From assembly GCF_024055795.1 (NCBI RefSeq), contig NZ_JAMXMY010000002.1, positions 496,001 through 560,000 on the forward strand: a DNA stretch of 64,000 nucleotides, given 5' to 3'. Source of the DNA: Actinoallomurus purpureus. Its GTDB lineage: Bacteria > Actinomycetota > Actinomycetes > Streptosporangiales > Streptosporangiaceae. Under the pieces are notes generated by a model. The model was not told the DNA's origin and ran no database searches. It worked only from the letters and a program-made list of their open reading frames with translations. Positions within the stretch are counted from its first letter, which is position 1; each line of letters begins with the position of its first letter. This document shows, one piece after another, positions 1 to 64,000 of the stretch. The position numbers were made by a program, and so were the translations under genes.

Positions 1-2
1 TA

Positions 3-1076
3 CCCCCCGGCGTACGGCGCGTACGCCGGTCCGGCGTCCCAGTACGGCCGCCGCTGACCGCCGACAGTGACGAGGCGGGCGTCGGGCTCCAGGCCGGACA
101 GCACCCGCTGCGCGTCGGCCGCGCAGGCCGGGACCGACCGGGGCGCGCCACCCGGGGGCGCCCACGTGACGTCCTGCACCGACGGGCCGTGCTGCGGGTT
201 GAAGAAGCAGGGCGCACGCCGCTCCGGGGCCGGCAGGCCTTCGAGGCGGGCCCGCACCGCGGTCATGGAGTAGCGGCCGTCCTCCAGGGCCTCGGTGACC
301 TTGCGCATGTCCTCCGGCCGGCGCGCCGCGTCGACCGCCGCCTTGGCCCGGTCGTAGGAGTCCATCGCCCGCTGGTAGTCGTCGCGGGCGGCCGGGTCGA
401 GACTCGGGTCCATGACGTTCAGGTTGAGCGCGGTGATGTCCTCACCGAGCCGGGTGACGTCCTCGTAGACGCTTTCCTTCAGCTCGGCCAGCTGCTTGGC
501 CTCCCGCTCCTTGCGCCGCTTGCGGGCGAAGAAGATCAGGCCCACGACGCCCGCGACGATGAGCACCAGGATGGCGAGCACGACGAACCCGGCCGTGGCC
601 GACCCGGACTTCTTGTCCCCGATGGCCTTGTCGAACCGCTTGTCGAGGTTGAGCAGCAGGCTCTTGAGGTTCGAGGAGTCGCCCCGCGCCTGGGCCACCA
701 GCTCCTTGATCTTGCTGCTGCCCAGGCCCTCGTGAGACCCCGCGAGGACCCGCTGGCCGGTGCCGTCGAGCAGGATCAGGGTGCCCTTCTTACCCAGGGC
801 GGTGTCGAGCTGGCGCAGGCCGGCGGTGGTGACCCGGCTCTGCTTCACCACGGCGATCCGGATGGTCGACTCGTCGTCCTTGAGCGCGCTGACGACGCTC
901 TGCTGGTCCGAGCCGGACATCGTCGCACCGGCGTCCTGGGACAGGTAGAACCGCTGGCTCTTCAGCCCCTGGACGACGTTCTGGAACGGGTCGGCGCTCG
1001 CCGGTGTGGCGAACGCGAACAACAAAGCGACGACGGCAGCCACCGCGGCGGGAATCGTCGAACGGCGAATCTTCAT
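3..1076 (-). CDS. Secreted/membrane protein with N-terminal signal and central TM helix (3' end outside window)
   Basis: Partial gene on the minus strand, open to the left window edge. The chosen ATG at 1076 has GAAGG 5-6 nt upstream; an in-frame ATG at 1088 has no visible ribosome site. The product starts with a positively charged end, a long Ala/Val/Leu stretch and an AxA-type site (FATPASA), so a signal peptide is likely. An extracytoplasmic alpha/beta segment follows, containing IRIAVV and GTLILLDG, and then one strong TM helix (GFVVLAILVLIVAGVVGLIF). A basic, charged cytoplasmic region with coiled-coil character comes next. It resembles actinobacterial TPM-like/DUF6676-like membrane proteins, recognised by layout only. 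It lies just downstream of the carboxylase alpha subunit on the same strand. Function unknown. Confidence 0.7.
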   Translation of the reverse strand, partial: MKIRRSTIPAAVAAVVALLFAFATPASADPFQNVVQGLKSQRFYLSQDAGATMSGSDQQSVVSALKDDESTIRIAVVKQSRVTTAGLRQLDTALGKKGTLILLDGTGQRVLAGSHEGLGSSKIKELVAQARGDSSNLKSLLLNLDKRFDKAIGDKKSGSATAGFVVLAILVLIVAGVVGLIFFARKRRKEREAKQLAELKESVYEDVTRLGEDITALNLNVMDPSLDPAARDDYQRAMDSYDRAKAAVDAARRPEDMRKVTEALEDGRYSMTAVRARLEGLPAPERRAPCFFNPQHGPSVQDVTWAPPGGAPRSVPACAADAQRVLSGLEPDARLVTVGGQRRPYWDAGPAYAPYAGG

Positions 1077-1327
1077 GGCGGCCTTCATGTGATCAGATTG
1101 GTTGCTACGACTACCTTCGACGAATCAGCGGTCGGGATGGTTCCGTAAACGCCGCGTGAGCTCCCCACACGGCACCTCGTCCACCAGGTCGCCCCTGAGC
1201 CGATCGTGACCGTCTGCTGACCCTACGCTACGCCTGGGACCGGCCTCTTAGTAGAGCAACGCAGGGTCGACGGGCACGTGCGGGCGTCCTGAGCCACGCA
1301 GACCCGTACGCCCGGCCGGCCGGCGCC

Positions 1328-3082
1328 TCAGGAGTCCTTGATGTCGCAGATCACGGCACCGCTGGACACCGTCTGGCCGACCTCCGCGGACAGCCCGGTG
1401 ACGGTGCCCGCCTTGTGCGCCGTGAGCGGCTGCTCCATCTTCATGGCCTCGAGGACGACGATGGTCGCTCCGGCCTCCACGGATGCGCCGTCCTCGACGA
1501 GGATCTTGACGATCGTGCCCTGCATGGGGCTGACCAGGGAGTCTCCGCCGGCGGCGGCCGCACCGGCCTTCTTGCCGCCACGTCGCCGGGCCGGGGTCGC
1601 GCGGCCGGGGTTGGAGGCGGTGGTGGAGGCGCCCAGTCCGGCGGGGAGCACCACCTCGATGCGCTTGCCCCCGACCTCGACGGTGACCTTCTCCCGCTCG
1701 GCGGCCTCCTCCGTCTCCACGGCGGCGTCGTACGGCGGGATCGTGTTGTCGAACTCGGTCTCGATCCAGCGCGTGTGCACCCGGAACGGCGCGTCGACGA
1801 ACGCCGGGTCCTCGACCACCGTGCGATGGAACGGGATGACCGTCGGCATCCCGCCGACCTCGAACTCCGCCAGAGCGCGCCGGGCCCGCTCGAGCGCCTG
1901 CGTCCGGTTCGCACCCGTGACGACCAGTTTCGCGATCATCGAGTCGTACATCTGCGGGATCGTCATGCCCTGCTCGAAGCCCGTGTCGAGGCGCACCCCC
2001 GGACCGCTCGGCGGGCTCCACCGACTGATCGTCCCGGGGGCGGGAAGGAAGTTGCGACCGGCGTCCTCGGCGTTGATGCGGAACTCGATCGAGTGCCCGC
2101 GCAGCACCGGGTCGTCGTACCCGAGCTCCTCGCCCTCCGCCACGCGGAACTGCTCGCGCACCAGGTCCACGCCGGCGACCTCCTCGGTCACCGGGTGCTC
2201 GACCTGCAGACGGGTGTTGACCTCCAGGAACGAGATCGTGCCGTCCTGGCCAACGAGGAACTCGCACGTGCCGGCGCCGACGTACCCGGCCTCCCGCAGG
2301 ATCGCCTTCGAGCTGGAGTAGAGGGTCGCGAGCTGCTCCTCGTTGAGGAACGGCGCCGGGGCCTCCTCCACCAGCTTCTGGTGCCGGCGCTGCAGCGAGC
2401 AGTCACGCGTCGAGACCACCACGACGTTCCCGTGCCGGTCGGCGAGGCACTGGGTCTCGACGTGACGCGGCCTGTCGAGGTACCGCTCCACGAAGCACTC
2501 CCCGCGACCGAACGCAGAGACCGCCTCGCGGACGGCCGAGTCGTACAGCTCGGGGATCTCCTCGATCGTCCGGGCCACCTTCAGCCCGCGGCCGCCACCG
2601 CCGAACGCCGCCTTGATGGCGATCGGCAGACCGTGCTCGCGGGCGAACTCCACCACCTCGTCGGCGTTCTGCACCGGGTCCTTGGTGCCCGCGACGAGGG
2701 GAGCGCCGACCTTCTGGGCGATGTGCCGCGCCTGCACCTTGTCGCCCAGCGCCACGATCGCGCTCGGCGGCGGGCCGATCCAGGTCAGCCCGGCGTCGAT
2801 CACCGCCTCGGCGAACCCGGCGTTCTCGGCGAGGAACCCGTAGCCGGGATGCACGGCGTCGGCGCCGCTCTCCTTGGCGATCCGGAGAAGCTTGTCGATG
2901 TCGAGGTAGCTCTCGGCGGCGGTCTGCCCGCCGAGCGCGTAAGCCTCGTCGGCGATCCGCGCGTGGAGCCCGTCCAGGTCGGGCTCGGAGTAGACGGCAA
3001 CACTGCCGATCCCCGCGTCCCTGCACGCCCGCGCGATACGGACGGCGATCTCACCCCGGTTGGCGATCAGGACCTTACGCAC
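1328..3082 (-). CDS. Acetyl-/propionyl-CoA carboxylase alpha subunit (biotin carboxylase + biotin carrier)
   Basis: Encodes a 584-residue protein that carboxylates its own biotin with ATP and bicarbonate and passes the carboxyl group to a beta subunit, feeding malonyl- or methylmalonyl-CoA synthesis in the cytoplasm. The N-terminus [18 protein letters not shown] is the classical biotin carboxylase start. The ATP-grasp glycine loop FGGGGRG is near residues 160-166. The C-terminal carrier domain has EAMKM with the biotinyl lysine near residue 548. I chose GTG at 3082, which has GAGGAG 6 nt upstream and matches the family N-terminus; an upstream start at 3124 would add 14 unlikely residues. The matching epsilon and beta subunits lie 34 kb away at 37.5-39.3 kb, which is unusual, and the biotin ligase is at 43.6 kb. 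Such alpha subunits often serve several carboxylases. Confidence 0.95.
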
Positions 3083-3271
3083 GTACGACTCCTCGCTCTC
3101 GCCGATCGAACAGAGTTTAGGCATCCCGGCTCAACTCGTCCGCAGGGGCCGCCCGGTTGTCACGATCTCCAATGTAACCAACCGCTTGCTCGGCTGATGG
3201 TCCGGCTCCTCGTGTTCCGTCGTTTCAGCCCAGCGCGATGAGTCGGTACAGCGGGTCGGGCCGGGCCTAAT

Positions 3272-3575
3272 GTATCGGAATCGAGAACGAAAACGACATA
3301 TCGGTCACTCCATGGGACCCGAATGCGCCTTTTTGAGTGCCCGCCCCGCCGCTGCCCGTCGGATTCCGCAGCGTGCGATCGCGAGTGCAATGTCCCGAGC
3401 AAGAAGCTCGGAAAACGACATGCGATCATGGTGATTTCCACCGCTATTCCGCACCGCGCAGCGCCGACCGTACTCGATGACCGAGTGTTTCGTCCGTCCA
3501 CGAGGGGTCCACCCCGGCCGGCGGTCGGCCTCCACGGCGGATCCCCGATGAGGCGGGACGCCGGAGGGAGAAGCG
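3272..3575 (+). repeat. Leader copy A of the duplicated MFS unit, with hairpin
   Basis: This stretch precedes the first MFS gene and is repeated in diverged form before the second (5022-5347). Shared blocks are the left edge (TATCGG.ATCGAG.ACGA), the CGAAT/CTTTTTG block, the hairpin region, and a purine-rich ribosome site (GGAGGGAGAAG) just before the start codon. The hairpin is CCGAGC-aagaa-GCTCGG at 3395-3411, followed by AAAACGA, and it is identical in both copies. From 3083 to 3271 I see no gene. The leader's role is not known; it could be an operator or an mRNA structure. Confidence 0.6.
3395..3411 (+). promoter_or_regulatory. Perfect 6-bp hairpin in MFS leader A
   Basis: CCGAGC, a 5-nt loop AAGAA, then GCTCGG and AAAACGA. 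The same 24 or so bases are kept in leader B (5176-5192) although flanking sequence differs by substitutions and by a 22-nt length change. That selective conservation suggests a functional site, either a dyad operator or an RNA hairpin. The regulator is unknown. Confidence 0.45.
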
Positions 3576-4826
3576 ATGAGTCCGAGTGCCGCCGGGGCGC
3601 TCGCCGTCCTGAGAGAACGCGACTTCCGGCGATTCTTCATCGGCCAGTCGGCCTCGCTGCTCGGCGACGGCATGGTCGGCGTCGCATTGGCGTTCGCGGT
3701 GCTCGACCTCACCGGATCACCGGCCGATCTCGGGTACGTCCTCGCCGCCCGATCGATCCCCATGGTCGCAGGCCTGCTCATCGGCGGCGTCGTCGCCGAC
3801 CGGCTGCCCCGACGCCGCATCATGGTGACCGCCGACCTGGCCCGCTTCCTCGGCCAGGGAACGATGGCCGCACTGCTGATCGGCGGCCACGCGACGATCT
3901 GGGAACTGGTGGTTCTCCAAGCCGTGCACGGTACGGCGAGCGCCCTGTTCATCCCCGCCTCGACGGGCCTCGTCCCCGCCATCGTCACCGGCGGGCGCCT
4001 TCAGCAGGCCAACGCACTGCGTGGGCTGGTCCTCTCGGTAGGTAAGATCGCCGGTCCCGTCCTCGCCGGCCTCCTGGTCGCGGTGGCAGGCCCCGGATGG
4101 GCGATCGTCGCCGACGCGGCCACCTTCGGGCTGAGCGCGATCACACTCATCCTGCTGCGACCGCCTACGCATCGGCCACCACCGGCTCAGTCCTTCGTAC
4201 GCGACCTGCGGGAGGGCTGGACGGAGTTCAGCTCCAGGACTTGGCTGCTGACGCTCGTCACGGCGGCGTCGCTGACCAACCTGCTGTTCGCGGCCTTCTA
4301 CGTCCTCGGGCCGGCGACCGCCGCACACTCGCTCGGTGGTCCCGCGGCATGGGCCACCATCCAGGCCGTACTCGGTGCGGGCTCCCTGATCGGCGGCATC
4401 ACAGCCCTGCACATCCACCCGCGCCGCCCGCTGCGGACCGGCGTGCTCGCCCTCCCGCTCAGCGCGCTGCCCGTCATCGGCCTCGCGGCACACCTTCCCG
4501 TCATCCCGGTGGCCGGCCTCGCTCTTCTCTGCGGCATCGGGATGACGGTCTTCAACACCCTCATGGAGACAGCCCTCCAACACCATGTCCCCGAAAAGGC
4601 CTTGTCCCGGGTCAGCGCCTACGACTGGTTCGGGTCCTTCGTCTGTCAGCCCATCGGCCAGGCCACGGCCGGTCCGCTCGCGGCGGGACTCGGCACCCAC
4701 CCGGCCCTCTGGCTGGCAGGCGTCCTGCAGTTCCTCGTCGCCCTCGGCGCCCTCGCCGTCCCCGCCATCCGCCGTCTCCCGGCCGGAATCCCCGACGCAC
4801 CGGTCCCCGCCCATCACGAGTCCTGA
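3576..4826 (+). CDS. MFS transporter, copy A
   Basis: A 416-residue major facilitator superfamily permease with about 12 hydrophobic segments. It opens with VLRERDFRRFFIGQSASLLGDGMVGVALAFAVL, the usual first helix of actinobacterial drug-efflux-type MFS proteins. The cytoplasmic loop between helices 2 and 3 reads GGVVADRLPRRRIM, matching the family motif G-x-x-x-D-R-x-x-R-R. Role: proton-coupled export of an unknown small molecule across the cytoplasmic membrane. The ATG is preceded by GGAGGGAGAAG. It is one of two tandem paralogues of identical length; the two proteins differ mainly in the C-terminal half. It could export a drug or natural product, but no substrate can be assigned. Confidence 0.88.
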   Translation: MSPSAAGALAVLRERDFRRFFIGQSASLLGDGMVGVALAFAVLDLTGSPADLGYVLAARSIPMVAGLLIGGVVADRLPRRRIMVTADLARFLGQGTMAALLIGGHATIWELVVLQAVHGTASALFIPASTGLVPAIVTGGRLQQANALRGLVLSVGKIAGPVLAGLLVAVAGPGWAIVADAATFGLSAITLILLRPPTHRPPPAQSFVRDLREGWTEFSSRTWLLTLVTAASLTNLLFAAFYVLGPATAAHSLGGPAAWATIQAVLGAGSLIGGITALHIHPRRPLRTGVLALPLSALPVIGLAAHLPVIPVAGLALLCGIGMTVFNTLMETALQHHVPEKALSRVSAYDWFGSFVCQPIGQATAGPLAAGLGTHPALWLAGVLQFLVALGALAVPAIRRLPAGIPDAPVPAHHES

Positions 4827-4844
4827 GTACGGCGCGTTGCCCGC

Positions 4845-5012
4845 CCCAAAGCGCCCGGGATGGACCAGCCGTCTGGTCACGATCCCCGTGCCGCACGCGA
4901 CATCCAGCAGGACGCGCGTGTCCTCCGGCGGCAGCCGCTCGGCGGCCGCGGCACGCGCCTCTCCGCCGCGGGACGCGTCATATCCTGCGGCTTCGCGGTC
5001 ATAGCGGGGCAC
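4845..5012 (-). pseudogene. Truncated SAM-dependent methyltransferase remnant
   Basis: A minus-strand open stretch starting at GTG 5012 encodes about 55 residues of a class I methyltransferase N-terminus: YDREAAGYDASRGGEARAAAAERL, then motif I in VLLDVACGTGIVTRRLV. After HPGR the similarity to any methyltransferase ends and the frame runs into the complement of MFS copy A. A full enzyme would be about 200-270 residues, so this is a remnant. It sits exactly between the two MFS copies and diverges from leader B, so I infer that the ancestral unit was methyltransferase-leader-MFS and that tandem duplication truncated this gene. Confidence 0.6.
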
Positions 5013-5021
5013 GACAAGAAC

Positions 5022-5347
5022 GTATCGGGATCGAGTACGACAACGACGAATCGAGTGCGCTATGAGGCCCGAATCCGTCTTTTTGCGTTATCCGCGCCGC
5101 CGTAATTCGCTGGGCCTGCTCCAGGGTCGCCTCCGGCGCCCTGAGCCTCCCACGTGGGCATGGCGGAACGATGTGCCGAGCAAGAAGCTCGGAAAACGAT
5201 ATGAGATCATGGCGATTTCCGGCACTATTCCGGAATTTGCGGCACCGCCCGTACTCGATGACCGAGCTTCTTGTCCGCCCACGAGGAATCCGCCGGCAGG
5301 CCTCCACAGCGGGTCTCCGATGAGGCGGGACGTCGGAGGGAGAAGTG
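5022..5347 (+). repeat. Leader copy B of the duplicated MFS unit, with hairpin
   Basis: Diverged second copy of the region at 3272-3575, about 22 nt longer. It keeps the left-edge block, the CCGAGC-aagaa-GCTCGG hairpin at 5176-5192 and the GGAGGGAGAAG ribosome site. Between the left edge and the hairpin the sequence has changed most. It also forms the upstream region of the divergent methyltransferase remnant. Confidence 0.6.
5176..5192 (+). promoter_or_regulatory. Perfect 6-bp hairpin in MFS leader B
   Basis: Same stem and loop as at 3395-3411, again followed by AAAACGA. See that entry; the pair supports a conserved regulatory site about 160 nt before each MFS start codon. Confidence 0.45.
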
Positions 5348-6598
5348 ATGAGTCCGAGTGCCGCCGGGGCGCTCGCCGTGCTGAGAGAACGCGATTTCCG
5401 GCGATTCTTCATCGGCCAGTCGGCCTCGCTGCTCGGCGACGGCATGGTCGGCGTCGCATTGGCGTTCGCGGTACTCCGCCTGACCGGATCACCGGCCGAT
5501 CTCGGGTACGTCCTCGCGGCTCGCTCGATCCCCATGGTCGCAGGCCTGCTCATCGGTGGCGTCGTCGCCGACCGGCTGCCCCGCCGGCGCATCATGGTCA
5601 CCGCCGACCTGGCCCGCTTCCTCGGCCAGGGAACGATGGCCACCCTGCTGATCAGCGGACACGCCGCCATCTGGCAACTCATCGCCCTTCAGGCCCTGCA
5701 CGGCGCGGCGGCCGCGGCCTTCAACCCTGCCTCCACCGGCCTCGTCCCGTCCATCGTGGCCGGCGGCCGGCTCCAGCAGGCCAACGCGCTGCGCGGCCTG
5801 GCCATTTCGATCGGCGACATCGCCGGTCCCGTCCTCGCGGGCGTCCTGGTCGCGGCGGCGAGCCCGGGCTGGGCCATCGCCGCCGACGCGGCCACCTTCG
5901 CCATCAGCGCAGTCATGCTCGCCCGGCTCCGGCCTCCCGCGCACCGGCCGCCGCCCGCCCAATCGTTCATGCGCGATCTGCGCGAGGGCTGGACGGAGTT
6001 CAGCTCCCGCGTCTGGGTGTGGACGGTCGTCACCGTAGCCTCGCTCACGAACATGCTTTTCGCGGCGTTCCTGGTCCTCGGCCCCGTCCTCAGCGAACGG
6101 TCACTGGGCGGCCCGGCGGCATGGGCGACGATCCAGGCCGTCCTCGGCGCCGGATCCGTGCTCGGCGGCATCGCTGCCCTGCACATCCGTGCGCGGCGTC
6201 CGCTGCGAGCCGGTGTGCTCGCCCTCACCCTCTGCCCCCTGCCGACCCTCGGCCTCGCCGCGCATCTACCGGCTGTGGCGGTGGCCGGCCTGGCATTCCT
6301 GTGCGGCTTGGGGCTCACGGTCTTCAACGCACTGTGGGAGACCGCCCTGCAGCATCACATCGCCGACAAGGCCCTGTCCCGGGTCAGCGCCTATGACTGG
6401 TTCGGGTCTCTCGCCTGCCAACCCATCGGCCAGGCCACCGCCGGACCGCTCGCCGCCGTACTCGGCATCTACCCGACCCTCTGGCTGGCCGGCGTCAGCC
6501 AGGTCGCCCTGTCCCTCGCCACCCTCGCCATCCCTGCCATCCGGCGCCTCCCGGCCGGAATCCCCAACGCACAGACTCCCGTCCGCCAGGAGTCCTGA
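5348..6598 (+). CDS. MFS transporter, copy B
   Basis: A 416-residue MFS permease paralogous to copy A. The first 130 or so residues are nearly identical and the rest is clearly diverged, for example FNPASTGLVPSIVAGG against FIPASTGLVPAIVTGG. It has the same ADRLPRRRIM loop motif and the same C-terminal LPAGIP ending. The ATG at 5348 aligns with the start of copy A; a GTG three bases upstream is in frame but is not conserved. Likely role: secondary efflux at the cytoplasmic membrane. The uneven divergence along the gene suggests either gene conversion of the 5' half or relaxed selection on the 3' half after duplication. Confidence 0.87.
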   Translation: MSPSAAGALAVLRERDFRRFFIGQSASLLGDGMVGVALAFAVLRLTGSPADLGYVLAARSIPMVAGLLIGGVVADRLPRRRIMVTADLARFLGQGTMATLLISGHAAIWQLIALQALHGAAAAAFNPASTGLVPSIVAGGRLQQANALRGLAISIGDIAGPVLAGVLVAAASPGWAIAADAATFAISAVMLARLRPPAHRPPPAQSFMRDLREGWTEFSSRVWVWTVVTVASLTNMLFAAFLVLGPVLSERSLGGPAAWATIQAVLGAGSVLGGIAALHIRARRPLRAGVLALTLCPLPTLGLAAHLPAVAVAGLAFLCGLGLTVFNALWETALQHHIADKALSRVSAYDWFGSLACQPIGQATAGPLAAVLGIYPTLWLAGVSQVALSLATLAIPAIRRLPAGIPNAQTPVRQES

Positions 6599-7077
6599 GT
6601 ATCGGCGGCTACCCCCGGAACCCGGCACCCGTCGACCGGTGCCTGCTACGGCACCCCCAGGAGCCCTGAATGGGCTGATCCTTTTACCGGGTGACCTCGC
6701 GATTGCAATCGGGCAGGTCATGGGGTTCCTTCGGGGGGTATTGACCAGCCAGTGTTATAGATCACGAGGCAACCTGCAATTGGTCATATATGGCAACTGT
6801 TCAGGATGCGGTGGTTACGCACGTCATGGCCGTCATCATGCGTGTTTGCGTCGGCTCATGGCCAGAAGTGGACAAGTAAGAGACTTCTGTCGTGCCCTTC
6901 CCGATGCTTGATTTGGAACGGCAAAGAAGAGAATGCAGACAGGCGTAAGCGAACGCTCCAGGTCGGAGGCGTTGACGCGTTCGATCGCGGTCAGTCCACC
7001 GCAGCGGGGTGACCCACCGGCAGGCCACACTCGAACGTGGCTGACGGCACAGAGCGATCGCGGAAGGGAAAGGCTCG
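6599..7077. other. Intergenic stretch of lower GC content, no gene recognised
   Basis: About 480 bases between MFS copy B and the WXG100 gene. It is visibly more A/T-rich than its neighbours, for example around 6720-6800. I see no credible coding region. The end carries the ribosome site of the next gene (GGAAGGGAAAGG). The composition suggests transferred or decayed DNA. Confidence 0.4.
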
Positions 7078-7347
7078 ATGAGCGGCATCTACGGCGGCGA
7101 TCCTGAAGCCATGAAGAGGCTCGCCAGCCTCTTCCAGAGGCACGGACAAGAGCTCGACCAGATCATCAGGGATCTCAACTCGAACACGCAGAGCAGCCAG
7201 AGCATCTGGCAGGGACCCGGAGCGAACCGGTTCCGCGAAGCGTGGGCGCAGGCCAAGCCATCGTTCGACAAGATGGTCACGGCCTTCCAGGAGGCTCACA
7301 GGGACATCAACAGCCGTGCGGAGGGCTTCCGCAACGTCGGCAGGTAG
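7078..7347 (+). CDS. WXG100-family protein (ESX/type VII secretion substrate-like)
   Basis: Encodes 89 residues with the WXG100 layout: two amphipathic helices around a central W-x-G turn, here SIWQGPGANRF with Trp44 and Gly46. The second helix contains F-x-x-x-W and ends in basic residues. Family members form dimers and are exported by type VII secretion systems that use EccC ATPases. The ATG is preceded by GGAAGGGAAAGGCTCG, a strong ribosome site. No partner WXG100 gene and no secretion gene adjoin it; an EccC gene lies about 12 kb downstream at 19.7 kb. It could be an orphan substrate of that ATPase, or the antitoxin-side remnant of a polymorphic toxin locus, since gene fragments follow it. 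Confidence 0.85.
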   Translation: MSGIYGGDPEAMKRLASLFQRHGQELDQIIRDLNSNTQSSQSIWQGPGANRFREAWAQAKPSFDKMVTAFQEAHRDINSRAEGFRNVGR

Positions 7348-7419
7348 CTCCGTGTCGTCGAGGGTTGCCGCAGACCTTCGGCGCCCACGACTGTCAGGTA
7401 CGGCGGAAGCGGTACCGCT

Positions 7420-7750
7420 TCAGAACGTGACCCATTGACGATCATCGCCTTGCAAGGATCTTGCATCAGCATGGGCGTTCCGCAGCAGTGCGGTAAGGGT
7501 GCTCAGTTCGCGAATGTCTCGTAGGACTGGGTAGTCGGACCATGCGGTGATGTCATGACCGTACGCCGCGATGGAGGCATCGCGTTGAGCTGTTGGGAGA
7601 CCGAAACGGGTCGCGGCCAAAGTGGGAAGTAGATCTATTTCCCGAGGGCCCCAGCTAGCGCGTCCCAGTCGCTGAGTAGTGCGCCCTTTCCATCCCGAAG
7701 GACGTTGCCGCGCCACGCGTCTCGATGGATCATTCCGGCCGGCAATGAGA
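7420..7750 (-). pseudogene. Aminoglycoside phosphotransferase-family remnant, frameshifted and 5'-truncated
   Basis: Two overlapping minus-strand frames together give the C-terminal half of a phosphotransferase (APH/choline kinase fold). Frame one has LPAGMIHRDAWRGNVLRDG followed by LLSDWD, equivalent to the catalytic HxDxxxxN loop and the metal-binding D-x-D. Frame two continues with WGPREIDLLPTLAATRFG and YPVLRDIREL. The switch lies near 7650 and corresponds to one missing base. No N-lobe is present, and the upstream end abuts a fragment of another gene on the opposite strand. It is non-functional. Confidence 0.72.
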
Positions 7751-7854
7751 AATTCAAGTTGTACAAGGCTGTCTGTGCGGGGAAGGTGACACTCGCCGCC
7801 GCACAGAAGGCCATCATGACCGACTGGACGACCGCAGAGCAGATCATCCGCTAG
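7741..7854 (+). pseudogene. C-terminal fragment of a secreted HNH/excalibur-type actinomycete protein
   Basis: The plus strand reads 37 residues ending in LYKAVCAGKVTLAAAQKAI and TDWTTAEQ before a TAG stop. This pattern (V-C-x-G-x-[VI]-x-L-x-x-A-Q-x-x-I-x-x-D-W) is typical of the C-terminus of small actinobacterial proteins that often follow an HNH-like domain. No upstream part exists; the sequence before it belongs to the phosphotransferase remnant. It marks a junction between two unrelated gene pieces. Confidence 0.5.
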
Positions 7855-7907
7855 GAGTCATGCGGCGACCTGCTGCGGCGCTCCAGATCGTGGAAGCCCC
7901 TCGGATA

Positions 7908-9140
7908 TCACCCGGTCGAGGGCCAACTGATCACCAGACGGCTGTGTGGCTTGTGGATCACAGTCCCAGCAATCTCGTCGTCCGGTGCGTTGACGGGGTA
8001 GGCGGTGATTCTGGGCTGGGTGGGGCGCTGTTGATCCCATGTGTGGAGTAGTCGGGCCAATCGGTCGGCCAGGCATCGGCTATCCGGTCCGTGCGCGATG
8101 ACGCCGAGCTCGGCGGTGTCGTCGTCGAGCTCGCGGCGGGTGATGTACGCCAGGGTGCCACTGTCGTGGATGGCGGCGCCGCCCCAGCGCCGTGCCGGGT
8201 CGGCCACGCCGTTCTCGCGCGCTTTCGGCCCTGCGGACATCCGTGCGAAGCGGTCGCTGTCGATGGTGGCGAGCCATAGGTCGAGGTGTTCGATCGGGTC
8301 GTTGTCGTTCACGATCACCCCGGTCCACTCCCTCTGGGAAGGGTGGTTCATGGCGTCGCGGAGCGCGTCGTCGTCCGTGCCGCCAGCGCGGACGCTGAGC
8401 GTGAGATCGTCGCCGAGGGTGATGCGGTGCCCGGCGTGGCCGGCGGCTCCGATGAGCGGTATGAATCCGCAGACCTGGACCGAGTCGCTGACCAGCCGAT
8501 CGCCGTGGTTGGTGAACGCGATCGAGCGGGTCAGGTCACTGCCGTGCAGGCGCAACGGCACGACCAGGCGGCCGCCGACGGCGAGCTGCTGCCACCAGGC
8601 TGGGGCGATGTCCCAGGCTCCGGCGGTGACGATGATCCGGTCGTACGGCGCGCGGGGAGAATGCCCCAGGGCACCGTCGGCGCAGATTACCTCGACCTGG
8701 CGGTACCCGGCGGCGGCGAGGCCGGCGCGGGCTCCGTCGGTGACCTCGGGGTCGATGTCGATGGTGGTGACGTGACCACTCGGGCCAGTGAGCTCGGCCA
8801 GCAGGGCGGCGTTGATGCCGGTGCCCGCGCCGATCTCCAGGATCCGGTTGCCCGGCTGGGCGTCGAGCTGGTTGAGCATCCCTGCGACCACGACGGGGCT
8901 GGACGCCGACGACAACGCGGATCCGTCAGTGGCGCGTTTGGTGACCACGACCCGGGGGGCGTACGCCTCGTCGAGGTCGACGCCCGGAAGGAATGCGTGC
9001 CGGGGTACGGCGCGGAAGGCGGCCTCGACCGCTGGGCTGCCGATGCGGTTGAAGCGGTGCAGGGTGTCGATAAGCGCTTGGACACGCTCGGGGTCCGGAG
9101 CGACCTTCTGGGCACTGTCGGTTGGGGTCACTGGCGTCAC
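7908..9140 (-). CDS. PCMT-like methyltransferase of the FxLD lanthipeptide system
   Basis: A 410-residue protein from GTG 9140, six bases after the upstream stop, so probably translationally coupled; no clear ribosome site is visible. Residues 15-230 match the protein-L-isoaspartate O-methyltransferase fold: VPRHAFLP near 45-52, motif I LEIGAGTGIN at 101-110, and PYDRIIVTAG. The remaining 180 residues are a C-terminal extension typical of the lanthipeptide-linked FxLD methyltransferases. In characterised relatives such enzymes methylate an aspartate of the modified peptide, which then forms an aspartimide and isoaspartate. Here it is the last gene after LanB, LanC and the elimination protein. 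The precursor has Asp29, Asp33 and Asp39 as possible targets (inference). Confidence 0.85.
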   Translation of the reverse strand: MTPVTPTDSAQKVAPDPERVQALIDTLHRFNRIGSPAVEAAFRAVPRHAFLPGVDLDEAYAPRVVVTKRATDGSALSSASSPVVVAGMLNQLDAQPGNRILEIGAGTGINAALLAELTGPSGHVTTIDIDPEVTDGARAGLAAAGYRQVEVICADGALGHSPRAPYDRIIVTAGAWDIAPAWWQQLAVGGRLVVPLRLHGSDLTRSIAFTNHGDRLVSDSVQVCGFIPLIGAAGHAGHRITLGDDLTLSVRAGGTDDDALRDAMNHPSQREWTGVIVNDNDPIEHLDLWLATIDSDRFARMSAGPKARENGVADPARRWGGAAIHDSGTLAYITRRELDDDTAELGVIAHGPDSRCLADRLARLLHTWDQQRPTQPRITAYPVNAPDDEIAGTVIHKPHSRLVISWPSTG

Positions 9141-9145
9141 CTTAG

Positions 9146-9994
9146 TCAGAGGGAGGGCGGAGAGGAGACGGTTCGTTCGGCGGAGACGGATCCTTGGCCG
9201 AAGACGACCTCGGATGCGGTCGCGGCCAGGAGCGCTTGGTGATGGGCGGCGACACCGGCGCGGTTCCAGGCGAACAGGACGTGGTGGGCCAGGATGGCTC
9301 GTAGCCCGCGCGTCAACGTCCCACGCTGCGCGAGCTCGGCGACCTGCCATCCGGCCTGCTCGAAGGCGGTTGCCCAGGCCGGCGCGTTCCGCAGGGGGCT
9401 GTGCTCTCCGTCGTCTCGGGCGGTGATGAACAGGCGCACGGCTGCCGGATCGGGTGCGAGAGGTGAGTTGTCGCCCGTAGAGCGGTGCGCGGCGACGTGT
9501 GCCCAGATGTCGCCCTGCTCATACCAGTCTTGCCCGGCGGCGCGCATCAGCCGACCGCCCAGCAGCAGGCCCAGTTCGTGCCGGAGGGCCTTGCTGGATC
9601 GTTGGAGGTGGTTCAGGAGGTGGCGGCTGTCGGCGTGGAATAGAACATGTGTGACCTGCATGGCCTCTGGGCCGCCGAAGGCGTGGGTCTCCGGTTCGTA
9701 GATGACGGTGGCGACGTCGCAGAGCCCGCCGTGGGCCAGGAGGTCGTGTGTCAGCTCGTCGAGCACAGCGGCGGCCTGCTCTTGCCGACCGGTGGTGGGG
9801 AGGTATCGCAGACGCCAGGTGGCGCGTTTGCGGACGAACCACCAGGCGGTGATGTGTCCGGCGTTCTCGGCGTCGGTCAGCCGCGGCCCCAGGAACGCGA
9901 CGGCGGCCTGTTCGGCGATCTGCCAGTCACCGAACGTCAGGTTCGTCTGCCGCCACCGGGTATCGGTGTCGACCGTGCATCTCAGGTCGTCCAT
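9146..9994 (-). CDS. Stand-alone thiopeptide-type/SpaB C-terminal (glutamate elimination-like) protein
   Basis: A 282-residue protein of the thiopeptide-type bacteriocin biosynthesis domain family. Its hallmark start is WRQTNLTFGDWQIAEQAAVAFLGPRL, followed by WWFVRKRATWRLRY, the segment that in LanB enzymes forms the domain eliminating glutamate from glutamylated Ser/Thr. GAGGAC lies about 9 nt before the ATG. The LanB in the same operon already carries its own C-terminal SpaB_C domain, so this is a second copy in trans. It may act on a different residue, assist LanB, or bind the peptide. The gene lies 30 bp after the LanC stop. Confidence 0.8.
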   Translation of the reverse strand: MDDLRCTVDTDTRWRQTNLTFGDWQIAEQAAVAFLGPRLTDAENAGHITAWWFVRKRATWRLRYLPTTGRQEQAAAVLDELTHDLLAHGGLCDVATVIYEPETHAFGGPEAMQVTHVLFHADSRHLLNHLQRSSKALRHELGLLLGGRLMRAAGQDWYEQGDIWAHVAAHRSTGDNSPLAPDPAAVRLFITARDDGEHSPLRNAPAWATAFEQAGWQVAELAQRGTLTRGLRAILAHHVLFAWNRAGVAAHHQALLAATASEVVFGQGSVSAERTVSSPPSL

Positions 9995-10024
9995 TCCGCG
10001 TTGTCCTCTTCGTCCAGGGGGCGG

Positions 10025-11278
10025 TCAGTTGATGAGCAGGCAGGTCTGCCAGCGGCCTCTCGTTCCGGTCACGATCTCGTGCAGCGTCAGGGCCACCCCG
10101 GCTGTGCCGTCGATCAAGCCGTGCGGGACCGGTGAGTCATCGGCCGCGATGCCGAGGAGGGGGCTCAGTAGGTTCGGCAGGTGAGCGGCGATCTCGGGGG
10201 AGCGGGCATCGACAGCCGCGGCCCAGACGGTGGCGATCATCCCCGCCCAGCCATGGCACAAGGCTGGGTCGATGAAGCGGGCGAGCTGGACCGGGTCGGA
10301 CAGGCAGCGGTCCAGGGCGTGTTCGGCGAGTTGCTGGCGGGCGTGATCGCCGGTGACCCGGGCGGCCAGTTGCTGGGCGCGGGCGATGCCGGGCGTCCCG
10401 TAGCACCAGGACGGCCGCGCAGGTCCGGACTGGGACGACCGGCCGGCATACAAATCGGCGAGGCTGACGCGTTCGGGCCACCACGGGCCTGCTGGTCCCT
10501 CGCCGCGCCAGGTGTCCATCCACCGGCAGATCCGGTCGATCGCGGCATGGTGGCCATCGACGGTGATGCCCTCGCGCATCGCCAGGGCCAGCAGTGCGAG
10601 CGGGCCGCTGATGCCATGGGCCATGCCGAGGTCAGCGTGGCCGCCCGCGTCCGCGTGCGGTGGCCGGGAGGGCACGTCGCCGGTCCACCAACCCGGCAGA
10701 CTCATTCCGGTCGGCTCCCCGCGAAGGGGCAGGGTGAGCCGCACCAGGTAGGCGAGGACCGCGCGGATCACCCCGCCGTGCGGATCAGAGCGCAGCAGGT
10801 AAGCGCCGAGCCCGGACAGGCCGTGGACCAGATCGTATTCCGCGCGTGGGACGAAGGCGCCCATTCTCATCCGGGCGTGCGCCTGGTCCAGGCGTGTCCG
10901 TACGAGGCGCTGGACAGCTGCATCTAGCGTCGCGTGGACCCGCTCGTATTGGCCGGGCTCGGCGGCGATCTCCATGGCGAACGCGACGGCCGGTGCGCCG
11001 AACCACAGGCCAGCACCGGGTCCGGCGCTGAGGTCCTCGCTGGTCGCTCGGGTGAGCCAGGCGTGCACTGCCTGCCATTCGCCTCGGCTGGTCTGGGCGC
11101 GTGCCCCGTGCAGGATCGCGATGCCGGCGGCACCTCCGGCCAGTGACTGGTGCTGCCAGCAAGGGCTGGAGGGGCCGCTGTCGGTGCAAGGTTCCAGAGG
11201 TGGCGGTACCGCCAAGCGGTCGGCGAGTTGATCGGCGAGTGCCGCAGCGCGGAGTCGGACCGCGTCCAGGGAGGTCAT
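10025..11278 (-). CDS. lanC: Lanthionine synthetase LanC-family cyclase
   Basis: A 417-residue LanC-type zinc enzyme that adds cysteine thiols to dehydro-residues to form (methyl)lanthionine rings. Repeated alpha-toroid motifs are visible: GGAAGIAILHGAR, VHGLSGLGAYLL, MAHGISGPLALLALA, WCYGTPGIARAQQL and LCHGWAGMI. The zinc ligands are Cys292 (WCYG) and Cys341-His342 (CHG). The start overlaps the stop of LanB by four bases (ATGA), which implies tight coupling and stoichiometric expression. All catalytic positions that can be read are intact, so the cyclase should be functional. Confidence 0.92.
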   Translation of the reverse strand: MTSLDAVRLRAAALADQLADRLAVPPPLEPCTDSGPSSPCWQHQSLAGGAAGIAILHGARAQTSRGEWQAVHAWLTRATSEDLSAGPGAGLWFGAPAVAFAMEIAAEPGQYERVHATLDAAVQRLVRTRLDQAHARMRMGAFVPRAEYDLVHGLSGLGAYLLRSDPHGGVIRAVLAYLVRLTLPLRGEPTGMSLPGWWTGDVPSRPPHADAGGHADLGMAHGISGPLALLALAMREGITVDGHHAAIDRICRWMDTWRGEGPAGPWWPERVSLADLYAGRSSQSGPARPSWCYGTPGIARAQQLAARVTGDHARQQLAEHALDRCLSDPVQLARFIDPALCHGWAGMIATVWAAAVDARSPEIAAHLPNLLSPLLGIAADDSPVPHGLIDGTAGVALTLHEIVTGTRGRWQTCLLIN

Positions 11279-14200
11279 TCAGTTTCTCCTGCGGGGTGAT
11301 GGGCGGTCCAGGCCAGCGCGGCGGCGCGGGCCAGCCGATGGCACCAGCGCTCGAGCTGAGGGTCGATGCCGTGTGCGCGGACGACGTGGAGGTGCAGCAG
11401 CGACCCCAGCGCCGAGCTGACGGTTACCGCCTGGCCAGGGTCGTGGAGACTTTCGGCGTACGCGGCCAGTGCTGTGCGTCGTTCCTGCCACATGGCGGCG
11501 ATCTGTGGTCCGCCGGGGATTGCGTGCAGCGCCGCGTGGTCCTGGCTCGGGTCGGCCAGGGTGACGGCCTGGGCGTAGATCGCGCGGTTGCCCGGCACTG
11601 ACGGCTGGCCGAGCTGGGGATGGTCGATCAGCCACCGCATCCCGTTGGCTACCCCACCGTTCATGGCGGACGCCATGTCGACCAGGCTTGCCGCGGTGAT
11701 AGCGACCGGGTGCACGCCGGAGTTTGGGCGGGCTGCCATCTGTGTGAGGGCTGCTGTGGAGTCGGCCGCGAAGACGGTTTCGGCTGCTGCCAGCGCCGGG
11801 CCCATTCCGTAGCGGCCGACCTCGGGATGGTCGGTGTTCAGGGTGAGGTCGCCGATCAGACCCAACTGCCGCAGGTCGGCGGCCCACGCCCCGACGCGGG
11901 ATGCGGCGTCACCGAACGCGGCGGCGATCGGGAGGTGGATCCGCAGTCGCAGGTGCGGGTCGGGGTCGCGATAGCGGATGAACCACCACAGCGGCTCAGG
12001 TTCCCAGTCGGTGAACAGGGCGGGCAGATGACGGGTCAGAACGGTCTCGTGCAGGTCCGGGTGCCCGTACAGCCGGGCGTACAGGACGTTCGATCCCGGC
12101 ATTCGGCCGTGGTCGCGGTCGACCAAGGGGAGCCGCCCCGGCCTGGCCAGTGCGCGGGGTGGGCCGGCCGGTTGCGCGGTCGAGACCAACGGAATGAGCA
12201 CTTCGTGGACCCGGCCGCCGCACCAGCCGTGATCCAGCGCCGAGGGGGCCTCAGCGAGCACGAGGTAGTCCCCGCAGGTGTTCGCGTGGGCGCGTAGGAC
12301 CGCCAGGTCCATCGGTTCATTCAGATCCAGGCGCAACAGCCGATCCGCGGTCCCGGCGTGCACGGTGGCAGGCAGATCAAGACGATCTCGCAGGCGGGTC
12401 ATCGCTGCGGTCCATGTCGCCTGCGAGGCGTCGGGGCCCGGGAGGTTCCGGATGGGGATGCGCCATCGGGCGGGGGAGAGTACGTTGCGGCCGTAGCGGA
12501 CACGGGGCAGGAACGGCAGTTCGGCTGCCGCGCCCCACCGCCAGAGCGTGACCACGGAGGCGCGGGCGCGCGGGATCTCGAACAGGAACCGGGCCAGCGG
12601 CGGCATAGCATCGAGCGCGATCGCGTGAGCGATCATCGGCTCGACGACGCGTCGTCGGGACAACGAGACCAGATACAACCGATCCGTGTCCGCCGTGACC
12701 GCCAGGTCGTCAAGCCGGATCCGGCCGGGGCTGTCGTCGCGGTGTTCGGCCAGGGAGATTACAACCGGCAGCGCGAGAGGTGACCGTGCGACGTTCTCGG
12801 TGTGAGGGTGCCGCGGCGGGAAGGACAACAGTGCGGGATCAGCACCGTCCACGCTGACCGGCAGCCGGCGATACAGGCGGGCCAGCGGTTCATGGTCCTC
12901 GGCGAGCAAGACGTTCAGGAACCGACCGGACATTGCGGCCGCCGTCCGGCCGATGCCGGTGATCCCAAGCGTGAACGCTCCTTCAACGAGCGCGGTCGTT
13001 GTGGCGGCCCGTACGTCCGCGCATACCTCCAGGTGCGGCGGACGGTCCGCATCGGCTGCAGGGGTGGGGGCGGGGACATCGATCGTCAGGTCATCGAGGA
13101 CGACTTCGCGCGCGCCGTCCAGCGCCGCCTGCTGGGCCAGTGCGAGCAGGCCCTTATCGCGTTCGCTCAATCCACACGGAGTGGAAGGACGCCCGGAGCA
13201 GTACCCGGCAGGGAAGCCCAGCCCGATCGTGGGGTCGACGAGGTCGGTGACCGGAACGAGGGCGGCGGCGCCGTACCGGTTCAAGAACCGGGCGTGGTAA
13301 TCCCGCCAGGCGGACGTTCCCCCGGAATCTGGTGTCAGTCGGAGCAACACGTCGGCGGCTGCTTCGGCCTCGGCGGCGACCTGCGGCGGCAGCTCAACCG
13401 AGGATCCGAGCCGTAGGTCGACCATGACCGGCTGCTCCGCGCGATCACAGATGTCGCGCATGTGGGCGGCGACCGGCGGCCTCGACCTCGCGCTCGTCCA
13501 GGCGGCTGACGTGGTGGCCGCCAGCTCCGCATGGATCGTCCGTAGACGTTCCACCAGGGGCGCGACTCTATCCAGCGTCGCGGCGTCCACGTGGGTCAGC
13601 CGGTCCAGAACGTGGGCCAGCCCGTCGTGGCATGTCGAGGGAGGGCGTAATGCGGTGATCAGCACGCCGAGCTTCACCAGCTCGGCCACCGTGGTCTCGA
13701 TCACCTGCACCGGCGAGGCGGTGAACTCCGCGAAGAGCTTGTCGATCAGATCACCGCCGCGGATCGGTGACCGGGCGGCGTCCACCACCAGCTCGACGGC
13801 CCGGCTACGTCGCACCGACACCTCTGCCGAGACGCTGCGGTCAGGATCCGCAGCGTGCGGCGGTACCAGCACCACTAGCCGATCCCCGCGTACGACGGCG
13901 AGGTCGTTGGTCATCATCGGCAGACGCCGGAGCAGCTCGGGGCATGCCTCCAAGGTCGCGATCACACCGGCCAGCCACACGACATCACTGCGGACTATGA
14001 CCGTGTGCGGGCGGGCAGTCCACCGCGCCGATGGTTCGGGGCCGAATCGTGCCGCGGCTACTCCTGCCGCCAGCCCAAACGGTGTGGCCCTGCCTGACAT
14101 GCGCAGTAGATAGCGAGCCACCGACATCGCTATGCGCCGCGCCTGGGTGTCCTTCGGGCGTGCGCCCATACACACGGCTTGGACTCTGGACGCAAGCACG

Positions 14201-14391
14201 GGGCTCGCCACCGTGATCACGGCTGCGATCGGGGCCTGTTCCCATACACGACGAAGCCAGATGCGCCATTGCTCTCCGGTCGCTTCGTCCGTATTCGGCC
14301 ACGGAGGAAGTTCGAATTCATCCGAGGATGCAGCGCGGACAAGTGCCGTATCGACATTCCGGTAGGGCTGAAAAACAGATAGAGAACTCAA
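11275..14391 (-). CDS. lanB: Class I lanthipeptide dehydratase LanB
   Basis: A 1038-residue full-length LanB. In class I lanthipeptides it glutamylates Ser/Thr of the precursor using Glu-tRNA and eliminates glutamate to give Dha/Dhb. The N-terminal dehydratase part includes RIAMSVARYLLRMSGRATPFGLAAGVA near residues 85-112. The C-terminal SpaB_C domain starts near residue 740 with NVLYARLYGHPDLHETVL and continues FIRYRDPDPHLRLRIHL. The likely start is TTG at 14391 with AGGGA just upstream; no ATG or GTG is well placed. It is separated from the precursor gene by a strong hairpin at 14438-14476 and overlaps lanC by four bases. Confidence 0.92.
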   Translation of the reverse strand: MSSLSVFQPYRNVDTALVRAASSDEFELPPWPNTDEATGEQWRIWLRRVWEQAPIAAVITVASPVLASRVQAVCMGARPKDTQARRIAMSVARYLLRMSGRATPFGLAAGVAAARFGPEPSARWTARPHTVIVRSDVVWLAGVIATLEACPELLRRLPMMTNDLAVVRGDRLVVLVPPHAADPDRSVSAEVSVRRSRAVELVVDAARSPIRGGDLIDKLFAEFTASPVQVIETTVAELVKLGVLITALRPPSTCHDGLAHVLDRLTHVDAATLDRVAPLVERLRTIHAELAATTSAAWTSARSRPPVAAHMRDICDRAEQPVMVDLRLGSSVELPPQVAAEAEAAADVLLRLTPDSGGTSAWRDYHARFLNRYGAAALVPVTDLVDPTIGLGFPAGYCSGRPSTPCGLSERDKGLLALAQQAALDGAREVVLDDLTIDVPAPTPAADADRPPHLEVCADVRAATTTALVEGAFTLGITGIGRTAAAMSGRFLNVLLAEDHEPLARLYRRLPVSVDGADPALLSFPPRHPHTENVARSPLALPVVISLAEHRDDSPGRIRLDDLAVTADTDRLYLVSLSRRRVVEPMIAHAIALDAMPPLARFLFEIPRARASVVTLWRWGAAAELPFLPRVRYGRNVLSPARWRIPIRNLPGPDASQATWTAAMTRLRDRLDLPATVHAGTADRLLRLDLNEPMDLAVLRAHANTCGDYLVLAEAPSALDHGWCGGRVHEVLIPLVSTAQPAGPPRALARPGRLPLVDRDHGRMPGSNVLYARLYGHPDLHETVLTRHLPALFTDWEPEPLWWFIRYRDPDPHLRLRIHLPIAAAFGDAASRVGAWAADLRQLGLIGDLTLNTDHPEVGRYGMGPALAAAETVFAADSTAALTQMAARPNSGVHPVAITAASLVDMASAMNGGVANGMRWLIDHPQLGQPSVPGNRAIYAQAVTLADPSQDHAALHAIPGGPQIAAMWQERRTALAAYAESLHDPGQAVTVSSALGSLLHLHVVRAHGIDPQLERWCHRLARAAALAWTAHHPAGETE

Positions 14392-14437
14392 TGTCCCTGC
14401 CTTCGCGCTGTTTCCTGGCCGATAAATCGGGGATTCG

Positions 14438-14476
14438 CCTGCTGGCGGCGGGTGCGGGATTCTCGCCGCCAGCAGG
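14438..14476 (-). terminator. 13-bp perfect stem-loop between precursor gene and lanB
   Basis: Plus-strand arms CCTGCTGGCGGCG (14438-14450) and CGCCGCCAGCAGG (14464-14476) are exact complements around a 13-nt loop. It lies 10 bases beyond the precursor stop codon in the direction of transcription. No T-run follows, so it is best read as an attenuator or mRNA-stabilising stem that yields more precursor than enzyme message, as is common after lanA genes. Confidence 0.7.
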
Positions 14477-14486
14477 AGAGCAGGGA

Positions 14487-14609
14487 TCAGCAGTCGCTGC
14501 CCTTGACGGTGTCACAGCCGTTGTCCGTGATGGTCGGCAGGACGTCGGCCGGACCGCCCTTCTCGACGATGGACACGTCCAGGTCGAGTTCCTGTGTCGG
14601 AGCGGTCAT
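14487..14609 (-). CDS. lanA: FxLD-family lanthipeptide precursor peptide
   Basis: A 40-residue peptide, too short for ordinary ORF lists. The ribosome site is excellent (AGGGAGG, 7 nt before ATG). The leader contains ELDLDVSIVE, a variant of the FxLD motif with Leu in place of Phe (L8-D9-L10-D11). The C-terminal part is PTITDNGCDTVKGSDC, with Thr26, Thr28, Thr34 and Ser38 as dehydratable residues and only two cysteines, Cys32 and Cys40, so at most two thioether rings. Asp29, Asp33 and Asp39 could be targets of the PCMT-like methyltransferase. No leader protease or transporter gene is adjacent, so the cleavage site and export route are unknown. Identity rests on motif, size and operon context. 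Confidence 0.88.
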   Translation of the reverse strand: MTAPTQELDLDVSIVEKGGPADVLPTITDNGCDTVKGSDC

Positions 14610-14645
14610 TGGGAATACCTCCCTGTTGTTGCGGATATTGCGAGA

Positions 14646-14677
14646 TGAATACTCACTAAACATTTCCCAGATGTCAA
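14646..14677 (-). promoter_or_regulatory. Candidate promoter of the lanthipeptide operon
   Basis: On the minus strand a perfect TTGACA (14677-14672) stands about 63 nt before the precursor start. The -10 is less clear: GAGTAT at 17-nt spacing or TATTCA at 20-nt spacing. The surrounding 14620-14820 region is A/T-rich relative to the operon and contains no gene. Confidence 0.45.
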
Positions 14678-14822
14678 CCCCGAGTTCAGTAGATTTCCGA
14701 TCGGAATCACCGCAGCCTAAATCGTCCTCCGGGCTGCTTTAATCGCGTAAGCGTGTAGCGCTTGTTAACGGGGCCTGTGATGCTCTGGCGGAGCCTTCTC
14801 ACGAGAGAAGTGGTGACTACGA

Positions 14823-15044
14823 CTAGCCCCGGTGAGCGATCCGTTGACGTGCGCGTGTGCCGGGCCTGCCGGGGGTGTTGGCTAGCTGCTCGATGTCCGT
14901 ACGGCGGTATTCACGGCCGCCCGAGACGGTGGTTCGATGCTGGAGGAGTCCATCGGTCCAGTAAGTGAGCTGCCACCTGCTTGCGCCGAAGATCTCTCTC
15001 ACATGGTGTTCGGCGAGCCATTCCGGGCCTTGCAACTGGTACAC
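14823..15044 (-). CDS. Small MerR-like helix-turn-helix protein
   Basis: A 73-residue protein from GTG 15044, with GGAGG about 10 nt upstream. The segment LAEHHVREIFGASRWQLTYWTDGLLQHRTTVSGGREYRRTDIEQL resembles the MerR winged-helix DNA-binding domain: a helix-turn-helix, then a wing with R-Y-R, then D-I-E-Q-L. No effector domain follows. It is transcribed towards the lanthipeptide precursor and lies about 210 nt upstream of it, so a role in its regulation is plausible. Confidence in the fold is moderate. Confidence 0.6.
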   Translation of the reverse strand: MYQLQGPEWLAEHHVREIFGASRWQLTYWTDGLLQHRTTVSGGREYRRTDIEQLANTPGRPGTRARQRIAHRG

Positions 15045-15089
15045 GGTGATGCTGCCTCCGTCGATACGCGGGGGGAGATGACGGCGCTT

Positions 15090-16337
15090 TCATTCGGTCT
15101 CCGGGAGGAGCCGGTCGGCGACCGCCGCTGCTTCGAGAGCGCCGAGCTCCGCGTAGATGGCGTGCGCTTCGCGGAGGTCGCGCTGTTCGAGGTCGGTCTC
15201 GCCCGTGTCGTCGGCCAGGTCTGCGAGCTCGACGAGGATCTCGGCCTGTTGCTGGTGGGCGCCGGTCTTCCGGCTGAGTTCGAGCGCATGTTGCAGCGCC
15301 GAGCCTGCCTCGGAGTATCGGAAGGTGAGGCGGAACAGGCGGCCGAGCGGCCCTAGGCATCGCGACAGCAGGTACGGCTCGTTTGCCTGCCGGCACCAGC
15401 GCTCTACGGCGTCCAGATGTATTTCGGCCTGGCGGTAGTTCCCTGCGGCCAGCTCGGCTTCCCCCTTGTGCCGGGTCATCAAGAAGACCCCCCGCTCGTC
15501 ACCGAGCTCGCGGTAGATCTCGCGCGCAGCGTCGAAGTGGTCGACAGCGTCAGCGTGTTCTTCCCGACCGAGGTGAACCCGGCCCAGCAGCCCCAGCGAC
15601 GTGGCCTCGGCGTGGCGGTGCCCGCTCACCATCGCGAGCTCAAGAGCCTGGGCGGACAGGGCCTTCGCGTGGCCGAAGTGGCATCGGCCAAGCCACGCGG
15701 ATGCCTGGCCTTGGAGCATGTGGGCTTGCGCCTCCAGGTCGCCGGCCGTGAGGGCGGCCTTGTAGCCGATCTCGTAGGCGCTGACCCAGGTGTCGTAGTG
15801 GCGTCGGCGAACGAAAAGGGCCCACATCGCCTCGGCGATCTGCCAGGCGACCGTATGCAGACCCAGCTTGTGAGCGACATCGATGATGGCGAGCAGGTTG
15901 TGGCGCTCGACCGCCGACCATTCCAGTGCCGTGATCTCGTCGAACTCGACGGCGAGGGGTTCGGTGAAGACGCGGCCGAGATACCAGCGATCGGGGATCA
16001 CCGCCCGCTGAGCCGCTGTGGCCCTGCGCAGGTACCAGTACGCCAGGCGGGTGAACGCTTCGAGCGGATCGTCCTTGCTCTCATACTTCTTGGCGGTGGC
16101 GCATGCGTGGTCGTAGGCCAGGTCGCCGAAGAAGTAGCGGCCCTGCTCCTCCTGGAGCAGATGGAACTCGACCAGCTGCTCCAGCAGGAGGGTCGCGGCC
16201 TGCTCGGTGGTGTCGATCAGCGCCGCAGCGGCGCTTGGAGTGATGTCGGGCCCAGGATGGCGGCTCAACAGCCGGTATAGGCGCTGGGCGTCATCGTCCA
16301 GGCAGGCTTCGTAGGCGGTATCGAAGGTCTCAGTCAT
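15090..16337 (-). CDS. Tetratricopeptide-repeat regulator-like protein (AfsR-type C-terminal half)
   Basis: A 415-residue, mostly helical protein. Residues 1-75 look like the winged-helix segment that precedes the TPRs in AfsR/SARP-type STAND regulators (ITPSAAAALIDTTEQAATLLLEQLVEFHLLQEEQGRYFFGDLAYDHA). Residues 130-400 contain degenerate TPR units such as GLLGRVHLGREEHADAVDHFDAAREIYRELGDERG and GNYRQAEIHLDAVERW. No NB-ARC ATPase and no SARP DNA-binding domain are present, so it is either a free-standing TPR partner or a domain-loss derivative. It is upstream of the MerR-like gene in the same direction and probably belongs to the control region of the lanthipeptide locus (inference). Confidence 0.65.
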   Translation of the reverse strand: MTETFDTAYEACLDDDAQRLYRLLSRHPGPDITPSAAAALIDTTEQAATLLLEQLVEFHLLQEEQGRYFFGDLAYDHACATAKKYESKDDPLEAFTRLAYWYLRRATAAQRAVIPDRWYLGRVFTEPLAVEFDEITALEWSAVERHNLLAIIDVAHKLGLHTVAWQIAEAMWALFVRRRHYDTWVSAYEIGYKAALTAGDLEAQAHMLQGQASAWLGRCHFGHAKALSAQALELAMVSGHRHAEATSLGLLGRVHLGREEHADAVDHFDAAREIYRELGDERGVFLMTRHKGEAELAAGNYRQAEIHLDAVERWCRQANEPYLLSRCLGPLGRLFRLTFRYSEAGSALQHALELSRKTGAHQQQAEILVELADLADDTGETDLEQRDLREAHAIYAELGALEAAAVADRLLPETE

Positions 16338-16403
16338 GGTTCCGTTGGTGTCGAGGGCAGGCAGTGTTAAATCGCGAGCCAGGCGCGCGATCCGCGCCCA
16401 CGT

Positions 16404-16619
16404 CTACGGGGCGCGGCGTGCGCCGGAGGCGGCGGCGAGTTGGGCGGCGCGTGCGCGGGTGATGAGGGTGTTCGGGTCGGGGGCGTCGATGATCGTCCCG
16501 GCCGGGGTGCACGCACCGAACGCCGTGTACCGGCGGTGGTAGGGCGCCCACATCACGACCCAGCCGGGCAGGCCCTGCTCAAGCCGTGCGGCGGTCTCGA
16601 CGTTCGCTGCATCACGCAT
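16404..16619 (-). CDS. Small actinomycete protein of unknown function
   Basis: A 71-residue protein with the core GWVVMWAPYHRRYTAFGACTPAGTIIDAPDPNTLI. Similar short proteins with W-x-V-x-W-x-x-Y-x-R-x-Y-x-A-F are common in Streptosporangiales near XRE regulators and SAM methyltransferases. The start overlaps the stop of the upstream gene by eight bases. No catalytic motif is visible. Confidence 0.55.
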   Translation of the reverse strand: MRDAANVETAARLEQGLPGWVVMWAPYHRRYTAFGACTPAGTIIDAPDPNTLITRARAAQLAAASGARRAP

Positions 16620-16929
16620 CGGCGGGCTCCTCGACGCGGCCGGACACGACGCGCGCGATTAGATCGGCGGCCTGGCCGATGTCGCCGGCCGGACAGAACG
16701 GCTCGAACTCCGGCTCCGGCGGCGGCGTGTCGCGGTCGGCCGGACGCGGGCCGGGCCAGAGCCAGCACCACATCAGCCCGTCGGGGGTCTCGCGGAGGCG
16801 TACCCCCTGAGAGAGAACTCGTGGGTTGGTCGCCGTCACGAGGTCGCCGTCGACCTGCACGCGCAGACCTCGTCGCACGAGCGCGGCGGACAGCAGGTCA
16901 ATCAGCTTGCGCGGGCGTTGCTCAACCAT
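16612..16929 (-). CDS. Small actinomycete protein of unknown function
   Basis: A 105-residue protein. The first 75 residues, RGLRVQVDGDLVTATNPRV through GLMWCWLWPG, form a compact alpha/beta segment. A Pro/Glu-rich linker and a helix follow. It overlaps the true end of the methyltransferase gene upstream by eight bases and the next small gene downstream by eight bases, so the three form one operon. Function unknown. Confidence 0.55.
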   Translation of the reverse strand: MVEQRPRKLIDLLSAALVRRGLRVQVDGDLVTATNPRVLSQGVRLRETPDGLMWCWLWPGPRPADRDTPPPEPEFEPFCPAGDIGQAADLIARVVSGRVEEPADA

Positions 16930-17748
16930 GAGATGCCTCCGCTGGCTTCAGGCCGACGGCTCCCAGGACGGGAATCTCCTTGGCGGACTCCGCGGCGCGT
17001 TTCCACTTCGACACGGGGACCAGACCGGGATGGATGAGCTGGAAGCCAGTGAGGAGGCGCTCGATGTCCTTGCGTGTGCGGGGTACGCCGGGAGCGTTCG
17101 ACTGGTTCCACACCTTGGCCACGTGTTCCGTCTGCGGTTCCGCTCGCCGTGGCTCAGTACCAGGTGACTGCCGGGGGCCATGGCCTTCCGGAGCTTCGCG
17201 ACGATGCCGTAAGGATCATCGGTGTCCGGAATGAAGTGCAGGATCGCGACCAGTAGTACAGCGACCGGCTTCGACCAGTCGATGTGCCGGAGGAGCTCGG
17301 GGTGATTGATGATGTCGTCCGGGGCACGGAGGTCTGCCGTGACGACCGTGGTGTTGTCGTTTCTCGCCAGGATGGCGCGACCGTGGGCGAGGACGAGCGG
17401 GTCATTGTCGACGTAGACGACGCGGGCGTCGCGCGCTCGTTTTTGGGCGATCTCGTGGGTATTGGTCAGCGTGGGCAGTCCGGCGCCGACGTCGACGAAC
17501 TGCCGGATGCCCTGATTCGTGCAGTATCTGACTGCTCGTTGGAGGAATGCGCGGTTCTCCTTGGCCATCAGCCGAAGGCTGGGCACCCGCTCGATGGCCT
17601 CCTTCACGGCCAGCCGGTCGGCCAGGCCGTTGTCTTTGCCGCCGAGGAGGTAGTCGTACATGCGAGCCACGTTTGGCTGACTAGGGTCGTACTCGTTCGA
17701 CTGCGGCCGGTGCAGGTGCACCCCGTATCCGTCGCCGTCAGACATCAA
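16922..17748 (-). pseudogene. S-adenosyl methyltransferase (PF04672/DUF574-type), frameshifted
   Basis: The N-terminal frame (17748 to about 17150) has the family signature PNVARMYDYLLGGKDNGLADRLA, the FVDVGAGLPT motif I, VVYVDNDPLVLAH and GSHLVLSHGE. After RNR the frame turns into Arg/Ser-rich nonsense. A second frame, offset by one missing base, carries the expected ending: EHVAKVWNQSNAPGVPRTRKDIERLLTGFQL and PGLVPVSKW, stopping at 16922. The joined product would be about 275 residues, the family size. Its true stop overlaps the next gene start, which supports the second frame as native. This is either a real inactivating deletion near 17145 or a sequencing error. The start overlaps the upstream small gene (ATGA). 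Confidence 0.8.
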
Positions 17749-17990
17749 GAGGGCGTCCCTCCAGCCTCGCCGCGTAGCTGCTCGGCGAGATGGTCAGATG
17801 TCGATCCGCGGAGTTCGGTTGCGCTGCCGTCCTTCGGGCGCAGGCGTTTGGCGATCCAGTCGCCATGTACCCCGCCGGGGAGACGCTCCCTATAGATCTC
17901 CCAATCGCTGGCGTACAGGGCCTGAAGCTGTTCGATGTCGCTTGGCCACGGGCCGTGCAGACTGTCTCTTCGCGTGTATGCGCTGTCCAT
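17745..17990 (-). CDS. Small protein paired with XRE/methyltransferase locus
   Basis: An 81-residue protein, WPSDIEQLQALYASDWEIYRERLPGGVHGDWIAKRLRP in the middle, acidic and basic alternation, no motif of known function. Its stop overlaps the methyltransferase start by four bases. Transcribed divergently from the XRE regulator at 18208. Such short proteins frequently accompany actinomycete XRE regulators; I infer a regulatory partner but cannot name a family. Confidence 0.55.
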   Translation of the reverse strand: MDSAYTRRDSLHGPWPSDIEQLQALYASDWEIYRERLPGGVHGDWIAKRLRPKDGSATELRGSTSDHLAEQLRGEAGGTPS

Positions 17991-18084
17991 CTCGGCGTCC
18001 TTCTGTCAGGTCAACTGAGAAGGTACGTTCGGTTATCTGTCAGTGACAGAGTCAACGCATGACCGTTTTAAAGATCGACAGCGA

Positions 18085-18131
18085 AACAGCCACGGAACGT
18101 GTCCTGGAAAGGGTCACGAAACGTGGCTGTT
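18085..18131. promoter_or_regulatory. Long imperfect palindrome upstream of XRE regulator
   Basis: Arms AACAGCCACG (18085-18094) and CGTGGCTGTT (18122-18131) are perfect complements. Inside, CGTGTCC and GGTCACG nearly pair, extending the dyad. It is centred about 100 nt before the XRE start, in the divergent promoter region, where an autoregulatory operator would be expected. Confidence 0.5.
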
Positions 18132-18158
18132 CTCGTCAGCGCGGTTACAACAGAAAAT

Positions 18159-18204
18159 CCTGCGTCATAACCTGAAGGTCGCCAGATCTCAGGAAGGACG
18201 CAGG
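18159..18204 (+). promoter_or_regulatory. Nested stem-loop that covers the ribosome site of the XRE gene
   Basis: Outer arms CCTGCGTC (18159-18166) and GACGCAGG (18197-18204); inner arms CCTGA (18171-18175) and TCAGG (18189-18193). The right arms overlap the only Shine-Dalgarno-like sequence (AGGAAGGA, 18191-18198), and the GTG start follows three bases later. Folding would hide the ribosome site, so translation may be controlled by this structure. Confidence 0.5.
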
Positions 18205-18207
18205 GCT

Positions 18208-19431
18208 GTGACTGAATCTACCATTGGCGATCGTCTCCGGGAGCTACGTCGGCGACGAGGAATGACCCAGGAGGAGCTGGCCGAAGCCGCTGGCGTCAGC
18301 CTCGGGGTGATCAAGAAGCTGGAGCGGGGCGGCAACGCTCGCATGGAGACCCTCCACGACATCGCACGGGCCTTGGGTGTGGTCACTGTGACGTTTGCCG
18401 CGCCGACGTCTCCGGAGCCGCAGGAAGAAGCTGCCGACGAACTAGTGCTCGCAGACATGCGCTCGGCGATCAGCCCGCCCATCGGACTCGGTGGCCGGCG
18501 CATCTACGGCACAGCTGACGGCGATCACCCCGACCTGGCGAGGCTTCGCCGGGCTGTGAAGACCGTAGCCGCGGCCTACCACGCCGATCGCTACGACGAC
18601 CTCGCAAGGATCATCCCGGCTCTCGTTCGCTCCGCGCACTACCACGTGGACGTGCACGACCAGGGTGACGAGAACCGGGTAGCGCTACACGCCCGCGCCG
18701 ACGTCCTCAGCCTCGCAGGCCGCTACCTGATCCAGGTCCGGGCACATGATCTCGCCTTGACCGCACTCCACGCCTCCCTCCAGGACGCAACGGCGATCGG
18801 AGACGTCCCCCTGGCGGCTGCAGCGATCAGCGCCCAGGCCCACGCGATGCTTCGCCAGGGCAGGCTCAGCGAGGTCGAACAGCTCTGCGCCGACACCGCA
18901 TCAGAGATCGAGCCGCGCATGTCGAGCGCTGAGCCGGATGAGATCTCGGCTTGGGGCTGGATGCTGATGCGCGCGTCGGCTGCGGCCGCTCGCAACAACA
19001 GGCCCCAGGAAGCGACGGAGTACCTGAAGCTCGCCGCTGCCGGTGCGGCACGGCTCGATGACGAGCATCCGACGGTCGACTACCGCACATTCGGGCCGGT
19101 CACCGTTTCGCTCAAGCGAGCTGAGAACGCAGTGATCGGTGGCAAGCCCGACCAGACCATTGAGGTTGCGAGCCATCTGCCGGGCGACCTCGACCACACG
19201 ATGCCCGAGGAGTGGCAGCGTCATCGTCTGGACCACGCCCTCGCGCTGGTCCGGGTTGGTTCCCCAGATCCGGCGACTGACGTTCTGGACGAGTTGCGGA
19301 GGCGCAAGCCGCACTGGCTTCGCTACCAGCAGTACGCCCGTGACGCCGTTCGAGAGATCCTCCAAACCCGGCCGCGGATGCCGAGCGAGAAACAGCGAGC
19401 ACTCGCAGAGTTCATGAACGTGGAGGGCTGA
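18208..19431 (+). CDS. XRE-family regulator with C-terminal TPR-like domain
   Basis: A 407-residue cytoplasmic regulator. Residues 3-60 form a lambda-repressor-type helix-turn-helix: IGDRLRELRRRRGMTQEELAEAAGVSLGVIKKLERGGNARMETLHDIARALGV. Residues 110-400 are helical repeats of the type found in actinomycete XRE/TPR regulators such as those near antibiotic loci. I chose GTG 18208, which follows GGAAGGACGCAGGGCT and places the HTH at the N-terminus; the open frame runs back to 18043 but would add 55 unstructured residues. It is divergent from the small protein/methyltransferase operon, which it probably controls. The CRISPR mini-array begins only 9 bp after its stop. Confidence 0.85.
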   Translation: MTESTIGDRLRELRRRRGMTQEELAEAAGVSLGVIKKLERGGNARMETLHDIARALGVVTVTFAAPTSPEPQEEAADELVLADMRSAISPPIGLGGRRIYGTADGDHPDLARLRRAVKTVAAAYHADRYDDLARIIPALVRSAHYHVDVHDQGDENRVALHARADVLSLAGRYLIQVRAHDLALTALHASLQDATAIGDVPLAAAAISAQAHAMLRQGRLSEVEQLCADTASEIEPRMSSAEPDEISAWGWMLMRASAAAARNNRPQEATEYLKLAAAGAARLDDEHPTVDYRTFGPVTVSLKRAENAVIGGKPDQTIEVASHLPGDLDHTMPEEWQRHRLDHALALVRVGSPDPATDVLDELRRRKPHWLRYQQYARDAVREILQTRPRMPSEKQRALAEFMNVEG

Positions 19432-19440
19432 CAGGCTCCT

Positions 19441-19591
19441 CGGATCACCCCCACGTGCGTGGGGAGCACTACTCACACATCCGCTTGTAGTCCCGTTCGG
19501 TCGGATCACCCCCACGTGCGTGGGGAGGACACGACCCAAGACCTCTCCCGGGGCTACAGCGGCGGCTCACCCCCACGTAGGTGGGGAGGAC
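19441..19591 (-). CRISPR. Type I-E-like CRISPR mini-array: three 29-nt repeats, two 32-nt spacers
   Basis: Repeats at 19441-19469, 19502-19530 and 19563-19591 are spaced exactly 61 nt apart. The plus-strand repeat starts CGGATCACCCCCACG and ends CGTGGGGAGGAC, with a 7-bp hairpin CCCCACG/CGTGGGG; read on the minus strand it has the GT-CTCCCC...GGGGTGATCCG form of actinobacterial type I-E repeats. Repeat 3 has three changes (CTC for ATC, TAG for TGC) but keeps a 6-bp stem. Spacers are 19470-19501 and 19531-19562. A possible third spacer (19592-19623) lacks a following repeat. No cas gene is in the window, so any processing must be in trans. Confidence 0.85.
19531..19562 (-). other. CRISPR spacer 2, near-match to the adjacent eccC gene
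   Basis: The spacer matches 19841-19872 (opposite orientation) at 29 of 32 bases. In the eccC reading frame it encodes TTQDLSRGYSG against TTQDLARGYSG in the gene; two of the three differences are silent third-position changes. In crRNA orientation the mismatches fall at positions 12, 17 and 24, outside the first 11 seed-side bases. The three bases next to the protospacer are GCG, not a classic type I-E AAG-like PAM. Confidence 0.85.
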
Positions 19592-19650
19592 GCACCATCT
19601 ACATCATCGCCATCAACGAATGGCTCCACTCACTTCGAAACGCATCCTAG

Positions 19651-22600
19651 CTAGGTCCCTTGCATGGCTATGGCCCCCTGAATCGGAATTATCTGGCCGA
19701 GGTGGACGTATAGGCCGCGGCCGGTGGGGCCGTCCACGGAGATCTGGCGGGGGAGGCGGAGGTTGAAGACGTCGCCGTCGTCCGGGGACGTGACGGCGAG
19801 GAGGACACCGGTGCGGGAGCGTCTCGTTTCGGCAATGGCGCCGCTGTAGCCGCGGGCGAGGTCCTGGGTCGTTCCGCCGATGATGACGGCCTGTTCGGCG
19901 TCCCGGGCCTGGCGTAGCGCGCGGACGAGCACGTCGTCGAACGGGGTGGTGTCCAGCAACTCCGCGTCGTCGACCACCACCACGTACCGGCTCTCACCCT
20001 CGACGATCTCCTCGAATCGGTAGGCGTCCTCCGGCGTTTCCAGCACGGAGAGCACGCCCGGCTCACCGCGCAGCTCCCGCAGCGGCGACCGGCGGGGGCA
20101 GACGAGGACGACCGGCACGGTGCCGCTGCCGACCTTCGGGTCGAGCAGGGAGGTGACCATGGTCATGAGGACGGTGGAGCGGCCGGAGCGGGGTGGGCCG
20201 GCGACGGTGAATCCGGGGCCTTCGGCGAGGAGGTCGACGCCGATTGGGCCGAGTTCGTCGCCGCCCGCGCCCACCAACGCCCACAGCGGGGACGGTGCGA
20301 CGAAGTCGGGGTCCAAAGCCAGCGCCTCGGCATAGGTGACGCGGACCGGGAGTTCGTCCACGTGGAGTGGGCGCTGGCCGTGGGGAGGGCGGTCGTACGA
20401 CCGTTCGGCCTCGCGGGCGATCCTCTGCAGGGCGGCGACCTGGGCGGTGCCGGAGGCGACGTCGGTCAGCAGCGCGATCTGGGACTCCCGCAGGGACCCG
20501 CCGTCGGGGCCGACGGGCTCGAGCACGCGGCCCGGAGGCATGTCGGAGGGTACGTGGCGTTCGTCGACGCCGGCGTAGGCGTAGTCGTTCGGGTCGGCCA
20601 TGCGCAGGATGAGGCGGTCGTCGAACAGGGTGGAGACCCGGCCGGTGAGGCCGGTGCGTTCGCCGGTGACGACGGCGCGCAGGCCGACGGCGGCGCCCTC
20701 GCGCAGGAGGAGCAGGACGGCGTCGATGAGACGGCCGTAGTCGTAGTTCTCGAAGGCGGCGACGAAGCCCTCCCAGCGGTCGAGCATCAGGAGCATCCAG
20801 GGCAGGCGCTCGGACGGTGCGACGGCGGCGCGCTGTTCGGCGAGGGAGGAGAAGCCGGTGGCGGCGAGGATCTGCTGGCGGCGGCCGACCTCGGCGTGGA
20901 GGCGCGCGAGGAGGCGTTCGAGGCGTTCGGTCTGGTCGCGGGTGACGACGGCGCCGCAGTGCGGCAGGGCGACCAAGGGGAGGAGGGCGTTCGAGCCGCA
21001 GTCGATGGCGTAGAGGTGGACGTCGGCGGGGGCGCAGGTCGAGGCCAGGGAGCCGGCCAGGGTGCGCAGCGCGGTCGAGCGGCCGGAGCGCGGCGATCCC
21101 GCGACGTAGACGTGGCCGCCGTGCACGAGGTCGAGTGCGAGGACGGAGCGTGACTGGGCGGACGGCAGGTCGGTCAGGCCGTACGCGAGCGGTGGGACGT
21201 CGTCGTGGTCGGTGAAGACCGCGGGCAGGTCCTCGAGGGTCACGCGGGACGGCAGCGGCTCCAGCCACGGTGGCGGCTGGTCGTCGAGGCCGGCGCGGTC
21301 GGCGGCGTCGCGGACGGCGGCGACGAGTGCCTTCAGGTCGGTCACCGTCGTGGCCTCGTCGTCGGTGGTCTCGGTGAGGGCGAGCGGGCGGCCGAGGCCC
21401 TGCCAGGGGAGGGGGACGACGTCGGCGGGGATGGCGGTGTGGGCGCCGGGGCGCCGTCCGCCGATCCGCGCAGACTGGACCGCCTGCGGTGCGGCGGCGC
21501 CGGACCGTACGTAGCATCGGCCGGGCGTGGACTTGGAGATCCGGGCGGCGGACGGGTCGTCGATCACGTCGGTGGACTCTTCGGGGCCGGTGACGCGCAG
21601 CGCGATCCGCAGGTTGGTGTTGGCGCGGATGTCGCCGGTGACGACCCCGGCGGGGCGCTGGGTGGCGAGCAGCAGGTGCACGCCGAGGGATCGGCCGCGG
21701 CGGCCGATGTCGACGAGGCCGTCGACGAAGGCGGGCAGGTCGTCGGCCATCGTGGCGAATTCGTCGATGACGAGGACGAGGCGCGGCATCCGGACGGGGG
21801 CGCGGCGGTCGCCGTCGTCGTACAGCTCGCAGTAGTCCTCGATGTCCTTGGCCCCGGCGTGCAGCAGGGTCTCCTCACGCCGCCGCAGCTCGGCCCCGAG
21901 GGACTCGAGGGCGCGTTCGGTGAGGTGGCCGTCGAGGTCGGTGACCATTCCGGCGACGTGCGGCAGTGACGCGCAGTCCTTGAACGCCGCGCCGCCCTTG
22001 TAGTCGATCAGCACGAACGTCATCTCGTCGGGCCGGTTCGCGACCGCCAGCGACGCGATCAGGGTCTGTAGCAGCTCGGACTTGCCCGCGCCCGTCGTGC
22101 CGGCGATCAGGCCGTGCGGCCCGTCGACGCGCAGGTCGATCGTGAACACGCCGTCGGCGGACACCCCGATCGGCACCGCGGTGGTGCGGCCGCCGGCCGC
22201 CCAGATCGCCTGGACGTGGGCGGCGGTGGGCGCCGGCATGCCGAGGACGTCGAGCAGCCTGGCCTCGCGCGGGACCGCCGACTCGGCGTCGTCGCGGGAC
22301 ACGTCCCGTACGGGGGCCAGGGCCCGGGCCATGCGGTCGCACCAGCCGGTGGAGACCTGGTCGGCCAGGATCGGGCCGACGGAGTCGAGCCCGTGGCCGC
22401 GCAGCCGTACGTGCGTCGGCCGGTCCCAGTCCCAGGCGGCGACGGCGGTGCACTCTTCGGGCAGGAGGCGTTCGTCGTCGTCGACGCAGATCGCGTGCAG
22501 TCCGACCGCCGGGCCGCCGGACAGCACCTGGGGCATGCCGGGTACGCGGCGCAGCTGCCGCGCGCCGTCCATGACCAGGAGGATGTTGTACGGGCCGGAG

Positions 22601-24114
22601 CCCTGGGCGGCGCCGCTGAAGAGTCCGCCGGAGGACCGGTCGGCGGCGCGGCGGCGCTCGGTGATGCGGATCGCCAGCTCGGTGATCCGCCGCGCGACCG
22701 ATTCGGGATCGGCGCCGATCAACGCGACGCACTCCTCGCCCTCACGCGGGGCGCAGTGCGGCAGCCAGCGCGCCCAGTTCCAGTGCTCGCCGCCGTCGGG
22801 GTCGGCTGAGAGCACGACGATCGCCAGGTCGCGGGGGCTGTGCAGCGCGGCGGCCTGAGCGACCAGCCAGCGGGCGAGGGCGCGTGAGCGGTCGCGCGGC
22901 CCGGCGAGCCCGATCACGCCGAGGTCGGCGAGGGGCAGCGTGACCGGGACGGTGCGCGCGACGGGCGGCTCGGGCATGACGGGATCCGTGTCGCCGCCGC
23001 GGCCGGGGGTGAGCTCGATGCGGGCGGGCAGGTCGGCCAGGCCGACGCGCAGGTGCAGTGTGTCGGCGTCGGCGCGGCGGCGTTCCCAGAGCCGTCGCCG
23101 GGGGCCGGTGGCGGTCAGCAGCACCTCGGCCGGGTCGGGCGCGAGGGCCCGGCGGTCGTCCTCGTCGGCGCGGCGCAGCCGCTCCAGCGCGTCGTCGAAC
23201 TCCGCCTTGGCGCGCCGGTGGTCCTTCATCGCCCGTTTGTAGGACTTACGGCCGTACAGCCGGTCGCCGATCCATTCGCCGACCTGGATGACGGGGTAGG
23301 CGAAGGCCATCAGCATCCAGTACCACTGGTGGGTGATCACGGCCATCGCGACGCCGGTCGCGGCGAAGAGCAGCGAGCCGAGCAGCCGGAGCCGCTCCCT
23401 CTGGCTCTTCGGTGGCTGCTGCGGCACCTCGAGCGCGGACCGGCGTTCGGGCGGCAGCAGGCGGGGCGGCCGGTTGTAGGCGAGCCCGCCGTCGTCCAGC
23501 GGCGCCAGGTGCGCGTCCGGCGCGGTGGACGGGGCGTACGTCAGCACGGACGCTCCGACCGTCAGCACGCCTCCGGGAGGCCACGCGACGGTGCCGTCCA
23601 GCGGCACGCCGTCGACGGTGCCGTGCCCGTCCACGGTGACGCGGTGGGACTCCACCGTGATGGTCAGGGCGTGCGGCGGCACGGAGGGGTCGCCGATGCG
23701 TACGTCCACGTCGGGAGCGTTGCCGACGGTGGTCGTGCCGATGCCGATGCGGTGCACCGCCCCGGAGGCGGGGCCGCCGGTCACGCGGATCTCGGCGCTG
23801 CCGCTGGGCTCGGTCAGGACCGTCGCGACGGCGTCCGCCGGGTCGAGGGCCACGACCGCGCCGTCTCGTAGCACCCGCGCGGCGGGCACGGCCGGATCGA
23901 GCATGCGGCCGCCGGCCCACAGCGGAGGCGCGGATTCCGCGACCCAGCGTGCGCTTGGTAGGTGTACGACTTCCGCGAGGGCCTCTTTGGCCGGCTCGGT
24001 GTTGAGCGCCGTAATAAGTGATCTCGCAACGGTTTCTACCGTCATATCGGAATCACCGTTGACCACGACGTCACGGGGACCGTGATCGGTCATCACCGTG
24101 AGCGAGATTCGCAT
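19651..24114 (-). CDS. eccC: FHA-containing fused EccC-type FtsK/SpoIIIE ATPase (type VII secretion)
   Basis: A 1487-residue membrane ATPase. Start ATG 24114 has GGAGG 4-5 nt upstream. The first 90 residues form an EssC-like N-domain; residues about 100-175 look like an FHA domain (VTGGPASGAVHRIGIGTTTVGNAPDVDVRIGD). Two TM helices lie near 225-265 (LLFAATGVAMAVIT, WYWMLMAFAYPVIQVG). Three ATPase domains follow: the first has a canonical Walker A GTTGAGKSE near 672-680, while the second and third carry GSPRSGRST and GPPRSGRST near 1008 and 1309, lacking the usual lysine. The layout fuses EccCa and EccCb as in Firmicute EssC. In type VII secretion it recognises and drives WXG100 substrates; one WXG100 gene lies at 7.1 kb. 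No eccB, eccD, eccE or mycP is in the window. A CRISPR spacer matches its 3' end. Confidence 0.9.
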   Translation of the reverse strand: MRISLTVMTDHGPRDVVVNGDSDMTVETVARSLITALNTEPAKEALAEVVHLPSARWVAESAPPLWAGGRMLDPAVPAARVLRDGAVVALDPADAVATVLTEPSGSAEIRVTGGPASGAVHRIGIGTTTVGNAPDVDVRIGDPSVPPHALTITVESHRVTVDGHGTVDGVPLDGTVAWPPGGVLTVGASVLTYAPSTAPDAHLAPLDDGGLAYNRPPRLLPPERRSALEVPQQPPKSQRERLRLLGSLLFAATGVAMAVITHQWYWMLMAFAYPVIQVGEWIGDRLYGRKSYKRAMKDHRRAKAEFDDALERLRRADEDDRRALAPDPAEVLLTATGPRRRLWERRRADADTLHLRVGLADLPARIELTPGRGGDTDPVMPEPPVARTVPVTLPLADLGVIGLAGPRDRSRALARWLVAQAAALHSPRDLAIVVLSADPDGGEHWNWARWLPHCAPREGEECVALIGADPESVARRITELAIRITERRRAADRSSGGLFSGAAQGSGPYNILLVMDGARQLRRVPGMPQVLSGGPAVGLHAICVDDDERLLPEECTAVAAWDWDRPTHVRLRGHGLDSVGPILADQVSTGWCDRMARALAPVRDVSRDDAESAVPREARLLDVLGMPAPTAAHVQAIWAAGGRTTAVPIGVSADGVFTIDLRVDGPHGLIAGTTGAGKSELLQTLIASLAVANRPDEMTFVLIDYKGGAAFKDCASLPHVAGMVTDLDGHLTERALESLGAELRRREETLLHAGAKDIEDYCELYDDGDRRAPVRMPRLVLVIDEFATMADDLPAFVDGLVDIGRRGRSLGVHLLLATQRPAGVVTGDIRANTNLRIALRVTGPEESTDVIDDPSAARISKSTPGRCYVRSGAAAPQAVQSARIGGRRPGAHTAIPADVVPLPWQGLGRPLALTETTDDEATTVTDLKALVAAVRDAADRAGLDDQPPPWLEPLPSRVTLEDLPAVFTDHDDVPPLAYGLTDLPSAQSRSVLALDLVHGGHVYVAGSPRSGRSTALRTLAGSLASTCAPADVHLYAIDCGSNALLPLVALPHCGAVVTRDQTERLERLLARLHAEVGRRQQILAATGFSSLAEQRAAVAPSERLPWMLLMLDRWEGFVAAFENYDYGRLIDAVLLLLREGAAVGLRAVVTGERTGLTGRVSTLFDDRLILRMADPNDYAYAGVDERHVPSDMPPGRVLEPVGPDGGSLRESQIALLTDVASGTAQVAALQRIAREAERSYDRPPHGQRPLHVDELPVRVTYAEALALDPDFVAPSPLWALVGAGGDELGPIGVDLLAEGPGFTVAGPPRSGRSTVLMTMVTSLLDPKVGSGTVPVVLVCPRRSPLRELRGEPGVLSVLETPEDAYRFEEIVEGESRYVVVVDDAELLDTTPFDDVLVRALRQARDAEQAVIIGGTTQDLARGYSGAIAETRRSRTGVLLAVTSPDDGDVFNLRLPRQISVDGPTGRGLYVHLGQIIPIQGAIAMQGT

Positions 24115-24337
24115 TACCCCTCCGGATTCGCCGTCTGCCGGACCAGGATAGAGAGGGTGCCGGGGTCTCTCCAGCAGCTCCGGTCGAGTACTCGCTTGAT
24201 CGCTTACTAGTTGTGACATCCGTGGCGAAACAATCTGTGGTTGCCGCATTGACGCGGAGCGGTAAGGGCGGAACGATGGTTCGCCGCGTCCCGTCAACGC
24301 CGACAGTCCGCAATCCCCCGAATTGGCGGAGTAGCCA

Positions 24338-25186
24338 GTGACGACGAGCAGTGATCGTAAGAGCGTCGCCGACACCTCCGGGCGGCCGTCGCTCGCAGTG
24401 GCGGCCGGCCACCGGATTCCCGTGCCGCCCCGGGAGCGCAAGCCGGCGATGGCCGCGCTGGCCGTCCTGCTCATCGTCGGAGGCGCGCTGGTCAGCGCCT
24501 ATCTGGTGATGGCCAGCGGGCAGCGCGTCCCCGTGATCCGGGTCGCCGCGCCGGTCGCGGCCGGCCAGCGGATCCCGGCGTCCGCCCTGGAGGAGGTCCA
24601 GGTCTCGGCGACGGGCGGTCTGGACTACATCCCGTGGCGGGACCGCGCGAAGGTCACGCAGACGTACGCGACCGTCACCCTCGTCAAGGGCTCCCTCCTG
24701 ACCAACGGGATGCTCAGCACGGCCGCCTCGGCGGCCAAGGGCACCGTCGTCGTCGGGCTGGCGCTCAAGCCCGGGCAGCTTCCGGCGGGCGGCCTGCACC
24801 CGGGCGACCGCGTCGCGGTGTACGCCGTGGCGGTGCAGGGGCAGACCGGCATCCAGGCCGGGGCGGTCCTCGCGCCGGCGGCGCTGGTGTACGACGTGGC
24901 CGAGCCGGGCCAGAACGACGTCCAGAGCGACCAGGTCCAGGTGTCGGTGACCGTGCCCACCGACGAGGCGCCGCTGGTGACCCAGGCGGCGTCGGCGGGC
25001 GCGGTCGCGGTGGCCGTCCTCGCGCCGGGCGAGCAGGCGTCCGGGAGGCGGCCGCGCGCCGGCGCGGCCTCGTCGGCCGTACCCCCGACGCCGCAGCAGT
25101 CGGCGACCGAGCGGCAGCCGACCCCCGAGCGCACGACACGCCGGCCCACGACGGGCACACGTGGCGGCTCGACGGGCAGGCCCTGA
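24338..25186 (+). CDS. SAF-domain pilus assembly protein (CpaB/RcpC-like)
   Basis: A 282-residue protein with a single N-terminal TM helix (AALAVLLIVGGALVSAYLVM, residues 38-57). A SAF domain follows at about 62-125 (RVAAPVAAGQRIPASALEEVQVSA), and then a beta-rich region with LALKPGQLPAGGLHPGDRVAVYAV, as in CpaB/RcpC proteins of Flp/Tad pilus systems. The C-terminal 45 residues are Pro/Thr/Arg-rich and low in complexity. It is the first gene of the Tad operon, divergent from eccC, with GTG start. The stop overlaps the start of the next gene (TGATG). It probably sits on the outer face of the cytoplasmic membrane as a pilus assembly factor. Confidence 0.75.
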   Translation: MTTSSDRKSVADTSGRPSLAVAAGHRIPVPPRERKPAMAALAVLLIVGGALVSAYLVMASGQRVPVIRVAAPVAAGQRIPASALEEVQVSATGGLDYIPWRDRAKVTQTYATVTLVKGSLLTNGMLSTAASAAKGTVVVGLALKPGQLPAGGLHPGDRVAVYAVAVQGQTGIQAGAVLAPAALVYDVAEPGQNDVQSDQVQVSVTVPTDEAPLVTQAASAGAVAVAVLAPGEQASGRRPRAGAASSAVPPTPQQSATERQPTPERTTRRPTTGTRGGSTGRP

Positions 25187-26148
25187 TGGGGCTCATCGTC
25201 CTGGCGGCCGACAAGGGGGCACCGGGCGTCACCACCGCCGCGGTCGCGATCGCGGCGGTCTGGCCGCGCCCGGTGCTGCTCGCCGAGTGCGACCAGGCGG
25301 GCGGAGACCTGGTGTACCGGCTGCCCGCCGAGGACGGCGCCATGCTGAACCCCGCGCGCGGCATGCTGAGCCTCGCCGCCACCGCGCGGCGCGGGCTTCG
25401 GGCGGATCAGGTCTGGGAGCACACGCAGCGGCTCGTCGGCGGCCTTGACGTGCTCGTCGGCCTCACCAACGCCGAACAGGCGCAGGGCCTGACCTGGTTG
25501 TGGAGTCCCCTCGGCCGGGCGTTCGCGAACCTCACCGTCCCTTCGCCCGGCGGCGTGGCCCCCGGGCCTCCCGCCAACGGGACGACGCCGGGCGCCGGGT
25601 CCCCCGTGCAGGGCACAGGGTCGCCCGTCGACGGTGCGGCGTTTCCCGCGCGCGGCCCGGCGCCGCGCCCGGCGCCGGGCGCGGTCGCCGTCGACGTGGT
25701 CGCGGACTGCGGGCGGCTGGGCGCCGGATCGGCCGTGACCGACCTGCTCCGCGAGGCGTCCGCGATCGTGCTGTTCACTCGCGCAACCCTTGAACACGTC
25801 GCTCACCTGCGCGAACGCATTAATTCTCTCGCGTCCGAACTCGGCGGTCACGCCGCGCCACCGATCGGTGTCGTCGTGGTGGCCGACCCCCGCGAATATC
25901 GCACCTCGATCACCGAGGTCGGCCGGATCATTTCCAATGCCAAATTGCCCGCAAGTGTTCTGGGGGGTTTCGCGCTGGATCCCAAGGGTGCTGAAATGCT
26001 GAGAGGCCGATGGGGCGGAAGGCTTGACAGATCACTGCTGATTCGTTCGGCCCGGCAGATCGCGGGCGGGCTCGCCGCGCGGGCCGCGGGCGGCCCGGAT
26101 GCGGGCCGCGAGGCGCAGGGAGCGGCTAGTGGATCACAGTCTCGTTAA
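25186..26148 (+). CDS. TadZ/CpaE-like ParA-family protein with degenerate P-loop
   Basis: A 320-residue protein starting within the previous stop. Its first strand and loop read LIVLAADKGAPGVTTAAVAIAAVW, in the position of the MinD/ParA deviant Walker A (KGGxGKT), but the second lysine is replaced (KGAPGVTT). VLLAECDQAGGDL fills the place of the LLIDxDPQ strand. Residues 115-165 are a Gly/Pro-rich insertion. The C-terminal half has AIVLFTRATLEHVAHLRERI and IGVVVVADPREY. TadZ proteins localise Tad pilus machinery at the cell membrane. Loss of the lysine suggests weak or no ATP hydrolysis. It precedes the TadA ATPase, with an overlap at the 3' end. Confidence 0.72.
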   Translation: MGLIVLAADKGAPGVTTAAVAIAAVWPRPVLLAECDQAGGDLVYRLPAEDGAMLNPARGMLSLAATARRGLRADQVWEHTQRLVGGLDVLVGLTNAEQAQGLTWLWSPLGRAFANLTVPSPGGVAPGPPANGTTPGAGSPVQGTGSPVDGAAFPARGPAPRPAPGAVAVDVVADCGRLGAGSAVTDLLREASAIVLFTRATLEHVAHLRERINSLASELGGHAAPPIGVVVVADPREYRTSITEVGRIISNAKLPASVLGGFALDPKGAEMLRGRWGGRLDRSLLIRSARQIAGGLAARAAGGPDAGREAQGAASGSQSR

Positions 26149-27430
26149 GCGACTGCGGCAGGAGGTCGGCGGGCGGCTCGCCGACCAGCGCCGCCTCGAC
26201 GCGGCGAACGGCATCGCGCCCATGGTGCCGGAGGACGAGCGGCAGTTCGCGCGCGCCCTGATCGGGCAGGTCCTGGAGGAGTACGCCCGGGCGGAGATCG
26301 GGGCGGGCCGGCGCCCGCCGAACGCCGAAGAGGAGGAGCAGCTGGCGGCCGGCGTGCACGCCGCCCTGTTCGGCGTCGGACGGCTCCAGCCGCTGCTGGA
26401 GGACCCCGAGATCGAGAACATCGACGTCAACGGCTGCGAGCGGGTGTTCATCGGGTACGCCGACGGCCGGGAGGTCATGGGGGAGCCCGTCGCCGAGTCC
26501 GACGAGGAGCTCGTCGAGCTCGTCCAGATCCTGGCGGCCTACAGCGGGCTGTCCAGCCGACCGTTCGACTCGGCCAACCCCCAGCTGGACCTGCGGCTGC
26601 CCGACGGGTCCCGCCTGTCCGCCGTCATGGACGTCACCGTACGTCCCGCGCTGTCGATCCGGCGGGCGCGGCTGGGCAAGGTGTTCCTGTCCGACCTGGT
26701 CGGCAACGGCACTCTCAGCACCGAGGTCGGCCTGTTCTTGCGGGCCGCGGTCGCCGCCCGCAAGAACATCATGATCGCCGGTGCGACCAACGCGGGGAAG
26801 ACGACCCTGCTGCGGGCCATCGCCAACGAGATCTCGTCCACCGAGCGGCTGATCACCGTCGAGCGCGCCCTGGAGCTCGGGCTCGACCAGTTCCCCGAAC
26901 TGCACCCCAACGTCGTCGCCCTGGAGGAGCGGCTGCCGAACTCCGAGGGCCAGGGCACGATCACGATGGCCGGGCTCGTCCGCCGGTCGCTGCGCATGAA
27001 CCCCTCGCGCGTCATCGTCGGCGAGGTGCTCGGCGACGAGATCGTCACGATGCTCAACGCGATGACGCAGGGCAACGACGGCTCGCTGTCCACGATCCAC
27101 GCCAACTCCTCGTGGGAGGTGTTCAACCGGATCGCGACGTACGCCCTGCAGTCCGACGAACGGCTGCCGATCGAGGCGACGCACATGCTCATTGCAGGTG
27201 CCATCGACTTCGTCGTCTTCATCGAGAAGCGCAACGACTACGTCCAGGGCGGGCGGCTGCGCCGCTTCGTCTCCAGCATCCGCGAGGTGACCGGCTGCGA
27301 CGGCCGGGTGCTGTCCAGCGAGATCTTCGAACCCGGCCGGGACGGCACCGCCGTGCCCGCCGCGCCGATCGCCTGCGCAAACGAGCTCGTGCCGTTCGGC
27401 TACGACCCGGCCCAGGGAGTCTCCTGGTGA
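26129..27430 (+). CDS. tadA: TadA/CpaF-type secretion ATPase
   Basis: A 433-residue hexameric GSPII_E/CpaF ATPase that powers Tad pilus assembly from the cytoplasmic side. Motifs: IENIDVNGCERVFI in the N-terminal domain, Walker A AGATNAGKTTLLRAI near 216-230, VVALEERLPN Asp/Glu box region, Walker B RVIVGEVLGDE, His box GNDGSLSTIHANS. All catalytic boxes are intact. I chose GTG 26129, which has AGGGAG 6 nt upstream and overlaps the end of the preceding gene; the frame is open to 26099. The stop is shared with the start of TadB (GTGATG), so the genes are translationally coupled. Confidence 0.92.
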   Translation: MDHSLVKRLRQEVGGRLADQRRLDAANGIAPMVPEDERQFARALIGQVLEEYARAEIGAGRRPPNAEEEEQLAAGVHAALFGVGRLQPLLEDPEIENIDVNGCERVFIGYADGREVMGEPVAESDEELVELVQILAAYSGLSSRPFDSANPQLDLRLPDGSRLSAVMDVTVRPALSIRRARLGKVFLSDLVGNGTLSTEVGLFLRAAVAARKNIMIAGATNAGKTTLLRAIANEISSTERLITVERALELGLDQFPELHPNVVALEERLPNSEGQGTITMAGLVRRSLRMNPSRVIVGEVLGDEIVTMLNAMTQGNDGSLSTIHANSSWEVFNRIATYALQSDERLPIEATHMLIAGAIDFVVFIEKRNDYVQGGRLRRFVSSIREVTGCDGRVLSSEIFEPGRDGTAVPAAPIACANELVPFGYDPAQGVSW

Positions 27431-28380
27431 TGGCCGGTCTGGCCGACATGGCCGCGCTGCCCGCCATCCTCGCGGGCGCGCTGGTCGGCGGTGGTGTCTT
27501 CCTGCTCATCGCCGCGATCCGCGGTGTGCGGCCCCGCCCCGGCCGGCCGTCCGGGCGCAGCCGCGAGGACCTCGTCCGCACGTTCAGCACACGCACGGCG
27601 CTGGCCGTCATCGCCGGGGTCGCCGTGCTGGTCGTCACCCGATGGCCGGTCGCCGCGGTCGGCACGGGCCTGCTCGTCCTCGGCTGGAACACCATCGGCG
27701 GCGGTGCCGCCGAGGAGCGCCGCGCGATGGCCCGCCTGGAGGCCCTCGCCGCCTGGACCGAGTCGCTGCGCGACACGATCGCCGGCGCGGTCGGCCTCGA
27801 ACAGGCCATCCCCTCCTCGCTGCGGGCCGTGGCGCCCGTGCTGGAACCGCACGTACGGGCCGTCGTCGACCGCCTGCACACCCGCGTGCCGCTCGCCGAC
27901 GCGCTGCGCGGATTCGGCGACGACCTGAACGACCCGTCCGCCGACCTCGTGGTCGCCGCGCTCATCCTGAACGCGCGGCTGCGCGGCCCCGGCCTGCGCG
28001 ACATGCTCGGCGCGCTGTCCACGTCCGCCCGCGCCGAGCTCGACATGCGGCGCCGCGTCGAGGCGAACCGCCGCACGACCCGCCGCAGCGTCCAGATCGT
28101 CGTGGGCGTCTCGGTCGGCACGGCCCTGATGCTGGCCGTCTTCAACCGGTCCTACGTGAAGATGTACGACACGTTCGTCGGGCAGCTCGTCCTCGCCGTC
28201 GTCGTCGGCCTGTTCGCCCTCGGGTTCTTCTGGCTGCGCAGACTCGCCAAGTACGAGATGCCGCAGCGCTTCCTCGGCTCGGCCGACACCGACCGTCCCG
28301 GCGTGCCCGCCGAGGTGCCCGAGACGGTCGCCCGCTGGCAGGGCCGTACCGGTTCCGCCGTCAAGGGAGGCACGCGATGA
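27427..28380 (+). CDS. tadB: TadB-like inner-membrane pilus assembly protein
   Basis: A 317-residue GSPII_F-type membrane protein. It has N-terminal helices (LPAILAGALVGGGVFLLIAAI and ALAVIAGVAVLVV), a cytoplasmic T2SSF domain with LEALAAWTESLRDTIAGAVGLEQAIPSSLRAVAP, and two C-terminal TM helices (VQIVVGVSVGTALMLAVF, LVLAVVVGLFALGFFWL). GTG 27427 has GGGAG 7 nt upstream; ATG 27430 in the same frame is the alternative. It would form the platform for TadA with TadC. The 3' end runs directly into a 48-bp tandem repeat that separates it from TadC. Confidence 0.87.
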   Translation: MMAGLADMAALPAILAGALVGGGVFLLIAAIRGVRPRPGRPSGRSREDLVRTFSTRTALAVIAGVAVLVVTRWPVAAVGTGLLVLGWNTIGGGAAEERRAMARLEALAAWTESLRDTIAGAVGLEQAIPSSLRAVAPVLEPHVRAVVDRLHTRVPLADALRGFGDDLNDPSADLVVAALILNARLRGPGLRDMLGALSTSARAELDMRRRVEANRRTTRRSVQIVVGVSVGTALMLAVFNRSYVKMYDTFVGQLVLAVVVGLFALGFFWLRRLAKYEMPQRFLGSADTDRPGVPAEVPETVARWQGRTGSAVKGGTR

Positions 28381-28478
28381 CGACCGCACTGCCGGCCGGC
28401 GCCGTTCTCGGGCAGGGAGGCGCGATGACCACCGGACTGCCGGCCGGCGCCGTTCTCGGGCAGGGAGGCGTGCGATGA
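28377..28478 (+). repeat. Tandem 48-bp duplication of the TadB-TadC junction, coding a 33-residue coupled peptide
   Basis: Unit 1 (28377-28424) and unit 2 (28425-28474) differ by two or three bases and resemble the first bases of tadC, each holding an ATG and a CAGGGAGG ribosome site. Read from ATG 28377, which overlaps the tadB stop, they give MTTALPAGAVLGQGGA then MTTGLPAGAVLGQGGVR and a stop that overlaps the tadC start at 28475. Thus three start codons in a row are coupled. Probably replication slippage, with possible effect on tadC translation. Confidence 0.75.
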
Positions 28479-29389
28479 CCACCGCACTCCTCGCCGGGGC
28501 GTTCTTCGGGCTGGGCGGCTACCTCCTGTTCCGCGCGCTGTTCCCGCCCCGACCGGGCCTGGCCGCGCGCCTCGCCGCCTTCGACACGGCCCGGCGGCGG
28601 GGCGAGACGGAGCCCGAGAAACGGACCGCGGGCGACTCCGGAAGGTTCCCCGGCCTGCGCGCCCAGGTCGGCCGCTCCCTGGCGGCCTTCTACGAGGCGC
28701 GGGGGTGGCGGCAGCGCTCGGCGCGGGCGGATCTGGCCCTGCTGGACCGGTCGTTCGAGGGGTTCCTCGCCACGAAGTTCCTGCTCTCGGCGGCGGCGAT
28801 CGTGTTCATCCCCGTCCTCGTCGGCTACTTCGCCATCCTGGGCCTCGGCGTCGCGGTCGCCATCCCCGTATGGCTCGGGCTGTTCTTCGCGGTCATCTTC
28901 TTCCTGCTGCCGGACCTGCAGCTGCGTCAGGAGGCGGCGGCGCGGCGGCGTGACTTCCGGCACGCCGTCAGCGCGTTCCTCGACCTGGTCGCGATGAACC
29001 TCGCCGGCGGGCGCGGCGTGCCCGAGGCCCTCATGACCGCCGCCAACGTCGGTGAGGGCTGGGCCATGCGTCGCATCCGCGACGCCCTGTCCAACGCCCG
29101 TATCACCGGAACGACGCCCTGGCAGGCGCTCGGCCGGCTGGGCGAGGAGGTCAGCGTCGACGAGCTCCGTGACCTGTCCGCCGCGCTGGCCCTGGTCGCC
29201 GACGACGGGGCGAAGGTACGCCAGTCGCTCGCCGCCCGTGCGGCCAGCATGCGCAGCCGTGAGCTGTCCGACGTCGAGGGCCGCGCCGGCGAACGCTCCC
29301 AGTCGATGCTCGTCGCCCAGCTCCTGCTGTGCGCCGGCTTCCTGATCTTCCTGGCCTATCCGGCGGTGATGCGGGTGATGGCCGCGTGA
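28475..29389 (+). CDS. tadC: TadC-like inner-membrane pilus assembly protein
   Basis: A 304-residue GSPII_F-type protein with an N-terminal TM (LLAGAFFGLGGYLLFRALF), paired central TMs (LLSAAAIVFIPVLVGYFAILGLGVAVAIPVWLGLFFAVIFFLLPDLQL), the conserved cytoplasmic core FRHAVSAFLDLVAMNLAGGRGVPEAL and a C-terminal TM. TadC works with TadB as the membrane platform of the pilus motor. The start is preceded by CAGGGAGGCGTGCG within the 48-bp repeat. It is followed 41 bp later by the Flp-like pilin gene. Confidence 0.87.
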   Translation: MTTALLAGAFFGLGGYLLFRALFPPRPGLAARLAAFDTARRRGETEPEKRTAGDSGRFPGLRAQVGRSLAAFYEARGWRQRSARADLALLDRSFEGFLATKFLLSAAAIVFIPVLVGYFAILGLGVAVAIPVWLGLFFAVIFFLLPDLQLRQEAAARRRDFRHAVSAFLDLVAMNLAGGRGVPEALMTAANVGEGWAMRRIRDALSNARITGTTPWQALGRLGEEVSVDELRDLSAALALVADDGAKVRQSLAARAASMRSRELSDVEGRAGERSQSMLVAQLLLCAGFLIFLAYPAVMRVMAA

Positions 29390-29430
29390 CGTCGATCTCC
29401 ACAAGTCTCCGCTCTGCGCAAGGAGTCGCC

Positions 29431-29652
29431 ATGCAGTCGCTGAATCCGATGAACGATCCTTTTGTCGCCTATGTCTGGTCGTCGGTGCAGCTGCGCATCC
29501 AGCGGCTCCGCGACGACACCGAGCGCTCCCGCGGCGCCTCGGCGATCGAATGGGCGATCATCACCGGCCTCCTGGCGATGATCGCGCTCGGCGTCGGCGT
29601 CGTCATCTACCGCAAGGTCCGGTCCGCCGCGAACGACATCAAGACCAAGTGA
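29431..29652 (+). CDS. Flp-type pilin-like small protein
   Basis: A 73-residue protein with AAGGAG 6 nt before ATG. A 37-residue N-terminal region ends in RSRGASAIEWAIITGLLAMIALGVGVVIYRKV, which has the class III prepilin look: Gly at the cleavage point, Glu five residues later (G-A-S-A-I-E), then one hydrophobic helix. The C-terminus is very short, as in Flp pilins. It is probably the major structural subunit of the pilus or pseudopilus. No prepilin peptidase is in the window. The N-terminal leader is longer than usual. Confidence 0.72.
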   Translation: MQSLNPMNDPFVAYVWSSVQLRIQRLRDDTERSRGASAIEWAIITGLLAMIALGVGVVIYRKVRSAANDIKTK

Positions 29653-29659
29653 TCCTCCG

Positions 29660-30082
29660 ATGGACAGGCGGACGGATCGTGGTGCGAGCACGCTGGAGCT
29701 CGCGCTGCTGACCCCGGTCCTCCTGCTCGTCATCCTGCTGGTGGTCCAGTTCGCGATGGTCTACCACGCCCGGCACGTGGCGCTCGCCGCCGCGCAGTCG
29801 GGCGCCCGGGTGGCGCGCGAGAGCGGGGGCGGCGACTGGAAGGGGGAGTCGGAGGCGAAGGCGCGCGAGTACGTCCAGCAGATCGGCCCGGAGCTGCTGA
29901 GCGGCGTCACGCCGCAGGCCGACGGCGACCGGAACCAGCGGTGGGTCACCGTGACCGGCACCGCCGTGCGCGTCGTGCCCTTCCTGACCTTCCACGTCAG
30001 CCAGCGCTCCGGCGGACCCATCGAGTGCTACCGGCCCGACGTGGGCGCCGGTGCCGCCTGCGAGGACCAGCCGCGCCCATGA
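29660..30082 (+). CDS. TadE-like pseudopilin 1
   Basis: A 140-residue protein with the TadE pattern DRGASTLELALLTPVLLLVILLVVQFAMVYHARHVALAAAQSGARVA: short basic leader, Gly-x-x-x-x-Glu, long TM helix, then the A-x-x-x-A-R-x-A helix. The exported part has two cysteines near the C-terminus (ECYRPDVGAGAACED) that could form a disulphide. The gene starts 8 bp after the Flp-like stop and ends in an ATGA overlap with the next gene. A minor pilin of the Tad system. Confidence 0.82.
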   Translation: MDRRTDRGASTLELALLTPVLLLVILLVVQFAMVYHARHVALAAAQSGARVARESGGGDWKGESEAKAREYVQQIGPELLSGVTPQADGDRNQRWVTVTGTAVRVVPFLTFHVSQRSGGPIECYRPDVGAGAACEDQPRP

Positions 30083-30786
30083 GACCTCCACGGCGAGTGC
30101 GCGTGTCCGCCCGAGGGACGAGGCCGGACACGGAGCGTGAGCGATCCGTGGTCGCTCCCACGAGTACGCCTCCGCGACGGCGGCCGGACGCGGGTGCGCT
30201 CCGTCCGCGCGTGGACGCGGAGCCTGAGGGAGCCGTGGTCGCGCCCGCGAGTACGGTTCCGCGACGGCCGGTGGACGCGTGTGCGGTCCCGCCGCGCGCA
30301 GGCGCGGAGGGTGAGGGAGCCGCAGGCACTCCCGCGAGTACGCTCCTGCGGCGGCGGCTGGAGGCGCGCTCGGCCCGTCCGCGTGCGGACGCGGGCACGA
30401 TGTCGCTGGAGCTCGTGCTGCTGACGCCGGTCCTCGTCGCGTTCATGATGCTGATGGTCGGGCTCGGCCGGATCGTGGAGGCGCAGAGCCAGGTCGACGG
30501 CGCGGCCCGTGACGCCGCCCGGGCCGCCTCGGTCGCCCGCGATCGAGGGAACGCCCGGGTCGACGCGGACAACGCGGCGAAGGCGACCATGAGCGGCACC
30601 AAGTGGTGCCGGGGCGGACCGCGCACCGACCCGGACTTCCGCGACTGGCGGCAGGGCGGCCAGGTGTCCGTCACGGTGCGGTGCGACATCGACCTGGGCG
30701 GCCTGTCGCTGATCGGGCTGGGCGCCTCCAAGACGATGGTCGGTACGGCGACAGCTCCCCTCGACACCCTCCGGAGGATCGATTGA
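30079..30786 (+). CDS. TadE-like pseudopilin 2 with repetitive N-terminal extension
   Basis: A 235-residue protein whose ATG overlaps the previous stop. Residues about 110-235 are TadE-like: ADAGTMSLELVLLTPVLVAFMMLMVGLGRIVEAQSQVDGAARDAARAAS and a short exported domain with two cysteines. The 107 residues before it are basic and consist of three imperfect repeats of about 29 residues around VVAPASTVPRRPVDA and PRADAE. That extension is far longer than a prepilin leader. An internal ATG at 30400 could be an alternative start, but the conserved D-x-G-T-x-S-L-E-L context begins upstream of it, so translation from further upstream is likely. Overlaps the next gene. Confidence 0.72.
   Translation: MRPPRRVRVSARGTRPDTERERSVVAPTSTPPRRRPDAGALRPRVDAEPEGAVVAPASTVPRRPVDACAVPPRAGAEGEGAAGTPASTLLRRRLEARSARPRADAGTMSLELVLLTPVLVAFMMLMVGLGRIVEAQSQVDGAARDAARAASVARDRGNARVDADNAAKATMSGTKWCRGGPRTDPDFRDWRQGGQVSVTVRCDIDLGGLSLIGLGASKTMVGTATAPLDTLRRID
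30148..30398 (+). repeat. Three degenerate ~87-nt tandem repeats inside pseudopilin 2
   Basis: The DNA alternates blocks of the form GTGGTCGC-CCC-CGAGTAC followed by CCGCGACGGC-GG-GACGCG and a GGAGCCG block, three times with substitutions. The translated units share V-A-P-x-S-T-x-x-R-R-R-x-x-A. They account for the odd N-terminal extension of the TadE-like protein. Confidence 0.6.
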
Positions 30787-31226
30787 GCCGGTGGAGGCGG
30801 GCGGTGGCGGAGGCCGGAGGCGACCGCGGGACCGTGGCGATGTTCACCACGATCTTCGCGCTGTTCGTGATCGTGCTGGCCGGGTTGGTCGTCGACGGCG
30901 GTCTGGCGATCCACGCCCGGCAGCGCGCGGCGGACATCGCCGAGCAGGGCGCCCGCGCCGCCGCCGACGAGGTGGACCAGGACGTCCTGCGGCGGACCGG
31001 CGAGGCGCGGATCACCGACGCGCGTGCGGCGTGCACCCGCGCCGAACGCCTCGTCGCCGCCTATCCCGAGGTGACGGGGCGGGCCAGGTGCCAGATCGAG
31101 GGCGGCCGGACGGCACGGGTCGTCGTGCAGATCAAGGTCCGGCTTCAGCTGCTCGGCATCATCCCCGGCTTCAGCGACTTCACCATGACATCGGCGGCGA
31201 CCGCCCACCCTCAGGAGGGGATCTGA
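30783..31226 (+). CDS. TadG-like (pilus assembly, Flp-associated) protein
   Basis: A 147-residue protein starting at TTG 30783 with GGAGG 5 nt upstream, overlapping the previous stop (TTGA). A GTG at 30804 with its own GGAGG is an alternative. The N-terminus GDRGTVAMFTTIFALFVIVLAGLVVDGGLAIHARQRAADIAEQGARAAADEV is the TadE/G pattern, here with Met/Phe instead of Glu at the position after Gly, so prepilin processing is uncertain. The exported part has a pair of cysteines (AACTRAE, ARCQIEG). It is the last of the pilin-like genes before the LysM-BTAD protein. Confidence 0.75.
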   Translation: MSRWRRAVAEAGGDRGTVAMFTTIFALFVIVLAGLVVDGGLAIHARQRAADIAEQGARAAADEVDQDVLRRTGEARITDARAACTRAERLVAAYPEVTGRARCQIEGGRTARVVVQIKVRLQLLGIIPGFSDFTMTSAATAHPQEGI

Positions 31227-31313
31227 TGAGAAGGGTGCGCGACCAATGAGCGAGCGAAGCGCGCGAATCATAAGCACAGCGCCCCGGGTCACTCCTCCGA
31301 CGAAGGAGGGCGC

Positions 31314-34300
31314 ATGACCGCCATACGGCGGCAGCCCGTGCGGATCGACCGTGGACGGGGGCCCGGCGACGTGGCCGTCGGCGTGCTCGCGCTCGCCGCC
31401 ATCGCCGCGCTGCTCGTCGGCGTCCCGTTCGCGCTGCTCACCTTCTTCGGCTCGCCGATCCCGAGCCGGCCCCCGTCGATGGAGACGTTCACACAGCGGC
31501 TGGACACGGCCGCGCTGATGCGCATCCTCGTCCTCATCGTGTGGCTGGCCTGGTTGCAGCTGGCCGCCTGCGTGACCGTCGAGGTGTACGCCGGCATCCG
31601 CGGGGTCGGTGTGCCGGCCCGGGTGCCGTTCGCCGGCGGCCCGCAGGCGGTGGCGCACCGGCTCGTCGTCGCGGCGCTGCTGCTGTTCACCGCCACGACG
31701 GTGGTGGTGCCGGCCCTGACGGCGCCCCGCGCTACGCACGTCCAGGTCAAGGACCCGCCACGGCCGCAGCCCCAGCCGCCGTCGGCCGAGCGCGCCGATC
31801 CGGTCACCCGGCAGGCCCCGGAGCCGGACGTCGCGCCGACCCCGATGGAGCACAACGCCGTCCGCAAGATCTACCGCGTCCGTCCACCGGCGGGCCGGCA
31901 CCACGAGAGCCTCTGGGAGATCGCGGAGAAGTGTCTCGGCGACGGCCGCCGTTACCGCGAGATCTACACGCTGAACAAGGGCAAGGTGCAGCCGGACGGC
32001 ACCCGGCTGACCATGGCGAGCCTGATCCGGCCGGGCTGGGTCCTCGACATGCCGGCCGACGCCACGCACGTCGAGCTCGTGCACCGGGGCCCGCACGACG
32101 GGCAGCACGAGCACGGGGTGCCGCACTCCCAGGTGCCCGGAGGCGTTCACCATCACGGCTTCGTCGACACCGGGAAGCAGGCGGTCGAGGCGGCCCGGCG
32201 GGCGGCCCGCGAGGAGGCGCGGGAGGAACGGGCCGACCACCACGAAGGGCAGGAGGGCGGCCAGGGAACCGGCACGCGGGCCGGTCAGGACCGCCAGGAC
32301 GGCCAAGGTCAGGACGGCCAAGGTCAGGACGGTCATGATGGTCAGGGCGGTCAGAGCCCTGGCCGGGAGACCGGTCGCCCACCGGCCGCGCAGGCGCCTC
32401 ACCCGACCGCTCCGGCGCCGTCCGTACGGCCGCCCGCCCAGGCGTCACCCCGGGCCGAGCGGACGACGCCCGAACACGCGCAGTCACCCGCCGAGCGGCA
32501 GCCGTCCCACCGGCCGGAGTTCGGATGGCCCGAGGAGCTGGCCGTGGCGTCGCTGCTCGCCGCCGGACTGCTCGCCGTGCTGGGCCGCCGGCGGCGCGAG
32601 CAACTGTGGCGGCGGGCGTTCGGCACCATGATCACACCGCCCGACGGGGAGGCCGCGCTCGCCGAGCAGGCCCTGCGGATCGGCGCGGACACCGACGCCA
32701 CGCGCCTGCTCGACCTCGGCCTCCGGCAGATGTCGAAGGCCCTCGCCGCCGAGGGGCGCACGCTGCCCACCGTGTACGGAGTGCACCTGGGCGCCGACAG
32801 CCTCGACCTGTGGATCGCCCCGGCCGACCGCAACCCGCCCGCGCCGTGGGAGGAGTACGACAACGGCCAGGTCTGGCGGCTCAACGCGGGCGCTCTCGAC
32901 GGGATGGCGACGGCCGACCTCGCGGACGTCCTGGCGCCCTATCCGGGGCTGGTCTCGCTCGGCACGAACGACACCGGCCGGATCCTCATCGATCTGGAGA
33001 CCGCGCACGGCCTGATCTCCCTGCAGGGCCCGGACGAGGCTCGCCGCGCCGTGCTCGCCGCCGTGGCGGTCGAGCTGGCGACGAACCGGTGGTCCGATCA
33101 CATGCGGATCACGCTGGTCGGCTTCGGCGAGGAGCTGTCGCTGATCGCCCCGGACCGCATCCGCGCCGTCGCCACGCTCGCCGAGGCCCTGCCGGAGCTG
33201 GAGAGCCGTACCGAGGAGGTGCGTCAGGCCCTGGCGGCCTCAGGCGCGGACTCGGTGCTCACCGGCCGCTGCCGGGGGGTGTTCGGTGAGGCGTGGATGC
33301 CGCACTACCTGATCATGGCCGACCCGCCGGCGCCCGAGGAGGCCGAGCGACTGGTCGCCCTGGCCCGTACGGGTCAGCGGATGGCGGCCGGGTACCTCGT
33401 CGCGGGCGAGACGCCGGGAGCCACCTGGACCTGGGACGTCACGACCGACGGTCGGCTCCGCGCGGGTGTCCTCGGCTTCGACGTCGAGGCCCAGCTTGTA
33501 CCCGAGCGGCACTACCGGGCGGTCGTGGAGCTGTTCCGTACGGCCGGGCGGGCGGACGGCGTCCCGTACGGCGGCATCGACGAGGAGCCGGCGGCGCCGC
33601 CCGCCATGGGCGAGACGCGGCCGGCCGTCGACATCCGGCTCCTGGGTCCCATCGAGGTGGACGCGCCCGGCGTCGTGGAGGAGAGCCGCCGGGCCTTGTG
33701 CACCGAAGTGCTCGTCCACCTGGCGACGCACCCCGAGGGGGTGCACCCGACCGTGCTGGGCGGCGCGGTGTGGCCGCGTGGGGTGTCGGCGCCCGTGCGC
33801 GACGCGACCGTCGCCCGCGTCGCCGACTGGCTCGGACGCGACTCGCGCGGCCGCCCCAACCTGTACTACGACGAACGCGGCCGCATCCGGCTGGGGTCGG
33901 AGGTCCGGGTCGACTGGGAGATGTTCCGCTGGCTCGTGTGGCGGTCCGCCGCCGAACCCGCCTCCGAGACCGCCTACCTGACGTACGCACTCGACCTCGT
34001 ACGCGGCCGGCTGATGGACGGCCGTCCGCGCGGCCGGTACGCCTGGCTGGCGGCCGAGGACCTGGAGTTCGAGGCGACGGCGCGCATCGCGGACGTCGCG
34101 CACCGGCTCGTGCTCATGCGGCTGGACGACGGCGACGCCCGGGGAGCGGTCTCGGCGGCCCGCGCGGGGCTGCGGCTGGCGGTGGACGACGAGGGCCTGT
34201 GGCGGGATCTGCTGCGCGCGACCCACGCCACGGGCGACCACGCAGCTGTCCGGGGCGTCGTCGAGGAGCTCAGCGAACGCGCCGGCACCGACCCGTTCGC

Positions 34301-34382
34301 CGCGCAGATGCAGCCGGAGACCGAGGCGCTGGTCGAGGAGCTGGTGCCCCAGTGGCGCGGCGTCGCCGAGGGAACCGGCTGA
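31314..34382 (+). CDS. Large membrane protein with LysM-like and BTAD (SARP-type) domains
   Basis: A 1022-residue protein; AAGGAGGGCGC precedes the ATG. Three N-terminal TM segments lie near residues 20-48, 68-90 and 108-133. A LysM-like segment follows at about 184-250 (HHESLWEIAEKCLGDGRRYREIYTLNKGKVQPDG). A 150-residue low-complexity stretch comes next, rich in His, Gln, Gly and Asp, with repeats such as GQDGQGQDGQ, then another TM (LAVASLLAAGLLAVLGRRRR, near 405). The C-terminal half ends in a bacterial transcriptional activator domain from about residue 770 (VDIRLLGPIEVDAPGVVEE) with TPR-like helices, the architecture of SARP C-termini but attached to a membrane protein. Similar proteins close actinobacterial Tad loci. 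It may sense the cell wall or pilus and signal inside; this is inference. Confidence 0.8.
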   Translation: MTAIRRQPVRIDRGRGPGDVAVGVLALAAIAALLVGVPFALLTFFGSPIPSRPPSMETFTQRLDTAALMRILVLIVWLAWLQLAACVTVEVYAGIRGVGVPARVPFAGGPQAVAHRLVVAALLLFTATTVVVPALTAPRATHVQVKDPPRPQPQPPSAERADPVTRQAPEPDVAPTPMEHNAVRKIYRVRPPAGRHHESLWEIAEKCLGDGRRYREIYTLNKGKVQPDGTRLTMASLIRPGWVLDMPADATHVELVHRGPHDGQHEHGVPHSQVPGGVHHHGFVDTGKQAVEAARRAAREEAREERADHHEGQEGGQGTGTRAGQDRQDGQGQDGQGQDGHDGQGGQSPGRETGRPPAAQAPHPTAPAPSVRPPAQASPRAERTTPEHAQSPAERQPSHRPEFGWPEELAVASLLAAGLLAVLGRRRREQLWRRAFGTMITPPDGEAALAEQALRIGADTDATRLLDLGLRQMSKALAAEGRTLPTVYGVHLGADSLDLWIAPADRNPPAPWEEYDNGQVWRLNAGALDGMATADLADVLAPYPGLVSLGTNDTGRILIDLETAHGLISLQGPDEARRAVLAAVAVELATNRWSDHMRITLVGFGEELSLIAPDRIRAVATLAEALPELESRTEEVRQALAASGADSVLTGRCRGVFGEAWMPHYLIMADPPAPEEAERLVALARTGQRMAAGYLVAGETPGATWTWDVTTDGRLRAGVLGFDVEAQLVPERHYRAVVELFRTAGRADGVPYGGIDEEPAAPPAMGETRPAVDIRLLGPIEVDAPGVVEESRRALCTEVLVHLATHPEGVHPTVLGGAVWPRGVSAPVRDATVARVADWLGRDSRGRPNLYYDERGRIRLGSEVRVDWEMFRWLVWRSAAEPASETAYLTYALDLVRGRLMDGRPRGRYAWLAAEDLEFEATARIADVAHRLVLMRLDDGDARGAVSAARAGLRLAVDDEGLWRDLLRATHATGDHAAVRGVVEELSERAGTDPFAAQMQPETEALVEELVPQWRGVAEGTG

Positions 34383-34450
34383 GCACCACCGTTCCGGGTG
34401 CGGCTCCGTCTGCCTGAGGGAGCACTGGCGCGCCGGCCGAGCCGGGTGCG

Positions 34451-35074
34451 TCACCGTGACGGGGCGGGTTCGCCGCGCCGAAGGGCGCTGAACGTCGCGG
34501 GGGTCGTCCAGCCGCGCAGCGTGGCGAGGATCGTCGACCGGAACGTGGTCTCGGCCGTGGCGGTGTCGAGCGCCCCGGCCAGTTCGAGGGTCACGAGTCC
34601 GTGCAGGGTCACCCAGATCGAGAGGGCGATGGACGTCGCGTCGCCGGAGAGCACGGACGCCGACAACGCGCGATCGATCGCGTCGATGAGTGGTCGGACG
34701 GGGTCGCCGGCACCGACCGCGCCCGACGGGTCGAAGGACTGCACGCCACCGAACAGCACCGTGTAGAGGTGGCTGTGCTCGCGCCCCCATCGCCGGTACG
34801 CGACGGCGAGCGCATAGAGGTCGGCGAGGGGGTCGTCGGAGGTCGGCGCCATCGACAGGTCCTGGAACAGCCCGGCGACCGCCCTGTTGCGTACCTCGCC
34901 CATCAGCTCGTCCTTGCCGCCGAACAGCGAGTACAGGGCCGCGGTCGAGGTCCCGGCGGCAGCGGCCAGGGCGCGGACGGTGATCGACTCCCGTGGACGG
35001 GTGGCGAACATCTCGGTCGCGGACGCTACAAGACGTTCCTTCACGGTGTCGTCGTTGGTTCTCGGCCTTCCCAC
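34451..35074 (-). CDS. TetR-family transcriptional regulator
   Basis: A 207-residue repressor. The N-terminal helix-turn-helix spans about residues 12-55: VKERLVASATEMFATRPRESITVRALAAAAGTSTAALYSLFGGKDELMGEV. The rest is the helical ligand-binding domain (YRRWGREHSHLYTVLFGG). It is divergent from the membrane hydrolase gene at 35144 with only 69 bp between starts, and that gap contains two tandem palindromes that fit a TetR operator. It most likely represses both itself and the hydrolase. The inducer is unknown. Confidence 0.9.
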   Translation of the reverse strand: MGRPRTNDDTVKERLVASATEMFATRPRESITVRALAAAAGTSTAALYSLFGGKDELMGEVRNRAVAGLFQDLSMAPTSDDPLADLYALAVAYRRWGREHSHLYTVLFGGVQSFDPSGAVGAGDPVRPLIDAIDRALSASVLSGDATSIALSIWVTLHGLVTLELAGALDTATAETTFRSTILATLRGWTTPATFSALRRGEPAPSR

Positions 35075-35104
35075 GACGACCAGCCTAACCCAGCTGCTAA
35101 CGTT

Positions 35105-35127
35105 GTTTTGAAACAGTGTTTGGAAAC
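35105..35127. promoter_or_regulatory. Two tandem palindromes, candidate TetR operators
   Basis: GTTTTGAAAC (35105-35114) and GTTTGGAAAC (35118-35127) are each GTTT-NN-AAAC palindromes, set 13 bp apart in the 69-bp gap between divergent tetR and hydrolase genes. Position and spacing (just over one helical turn) suit two adjacent repressor dimers. Confidence 0.6.
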
Positions 35128-35143
35128 TCTCGCGAGGACCGTG

Positions 35144-36478
35144 ATGCTCAAACCGTTCATCCGTCTTGCCCGCTTCACCGGTCGCCTGGGCCTGGCCCTG
35201 ACCGCCGTCGTGGGGCTGGTCGTCCTGTTCCTCGCACTGATCGTCCTGACGGACGGGGCGGGCGCGGGGATCGCCGCATGGCTGACGGCCCTCGGACTCG
35301 GGACCGTCGCCGTACTGTGGCGGGGCCGCCGCCGTACCTGGCCGGTGCGGCTGGCGCGGCTTCTGCCGGTGGTCCTCGCCGCAGCGCTGACAGCGTCGGT
35401 CTGCATCCCGACCGTGCCCACGGAGCGGCGATACCCGGCCGCCCTACCGTTCGTCGCGACGCAGCATTGGGGCCTTGCCACGGGAAGCCGGGTCGCGGTG
35501 TACCACTACCCGCCCGCCCCCGGCGGCACCCGGCACCCGACGCCCTTCGTGTACCTCAATGGCGGACCCGTCCGCGGCATCTCGGTGCTCGACCACCGAT
35601 TCCTGCAACTCCTGGCACGACAGGGCTACGACGTCTACGCCTACGAGCAGGCCGGTGGGGGACGGAGCGACCTTCTTCCCATGGAGCAGTACACGATCGA
35701 CAGGTCGATCCGCGACCTCGCCGCCTTCATCGACCACCTGGACAAGGGCCGGGTCGACGTCCTCGGGTTCTCCTCAGGCGCGGTCGTGCTCACCCGCGCC
35801 CTGGCCGACCCGCACGTCGCCGCCCACGTGCACCGAGCGATCATCGCCGAGCCCGGCCCGATGGACGGCCCCACCGCGCGGATCACCGGGCAGAAGGGAC
35901 GACCGTCCGCACGCGGTCTCGCGCCGGCGATGACCGGACCGCGTTCTACGCGTGTCCCCCGATACGCCGTCGGACTCGGCCTCATGCAACTCGGGCTCCT
36001 CCCACCCGACACCGGCCTGATCGGGCAGGCCGAAGGCGACAACGCCTTCAAGGCCGCCGACCTCGGCAGCGACACCGCATCCGACTACTGCGCGCGGGAC
36101 GCGCATCGCATTCCCGCCGAGGACACGGCGCAGAACTTCTCCTTCAGCCCCGCCGCGAGCCTGCACGTCCAGCAGACGGTGAAGGACTCACCCTCCATCG
36201 CCCAACAGCTGAGCCGCTCCCGCACGCCCGCGATGCTGATGATCGCCGAGTGCTCCGCGCAGGTCCGTCAATGGGAGACCGCCGTTCTGGCGAACGACCC
36301 CGCCATCCAGCGCACCCAGTACATGCCCGGCGTCGGACACCACATGTGGAACGGCCTTGACGACAACAACGAGCGAGCCGCAGCCGCCATCACCGCATTC
36401 CTTCGGCGCAAGCCGGCTCCCCTGCCGAACTACCCGACCCGCGCCGACATCCCCACATTCCTTCAGCGCCACAGATGA
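35144..36478 (+). CDS. Membrane-anchored alpha/beta hydrolase
   Basis: A 444-residue protein. The N-terminal 90 residues hold three TM helices (LGLALTAVVGLVVLFLALIVL, IAAWLTALGLGTVAVLW, LLPVVLAAALTASVCI). The exported or periplasm-side part is an alpha/beta hydrolase: oxyanion region VYLNGGPVRG, nucleophile elbow GFSSGAV (Ser near residue 209), and a late histidine in VGHHMWNG. ATG 35144 has GAGGA 5-6 nt upstream; GTG 35141 is in frame but too close. It is divergent from tetR, sharing palindromes that suggest repression. Substrate unknown. A hairpin follows at 36514-36535. Confidence 0.82.
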   Translation: MLKPFIRLARFTGRLGLALTAVVGLVVLFLALIVLTDGAGAGIAAWLTALGLGTVAVLWRGRRRTWPVRLARLLPVVLAAALTASVCIPTVPTERRYPAALPFVATQHWGLATGSRVAVYHYPPAPGGTRHPTPFVYLNGGPVRGISVLDHRFLQLLARQGYDVYAYEQAGGGRSDLLPMEQYTIDRSIRDLAAFIDHLDKGRVDVLGFSSGAVVLTRALADPHVAAHVHRAIIAEPGPMDGPTARITGQKGRPSARGLAPAMTGPRSTRVPRYAVGLGLMQLGLLPPDTGLIGQAEGDNAFKAADLGSDTASDYCARDAHRIPAEDTAQNFSFSPAASLHVQQTVKDSPSIAQQLSRSRTPAMLMIAECSAQVRQWETAVLANDPAIQRTQYMPGVGHHMWNGLDDNNERAAAAITAFLRRKPAPLPNYPTRADIPTFLQRHR

Positions 36479-36513
36479 CGGCGACGGGCAGTCCACCGTC
36501 GCGGCTCGGCGGG

Positions 36514-36535
36514 GCGCTGCGCGCTGACGCAGCGC
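36514..36535 (+). terminator. 8-bp GC stem-loop after the hydrolase gene
   Basis: GCGCTGCG and CGCAGCGC flank the 6-nt loop CGCTGA. No T-run, as is usual in high-GC actinomycetes. The rest of 36479-36699 shows no gene. Confidence 0.5.
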
Positions 36536-36699
36536 GTAGCGGCGGGGCCGTACGAACGCCGGTCGACAGCCACAGGGCCCCGGGCGCTACCGATAGATGC
36601 CGGTATGTCTGGCGACTGCGATCCTGCTCCGCGACGGCGGTCTGCACCCCTCCATAGCCGCCGGACTCAACCGCCCGAGGGCGGATCGTGAGCGGATGA

Positions 36700-37125
36700 T
36701 CACAAAGAGGTCGCCATCGGTTCGAACGGGTTTAGCGTCCGTGCGCCGGTGCGCTCTACGTCTTTGACGTTCCGCGTGACGAACGTCCAATCGTTGAGGA
36801 AGGCGGTCGCCGCCATCAATCCATCGACGACGGGGAGCGGAAACGCCGCTCGCCATCGTCCCCAGATGATCGCCGTCGCGGTGTCGACCGGGACGATTCG
36901 TGAGGCGTACTGCTCCTTGATTCCGGTCAGCCAGGCGCCGAGTCTGGTGGCCTGTGGAAGATCACGCTTGCTGAGCTGGTGGACGCCCCGCGTGAGCTCA
37001 CCGACGACCAGTGAACTGAGGTACTCACTGGAGCCCTCGATCGAGTCGTACCACGCGCGAACATTCGGATCGCATCCGCGCTTGCGGAGTTCGGAGACCA
37101 CGTTCGTGTCGAGAAGGTAGGACAC
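36700..37125 (-). CDS. vapC: VapC-type PIN-domain toxin
   Basis: A 141-residue PIN-domain ribonuclease. The acidic metal-binding set is complete: Asp6 in YLLDTNVV, Glu43 in VGELTRG, Asp101 in VVDGLMAATA, and Asp122 after FVTRNVKD. It would cleave RNA when released from its antitoxin. It starts 3 bp after the stop of the antitoxin gene, the standard order antitoxin-toxin. Length fits the family. Probably a functional addiction module. Confidence 0.92.
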   Translation of the reverse strand: MSYLLDTNVVSELRKRGCDPNVRAWYDSIEGSSEYLSSLVVGELTRGVHQLSKRDLPQATRLGAWLTGIKEQYASRIVPVDTATAIIWGRWRAAFPLPVVDGLMAATAFLNDWTFVTRNVKDVERTGARTLNPFEPMATSL

Positions 37126-37128
37126 CCG

Positions 37129-37422
37129 TCACTCCTCGAAGAGGAACGACAGGTCGCGACCAGAGTCCTTGTCGCGCTCGATGAGGTCGTCGAAGTCGCC
37201 CGGAAACGGAGGGCCGGACAGCAGGTAGTCGTGGAAGGTCATCTTCTTCGCCTGCGTATGGCGGTATTCGGCCATGTCCACGATGATCGCCACCTCTTCC
37301 CCGTGCCGCGTGATGATCTGCGGACCTTCATCGTGTGCCTTACGCAGAACCTCGCTGAAGCGCTGTTTGGCCTCTTGCACCTGCCAGTGCTGTGCGGGCT
37401 CACGTTCGTGTGCGGTGGTCAT
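37129..37422 (-). CDS. Phd/YefM-type antitoxin partner of VapC
   Basis: A 97-residue antitoxin. ATG 37422 follows GAGGAGGGGACGTG; a start at 37476 would add 18 residues encoded by the promoter. Residues 12-60 are the Phd/YefM DNA-binding domain (WQVQEAKQRFSEVLRKAHDEGPQIITRHGEEVAIIVDMAEY). The acidic C-terminus (FDDLIERDKDSGRDLSFLFEE) should thread into the toxin. It is expected to repress the operon through the palindrome at 37436-37447. Confidence 0.9.
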   Translation of the reverse strand: MTTAHEREPAQHWQVQEAKQRFSEVLRKAHDEGPQIITRHGEEVAIIVDMAEYRHTQAKKMTFHDYLLSGPPFPGDFDDLIERDKDSGRDLSFLFEE

Positions 37423-37435
37423 CACGTCCCCTCCT

Positions 37436-37453
37436 CTGTCCAGACAGTCTAGA
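37436..37453 (-). promoter_or_regulatory. Palindrome in the antitoxin promoter
   Basis: CTGTC-CA-GACAG at 37436-37447 followed directly by TCTAGA. It lies 14 nt before the antitoxin start and overlaps the likely -10 region (TAGACT on the minus strand), where toxin-antitoxin autorepression normally occurs. Confidence 0.5.
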
Positions 37454-37504
37454 TTAAGGCCGCGAGAAGTGTCCACCCCATCACGAAGCGTTATTGACGC
37501 TGTG

Positions 37505-37720
37505 TTACGGCAGGGTGCGGGCGCGCCAGGCGCCGGGGCCGTGCGGGAGGGGGCGGCGGAGCCGGCGGGAGTGGTCGGCCCAGGCGGAGCGGCGCCGCGG
37601 GGGCGTCGCGCGGCCGGCCTCGGCGGCCCGTGCGCGGGCGGTCAGCACCGCGACCAGCGCGGCGATCTCCTCCGGCGTCGCGTCTCCGCGCACCACCTGC
37701 AGGAAGGGGCGCTCGCTCAT
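37505..37720 (-). CDS. Acyl-CoA carboxylase epsilon subunit
   Basis: A 71-residue protein with the epsilon signature FLQVVRGDATPEEIAALVAVLTARARAAE, followed by an Arg/Pro-rich tail with W-x-D-x-x-R. These small subunits, found only in actinomycetes, tie alpha and beta subunits together and raise activity of acyl-CoA carboxylases. The start lies 13 bp after the beta-subunit stop, in the same operon. Confidence 0.88.
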   Translation of the reverse strand: MSERPFLQVVRGDATPEEIAALVAVLTARARAAEAGRATPPRRRSAWADHSRRLRRPLPHGPGAWRARTLP

Positions 37721-37733
37721 CGGTCGGTACCTC

Positions 37734-39338
37734 CTACAGGGGGATGTTGCCGTGCTTCTTGGGCGGCAGCGTCTTGCGCTTGTCCTGCAGGGCGCGCAGC
37801 GCCTTGACCACCTGCCCGCGCGTCTCCGACGGCTTGATCACCGCGTCGACGTAACCGCGGGAGGCGGCGATGTAGGGGTTGGCGAGGGTGTCCTCGTATT
37901 CGGTGATGACCTCGGCACGCCGCGCGTCGGGGTCCTCGGCGGCGGCCAGTTCGCGCCGGTAGAGGATGTTCACCGCGCCCTGCGCGCCCATCACGGCGAT
38001 CTGCGCCGTCGGCCAGGCCAGGTTGATGTCCGCGCCGAGGTGCTTGGAACCCATGACGTCGTACGCGCCGCCGTACGCCTTGCGGGTGATCACCGTGACC
38101 AGCGGCACGGTGGCCTCGGCGTAGGCGTACAGCAGCTTGGCGCCGTGCCGGATGATGCCGTTCCACTCCTGGTCGGTGCCGGGCAGGAAGCCGGGGACGT
38201 CCACGAAGGTCAGCACCGGGATGTTGAACGCGTCGCAGGTGCGGACGAACCGCGCGGCCTTCGCGGACGCGTCGATGTCCAGGGTGCCGGCGAAGTGCAT
38301 CGGCTGGTTGGCCACGATCCCGGCCGACCGGCCCTCGACCCGGCCGAACCCGCAGATCATGTTCGGCGCGAACAGCGCGTGGACCTCGAGGAACTCCCCG
38401 TCGTCGAGGACGTGCTCGATGACGGTGTGCATGTCGTACGGCTGGTTCGGCGAGTCGGGGATCAGCGTGTCGAGTTCGAGGTCCTCGTCGGTGATCTCCA
38501 GCGGTGCGGCGGCGTCGTACGCCGGCGCGTCGGAGAGGTTGTTCGACGGCAGGTAGGACAGCAGCGCCTTGACGTACTCGATGGCGTCCTGCTCGTCGGA
38601 GGCCTGGTAGTGCGCGACGCCGGACTTGGTGTTGTGGGTGTGCGCGCCGCCGAGGTCCTCGAAGGTCACCTCCTCGCCGGTGACCGTCTTGATGACGTCC
38701 GGCCCGGTGATGAACATGTGCGAGGTCTGGTCGACCATGACGATGAAGTCGGTCAGCGCGGGGGAGTACACCGCGCCGCCCGCGCAGGGGCCCATGACGA
38801 GCGAGATCTGCGGGATCACGCCGGAGGCGTGGGTGTTGCGCTTGAAGATCTCGGCGTACAGGCCGAGCGCGACCACGCCCTCCTGGATGCGCGCGCCGCC
38901 GGAGTCGTTGATGCCGACGACCGGGCAGCCGGTCTTCAGCGCGTGGTCCATGACCTTGACGATCTTCTCGCCGAACACCTCGCCGAGCGAGCCGCCCGCG
39001 ACCGTGAAGTCCTGGGAGAAGACGGCGACGGGCCGGCCGTCGACGGTGCCGTGGCCGGTGACGACGCCGTCGCCGTACGGCCGGTTCTTCTCCACGCCGA
39101 AGCCGTACGCGCGGTGCTGCGCCAGCTCGTCGAACTCGACGAACGACCCCTCGTCGAGGAACGCGTCGATCCGCTCGCGGGCGGTCATCTTGCCCTTGGC
39201 GTGCTGCTTCTCGACCGCGCGCGCGGAGCCGGCGTGAACGGCCTCGTACCGGCGGCGCTCCAGGTCGGCGATCTTGCCCGCCGTGGTGTGAATGTCGATC
39301 TCGTCCGCGGGGAGGGGCTCGGGCGCTTGCGTGGCCAT
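37734..39338 (-). CDS. pccB: Propionyl-/acetyl-CoA carboxylase beta subunit (carboxyltransferase)
   Basis: A 534-residue carboxyltransferase that transfers CO2 from biotin to propionyl-CoA or acetyl-CoA. Crotonase-type halves are intact: [32 protein letters not shown] and [17 protein letters not shown] in the N-half; [35 protein letters not shown] and the [17 protein letters not shown] block in the C-half. ATG 39338 gives the family N-terminus. It is most like PccB/AccD5 by the mid-region, but substrate preference depends on single residues I cannot test here. Epsilon follows; alpha is 34 kb away. Confidence 0.93.
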
Positions 39339-39454
39339 GAAGGCCAGGGTAGCCAGCCTCCGGATCGGCCTGCCAGGAGGGGCGCGTTCTGCGGAATCTC
39401 AGCAGGCGAGACGGGACTCTGGCCACGTCACCGGGACGAACTACCCTGAGCTGC

Positions 39455-42061
39455 GTGTCGACTCGAAACTCCGCTCGGCAGGAGATGCCCGAGCCACTGC
39501 GCCGTGACGTCCGGTTGCTCGGTTCCCTCCTCGGTAAGGTCCTCGTCGAGTACGGCGGGCAGAGCCTGCTCGACGACGTGGAGGCCCTGCGGCACGCAGT
39601 GATCGCCGCGCGCCGGGGTGAGACCTCCGTCGACGACGTGGCCGCGATCGTCGGCGGCTGGGCGATCGACCGCGCGGAGCTGGTGGCCCGCGCGTTCACC
39701 GTCTACTTCCACCTCACGAACCTCGCCGAGGAACACCAGCGGATCCGCACGCTCCGGGAGCGTGACACCGGCGAGACGCCGCAGCGCGAGTCCGTCGCCG
39801 CGGCGGTCGCCGAGATCGGCGCGGACCGCGTCCGCGAGCTGCTGGAGGGTCTGGAGCTGCACCCGGTCCTGACCGCGCACCCCACCGAGGCGCGCCGCCG
39901 CGCGGTGGTCACCGCGATCCTGCGGATCAGCGCACTGCTGACCGCCCTGGACGACCCGCGCGCGGGCAGCGGGGAGCACGACGAGATCACCCGCCGGCTC
40001 GTGGAGGAGATCGACCTGCTGTGGCGCACGTCACAGCTGCGCCGCACGAAGCCGGACCCGCTCGACGAGGTCCGCACCGCCATGGCGATCTTCGACGAGA
40101 CGCTGTTCCGCGTCGTTCCGGCGATCTACCGCTCGCTCGACACGGCCCTGGCGCCCGGCACCGGAGAGCGCCCGGCGCTGGCCCGGCCGTTCCTGCGCTT
40201 CGGCAGCTGGATCGGCGGCGACCGCGACGGCAACCCGTACGTCACCGCCCAGATCACCCGTGAGGCGATCGGCATCCAGGCCGACCACATCCTCCGCGCG
40301 CTCGGCAACGCCTGCGTGCGGATCGGCCGCACGCTCACCGCGAACGAGACGACGACCCCACCGTCGCAGGCGCTCAAGGGCGCGCTCGCCGCGGCCCGCG
40401 CCGCCCAGCCCGACCTCGTCGCCGAGATCGGCAAGCGCTCGCCGGGCGAGCCGCACCGCCAGTTCCTGCTGTACGCCGCCGAGCGGATCCAGGCCACGCG
40501 GCTGCGCAACGCCGACATGGCGTACGGCGGCCCCGCAGATCTGCTGGCCGACCTGCGCATCGTGCAGGAGTCCCTCGTGGAGGCGGGCGCGCCGCGCCAG
40601 GCGTACGGCGAGCTGCAGCACCTGGTCTGGCAGGTGGAGACCTTCGGGTTCCACCTCGCGGAGCTGGAGATCCGCCAGCACTCCGCGGTGCACGAGAAGG
40701 CCCTCGCCGAGGTCCGCGCCGGAGGTCCGCTGAGCGAGCAGACCGAGGAGGTCCTCGACACGCTGCGAGTCGCCGCGTGGGTGCAGGAGCGATTCGGCGT
40801 CGACGCCTGCCGTCGCTACGTCATCTCCTTCACCCGCACCGCCGACGACGTGGCCGCCGTGTACGAGCTGGCCGAGGCCGCCGCGATCGGCGGCCGGGCG
40901 CCGGTCCTCGACGTCGTGCCGCTGTTCGAGACCGGTGAGGATCTCGACCGGTCGCCGGTCGTGCTGGACGGCATGCTCCACCTGGCGCCGGTGCGCCGCC
41001 GTCTGCTGGAGACCGGCCGCCGCATGGAGGTCATGCTCGGCTACTCCGACTCGGCCAAGCAGCTCGGCCCCACGACGGCGACCCTGAAGCTGTACGACGT
41101 GCAGGGCGCGCTCACGGCCTGGGCGGCCCGGCACGACGTGAAGCTGACGATGTTCCACGGGCGCGGCGGCGCGCTGGGGCGCGGTGGCGGCCCGGCCAAC
41201 CGGGCGGTGCTGGCCCAGGCGCCCGGCTCGGTCGCGGGCCGGTTCAAGGTGACCGAACAGGGCGAGGTGATCTTCGCGCGGTACGGCCACGCTGAGATCG
41301 CGCGGCGCCACGTCGAGCAGGTCGCCAACGCGGTCCTGCTCGCCTCGACCCCGGCGGTGCAGGAGCACGCGCTGGCGGCCGCCGAGCGGTTCCGGCCGCT
41401 GGCCGACCGGATCAGCGTGGCGGCCGAGCGGACCTTCCGGTCGCTGGTCGAGGCTCCGGGGTTCGCGGAGTGGTTCGCCCGGGTCAGCCCGCTGAACGAG
41501 CTGTCGAACCTGCGGCTCGGCTCCCGGCCGTCCCGGCGCAAGGCGACGACCTCGCTGGACGACCTGCGGGCGATCCCCTGGGTGTTCTCCTGGACGCAGA
41601 CGCGCGTCAACCTGCCGGGCTGGTACGGCCTGGGCAGCGGTCTGGCCGCCGTCGACGACCTCGACGCCCTGCGTGACGCCTACCGTTCCTGGCCGCTGTT
41701 CGCCGCGCTGCTCGACAACGCGGAGATGAGTTTGGCCAAGACGGATCGCGCGATCGCCGAGCGCTACCTCGCCCTGGGCGACCGGCCCGAGCTGAGCGAG
41801 ACGGTCCTGGCCGAGTACGACCGCACGAGCTCCCTCGTCATCGAGGTCACCGGGCACACCCGGCTCCTGGAGAACCGCCGGGTGCTGTCCCGCGCGGTCG
41901 AGCTGCGCAACCCGTACGTCGACGCGCTGTCCCACCTGCAGCTGCGCGCGCTGCAGGAGCTGCGGGCCGGGGTGGACGACGACGCCGAGCGCGAGCGGAT
42001 CGAGGACCTGCTGCTCCTGGCCGCCGCCGGCGTCGCGGCCGGCCTGCAGAACACCGGCTGA
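39455..42061 (+). CDS. ppc: Phosphoenolpyruvate carboxylase
   Basis: An 868-residue enzyme that makes oxaloacetate from PEP and bicarbonate to refill the TCA cycle. Signature blocks: LTAHPTEARRR near residue 142 with the catalytic His, SWIGGDRDGNPYVT near 250, GYSDSAKQLGP near 528, FHGRGGALGRGGGP near 567, and the C-terminal LRNPYVDALSHLQ followed by ALQNTG-like ending (GLQNTG). The start is GTG 39455. Length is normal. It is divergent from the carboxylase beta gene, an arrangement linking two CO2-fixing reactions. Confidence 0.96.
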   Translation: MSTRNSARQEMPEPLRRDVRLLGSLLGKVLVEYGGQSLLDDVEALRHAVIAARRGETSVDDVAAIVGGWAIDRAELVARAFTVYFHLTNLAEEHQRIRTLRERDTGETPQRESVAAAVAEIGADRVRELLEGLELHPVLTAHPTEARRRAVVTAILRISALLTALDDPRAGSGEHDEITRRLVEEIDLLWRTSQLRRTKPDPLDEVRTAMAIFDETLFRVVPAIYRSLDTALAPGTGERPALARPFLRFGSWIGGDRDGNPYVTAQITREAIGIQADHILRALGNACVRIGRTLTANETTTPPSQALKGALAAARAAQPDLVAEIGKRSPGEPHRQFLLYAAERIQATRLRNADMAYGGPADLLADLRIVQESLVEAGAPRQAYGELQHLVWQVETFGFHLAELEIRQHSAVHEKALAEVRAGGPLSEQTEEVLDTLRVAAWVQERFGVDACRRYVISFTRTADDVAAVYELAEAAAIGGRAPVLDVVPLFETGEDLDRSPVVLDGMLHLAPVRRRLLETGRRMEVMLGYSDSAKQLGPTTATLKLYDVQGALTAWAARHDVKLTMFHGRGGALGRGGGPANRAVLAQAPGSVAGRFKVTEQGEVIFARYGHAEIARRHVEQVANAVLLASTPAVQEHALAAAERFRPLADRISVAAERTFRSLVEAPGFAEWFARVSPLNELSNLRLGSRPSRRKATTSLDDLRAIPWVFSWTQTRVNLPGWYGLGSGLAAVDDLDALRDAYRSWPLFAALLDNAEMSLAKTDRAIAERYLALGDRPELSETVLAEYDRTSSLVIEVTGHTRLLENRRVLSRAVELRNPYVDALSHLQLRALQELRAGVDDDAERERIEDLLLLAAAGVAAGLQNTG

Positions 42062-42105
42062 CCCGGGACGGATGATTCTCGTCCGTCTGACGGTTAGAGG
42101 AGCAC

Positions 42106-42546
42106 ATGGGTATCAGGCTGGCCGAAGCCGTCGACCGGGAGTCGGTGGAGGCGATCGTCAAGGCGGCGTACACCCCGTGGGTTCCCGTGATCGGGACGGA
42201 GCCGCCGCCGCTCACCGCCGATTACGCGGAGGCGATCGCCGAAGGGCGGGTGTACGTCCTGGAGAACGGCGGGATCAACGCACTGATCGTCCTGCGCCCC
42301 GAGGACGGCGACCTCCTTGTGGAGAATGTCGCGGTCAATCCGGATCGTCAGGGGCGCGGGCTGGGGCGGCGGCTCCTGGCGTTCGCGGAGTTCCGGGCGC
42401 GGTCGCTGGGGTTGCCGGCGGTGCGGCTCTTCACCAACGAGAAGATGACCTCGAATATCGGTCTGTATCAATCCCTGGGTTATCGCGAGACCGACCGGAC
42501 GGGAATCGGCGGTCGCCGCGTCATCCACATGCGAAAGCGGCTCTGA
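42106..42546 (+). CDS. GNAT-family N-acetyltransferase
   Basis: A 146-residue acetyltransferase. The acetyl-CoA-binding motif A reads NVAVNPDRQGRGLGRRLLAFAEFRARSLG (Q/R-x-x-G-x-G/A). It ends in the ribosomal-acetyltransferase-like FTNEKMTSNIGLYQSLGYRETDR. GAGGAG precedes the ATG. It lies 44 bp after ppc in the same direction. Substrate unknown, possibly a small amine or protein N-terminus. Confidence 0.88.
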   Translation: MGIRLAEAVDRESVEAIVKAAYTPWVPVIGTEPPPLTADYAEAIAEGRVYVLENGGINALIVLRPEDGDLLVENVAVNPDRQGRGLGRRLLAFAEFRARSLGLPAVRLFTNEKMTSNIGLYQSLGYRETDRTGIGGRRVIHMRKRL

Positions 42547-42607
42547 GCGGCGAGAAAGGCCTCACATCCGAGGACGGGGGGCTGATCTTCACCTAAAGTC
42601 ATAGGTG

Positions 42608-43582
42608 ATGACTGTTCGCGAGCCTGTGTCTCCCCTATCGCCGCTGCCGCGCTACGCGATCCTCGTAGACGTGGGGTATCTCTACGCCGCAGCGGGCGAC
42701 CTCCTGTTCGGCATCTCCTCTCGTCGCTCCTGGCGGGTCGACGCCGAGGGCCTCATCAAGGCCCTGGAGGAGCGCGCGGCCGCCTGCATGCGCGGAGAGC
42801 TGTTGCGGATCTACTGGTTCGACGCCGCGCGCGACCGCGTGCCGACGATCGACCAGCGGGTCGTCGCGCCGCTGCCCTTCGTGAAGCTCCGGCTCGGCAA
42901 TCTCAACAAGCACAATCAGCAGAAGGGCGTCGACGCCCAGATCCGCGAGGACCTGGAGACGCTCGCCCGGCACGGCGCCGTGACCGACGCCATCCTGCTG
43001 GCCGGTGACGAGGACATGCTTCCGGCCGTGGAGGCCGCGCAGACCTACGGCGTCCGTATCCACCTGTGGGGCGTCGAGCCGCCGTACGGCACCAACCAGG
43101 CCGAGCGGCTCATCTGGGAGTCCGACACCGTCGACGTCGTGAACGCCGACTTCGTCAAGCCGTACTTCATGCTCGACACCTCCCGCGAGACGACGTCGGA
43201 GCCGCCGGTCACCCAGCCGATCCCGTCGCCCACCGCGGTGTTCGGCGCCCGGCCGCCCAAGCCAGCCCCGCCGCCGGTCCGTGCCCAGCCGAGCCCGGTC
43301 GCCAAGCTCGGTCCGAGCCGCGACCGCGTCGAGGAGATCGGCGAGCACATCGCGCACAAGTGGATCCTCACCCGGGGCCGGGACAACATCCGCGACCTGC
43401 TGCCCGGCCCGATCCTGCCCACGGTCATCGACAAGGAGCTGCTGATCGAGGGGGAGAAGGAGCTCGGTCACTCGCTGCGCCCCTACAAGGAGGCCCGCGA
43501 CTGGCTGCGCGAGGGCTTCTGGGCGCGTGTCTACCGCGAGTTCGACTTCGGCGTCGGCGTCTCCGGCAAGGCCCCCCGCTGA
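42608..43582 (+). CDS. NYN-domain (PIN-like) RNase-type protein
   Basis: About 324 residues; ATG 42608 (GTG 42605 also possible). Residues 15-185 form a NYN domain: AILVDVGYLYAAAG with the first Asp, KGVDAQIREDLETLARHGAVTDAILLAGDEDMLPAVEAAQTYGVRIHLWG with the D-x-x-D and S/AGDxD motifs. A Pro-rich linker and a C-terminal conserved helical domain (IAHKWILTRGRDNIRDLL, LGHSLRPYKEARDWLREGFW, OST-HTH/LOTUS-like in position) follow. Probably an RNA-processing nuclease; the acidic residues required for metal binding are present. Confidence 0.8.
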   Translation: MTVREPVSPLSPLPRYAILVDVGYLYAAAGDLLFGISSRRSWRVDAEGLIKALEERAAACMRGELLRIYWFDAARDRVPTIDQRVVAPLPFVKLRLGNLNKHNQQKGVDAQIREDLETLARHGAVTDAILLAGDEDMLPAVEAAQTYGVRIHLWGVEPPYGTNQAERLIWESDTVDVVNADFVKPYFMLDTSRETTSEPPVTQPIPSPTAVFGARPPKPAPPPVRAQPSPVAKLGPSRDRVEEIGEHIAHKWILTRGRDNIRDLLPGPILPTVIDKELLIEGEKELGHSLRPYKEARDWLREGFWARVYREFDFGVGVSGKAPR

Positions 43583-43602
43583 CTGCGGCCTAGGCTGGGG
43601 AC

Positions 43603-44448
43603 GTGAGCCCTTCGCCGTACACCGATCTCGACCGCCCGCCGCTGAACGAGCGGGCGCTGAACCGCGCGCTCGTCCACCCGGGCGGGCTGTGGCGGGAGAT
43701 CCGGGTGGTCGCCGAGACCGGGTCCACCAACGCCGACCTGGCGGCGCTCGCGCGGAGCGGCGCGGATGAGGGGCTGGTGCTCGTCGCCGAGGCGCAGACG
43801 GCCGGGCGCGGCCGCCTCGACCGGGCGTGGACGGCCCCGCCGCGTTCGGGGCTCGCCTTCTCGGTGCTCCTGCGCCCGGAGGTCCCGCTCGCCCGGCTGG
43901 GCTGGCTGCCGCTGATGGCCGGGGTGGCGGTGGTGTCCGCCCTGCGCGGGTTCGCCGAGGTCGAGGGGGCGACGCGGGGCGGGATGGCCGACGCGGCGCT
44001 GAAGTGGCCCAACGACGTGATGATCCGCGGCCGGAAGCTGGCCGGAATCCTCGCCGAGCGGGCAGGGGACGCCGTCGTGCTCGGCGTCGGGTTGAACGTC
44101 AGCCTGCGCGCCGACGAGCTGCCGGTGCCGACCGCGACCTCCCTCGCCCTGGAGGACGCGCCCGCCGACCGCGACCCGGTGCTCCGCGCGATCCTGCGCG
44201 AGCTGGACGTACGCTACGCCGCGCTCGGCCGGGAGGGCGCCGAGGAGCCGCTGCGGCGCTCGTACAAGGAGCTGTGCGCGACCCTGGGCCGCCAGGTGCG
44301 CGTCGAGCTCCCCGGTGGCGCCCCGGGCGGTCCTGGCGGCGTCCTCACCGGGGAGGCCGTGGACGTCGACGAGACCGGGCGGCTCGTCGTCCGCGCCGCC
44401 GACCGTGAGTACGCGCTCAGCGCCGGCGACGTCGTCCACGTCCGGTAA
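43603..44448 (+). CDS. birA: Biotin--[acetyl-CoA-carboxylase] ligase
   Basis: A 281-residue biotin protein ligase without the N-terminal repressor HTH, as in most actinomycetes. Motifs: AETGSTNADLAALA, the biotin/AMP loop AEAQTAGRGRLDRAWTAPPRSGLAFSVLLRP, and LKWPNDVMIRGRKLAGIL, then GVGLNVS. It attaches biotin to the carboxylase alpha subunits such as the one at 1.3-3.1 kb. GTG start, 20 bp after the NYN gene. In many actinomycetes it is followed directly by the adenylate cyclase; here a four-gene block intervenes. Confidence 0.95.
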   Translation: MSPSPYTDLDRPPLNERALNRALVHPGGLWREIRVVAETGSTNADLAALARSGADEGLVLVAEAQTAGRGRLDRAWTAPPRSGLAFSVLLRPEVPLARLGWLPLMAGVAVVSALRGFAEVEGATRGGMADAALKWPNDVMIRGRKLAGILAERAGDAVVLGVGLNVSLRADELPVPTATSLALEDAPADRDPVLRAILRELDVRYAALGREGAEEPLRRSYKELCATLGRQVRVELPGGAPGGPGGVLTGEAVDVDETGRLVVRAADREYALSAGDVVHVR

Positions 44449-44519
44449 ATGGATCCAACTGGACCGGTCCGCGACACGCCGGTTTAATTGGGCTATCCCC
44501 ATCTTCCGGAGGTCGTTGC

Positions 44520-44780
44520 ATGGCCAGTGTGGCTGAGCTCAAGGGCGCTATCGCCCAGGCCGGCGAAGAGGCCGAGCAGGCCGTGCAGCTGCTCGTCCAG
44601 GCCGGCGGCCGAGCCGAGTCGGCGCTGCAGTACCTCATCGCCGTGGCGCAGGGGAGCGAGCACGATGCCCTGAGCGGCGCGCTGGGCGCGATGGGGCAGG
44701 CGGTGGAGAGCATCGAGGAGTGCCAGAGCCAGATCGGTGCCGCGATCGAAGAGGCGAACACCTACGCCCAGGGGCTCTGA
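44520..44780 (+). CDS. Small helical protein of the FtsK module (WXG100-sized, no WxG)
   Basis: An 86-residue protein, almost entirely predicted helix with Ala, Glu and Gln, no Trp and no Pro: ELKGAIAQAGEEAEQAVQLLVQAGG, then GALGAMGQAVESIEECQSQIGAAIEEANTYAQ. Size and two-helix pattern resemble ESX substrates, but the W-x-G turn is missing. GGAGG precedes the ATG by 8 nt. It is the first gene of a three-gene set with an FtsK/SpoIIIE ATPase and a coiled-coil membrane protein. It may be a substrate or adaptor (inference). Confidence 0.6.
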   Translation: MASVAELKGAIAQAGEEAEQAVQLLVQAGGRAESALQYLIAVAQGSEHDALSGALGAMGQAVESIEECQSQIGAAIEEANTYAQGL

Positions 44781-44854
44781 GGACCGCACATCGACACGTC
44801 CCCGACCGAGGTACCGCCCACCGCCGTCTGCGTGAAAGCCGCAGGAACACCCAC

Positions 44855-47410
44855 ATGACGCTCAAGCCCGGCGATCTCCTTGCCGCCGTGCGCAAGGACA
44901 TCCGGCAGGCGCGGGGAGCGATCCGCGCCCGCCGGAGCGAGCTCGACGAGACGATCGCCCGAGCCGAGGCCGCGGTCGAGCAGGGCCGCCGGGACGTCGC
45001 CGCCACGAGCGGCCCCGAGACGGCGGTGACGGTCGACGGCTGGCGGGAGCTGGCCCGCGAGGCCGCGCCCGGCGCCGCGGCCGCCCTCTGGACCGACTGG
45101 CCCGCCGAGCCGGAGCCGGAGCCGGTCGAATCCGGGCCGTTCCTGTACCGCGTGGGGACGGCCGCCGGTGACGTCCCCGCTCTCGTCCCGCTCCTGGACT
45201 CCGGCCACCTGAAGATCACCGGAAGCCAGACGCCGGTGGCCGACGCCATCGTCGACTCGCTCCTGGTCCGGATCGTGGCGACGACGCGGCCGGGTTCCGT
45301 GCGGGTGAGCCTGTACGACCCGCGCCGGCTCGGCGCGGGCCTCGGCGGCTTCCACGCCCTGTCCCGGCCGGGGCTGCTCACGGTGTACGGCGTCGAGGAG
45401 TTCAAGGAGCTCCTCGGCTCGCTGGACCGTGACATCCGGCGCATCCAGCGCGACGTGCTCGGCGGCGGGCACTCCTCTCTCGCCGCGCTCGCCGCGGCCA
45501 CGGGCCGGCGGCCCGAGCCGTGGCAGGTCGTCATCGTGCAGAGCCCGGTGCGGGGCTTCCGCGACGACGAGATCGCCCACCTGAACAGCGTGATGCACGC
45601 CGGGGCGGCCTGCGGCATCCACGTGGTCTGCCGCGACGTCCCGGTCGACGACGCGCCGGACACCGAGACGATCACCATCGCCTCAGACGGGCGGGTGACC
45701 ACCTCGATGACCGGTGAGCTGGAGGTGACGGTCGAGCCGCCGCCGCCGGAGCTGGTTCGCGCGGTCTGCGAGCGCGCCGCCCGCTGGGCGGGCATCGAAC
45801 GCGACCCGCCGCGCTTCGCCGAGCTCATCCCGCACCGGATGTGGAGTGAGTCGTCCGCGGCCGGGGTCCGCGCCCCCATCGGCGAGGACGTCGACCGGTA
45901 CGAGCCCGTGGAGGTCCTCCTCGGCGACGACCCCGTGCACGCGCTCGTCGGCGGCCCGCCCGGCTCCGGCAAGACCAACTTCCTCTACGCGATGATCGGG
46001 TCGATGGCGGCCCGGTACTCGCCCGAAGAGCTGGAGTTCTACCTCCTGGACTTCAAGGAGGGCGTGTCGTTCGCCCGCCTGGCCAGCGGCCGTACCGACA
46101 AGACGTGGCTGCCGCACGCGCGGCTGATCGGCGTGAACATCAACAACGACCGCGAGTTCGGCCTGGCGCTGCTGCGCTTCCTCGCCCGCGAGCTCGAACG
46201 CCGGGGCGCCGCCGCCCGCGAGCACGAGGTCACCAAGCTGGAGGAGCTGCGGGCCGTCGACCCGGACGGGCACTGGCCGCGGATCGTCGCGGTGATCGAC
46301 GAGTTCCAGGTGCTCATCCAGCAGCAGGACAAGATCACCGACGAGTCGTTGTACCTCCTCAACGACCTGGCCCGCCGAGGCCGCTCCCAGGGCATCCATC
46401 TCGTGCTGGCCAGCCAGAACGTCGGCGGCGTCCAGTCGCTGTGGGGGCGCGGGGCCATCCTCGACCAGTTCACGCTGCGGATCGCGCTGCCGAAGGCCCG
46501 CCGCATCCTCGCCGACGACAACCCCGCCGCCCTCCAGGTCGCCCGCTTCTGCGCGGTCGTGAACGCCGAGTCGGGCGCGCGGCGGGCGAACCGCATCGCC
46601 CGGCTTCCGGACGCCGGGATCGCGGGCACGTTCGACGCGCTGCAGCGGGAGTTGTGGCAGCGCCGTCCCGAGCACCTCGCGCCGCCGCGCATCTTCGACG
46701 GCGCGCACGTGCCCGAGCTGATGACCGCGCCGACCCTCCCGCCCGGCGAGAGCGCGGTGGGGCAGCTGATCGACCTGGCCGGCAGCGCCGCGACCGTGCG
46801 GTTCGACCGCGCGCCCGGCCGTAACCTCGCGGTCATCGGCACCCGTACCGACGAGGCGTACGACGTCCTCGCCTCGGCGGTGCTGTCGCTGGCCCGCGGG
46901 CACGCCCCCGGGTCGGCGGTGTTCCGGCTGTACGCGCTGGACGAGCAGCTGGAGCCCCGCGTCGGCCTGCTGGTCCGGCGGCTCGCCGATGACGGCCACG
47001 AGGTCACCATCGGCGGCGAGCTGCCCGATCTCGCCGACCGGACCGTCCCCGAGTACCTCGCGCTGTTCGCGGTGGACGCCGCGACCACCCGCTCCGACGA
47101 ACTGCGCCGGACGGTGCGCCGCCTCGTCGAGCACGGCCCGGAGCGCCGCACGCACGTGCTCGGCTGGTGGCGGACCACCGATCGGCTCAAGGCCGATGTC
47201 GTCGAGCGCGTCGGGTCGGTGCGCAACATCGACGCATGGGTGGCCCTGGACGTACGGGACGGCGAGCTGTCGCCGCTGCCGGGCGGCCAGATGCTGGGCT
47301 GGACCCCGCGCCGCCGCCGCGCCCTGTTCCACGACCAGCGCACCGGCGAGCCGCCCCAGCCGATCATCCCGTTCGAGGTGCTGAGCGAGGCGGGGGACGG
47401 CGTCACGTGA
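44855..47410 (+). CDS. Soluble FtsK/SpoIIIE-type ATPase
   Basis: An 851-residue protein starting at ATG 44855 (AGGA about 9 nt before). Residues 1-50 form a coiled coil (AVRKDIRQARGAIRARRSELDETIARAEAAVEQ). A long alpha/beta region follows, and then an FtsK ATPase domain: Walker A GGPPGSGKTN near residue 368, YLLDFKEGVSF, Walker B IVAVIDEFQVL near 478, and the sensor HLVLASQNV. A last region from about 630 resembles a degenerate second ATPase repeat. No TM helices, unlike FtsK, EccC or TraB proteins, so it must act with a membrane partner, probably the next gene. A DNA- or protein-pumping role is open. Confidence 0.82.
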   Translation: MTLKPGDLLAAVRKDIRQARGAIRARRSELDETIARAEAAVEQGRRDVAATSGPETAVTVDGWRELAREAAPGAAAALWTDWPAEPEPEPVESGPFLYRVGTAAGDVPALVPLLDSGHLKITGSQTPVADAIVDSLLVRIVATTRPGSVRVSLYDPRRLGAGLGGFHALSRPGLLTVYGVEEFKELLGSLDRDIRRIQRDVLGGGHSSLAALAAATGRRPEPWQVVIVQSPVRGFRDDEIAHLNSVMHAGAACGIHVVCRDVPVDDAPDTETITIASDGRVTTSMTGELEVTVEPPPPELVRAVCERAARWAGIERDPPRFAELIPHRMWSESSAAGVRAPIGEDVDRYEPVEVLLGDDPVHALVGGPPGSGKTNFLYAMIGSMAARYSPEELEFYLLDFKEGVSFARLASGRTDKTWLPHARLIGVNINNDREFGLALLRFLARELERRGAAAREHEVTKLEELRAVDPDGHWPRIVAVIDEFQVLIQQQDKITDESLYLLNDLARRGRSQGIHLVLASQNVGGVQSLWGRGAILDQFTLRIALPKARRILADDNPAALQVARFCAVVNAESGARRANRIARLPDAGIAGTFDALQRELWQRRPEHLAPPRIFDGAHVPELMTAPTLPPGESAVGQLIDLAGSAATVRFDRAPGRNLAVIGTRTDEAYDVLASAVLSLARGHAPGSAVFRLYALDEQLEPRVGLLVRRLADDGHEVTIGGELPDLADRTVPEYLALFAVDAATTRSDELRRTVRRLVEHGPERRTHVLGWWRTTDRLKADVVERVGSVRNIDAWVALDVRDGELSPLPGGQMLGWTPRRRRALFHDQRTGEPPQPIIPFEVLSEAGDGVT

Positions 47411-47423
47411 GGGCGGAGGGCCG

Positions 47424-48056
47424 ATGACGAACGCGCAGGCGGCGCGGCGGGCATACAAGGAGTACGCCGCCGAGGCCGGCCGCAGGCTGCTCGCCGCCGA
47501 GGAGGCGCGGCGCAGGCTCGCGGAGGCGGAAGAGCAGCGGACCGCGGCATACGCCTCGGTCGAGCAGGAGTGGGCGCGCCTGGACGGCCTCGAGGAGCGG
47601 GCCACCGGCGTCTGGCGCGAGCTGACCACGCGGTTCGGCCCGCACGCGGTGGGCCCGCTTCCCGGGCCCGCCGACGACGTGCGGCCCGACCAGGACGCCA
47701 CGGAACTCCTGGGCGACGCGCACCGGCGGGTGCGCGAACCCGTCCACTATCCCCTCGCCGGCAGGTACGTCCAGATGGCCGTGCTGGGGTTCGCGGTGGC
47801 CGTGGTGGTGACCGCCGTCGGATTCGAGCTCGCCAAGGGCCTGCGCGACCTGGGGCAGGTGCGGCTGGTCCTGGCGTACGGGCCGGTTCTGGCGGCGCCG
47901 TGGATCGGGCAGCAGACGGCCAAGGGGTGGATCCGGCTGCGCACCTCGAACGAGGAGCGGGAGTACGCCGTGGACACCGCGACCGGTGGGCTCGTCGGCG
48001 GCGGGGGCGTCTGGCTCATCGCCCTCATCTTCATCGTCATCCACTTTGTGACGTGA
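47424..48056 (+). CDS. Coiled-coil membrane protein of the FtsK module
   Basis: A 210-residue protein 13 bp after the ATPase gene. Residues 5-70 are an Ala/Glu/Arg-rich coiled coil (RRAYKEYAAEAGRRLLAAEEARRRLAEAEEQRTAAYASVEQEWARL). Three TM helices follow: AVLGFAVAVVVTAVGFEL, VLAYGPVLAAPWIG and GGGGVWLIALIFIVIHFV. The topology suits a membrane anchor for the soluble ATPase, with its coiled coil able to pair with the coiled coil of that protein. No family recognised. Confidence 0.65.
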   Translation: MTNAQAARRAYKEYAAEAGRRLLAAEEARRRLAEAEEQRTAAYASVEQEWARLDGLEERATGVWRELTTRFGPHAVGPLPGPADDVRPDQDATELLGDAHRRVREPVHYPLAGRYVQMAVLGFAVAVVVTAVGFELAKGLRDLGQVRLVLAYGPVLAAPWIGQQTAKGWIRLRTSNEEREYAVDTATGGLVGGGGVWLIALIFIVIHFVT

Positions 48057-48105
48057 TCGGCGCACTGATCGTCCGCTCAACGACGGTTTCTGCCAGGATG
48101 GCGCC

Positions 48106-48615
48106 ATGGGTCTTGCGAAGAGCGCGTTGGGCGAGGACGAAGAGATCGTCCTTGAGTTCCACCCCCACTGGTCGACGCTGGTCGGCACGATCTTCTGGGC
48201 GGTCGTCACGGTCGCCGTCGCCGCCGTCGCGATCGTCTTCATCCCGGGCGGCAGCGCGCAGACGGTGATCCGCCTCATCGTCGCGGCCGTGGCCGTCGTC
48301 GTGGTCCTCGTGGTCGGGCTGATCCCGTTCCTGCGGTGGGTCACCACCTCGTACACGCTGACCAACCGGCGGTTCGCCATGCGTGACGGCATTCTGTCCC
48401 GCTCGCACCGCGACATCCCCCTCACGCGGGTCAACGACGTGTCGTTCCGGCAGACCCTGATCCAGCGGATCATGAGCAGCGGCACGCTCACCGTCGAGTC
48501 GGGCGGCGAGCACGGCCAGCTCGTGCTGAAGAACATCCCCCGGGTCGAGTACACCCAGAACCAGCTCTACCGCATCGTCGAGGAGCTGACCGACGGTGAC
48601 GACGTCCGCCCGTAG
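48106..48615 (+). CDS. PH-domain membrane protein (bPH2/YdbT-like)
   Basis: A 169-residue protein with two TM helices (IFWAVVTVAVAAVAIVFI and LIVAAVAVVVVLVVGLIPFL) and a bacterial PH domain from about 85: TSYTLTNRRFAMRDGILSRSHRDIPLTRVNDVSFRQTLIQRIMSSGTLTVES. The T-N-R-R and D-I-P-L-x-R-V/I pattern is typical. Such proteins sit in the cytoplasmic membrane and may bind lipids or envelope components. The stop abuts the start of the adenylate cyclase with no gap, so the two are probably co-translated. Confidence 0.85.
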   Translation: MGLAKSALGEDEEIVLEFHPHWSTLVGTIFWAVVTVAVAAVAIVFIPGGSAQTVIRLIVAAVAVVVVLVVGLIPFLRWVTTSYTLTNRRFAMRDGILSRSHRDIPLTRVNDVSFRQTLIQRIMSSGTLTVESGGEHGQLVLKNIPRVEYTQNQLYRIVEELTDGDDVRP

Positions 48616-49596
48616 ATGAGCGACGCGCCCGACCCGAGGGAGATCGAGGAACTGCTGCTCGGCGGCGAGCTTCAGTTCACCCGGATCGACGCGATCAAAA
48701 GGGCCGGGGTCTCGGAGGAGTTCACCCAGCGGCTGTGGCGCGCGTTCGGCTTCCCGCACCTCGCCGACGAGACGGTCGCCTTCACCGAGGGCGACCTCGA
48801 CGCGCTCGTCCGGATCCGGGACCTGCTCCAGGCGGGGCTCCTGGACGAGGAGATGGTGCTGCGGATGGTCCGCGCGGTCGGCCAGACGATGGCGCGGCTC
48901 GCCGAATGGCAGATCGACATCATCGTCGGCGCGCTCGCCGACCCCCTCCAGCCGCCGTCGCCGGAGGTCGTCCGCCTCATCATGGACCACGCCGAGAGCC
49001 ACATCGCCGCGCTCGAACCGTTGCTCGTCCACGCGTGGCGGCGGCAGCTCGCCGCCGCGGGCACCCGGGCGCTGACCGCGTCGACGGCGGAGGACGCCCT
49101 CCCCGGGCGGCCGCGGGTCGCCGTGGGGTTCGCCGACATCGTGGAGTTCACCGAGACCAGCCGGAACCTCGACGAGCGCGAGCTGGCACGGCTGGTGGAG
49201 CGGTTCGAGGAGACCGCCTCCGACATCGTCGCCGAGCACGGTGGCAGGATCGTCAAGACGCTGGGCGACGAGGTGCTGTACACCGCCGACACCCCCGCGC
49301 TCGGCGCGGAGATCGGGCTGCGCGTCGCCGAGGCGGTCCGCGCGGGCGGCGACACGGACGTGCGCGTCGGCATGGCGTACGGCCTGGTGCTCACGCTGAT
49401 GGGCGACGTCTTCGGTACGACCGTCAACCTCGCGAGCCGGCTGACCTCGATCGCCCGCCCCGGCACCGTCCTCGCCGACGCCCGCCTGGCCGACGGCCTG
49501 CGCGGCGAGGGTGCGTACGAACTGGTCCGCATCGGCCGCCGCCCGGCCCGTGGCCTCGGCATCGTCCAGCCGTACGTCGTCCGCAGGGCACTTTAA
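48616..49596 (+). CDS. Class III adenylate/guanylate cyclase
   Basis: A 326-residue soluble cyclase. The N-terminal 150 residues are helical (with MerR-like segment GVSEEFTQRLWRAFGFPHLADETVAFTEGDLDALVRIRDLLQAGLLDEEMVLRMVRAVGQ), as in pH-sensing mycobacterial cyclases. The catalytic domain from about 165 has both metal aspartates, VGFADIVEFTE (Asp near 173) and KTLGDEVLY (Asp near 217, preceded by the purine-selecting Lys). The transition-state pair Asn and Arg lies in GTTVNLASRL. It should form cAMP as a homodimer. This is the usual neighbour of birA in actinomycetes, here displaced by the FtsK module. Confidence 0.92.
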   Translation: MSDAPDPREIEELLLGGELQFTRIDAIKRAGVSEEFTQRLWRAFGFPHLADETVAFTEGDLDALVRIRDLLQAGLLDEEMVLRMVRAVGQTMARLAEWQIDIIVGALADPLQPPSPEVVRLIMDHAESHIAALEPLLVHAWRRQLAAAGTRALTASTAEDALPGRPRVAVGFADIVEFTETSRNLDERELARLVERFEETASDIVAEHGGRIVKTLGDEVLYTADTPALGAEIGLRVAEAVRAGGDTDVRVGMAYGLVLTLMGDVFGTTVNLASRLTSIARPGTVLADARLADGLRGEGAYELVRIGRRPARGLGIVQPYVVRRAL

Positions 49597-49620
49597 CGGG
49601 CGTTCGAAGCCACGCCGGCC

Positions 49621-49638
49621 GCCGGGTTTCGGCCCGGC
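49621..49638 (+). terminator. Short GC hairpin after the cyclase gene
   Basis: GCCGGG and CCCGGC flank TTTCGG, 25 bases after the cyclase stop. It is a weak candidate terminator before the ppk promoter. Confidence 0.4.
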
Positions 49639-49646
49639 AACATGTT

Positions 49647-49668
49647 GTTCGCTTTCCGTTCACAAAAA
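49647..49668 (+). promoter_or_regulatory. Candidate PHO box upstream of ppk
   Basis: Two 11-nt direct units, GTTCGCTTTCC and GTTCACAAAAA, match the actinomycete PhoP box layout (GTTCA-like start, 11-nt period). PhoP control of ppk is known in Streptomyces. The box lies about 20-40 nt before the chosen ppk start. Only two units and one G/A deviation, so moderate confidence. Confidence 0.45.
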
Positions 49669-49686
49669 ATGGGGAGCATATATCTC

Positions 49687-51756
49687 ATGAGTGTTGAACC
49701 AGGGCATTTCGCCCGCCCCGTGGACGGCCTGCCGGAAGACCGGTTCCTTGACCGGGAGGAGAGCTGGCTCCGGTTCAACCAGCGGGTGCTGGACCTGGCC
49801 GCCGATCCGGGGCTGCCGCTGCTCGAGCGCGTGAAGTTCCTCGCGATCTTCGCGACCAACCTGGACGAGTTCTTCATGGTGCGGGTCGCCGGGCTGGCCC
49901 GGCGCATGGCCACCGGGATCGCCGTCCAGAGCGCCAGCGGCCGCCAGCCCCGCGAGATCCTCGCGCACACCTCCGAGGTGGCGCACGAGCTGATGGTCGC
50001 GCACGCCGCGCTGTTCCACGAGGAGATCCTCCCCGCCCTCGCCAAGGAGGGGATCGAGGTCCTGCGCTGGGACGAACTGGCCGACACCGAGAAGGAGAGC
50101 CTGAATCGCCTGTTCCGCCGGCGGATCTACCCCGTGCTCACCCCGCTGGTGGTCGACCCGGCGCATCCCTTCCCGTACATCTCCGGGCAGTCCCTCAACC
50201 TCGCGGTGCTGGTCCGCGACCCGCAGGTCGGCGCGACGATGTTCGCACGGGTCAAGGTGCCGCCGTTGCTGCCGAGGTTCCTCGAGGCGTCGCCGTCGCG
50301 GTTCGTGCCGCTGGAGGACGTGATCGCGGAGAACCTGCCGGAGCTGTTCACCGGCACCGAGATCCTCGAGCACCACGCCTTCCGGGTCACCCGCAACCAG
50401 GACTTGGAGGTCGACGAGGACATCGCCGAGAACCTGCTCCAGGCCCTCGAACGCGAGCTGCTGCGCCGCAGGTTCGGCCCCGTCGTCCGCCTGGAGGTCG
50501 AGGAGTCGATCACACCGGAGGTCCTCGACCTGCTGATGACCGAGCTCGAGGTCGAGGAGCGCGCGGTGTACCGCGTGCCCGGCCCGCTCGACCTCGGCGG
50601 CCTGTTCGCCATCGCCGACCTCGACCGGAGCGAGCTGAAGTACCCGCCGTTCGTGCCGTCCGAGGCGGCCCTGCCGCACGACGCGGACATCTTCGCCACC
50701 CTGCGCGACCACGACGTCCTCGTCCAGCACCCGTACGACTCCTTCACCACCAGCGTCGAGCGCCTCATCGAGGACGCCGCCGCCGACCCCCAGGTCCTCG
50801 CGATCAAGCAGACGCTGTACCGCACCAGCGGCGACTCGCCGATCATCGACGCCCTCATCGACGCCGCCGAGGCGGGCAAGCAGGTCGTCGTGGTCGTGGA
50901 GATCAAGGCGCGGTTCGACGAGCAGGCCAACATCACCTGGGCGCGCAAGCTGGAGCGGGCCGGCTGCCACGTCGTGTACGGCTTCGTCGGCCTCAAGACC
51001 CACTGCAAGGTCGCACTCGTCGTCCGCGAGGAGTCCGACGGGTCACTGCGCCGCTACTGCCACATCGGCACCGGCAATTACAACCCCAAGACCGCCCGGA
51101 TCTATGAGGACTACGGCCTGCTCACCGCCGACCCCGAGGTCGGCCAGGACGTCAGTGCCCTGTTCAACCACCTGACCGGCTACTCGCGCGACACCGACTA
51201 CCGGCGTCTCCTCGTCGCCCCCGACTCCCTGCGCGGCGGGCTCGTCCGGCGCATCGAGCGGGAGGTCGAACACCACCGGGCCGGCCGCCCGGCGCGCATC
51301 CGGTTCAAGGGCAACGCGCTGGTCGACGAGGTGATCATCGACGCGCTGTACCGGGCGTCGCAGGAGGGGGTGCCGGTCGACGTCTGGGTGCGCGGCATCT
51401 GCGCGCTCCGCCCCGGTGTGCCCGGCATGTCGGAGACGATCCAGGTCCGCAGCATCCTCGGCCGGTTCCTCGAGCACTCCCGGGTGTACGCCTTCGAGAA
51501 CGGCGGAGAGCACGAGGTCTGGATCGGCAGCGCCGACCTCATGCACCGCAACCTCGACCGCCGGGTCGAGACGCTGGTGCGCGTCACCGACCCGGCCCAC
51601 TGCGCCGACCTCGTCGGCCGCTTCGACCTGGCGATGGGCGTCGACACCAAGTGCTGGCTCCTGAACGACAACGGCGTATGGACCCGCCATGACGGGGACG
51701 TCGACGTCCAGACCAATCTGATGCGGGCGCGCCGCTGGAGGACCGTTGACTCCTGA
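49687..51756 (+). CDS. ppk: Polyphosphate kinase 1
   Basis: A 689-residue kinase that builds polyphosphate from ATP. It shows the N-terminal [19 protein letters not shown] and the [26 protein letters not shown] block. Catalytic histidines lie in [12 protein letters not shown] and [15 protein letters not shown] near residues 438 and 458, and the C-terminal block reads [23 protein letters not shown] 49687 with GGGGAG about 11 nt before was chosen; the frame is open from 49642 but overlaps the candidate PHO box. It overlaps mutT1 by 11 bp, the arrangement found in other actinobacteria. Confidence 0.95.
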
Positions 51757-52624
51757 CCCCCCGGGGACGATCCGCGCCGCCGGCGCGGTCCTGTGGCGGC
51801 CCGGCCCGGACGGCCGCCCGCTCGTCGCCCTCGTCCACCGCCCGCGATACGACGACTGGTCCTTCCCCAAGGGCAAGGTCGACCGCGGCGAGCACGTAGT
51901 GCGCGCCGCGGCCCGCGAGGTCTGGGAGGAGACCGGTGTCTGGCCGGTGCTCGGCCGCCGGCTGCCCACGGTCCGCTATCCCCGGCAGGGCCGGCCCAAA
52001 CGGGTCGACTACTGGACGGCCACCGGCGACGACAGCCCGTTCGTCCCCAGCGACGAGGTCGACCGGATCGAATGGCTGCCGATCGCCGACGCGGAGGAAC
52101 GCCTCGCCTACGAGCACGACCTGACCGTCCTGCGCGCGTTCGCCGCCGGACCCAGCCGCACCACCCCGTACATCGTCCTGCGGCACAGCAGCGCGGGCGA
52201 GAAGCGCGACTGGCAGGAGGACGACCTGCTCCGCCCTCTCGACGGGCGGGGCCGCGCCCAGGCACAGCGGCTCGACGACGTGCTCGCCTGCTACGGCCCC
52301 ACCCGCGTGATCAGCTCGGCCACGGCCCGCTGCCTGGAGACGGTGCTGCCGTACGCCTCCCGGACCGGCACCGACGTCCGCACCGACTGGGCCGTCACCG
52401 TCGGCACCTCCAAGGCCCCGGGCGACCGCATCGCCGAACTCCTCGCCGACGGCCTGCCGATCCTGATCTGCACCCACGGCGAGCTCGTCCCCGAACTCGT
52501 CACCCGCGCCTGTGAGGAGCTCGGGGCCCCGCCTCCGGACGACGCCAAGCTCCCGAAGGGCGGCTTCTGGGCCCTCCAGGCCGCCGACGGCGCCCTCGCC
52601 TCCATCGAGCGCCACAGCTGCTGA
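51746..52624 (+). CDS. mutT1: MutT1-like NUDIX hydrolase with histidine phosphatase domain
   Basis: A 292-residue two-domain protein. TTG 51746 lies a few bases after GGAGGA and overlaps the end of ppk. The NUDIX box is perfect: residues 43-65, G-x5-E-x7-REVWEETGV. The C-terminal histidine phosphatase domain has LRHSSAGEK at 145-153 (RHS instead of the usual RHG) and a second histidine in CTHGE. Family proteins hydrolyse oxidised nucleotides (8-oxo-GTP) and diadenosine polyphosphates. Together with ppk it links nucleotide and polyphosphate pools. Confidence 0.92.
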
Positions 52625-52648
52625 CCCGGGGCCGGCCGGGTGGTCAGC
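52620..52648. terminator. Bidirectional hairpin between convergent mutT1 and epoxide hydrolase genes
   Basis: GCTGACC (52620-52626) and GGTCAGC (52642-52648) pair perfectly, with CGG/CCG pairing inside. The arms include the stop codons of both convergent genes, so the same stem could end both transcripts. Confidence 0.55.
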
Positions 52649-53780
52649 GGAGGGTGCGAAAGAAGGCGCGGATGTCGGCGACGAGCTGGTCGGGGACTTG
52701 AAGAGAGGCGAAGTGGCCGCCGGTATCGAACTCCGACCAGTGGGTGACGTGGTTCGACAGAGCCGCCAGCGTGCGGATGGCGCGGTCGCCGAGGAATTTG
52801 GCGACGCCGGTCGGCACCCCGGAAGCGGGCGGTCGGCCCCAGCCGTCCGCGGTGATCTCGCGGTAGAGGCGTGCGGCGGAGCCGGCAGTGGAGGTGAGCC
52901 AGAAAGCGGTGACGTTGGTCAGCACGGCGTCCCGGTCGGCGAGCGGCTGCCGGGTATGTGTCGGATCGTGGTCGACGAACCATTCCAGGTTCCAGGCCAG
53001 CTGCCCCGCAGGTGAGTCATTGAGGGCGTACGCCACGGTCTGCGGGCGGGTGGCCATCTGGGTGGCGTAACCGGAGTGGGCGTGCCACCAGGCATGGTTG
53101 GCCTGTGCCTGCTCGCGTTCGATGTCGGAGAGCAGATCGAGTTCGTGGGGGGCCGCGGGGGCCGAGGCGCCCACGAGCGCGTTGACGTGGACGCCGATGA
53201 CGTTCCCGGGGGCGACCCGCCCGAGTTCGGGAGAGACGATGGAGCCGAAGTCACCGCCTTGGGCGCCGTAACGGTCGTAGCCGAGGCGGCGCATGAGCTC
53301 GGCCCAGGCGCGCGCGGTGCGGTTGCTGCCCCAGCCCTTCTCGCGGGTGGGTCCGGAGAACGCGAATCCGGGTATCGAGGGAGCCACGACATGGAACGCG
53401 TCGGCGGGGTCCGCGTCATGGGCGCGGGGGTCGGTGAGCGGGCCGATGATCCCCAGGAAGTCGTTGACGGTGCTGGGCCAACCGTGCGTGATGATGAGCG
53501 GGGTCGCGCCGGGTTCCGGGGAACGGGCGTGCAGGAAGTGCACGTTCTGCCCGTCGATGGTCGTGGTGAACTGCGGTACCTCGTTGAGCCGCGCCTCGTG
53601 GGCCCGCCAGTCGTATTCGTCGATCCAGTACTCCACCATGTCCTGGAGGTGGGAGCGGGCGACGCCGTAGTCCCAGCCCACGCCGGGAAGCTCATCGGGC
53701 CAGCGGGTCCGGGCCAGCCGGTCTCGTAGATCGTCGAGATCCGTCTGCGGGATGTCGATGCCGAACGGGTTGATCTCCAT
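52644..53780 (-). CDS. Epoxide hydrolase (EHN-type alpha/beta hydrolase)
   Basis: A 378-residue enzyme. The N-terminal EHN segment is clear (INPFGIDIPQTDLDDLRDRLARTRWPDELPGVGWDYG). The oxyanion motif HGWP is at 99-102 and the nucleophile Asp177 in GAQGGDFGS; the late His sits in DTGGHFASLQ. It would open epoxides to diols via an ester intermediate, in detoxification or secondary metabolism. Natural substrate unknown. It is convergent with mutT1, and the AraC regulator gene lies 170 bp upstream on the same strand. Confidence 0.92.
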   Translation of the reverse strand: MEINPFGIDIPQTDLDDLRDRLARTRWPDELPGVGWDYGVARSHLQDMVEYWIDEYDWRAHEARLNEVPQFTTTIDGQNVHFLHARSPEPGATPLIITHGWPSTVNDFLGIIGPLTDPRAHDADPADAFHVVAPSIPGFAFSGPTREKGWGSNRTARAWAELMRRLGYDRYGAQGGDFGSIVSPELGRVAPGNVIGVHVNALVGASAPAAPHELDLLSDIEREQAQANHAWWHAHSGYATQMATRPQTVAYALNDSPAGQLAWNLEWFVDHDPTHTRQPLADRDAVLTNVTAFWLTSTAGSAARLYREITADGWGRPPASGVPTGVAKFLGDRAIRTLAALSNHVTHWSEFDTGGHFASLQVPDQLVADIRAFFRTLR

Positions 53781-53951
53781 TGGTGCCCCAGTCGTCGATC
53801 ACAGGCGAGCCGGATGGCCGGCCGAGGAGTCACGGTAGGGATCACTTAGGTCAGATCCTGGCCGCTGTGCGGAGCGGTCGCCGACAGGAATGTGGCGGTG
53901 GGCAGGAGTACCCGTGCTCGGGTACGCGGTCGGAGACCGAGTGGGGCGTGG

Positions 53952-54767
53952 TCATCTCGTCATCAGAAGCCGGCGCAGCGCGGTCGGGGTGTGTCCCAGG
54001 TGTTCGCGGACGGTGCGGGTCAGGTGCGCTTGGTCGGCGAAGCCGAGGTCGGAGGCCAGGTCGGCGAGGCCGGATTCACCCTCCGCGAGGCGGTCCATGG
54101 CCCAGCCGACGCGGACCCGGTTGCGGTAGCGGGTCAGTGAGACGCCCATCTCTTGGGAGAACGCACGGCTCAGGCGATATGGCGAGACCTTCAGCAGGCC
54201 GGCCAGCGAGCAGAGCTGCGCCGTCTCCGGCACCCCTTCGATGATGGCCTCCCGAGCCGCAGCGACCAGCACCCGGTCGGCAGGCCTCACCCGCTCGACG
54301 GGCCGTCCGGTGGCCACCGCGACCAGCCGGAGCAACTCCTCCGTCAGCGCGTAGTCGATGTCACCGCCACGGGCGGCGGCGAGCACACGACGGTGCGCCA
54401 GGTCGACGCGCGCGTCCACGTATACCGCCGCTCCGCCCGAAAGCCCTTCCCAAAGCCAAGGCGTGAAGCTCAGAGATGTGCAGAAGTCGCCCCCGGCCGG
54501 ATGCGCGAACCGTTCCTCCTCGCCCGGTGCTCCCACGTAGCCCACCGTCGAGTCCAGATCGGCGTCGGACCCGTCCACCGACCGCCGGAACCTGCCACGC
54601 CGTACGAGCACCATGCGGTGGTCGTCGCGGGCCTCCGGCTCCGACCATCGGGTGTGGTCGGCCTCGCAGGCCACCGTGGTCACGGCGAACTCGGGCCGGT
54701 CGGCAAGGACCACGGCTGACAGCACGCCGCGGACACTACGCCAGGGATACGACGAAACAGCCCGCAA
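53952..54767 (-). CDS. AraC-family transcriptional regulator
   Basis: About 271 residues. The C-terminal two-HTH AraC domain is clear: LCSLAGLLKVSPYRLSRAFSQEMGVSLTRYRNRVRVGWAMDRLAEGESGLADLASDLGFADQAHLTRTVREHLGHTPTALRR. The N-terminal half is a cupin-like sensing region (DDHRMVLVRRGRFRRSVDG, FAHPAGGDFCTSLSF). The open frame starts at TTG 54767; GTG 54725 is a plausible shorter start, and neither has a good ribosome site. It is divergent from the VOC gene and may control it and the SRPBCC gene. Confidence 0.85.
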   Translation of the reverse strand: MRAVSSYPWRSVRGVLSAVVLADRPEFAVTTVACEADHTRWSEPEARDDHRMVLVRRGRFRRSVDGSDADLDSTVGYVGAPGEEERFAHPAGGDFCTSLSFTPWLWEGLSGGAAVYVDARVDLAHRRVLAAARGGDIDYALTEELLRLVAVATGRPVERVRPADRVLVAAAREAIIEGVPETAQLCSLAGLLKVSPYRLSRAFSQEMGVSLTRYRNRVRVGWAMDRLAEGESGLADLASDLGFADQAHLTRTVREHLGHTPTALRRLLMTR

Positions 54768-54841
54768 GGATCTTCAAGACCGTGCGGTACTCCAGAGCGG
54801 ATCCTGAGCGGGCAAGCGATCGACACCAAGGAGTCATCGAC

Positions 54842-55198
54842 ATGACCGTCAACGCGGAACTCACCGCGATCATCATCGACTGCGCCGGCCCGAAGGCGCT
54901 CGCCGAGTTCTACCGGAACGTCACCGGCTGGGAGATCACCCACAGCGACGACGATTCCGCGTATCTGGGCGACGGCCCGATACAACTCGCCTTCCAGCGG
55001 GTCGATGGCTACCAAGGGCCGGGATGGCCGGATGCCGCCAAGCACGCCCATCTCGACTTCACGGTCGCCGATGTGGACCTCACGGCCAAGGAACTGCTGG
55101 CACTCGGCGCGACCAAGCCAGACTTCCAGCCGGGCGAGGGCCAGTGGACCGTACTCGCCGATCCCGAAGGACACCTCTTCTGCATCGCTGCGGCCTGA
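54842..55198 (+). CDS. VOC-family (glyoxalase/bleomycin resistance-like) protein
   Basis: A 118-residue single VOC module pair: LTAIIIDCAGPKALAEFYRNVTGWEITHSDDD, then HLDFTVADVDLTAKELLALGAT, ending in WTVLADPEGHLFCI, the classical DPxGxxF/LC ending. It has AAGGAG about 9 nt before ATG. Such proteins bind metals or drugs; role unknown. It is 12 bp upstream of the SRPBCC gene, forming a two-gene operon divergent from the AraC regulator. Confidence 0.88.
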   Translation: MTVNAELTAIIIDCAGPKALAEFYRNVTGWEITHSDDDSAYLGDGPIQLAFQRVDGYQGPGWPDAAKHAHLDFTVADVDLTAKELLALGATKPDFQPGEGQWTVLADPEGHLFCIAAA

Positions 55199-55210
55199 CC
55201 GGGAGTACCG

Positions 55211-55621
55211 ATGGCCTCCATCCATAAGGAATTCATCATCGACGCCACACCCGACGAGGTCTGGGACGTGCTGCGCGACTACGGCGCGGTGCACGAACGC
55301 CTCGCGCCCGGCTTCGTCACCGACACACGCGTGAGCGCGGACACCCGCACCGTCACGTTCGCCGACGGCACGATCGTCCACGAACGGCTCGTCGACCTCG
55401 ACCCCGGCAACAGGCGCATCGCCTACACCGTCGTCGGCGGCAGCCTTCACCCCTCCCACCACCACGCCTCGATGCAGGCCCTCCCCCAGGACGGCGACCG
55501 GACGAAGTTCGTTTGGCACACCGACGTCCTCCCAGACAGTCTGGCCGCTCCGATCGCCGAGTTCGTCGAACACGGCTCGGCGGTCATGCGACAGGCCCTG
55601 GGGACCAGGACCACCGCCTGA
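55211..55621 (+). CDS. SRPBCC-family protein (polyketide cyclase/dehydrase-like)
   Basis: A 136-residue START-like fold protein: IHKEFIIDATPDEVWDVLRDYGAVHERLAPGFVTDTRV, central beta strands DGTIVHERLVDLDPGNRRIAYTVVGG, and a C-terminal helix FVEHGSAVMRQAL. It binds a hydrophobic ligand in a cavity; ligand unknown. Follows the VOC gene and ends before a strong bidirectional terminator. Confidence 0.82.
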   Translation: MASIHKEFIIDATPDEVWDVLRDYGAVHERLAPGFVTDTRVSADTRTVTFADGTIVHERLVDLDPGNRRIAYTVVGGSLHPSHHHASMQALPQDGDRTKFVWHTDVLPDSLAAPIAEFVEHGSAVMRQALGTRTTA

Positions 55622-55760
55622 TCCGGACCGACTGCTGCCGGTGGTTCGAGGCAGGCGTCGCCGCGGAGCGGACGCAATGCTCGGTGAACGTCTTCGCCAG
55701 AACACACGAACCTGGGCGAAGCCCCGATCGGCGGTCGCCTTTGCCGAGCGTTCGGCGCGC

Positions 55761-55801
55761 TCCGGCTTCCGCCGAGCCACGGCTGCTCGGCGGAGGCCGG
55801 A
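55761..55801. terminator. 17-bp bidirectional terminator between convergent genes
   Basis: TCCGGCTTCCGCCGAGC (55761-55777) pairs with GCTCGGCGGAGGCCGGA (55785-55801) with a single T-G wobble around a 7-nt loop. It stands between the SRPBCC gene (plus) and the aldo/keto reductase (minus). The rest of 55622-55823 holds no gene. Confidence 0.75.
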
Positions 55802-55823
55802 ACCGACCCGGTCGGCCTCGCCT

Positions 55824-56681
55824 TTATCCGAGCTCGGCGAGGTCCTCCGGGCTCAGAGTGAGCGCGGCGGCGGCGATGTTCTCCTCCAGGTGGTCCAGGG
55901 AGCCGGTGCCGGGGATCAGCAGGATGTTCGGAGATCGGGCCAGCAGCCAGGCCAGGGCCACCTGCGGCACGGTCGCGCGGTGGCGGGCGGCGACGGCCTC
56001 CAGGCGCCCGGCCGTGATCGGCTGGAAACCGCCGACCGGGAAGAACGGCACGTACGCGATGCCCGCCTCCGCGCAGGCGTCGACCATGGGATCGTCGTCG
56101 CGCTGGGACACGTTGTAGAGGTTCTGGACACAGGCGATCGGAGCGATCGTACGGGCCTGCTCGAACTCGGCGGCGGTGACGTTGGAGACGCCGAGGTGGC
56201 GGATCAGGCCCTCCTCACGCAGCGCGAGCAGCGTTTCCAGGGGCGGGGCCAGAGGCGTCTCGGAGCGGTCGAGGTCGCCCATCCGCAAGTTGACCACGTT
56301 CAGGCGGTCCACACCCAGCGAGCGCAGGTTCGCCTCCACGCCGCGGCGCAGACCGTCGGGGGTGAGGCCGGTCTTCTCCGCCGCGGGCAGGGCGATGTCG
56401 GAGCCCTCGACCAGCGCACCCACCTTGGTCACGATCACCAGGTCGTCCGGGTAGGGGTGCAGCGCCTCCCGGATCAGCTCGTTGGCCGCGACCCCGTCGC
56501 GCGCGTAGTAGTGCGAGGTGTCGATGTGGTTCACCCCGAGCTCGACGGCCCGGCGCAGGACGGCCAGGGCCGTCTCCCGGCCGGGCCGGTCGCCACTCGG
56601 CCAACCGGTCAGCTTCATCGCGCCGTACCCGACCCTCGCGACGCTCAGGTCGCCGCCCAACGCCCATCGTTCCGTGGTCAC
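55824..56681 (-). CDS. Aldo/keto reductase
   Basis: A 285-residue (beta/alpha)8 NADPH oxidoreductase. Catalytic Asp54 and Tyr59 are in HIDTSHYYARDG, Lys86 in VIVTKVG. The usual catalytic His position falls in VVNLRMGD, as in a known subgroup of pyridoxal-reductase-like AKRs. IRHLGVSNVTAAEFEQA and the C-terminal PNILLIPGTGSLDHLEENI are typical of the family. Substrate unknown. No operon partner: upstream lies an unrelated gene on the same strand and downstream a terminator. Confidence 0.93.
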   Translation of the reverse strand: MTTERWALGGDLSVARVGYGAMKLTGWPSGDRPGRETALAVLRRAVELGVNHIDTSHYYARDGVAANELIREALHPYPDDLVIVTKVGALVEGSDIALPAAEKTGLTPDGLRRGVEANLRSLGVDRLNVVNLRMGDLDRSETPLAPPLETLLALREEGLIRHLGVSNVTAAEFEQARTIAPIACVQNLYNVSQRDDDPMVDACAEAGIAYVPFFPVGGFQPITAGRLEAVAARHRATVPQVALAWLLARSPNILLIPGTGSLDHLEENIAAAALTLSPEDLAELG

Positions 56682-56745
56682 GATCTTCCACTCTAGACGG
56701 GTGGTGGTGCCGCCGCTTCGTGCCCTGGTTCGACCGGTCCCGCCG

Positions 56746-57174
56746 TCAGGAGTCGGGGAAGAGCCAGAGGTCCTGGTCGGCGCCGGCGCGTACGAACTCC
56801 GCCAGAGCCTCGATGCCGCTCAGGGGGACGATCGTGTCGTCGTCGAGGCTCACCTTGTCCGTACCGGCGGCGCGGGCGTCGGCCAGCCATCGGGCGAGGC
56901 GGTCGGCGAGGTCGCGGACCTGCGCCGGGTCGTGCAGCTCGTACAGGTTGACGCCGAGAGTGCCGTTGACCCACTCCCGGTACACCTGGCCGCGGAATCC
57001 GGTGACGTCGCCGTCGGAGGGCCAGAACAGGCCTTCGGGGAAGTCGCGGGGGATCTCCTCGAACGGTTCGAGGTCCGCCGCCGGCTCCCATTCCCACGTG
57101 ACCGGCGTCTCGAGCGTGTCGTGGCCCGTCACGGCCGGGTCTCCCGGGCGGACGGCATAAACATCGAGTCCCAT
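56746..57174 (-). CDS. Hypothetical protein, 142 residues
   Basis: A 142-residue acidic protein from ATG 57174, starting MGLDVYAVRPGDPAV, with ETPVTWEWEPAADLEPFEEIP, FRGQVYREWVNGTLGVNLYELHDP and a helical C-terminus. The frame remains open upstream to 58137, but that part is the shadow of the DUF2786 gene. No catalytic motif seen. The Y-x-x-W-V-N... block suggests a small immunity- or SUKH-like fold, but I cannot assign it. Confidence 0.6.
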   Translation of the reverse strand: MGLDVYAVRPGDPAVTGHDTLETPVTWEWEPAADLEPFEEIPRDFPEGLFWPSDGDVTGFRGQVYREWVNGTLGVNLYELHDPAQVRDLADRLARWLADARAAGTDKVSLDDDTIVPLSGIEALAEFVRAGADQDLWLFPDS

Positions 57175-57224
57175 GGCCACTGATCGTCGCACATCGTGAT
57201 CAGTTGTGCGGAACAACGGCATGA

Positions 57225-58319
57225 TCACCGGATCGCGGGGCGGGTGCCGAGGTCGGCGCGGTCCGCGGCGGCCTGGCCGGACAGCCAGCCCTCCCGGTCG
57301 GTGGCGGCCGCGATCCGCCGGCCGGTGAGCTTGGGGAACATCGCCTTCATCGCGTCGTCGACGGCCTGGTCGCGGGCGGCGAGGACCGGGAGCAGGCCGG
57401 TGCCGGGCGTCTCCGCCGCGGCCTGGCGCTCGGCCGTGCCGGTGGCCTCGGCGAGGCGTTCGCCGACGCGGACGGCGTAGGAGACCAGGAACGACCGGCG
57501 GAAGGCGCGCGTACGGGAGCGCCGGCCACGGCCGCCCTCGTGGACGAGCGCGGAGGTCGCCTGGACGAGGAGTGAGGTGAACAGCAGCTCGACGGCGTCC
57601 ACGTCGGAGGGGAATCCCAGCACCGTTGAGAAGCCGAGGGACCGGGTCCAGACGGCGCGGCACCGGTTGGCGTCGGCGACGGTGCCCAGGAGGGCCGCCT
57701 TGGGAGATTCGTACGGGGCGTCGATGGGCAGGCGGCGGCCGAGCGGCCCGTCGCCGGGCGGCCCGGCCCGTGTGGGGAGGAGGGCCTGGTCGATGCTGTG
57801 CCGGGCCATCAGGTGCTGGGCCCGCGCGGTCAGCGCCTCGGCCTCCTCGGGGAACTCGGTCGACTCCGCCTTGGCCAGGAGCGCCCGGATCCGGTCCGGG
57901 ATCCGCCCGTCGGCCCGCCTCCCGGCGTGGTCGCCGGGTACGGGACGCCGGGCCTCGCCCGGTGGTGGGCACAGGCGCTCCAGACGGGGGAGTGAGCGCA
58001 ACAGCGCGACCACCTGGAGGGCGCAGCGGACCGCCGTGTCGTGGTCGGTGCCGTGGCGGTCCGCCCACTCGGCCAGGTACGTGTCGTCCCGCTTCCACCA
58101 CGCCTCGGCGCCCAGCGTGGTCAGCTGGCCGAGCCACCGCTCGTCCACGGTCGCCGCCGCGTGGGCGCGCATCTCGGCGGCGATCGCGTCGGTCATCATC
58201 CGGCCGGCCCGCCTGCCGTGCGCGCGGACCGCGTGGCGCACCAGGTCGGCCGGCTGCCAGCCGAGCCGCCAGCCGGCCGAGACACCTTCGGTCATCGCGC
58301 CGGCCGGCACACGGTCCAC
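57225..58319 (-). CDS. DUF2786-domain protein
   Basis: A 364-residue protein. Residues about 135-180 match DUF2786: RIPDRIRALLAKAESTEFPEEAEALTARAQHLMARHSID. It is followed by a conserved actinomycete region with DANRCRAVWTRSLGFSTVLGFPSDVDAVELLFTSLLVQA and FRRSFLVSYAVRVGERL. The domain is widespread and uncharacterised, also found in phages and beside SprT-like proteins. Soluble, no signal peptide. Confidence 0.82.
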   Translation of the reverse strand: MDRVPAGAMTEGVSAGWRLGWQPADLVRHAVRAHGRRAGRMMTDAIAAEMRAHAAATVDERWLGQLTTLGAEAWWKRDDTYLAEWADRHGTDHDTAVRCALQVVALLRSLPRLERLCPPPGEARRPVPGDHAGRRADGRIPDRIRALLAKAESTEFPEEAEALTARAQHLMARHSIDQALLPTRAGPPGDGPLGRRLPIDAPYESPKAALLGTVADANRCRAVWTRSLGFSTVLGFPSDVDAVELLFTSLLVQATSALVHEGGRGRRSRTRAFRRSFLVSYAVRVGERLAEATGTAERQAAAETPGTGLLPVLAARDQAVDDAMKAMFPKLTGRRIAAATDREGWLSGQAAADRADLGTRPAIR

Positions 58320-58404
58320 CAGAACGTCCTCCCCGATTCTTCTCCTCCCTCGGCCCGCGCTCGCAGGCCCGCGGCGCGATCGTACGGGCGGCGCGCAGGC
58401 GGGC

Positions 58405-58884
58405 TCAGTCGCCCGGGGGCTCGGCGAAGCGCTGGAGGTAGAGCGGCTCGCCGAGCTTCTCGAGGAGCTCCAGCTCGGTCTCCAGGTAGTCGATGTGCTC
58501 CTCTTCGTCCGCCAGGATGTCCTCGAAGATCCGGGCGGAGGTGGCGTCGCCGCGTGAGCGCATGAGTTCGATGCCGGGGCGCAGGCGTTCGACGGCCTCC
58601 ACCTCGACGGCGAGGTCGGAGCGGAGCTGCTCGGGCACGGTCTGGCCGATGCGCAGCGTGCCCAGGCGCTGATAGTTCGGCAGGCCGTCGAGCAGGAGGA
58701 TGCGGTCGGTCAGGCGTTCGGCGTGCCGCATCTCGTCGAACGACTCGGCGCGGGTGTGGCGGGCGAGCCGGGTGAATCCCCAGTGCTCCTGCATCTTGGC
58801 GTGGAGGAAGTACTGATTGATCGCCGTGAGCTCGGCGGTGAGCTGCTCGTTGAGCAAGCCGATGATGTCGCTGTCACCTTCCAT
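58405..58884 (-). CDS. bfr: Bacterioferritin
   Basis: A 159-residue iron-storage ferritin. Ferroxidase ligands Glu18, Glu51, His54 and downstream Glu residues are in ELTAINQYFLHAKMQEHWGF and FDEMRHAERL; Met52 is the haem-binding methionine. ILADEEEHIDYLETELEL supplies the second half of the centre. ATG 58884 gives the family N-terminus (EGDSDIIGLLNEQL); the frame is open further upstream. It lies 50 bp after bfd in one operon under an iron box. Confidence 0.94.
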   Translation of the reverse strand: MEGDSDIIGLLNEQLTAELTAINQYFLHAKMQEHWGFTRLARHTRAESFDEMRHAERLTDRILLLDGLPNYQRLGTLRIGQTVPEQLRSDLAVEVEAVERLRPGIELMRSRGDATSARIFEDILADEEEHIDYLETELELLEKLGEPLYLQRFAEPPGD

Positions 58885-58934
58885 GCCAACCCATCGTGGC
58901 ACGTCTGGAGGTGAGAGGAAGGACCGACCCGCGG

Positions 58935-59132
58935 TCAGGCCGCCACGAACACTTCGTCGCCGGGCCGCTCCGTGAAGTGCTGCTCGATGAGGTCGCGGAT
59001 GCGGCCCACGCACGATCCGCAGCCGGGGCGCATCCCGCAGGCCGTACGGACCTCCTTGGCCGAGCAGGCTCCGGCCTTCACGTGGTCGCGCACGTCATCG
59101 TCGGTCACGGCGTGGCAGACGCAGGCGTACAT
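58935..59132 (-). CDS. bfd: Bacterioferritin-associated ferredoxin
   Basis: A 65-residue [2Fe-2S] protein that reduces bacterioferritin iron for release. Cluster ligands fit the Bfd pattern C-x-C then C-x-x-C: Cys4 and Cys6 (YACVCHAV) and Cys38 and Cys41 (GCGSCVG). Basic residues around the C-terminal motif contact the ferritin. ATG 59132 is chosen; the frame is open to 59204 but that would cover the iron box. First gene of a bfd-bfr operon, expected to respond to iron limitation. Confidence 0.93.
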   Translation of the reverse strand: MYACVCHAVTDDDVRDHVKAGACSAKEVRTACGMRPGCGSCVGRIRDLIEQHFTERPGDEVFVAA

Positions 59133-59158
59133 GGGGGGAGAGCCTCTCGATCGGACCA

Positions 59159-59177
59159 TAAGGTAAGGCTCTCCTAA
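59159..59177 (-). promoter_or_regulatory. IdeR/DmdR-type iron box
   Basis: TAAGGTAAGGCTCTCCTAA matches the actinobacterial iron box consensus TTAGGTTAGGCTAACCTAA at 15 of 19 positions. It lies 27 nt before the bfd start, so bfd-bfr should be repressed (or activated for storage) by an iron-dependent regulator. Confidence 0.72.
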
Positions 59178-59292
59178 GCTAACGCACCGTGCGCGGACTG
59201 GCAATGCCGGGTGGCGGCAGAGTGCTTGTTACGTTGACAAACCGGTATGAACTTCAGCGTGTGAGTCGATCACCGAAGGGAAGCTCACCCAT

Positions 59293-61378
<2,086 letters not shown>

Positions 61379-61386
<8 letters not shown>

Positions 61387-63652
61387 ACGCCCGACCGCGA
61401 CGTACCGGTTGCAGCTGCGCCGGGAGTTCGGGTTCGCCGAGGCGGGGGAGCTGGCCGGTTACCTGGCCGCGCTCGGCGTCTCGCACGTGTACCTGTCGCC
61501 GATCCTGCAGGCCGCTCCCGGCTCCGCGCACGGCTACGACGTGGTCGACCACACGCGGATCTCCGACGATCTCGGCGGGGAGGAGGCGTTCCGGGCGATG
61601 GCGGGCCGCATGCGCGCCCACGGCCTGTCGATCATCGTGGACATCGTGCCGAACCACATGGCGATCCCCGCGCCGGAGAGCCTCAACCAGGCCTTCTGGG
61701 ACGTCCTGCGGCAGGGGCCGGACTCCCCGTACGCCCGGTGGTTCGACATCGACTGGTCTCAGGGCGCCGTCGTGGTCCCGGTGCTCGGCTCGCCGGACGA
61801 CGAACCCCGCCCGGACGGCGACGTGCTGCGCTACCACGACCACGTCCTCCCCCGTGAGGGCCGCCACCGCCCGGCGTACTGGCGTGAGCCCGACCTGAAC
61901 TACCGGCGCTTCTTCGACATCTCGTCCCTGATCGGGCTCCGGGTGGAGGACCCGGAGGTCTTCGACGCGACCCACGCCGTGATCCTGCGGCTGGTCGACG
62001 AGGGGCTCATCGACGGCCTGCGGATCGACCACCCCGACGGGCTCACGGACCCGCGCGGGTACCTGCGGCGGCTCGACCGGCCCCGCGGCTGGGTGGTCGT
62101 GGAGAAGATCCTCACGGGTGAGGAGCCGTTCCCGGCCGACTGGCCGTGCGCCGGCACCACCGGGTACGACGCGCTCGGCATGGTCGGCGGGCTGTTCGTC
62201 GACCCGGCGGGGGACAAGCCGCTGACCGAGGCGTACACCGCGCTGACCGGCGGACCCGCCGACTTCGCCGAGGTGGAGCGGGCGGCCCGGCGGTTCGCGG
62301 CCGACCGGATCCTCGTCCCGGAGGTGCGCCGCCTGACCGCGCTGCTGGCGCGGATCCTCCCGGAGGAGGACCCCGACGCGCTGCGGGAGGTCCTGGTCGA
62401 GCTGCTGGTCGCGATGCCGGTCTACCGGGCGTACGTCGTGCCCGGCGAGGAGCCGCCGGCGCAGGCCCTGGAGATCGTCGCCCAGGCCGCCGCCGAGGCC
62501 CGCGCCGAGCTTCCGGACGGTGCCCTGCTCGACAGGGTCATTCCCCTGGTGCTCGGGCTGGGCGGCCGTGACGAGGCGCGGGACGAGTTCGTCGTGCGGT
62601 TCCAGCAGACGTCCGCGCCGATGACCGCCAAGGGCGTCGAGGACACCGCCTTCTACCGCTGGTCCCGGCTGGCCGCCCTGAACGAGGTGGGCGGCGACCC
62701 GCTCAGGTTCGCCGTGTCGCCGGAGGAGTTCCACGCCTACTGCGCGCGGATCGCCGCCGACCGTCCCCGCACGCTGACGACGCTGTCCACGCACGACACG
62801 AAGCGCCAGGAGGACGTACGGGCGCGGCTCGCCGTCCTGTCGGAGCTGCCGGACGAGTGGGTCGCCGCCGTCGGCCGGTGGCGGTCGCGGGTGCCGGACA
62901 GCCCCCTCGAACCCGACCTCGACTACCTGATGTGGCAGACGATCGTCGGCGCGTGGCCGCTGTCGGCCGACCGGCTCAGGGAGTACCTCACGAAGGCGAT
63001 GCGCGAGGCCAGGACCCGCACGTCCTGGACGGACCCCGACCCGGCGTACGAGGAGGCGGTCCTGGCCCACGCGGACGCCGTGCTGTCGGACCCGGTGCTC
63101 ACCGCGGGCGTCGCCGGGTTCGCCCGCCGCATCGCGCCGTACGCCCGCGTGGGCTCGCTCGGCCAGAAGCTGGTCCAGCTCGCCATGCCGGGCGTGCCGG
63201 ACGTGTACCAGGGCTGCGAGCTCACCGGCCTGTCCCTCGTCGACCCCGACAACCGGCGGCCGGTCGACTACGCACGCCGCCGCGAACTGCTCGCCGACCT
63301 CGACGCCGGGACCACCCCGGCCGACCTGGACGGCGAGAAGCTCCTCATCACGTCCCGGCTGCTGCGGCTTCGGGAGAGGCACCCTGAGTGGTTCGACGGC
63401 GACTACCAGGCGGTGACCGCCATCGGCCCCGCCGCCGCCCACGCCGTGGCGTTCCGGCGCGGCGGCGCGGTCGTGGTCGCGACCCGGCTGCCCGTAAGCC
63501 TCGAACGGCGCGGAGGCTGGGGCCACACCCGGCTCGAACTGCCCGGCGGCCCCTGGCACGACGTCCTCACCGACCAGTCGTACCCCTCCGGTCTGGAACT
63601 GAGCGGAGTCCTCCGACTCCTTCCGGTCGCCGTGCTGATCGAGGCCGCATGA
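61379..63652 (+). CDS. treY: Maltooligosyltrehalose synthase
   Basis: A 757-residue GH13 enzyme that isomerises the terminal alpha-1,4 bond of maltodextrins into alpha,alpha-1,1 (trehalosyl). Hallmarks: PTATYRLQLRREFGFAEAGELAGYLAALGVSHVYLSPILQAAPGSAHGYDVVDH, DIVPNHMA, GLRIDHPDGLTDP with the nucleophile, and QTSAPMTAKGVEDTAFYRW with STHDTKRQEDVRARL. GTG start within the end of glgX; the stop overlaps the treZ start. Length is within the family range. Confidence 0.96.
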
Positions 63653-64000
63653 GGTACGAGGTGTGGGCGCCGGCCGCCGAGACCGTCGAGGTGGAGACCG
63701 GCGGGGCCCGGCACGCCATGACGCCCGGCGGGCGGCCCGGCTGGTGGACGGCGCGGATCGACGCCGGGACCGGCGAGCGGGACTACGGATTCGTGCTCGA
63801 CGGCGATGGACCGTTCCCGGACCCGCGTTCCCCCTGGCAGCCGAACGGCCTGCACGGGCTCAGCCGCACGTACGACCACGAGCGCTTCCCCTGGTCCGAC
63901 GACGGCTGGAGGGGACGGCCGCTGCCGGGCGGCGTGCTGTACGAGCTGCACGTCGGCACCTTCACCCCGGAGGGGACGTTCGACGCCGCGATCGAGTGCC
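63649..64000 (+). CDS. treZ: Maltooligosyltrehalose trehalohydrolase (5' part)
   Basis: The first 117 codons before the window ends. ATG 63649 overlaps the treY stop (ATGA). Sequence YEVWAPAAETVEVETGG opens the CBM48-like domain, and DPRSPWQPNGLHGLS, then GGVLYELHVGTFTPEGTFDAAI, is the TreZ signature leading into the catalytic barrel. TreZ releases trehalose from the TreY product. Confidence 0.93.
   Translation, partial: MRYEVWAPAAETVEVETGGARHAMTPGGRPGWWTARIDAGTGERDYGFVLDGDGPFPDPRSPWQPNGLHGLSRTYDHERFPWSDDGWRGRPLPGGVLYELHVGTFTPEGTFDAAIEC

Follow-up and report, generated by a model that had tools for sequence, protein, structure and literature searches.

A two-spacer CRISPR array lies next to eccC, the gene of an FtsK/SpoIIIE ATPase of a type VII secretion system in Actinoallomurus purpureus, and its leader-proximal spacer (spacer 2) matches this neighbouring gene at 29 of 32 bases. 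We put at roughly 0.52 the probability that an allele of the resident eccC was the donor of the spacer, which would have been acquired from DNA close to the array, followed by PAM escape of the gene and leaving an inert relic. The array looks like a fossil of self-targeting rather than a working regulator. The window is the whole stretch of DNA that was analysed (64 kb; contig C22, 496001-560000), from a 9.25 Mb genome assembled in 52 contigs and 97.9% complete.

A two-spacer array beside eccC

The array occupies positions 19441-19591, just beyond the 3' end of eccC, and consists of three 29-nt repeats and two 32-nt spacers with a period of 61 nt. These lengths fit a type I-E array, for which 29-nt repeats of I-E type and constant spacers of about 32 nt are expected. 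The features are as follows (window coordinates, strand, description):

18043-19431, plus strand, helix-turn-helix regulator gene on the other side of the array, pointing towards it
19441-19469, minus strand, CRISPR repeat R3, leader-distal; GTGCTCCCCACGCACGTGGGGGTGATCCG in crRNA sense
19470-19501, minus strand, spacer 1, 32 nt, leader-distal, plasmid-type
19502-19530, minus strand, CRISPR repeat R2
19531-19562, minus strand, spacer 2, 32 nt, leader-proximal in crRNA orientation; inverted match to eccC
19563-19591, minus strand, CRISPR repeat R1, leader-most
19592-19650, no strand, expected place of the leader, without the GCAGGTCG[CT]GAAGT end found upstream of three arrays of the congener G152
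19651-24474, minus strand, open frame of an eccC-type gene for an FtsK/SpoIIIE ATPase of type VII secretion
19838-19840, plus strand, PAM position of the spacer 2 target; GCG here, AAG in 9 of 18 homologues and AAN in 17 of 18
19841-19872, plus strand, protospacer-like stretch in eccC (crRNA sense); the coding strand reads TTQDLARGYSG

The likely start of eccC is near 24114, at a conserved MRISLTVM. R1 and R2 differ at 3 of 29 bases, counted by eye. The repeats resemble those of arrays on a G152 contig that carries a Cas8e/Cse1 gene, and R3 belongs to the repeat family of arrays on G152 contig C18 that have type I-E cas genes several kb away at most. Because this family is shared with long G152 arrays on a contig with type I-E cas genes, the orientation of the array could be assigned: its crRNA sense is the minus strand, the same as eccC, and in this sense the match in eccC sits upstream of spacer 2, on the leader side. 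A second I-E-like mini-array is present elsewhere in the genome (C6:163669-163819) with three repeats of CTGCTCCCCGCGCACGCGG type and two 32-nt spacers; its repeats differ from those beside eccC.

Spacer 1 matches plasmid DNA

Spacer 1 has full-length matches in a plasmid of Streptomyces sp. NBC_01298 (30/32) and in pFRL3 (29/32), and both protospacers are preceded by AAG, which the available text of PMC6568314 gives as a consensus PAM of E. coli type I-E. Since the two plasmid target genes are homologous, this AAG counts as one PAM observation rather than two. Thus, one of the two spacers (spacer 1) matches foreign DNA beside an AAG-type PAM, whereas the present match of spacer 2 lacks AAG. 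The plasmid type of spacer 1 indicates that foreign DNA was being sampled. Its target is a protein of about 300 residues common to two large Streptomyces plasmids (L080 5833-6729 and L081 5833-6741), one copy of which gave no match in a Pfam search. Twelve other plasmid records (E 0.7 to 9, two covering more than 80% of the spacer) were treated as chance, and in two of these weak loci the similarity is confined to a short core. Two records of one phage, 88% identical over 25 bases, were likewise set aside, and a pattern search of IMG/VR with spacer 1 returned 0 matches.

Spacer 2 matches eccC

Realignment of spacer 2 with eccC bore out most of what the sequence-only reading had described: an identity of 29/32 to 19841-19872, mismatches at crRNA positions 12, 17, and 24 with an intact seed, two of them synonymous and one changing Ala to Ser, and a GCG flank that is not a classic PAM. 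In type I-E crRNA pairing, every sixth position is tolerated. Spacer 2 encodes TTQDLSRGYSG. The earlier claim that the match stops at the spacer edge did not hold, in that two repeat bases are included as well, giving 31/34 for an inverted pair (19531-19564 and 19839-19872). The arms of this pair are 274 nt apart, and spacer 2 lies about 280 bases from its target.

The next best place for spacer 2 within the window reaches 20/32, and a search of the whole genome with five open positions and up to three further mismatches found only the spacer itself and the place in eccC. When 5000 32-mers from an unrelated locus of the same genome were compared with both strands of the window, none exceeded 26/32. 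A first null of 1500 32-mers from the window gave 16 at 29/32 or above, all of which fall in one duplicated stretch near 3.4-6.6 kb. This stretch (3392-6565) contains direct copies about 1.77 kb apart in which many 32-mers are identical at 29-32 of 32 positions, and is probably a tandem duplication. In a scan of 297 genomes of the family, ten places in a membrane-protein gene that is not eccC scored 22-26/32, indicating that about 26/32 arises by chance at that scale. The similarity of spacer 2 to its own chromosome is thus well above chance (29/32), and spacer 2 is most likely a true spacer, coding-like and derived from an eccC.

A PAM at the register of spacer 2 in eccC homologues

We aligned 19 eccC segments of about 330 residues, comprising the own gene and 18 homologues, nine chosen by protein search and nine by DNA similarity to the protospacer with a query that did not contain the PAM. 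From the 22 non-own loci of the DNA scan, ten were left out as non-eccC (no EccC match, membrane-protein frame), and none of these ten has AAG; three more (L011-L013) came from genomes already in the set. Among the ten loci of the protein search, L095-L097 (weaker relatives in genome G135, or fragments) were left out, L089 and L090 are duplicate entries for A. soli and A. spadix, and the own gene appears as L088.

At the exact register of spacer 2, nine of the 18 homologues carry AAG, a count that is reached by only 4 of 1976 registers on both strands, with a background mean of 0.4% AAG per register per homologue. Shifting the register by 1-4 bases leaves AAG in 0 homologues. The signal is found in each half of the set, with AAG in 5 of 9 protein-chosen homologues (4 of 1976 registers reach 5) and in 4 of 9 DNA-chosen ones (6 of 1976 as high), and is weaker in members of the genus alone (2 of 6; 20 of 1976 as high). 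Relatives encode Gly-Phe at the flank, where GGC TTC reads as AAG on the other strand, and the own eccC encodes Gly-Ala. The residue at the PAM site is Phe in 17 homologues and Tyr in one (A. spadix), and the own EccC is the only one of the 19 without an aromatic residue there. The own flank is GCG because Ala replaces the Phe that is kept in 17 of 18 homologues. The two nearest relatives carry AAA and TAA at the PAM position, and AAG in the own lineage is therefore not observed.

Judged from these alignments, spacer 2 was most likely cut in a PAM-guided manner from an eccC allele with GGC TTC, beside AAG, and on the simplest reading the present resident eccC would not be the exact donor allele. 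According to the available text of PMC6568314, E. coli also acquires spacers with non-functional PAMs, 14% in naive adaptation and, by the introduction of that paper, at least half of spacers. Spacer 2 may therefore have been taken up directly from the present GCG allele, but the AAG register would then be a coincidence. At the three sites where spacer and gene differ, the own eccC carries the commonest states of the homologues, and Ser at the Ala-to-Ser site is found in genomes G135 and G016. All residues encoded by the spacer occur among the homologues, which three random base changes would give with P 0.07-0.10. Looking for a PAM at the exact register of a spacer in homologues offers a general way to trace the source of an imperfect spacer match.

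Search for a donor outside the genome

A serious rival to the resident donor is that a related species or strain supplied the eccC, which would have arrived as foreign DNA (by conjugation, by transfer of chromosomal DNA, or on an ICE that has not been sampled). The resident eccC would then match spacer 2 by homology alone, and its closeness to the array would be coincidental. We regard this as a possible origin, somewhat short of an even chance. It agrees with the finding that the residues of spacer 2 are all seen in homologues and two of its three changes are synonymous (the residue test above), with Ser at the changed site in G135 and G016, with AAG at the register in half of the homologues, and with spacer 1, which shows that plasmid-type DNA was sampled. 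A precedent exists in archaea, where spacers matching chromosomal genes of other species are described in the available text of PMC3285040.

However, no donor as close as the own eccC was found. When 297 genomes of the family and 394 of the class were scanned with spacer 2, a score of 29/32 or better was seen only in the array itself and in the eccC beside it. Apart from the own genome, none of the 296 family members and none of the 393 class members (overlapping sets) came as close, the next best candidate being A. spadix at 28/32. A pattern including AAG found no closer donor in 344 other genomes of the order, a set that overlaps the others. The spacer 2 pattern had 0 matches in IMG/VR, and no EccC relatives were found in phages or IMG/VR. 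A plasmid collection held 23 records with EccC-like proteins, all at most 45% identical over the 330-residue query, and in four of these loci (L084-L087) the best place for spacer 2 reaches 20/32; L086 is catalogued as a plasmid but measures 11.85 Mb. One of them, on a plasmid of Streptomyces sp. NBC_00055 (681 kb, typed mobilizable; L084 199-4963), has a WXG100 gene beside the EccC-like FtsK gene, an adjacency that would suit a travelling relative. Three Microbacterium phage records with a 21-base match to spacer 2, which lies inside one large gene in the record inspected, were judged chance. The same applies to four plasmid records with 17-22 matching bases, none covering more than 80% of the spacer; under the 19-base match in a Tsukamurella plasmid there is no annotated gene.

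The sequence-only reading had offered two origins, an incoming related eccC on a mobile ESX locus or a decayed self-target. This was the right pair to weigh, whereas the mobile ESX source is unsupported so far, given phages, IMG/VR, and plasmids without a close EccC. The check that it proposed, for a perfect match of spacer 2 with an AAG-like flank in plasmids, phages, or actinomycete genomes, found none. Among the five named loci that one scan gave for eccC, the closest are those of A. soli (85%) and A. spadix (83% of the 330-residue query). Within the genus, an eccC match was obtained in 7 of 8 genomes with one main gene each, G135 having additional weaker relatives, and none in G176 (87% complete).

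Resident eccC as the proposed donor

The position also speaks against an incoming relative, since array and homologous gene would then have ended up no more than about 300 bases apart by coincidence. For a match that falls anywhere in the 64-kb window, simple arithmetic puts the chance of this at about 1%, and far less genome-wide, although the nearness is partly selected for since only matches within the window could be noticed at the outset. The distance of about 280 bases thus favours the resident locus as donor. From what is directly observed (the array, the match, the AAG of spacer 1, the register statistic, the own GCG flank, and four cas families not found), we infer the former presence of AAG in the own lineage, a resident donor instead of one from a relative, and the sequence of events.

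In the resident-donor reading, a type I-E system would have taken spacer 2, guided by the PAM, from an eccC that encoded Gly-Phe as GGC TTC, the donor being the allele located next to the array at that time, towards the leader. Mutation or allele replacement would subsequently have removed the PAM from the resident eccC (GCG instead of AAG, Ala instead of Phe), so that self-attack was avoided; loss of the cas genes would have avoided it as well, and with the leader lost or replaced an inert relic would remain. A stricter version, in which the spacer from the adjacent eccC led to a full autoimmunity cycle with survival-selected destruction of the PAM through Phe-to-Ala or an allele swap and then loss of leader and cas genes, appears unlikely to us. 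If it were true, CRISPR self-targeting would have altered a type VII secretion ATPase at a conserved residue.

Because the own eccC carries the commonest states at the three differing sites, a resident donor needs either mutation of the spacer or allele replacement. From the homologue alignment, the three differences look like evolution among homologues and not like spacer decay, which counts against the resident donor. Furthermore, PAM loss need not mean escape, as A. spadix lost the Phe (to Tyr) with no such array near its eccC. A combined reading, in which a resident allele donated the spacer and was later swapped for another allele, fits both lines of evidence. CRISPR targeting can promote recombination in Haloferax, according to the available part of PMC12814878. 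Over the last ~2.5 kb of eccC, the identity to A. spadix and A. soli in 300-base blocks is 0.81-0.91, dropping towards the 3' end, and at this low resolution there is no clear sign of a recombination edge.

State of the array

Profiles of Cse1 (PF09481), Cas6e (PF08798), Cas1 (PF01867), and Cas7e (PF09344) had 0 matches in the own genome, in a search that covered these four families. In three G152 arrays, GCAGGTCG[CT]GAAGT stands before the first repeat, and no match to this common end was seen by eye next to R1. With four cas families not found and the leader absent, the mini-array is probably inert as judged from its sequence, and most likely has no present function; since the leader is gone, older spacers on the leader side may be gone too. 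The stretch between array and eccC at 19603-19650 is 85% similar over 48 bases to A. soli G166:C37:25404-25450, which lies behind another reading frame. The idea that the stretch from R1 to eccC is a transposase end, raised by a peptide shared with A. soli, was dropped as neither peptide matched Pfam.

Only G152, of eight genomes in the genus, has Cse1, Cas1, and Cas7e. Its contigs C18 and C27 hold two matches each to Cse1, Cas7e, and Cas1 and at least two repeat families. Lone or scattered repeats without a regular array occur in A. soli (G166:C31:3975-4003 and C31 32.4-32.7 kb) and at G052:C269:4690-4718. The I-E repeat type probably occurred in more members of the genus at an earlier time and then decayed. 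Among 122 distinct spacers, mainly of G152, the last repeat base before the spacer varies (74 C, 41 G, 5 T, 2 A). These spacers (L006, L075-L077, L079) had no match with at most six differences outside arrays in G152 DNA and the eccC loci, as compared with a quick 6-mer filter.

It is very improbable that the mini-array regulates eccC, with a crRNA-like or antisense RNA pairing with the eccC message or DNA and repressing it. The spacer RNA would be antisense to the eccC mRNA, the seed is intact, and a read-through RNA of 401 nt is predicted to form a hairpin (-194.9 kcal/mol, z -4.48), which follows from the inverted match itself. Nevertheless, without a Cas6e or Cascade there would be no type I-E crRNA complex, and the target flank is GCG, which the available text of PMC6568314 does not list as an interfering PAM. 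The eccC regions of A. soli and A. spadix (15 and 18 kb) contain no such repeats, Rfam gave no match, and a simple scan restricted to the sigma-70 type found no promoter. Chance resemblance, or an inverted duplication unrelated to CRISPR adaptation, was rejected as highly improbable: high-GC DNA yields matches up to 26/32 and template switching can make inverted copies, but 0 of 5000 control 32-mers reach 29/32, the copy extends only two bases past the spacer, its register coincides with the AAG of homologues, and the sibling spacer 1 is an ordinary plasmid-type spacer.

Comparison with known cases

Self-targeting spacers with PAM escape are already known (PMC3630108), as is self-targeting in actinomycetes (PMC4223832), each as given in the available text. 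In Pectobacterium atrosepticum, a native self-matching spacer (CRISPR2 spacer 6) is tolerated through a one-base PAM change, and it resembles spacer 2 in being a native spacer against an own gene with a non-consensus PAM (available part of PMC3630108). That system is of type I-F and has active cas genes, and its spacer matches a target within a mobile island at 100%, whereas the Actinoallomurus array is of I-E type, matches at 29/32, has four cas families not found, and adjoins its type VII secretion gene. An upstream hotspot of spacer sources at E. coli CRISPR-1, described in the accessible text of PMC10011333, likewise involves leader-side self DNA, but was mapped there and is inferred here from one fossil spacer. 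Salinispora arrays have spacers matching own genes, including non-mobile ones, but the matches are perfect and the text available of PMC4223832 describes no target beside the array. The archaeal case resembles ours in a spacer that is similar to a chromosomal gene of a relative (PMC3285040, available part); it differs in that no donor species was found here and the array adjoins the homologue. Regulatory crRNA-like systems of the scaRNA type depend on a Cas effector able to bind a target with a partial match, as far as the text of PMC6990116 is available, and no type I-E effector subunit was found here (Cse1 and Cas7e searched). Titles and abstract openings of the literature on CRISPR with type VII secretion or eccC, and on self-targeting spacers, mention no spacer whose target gene adjoins the array that carries it.

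Spacers derived from self DNA usually do harm, and preserved cases with a readable history are therefore useful; that of spacer 2 is unusually readable. If the resident donor is true, the locus would provide natural, non-laboratory evidence that DNA adjacent to an array is a source of spacers against self, and that a host protein can be altered at a conserved position through escape.

One G152 array, compared with phages by BLAST to learn its PAM, gave no match; a search of the same type against plasmids gave 25 records, mostly long low-identity matches without an annotated gene, which are taken to be other arrays, and one 31-base match in a gene of a Marinibacterium plasmid. Within the window, positions 26099-29389 hold three consecutive genes, one with a T2SSE domain and two with T2SSF domains, which form a cluster of type II/IV secretion or tad pilus-like kind.
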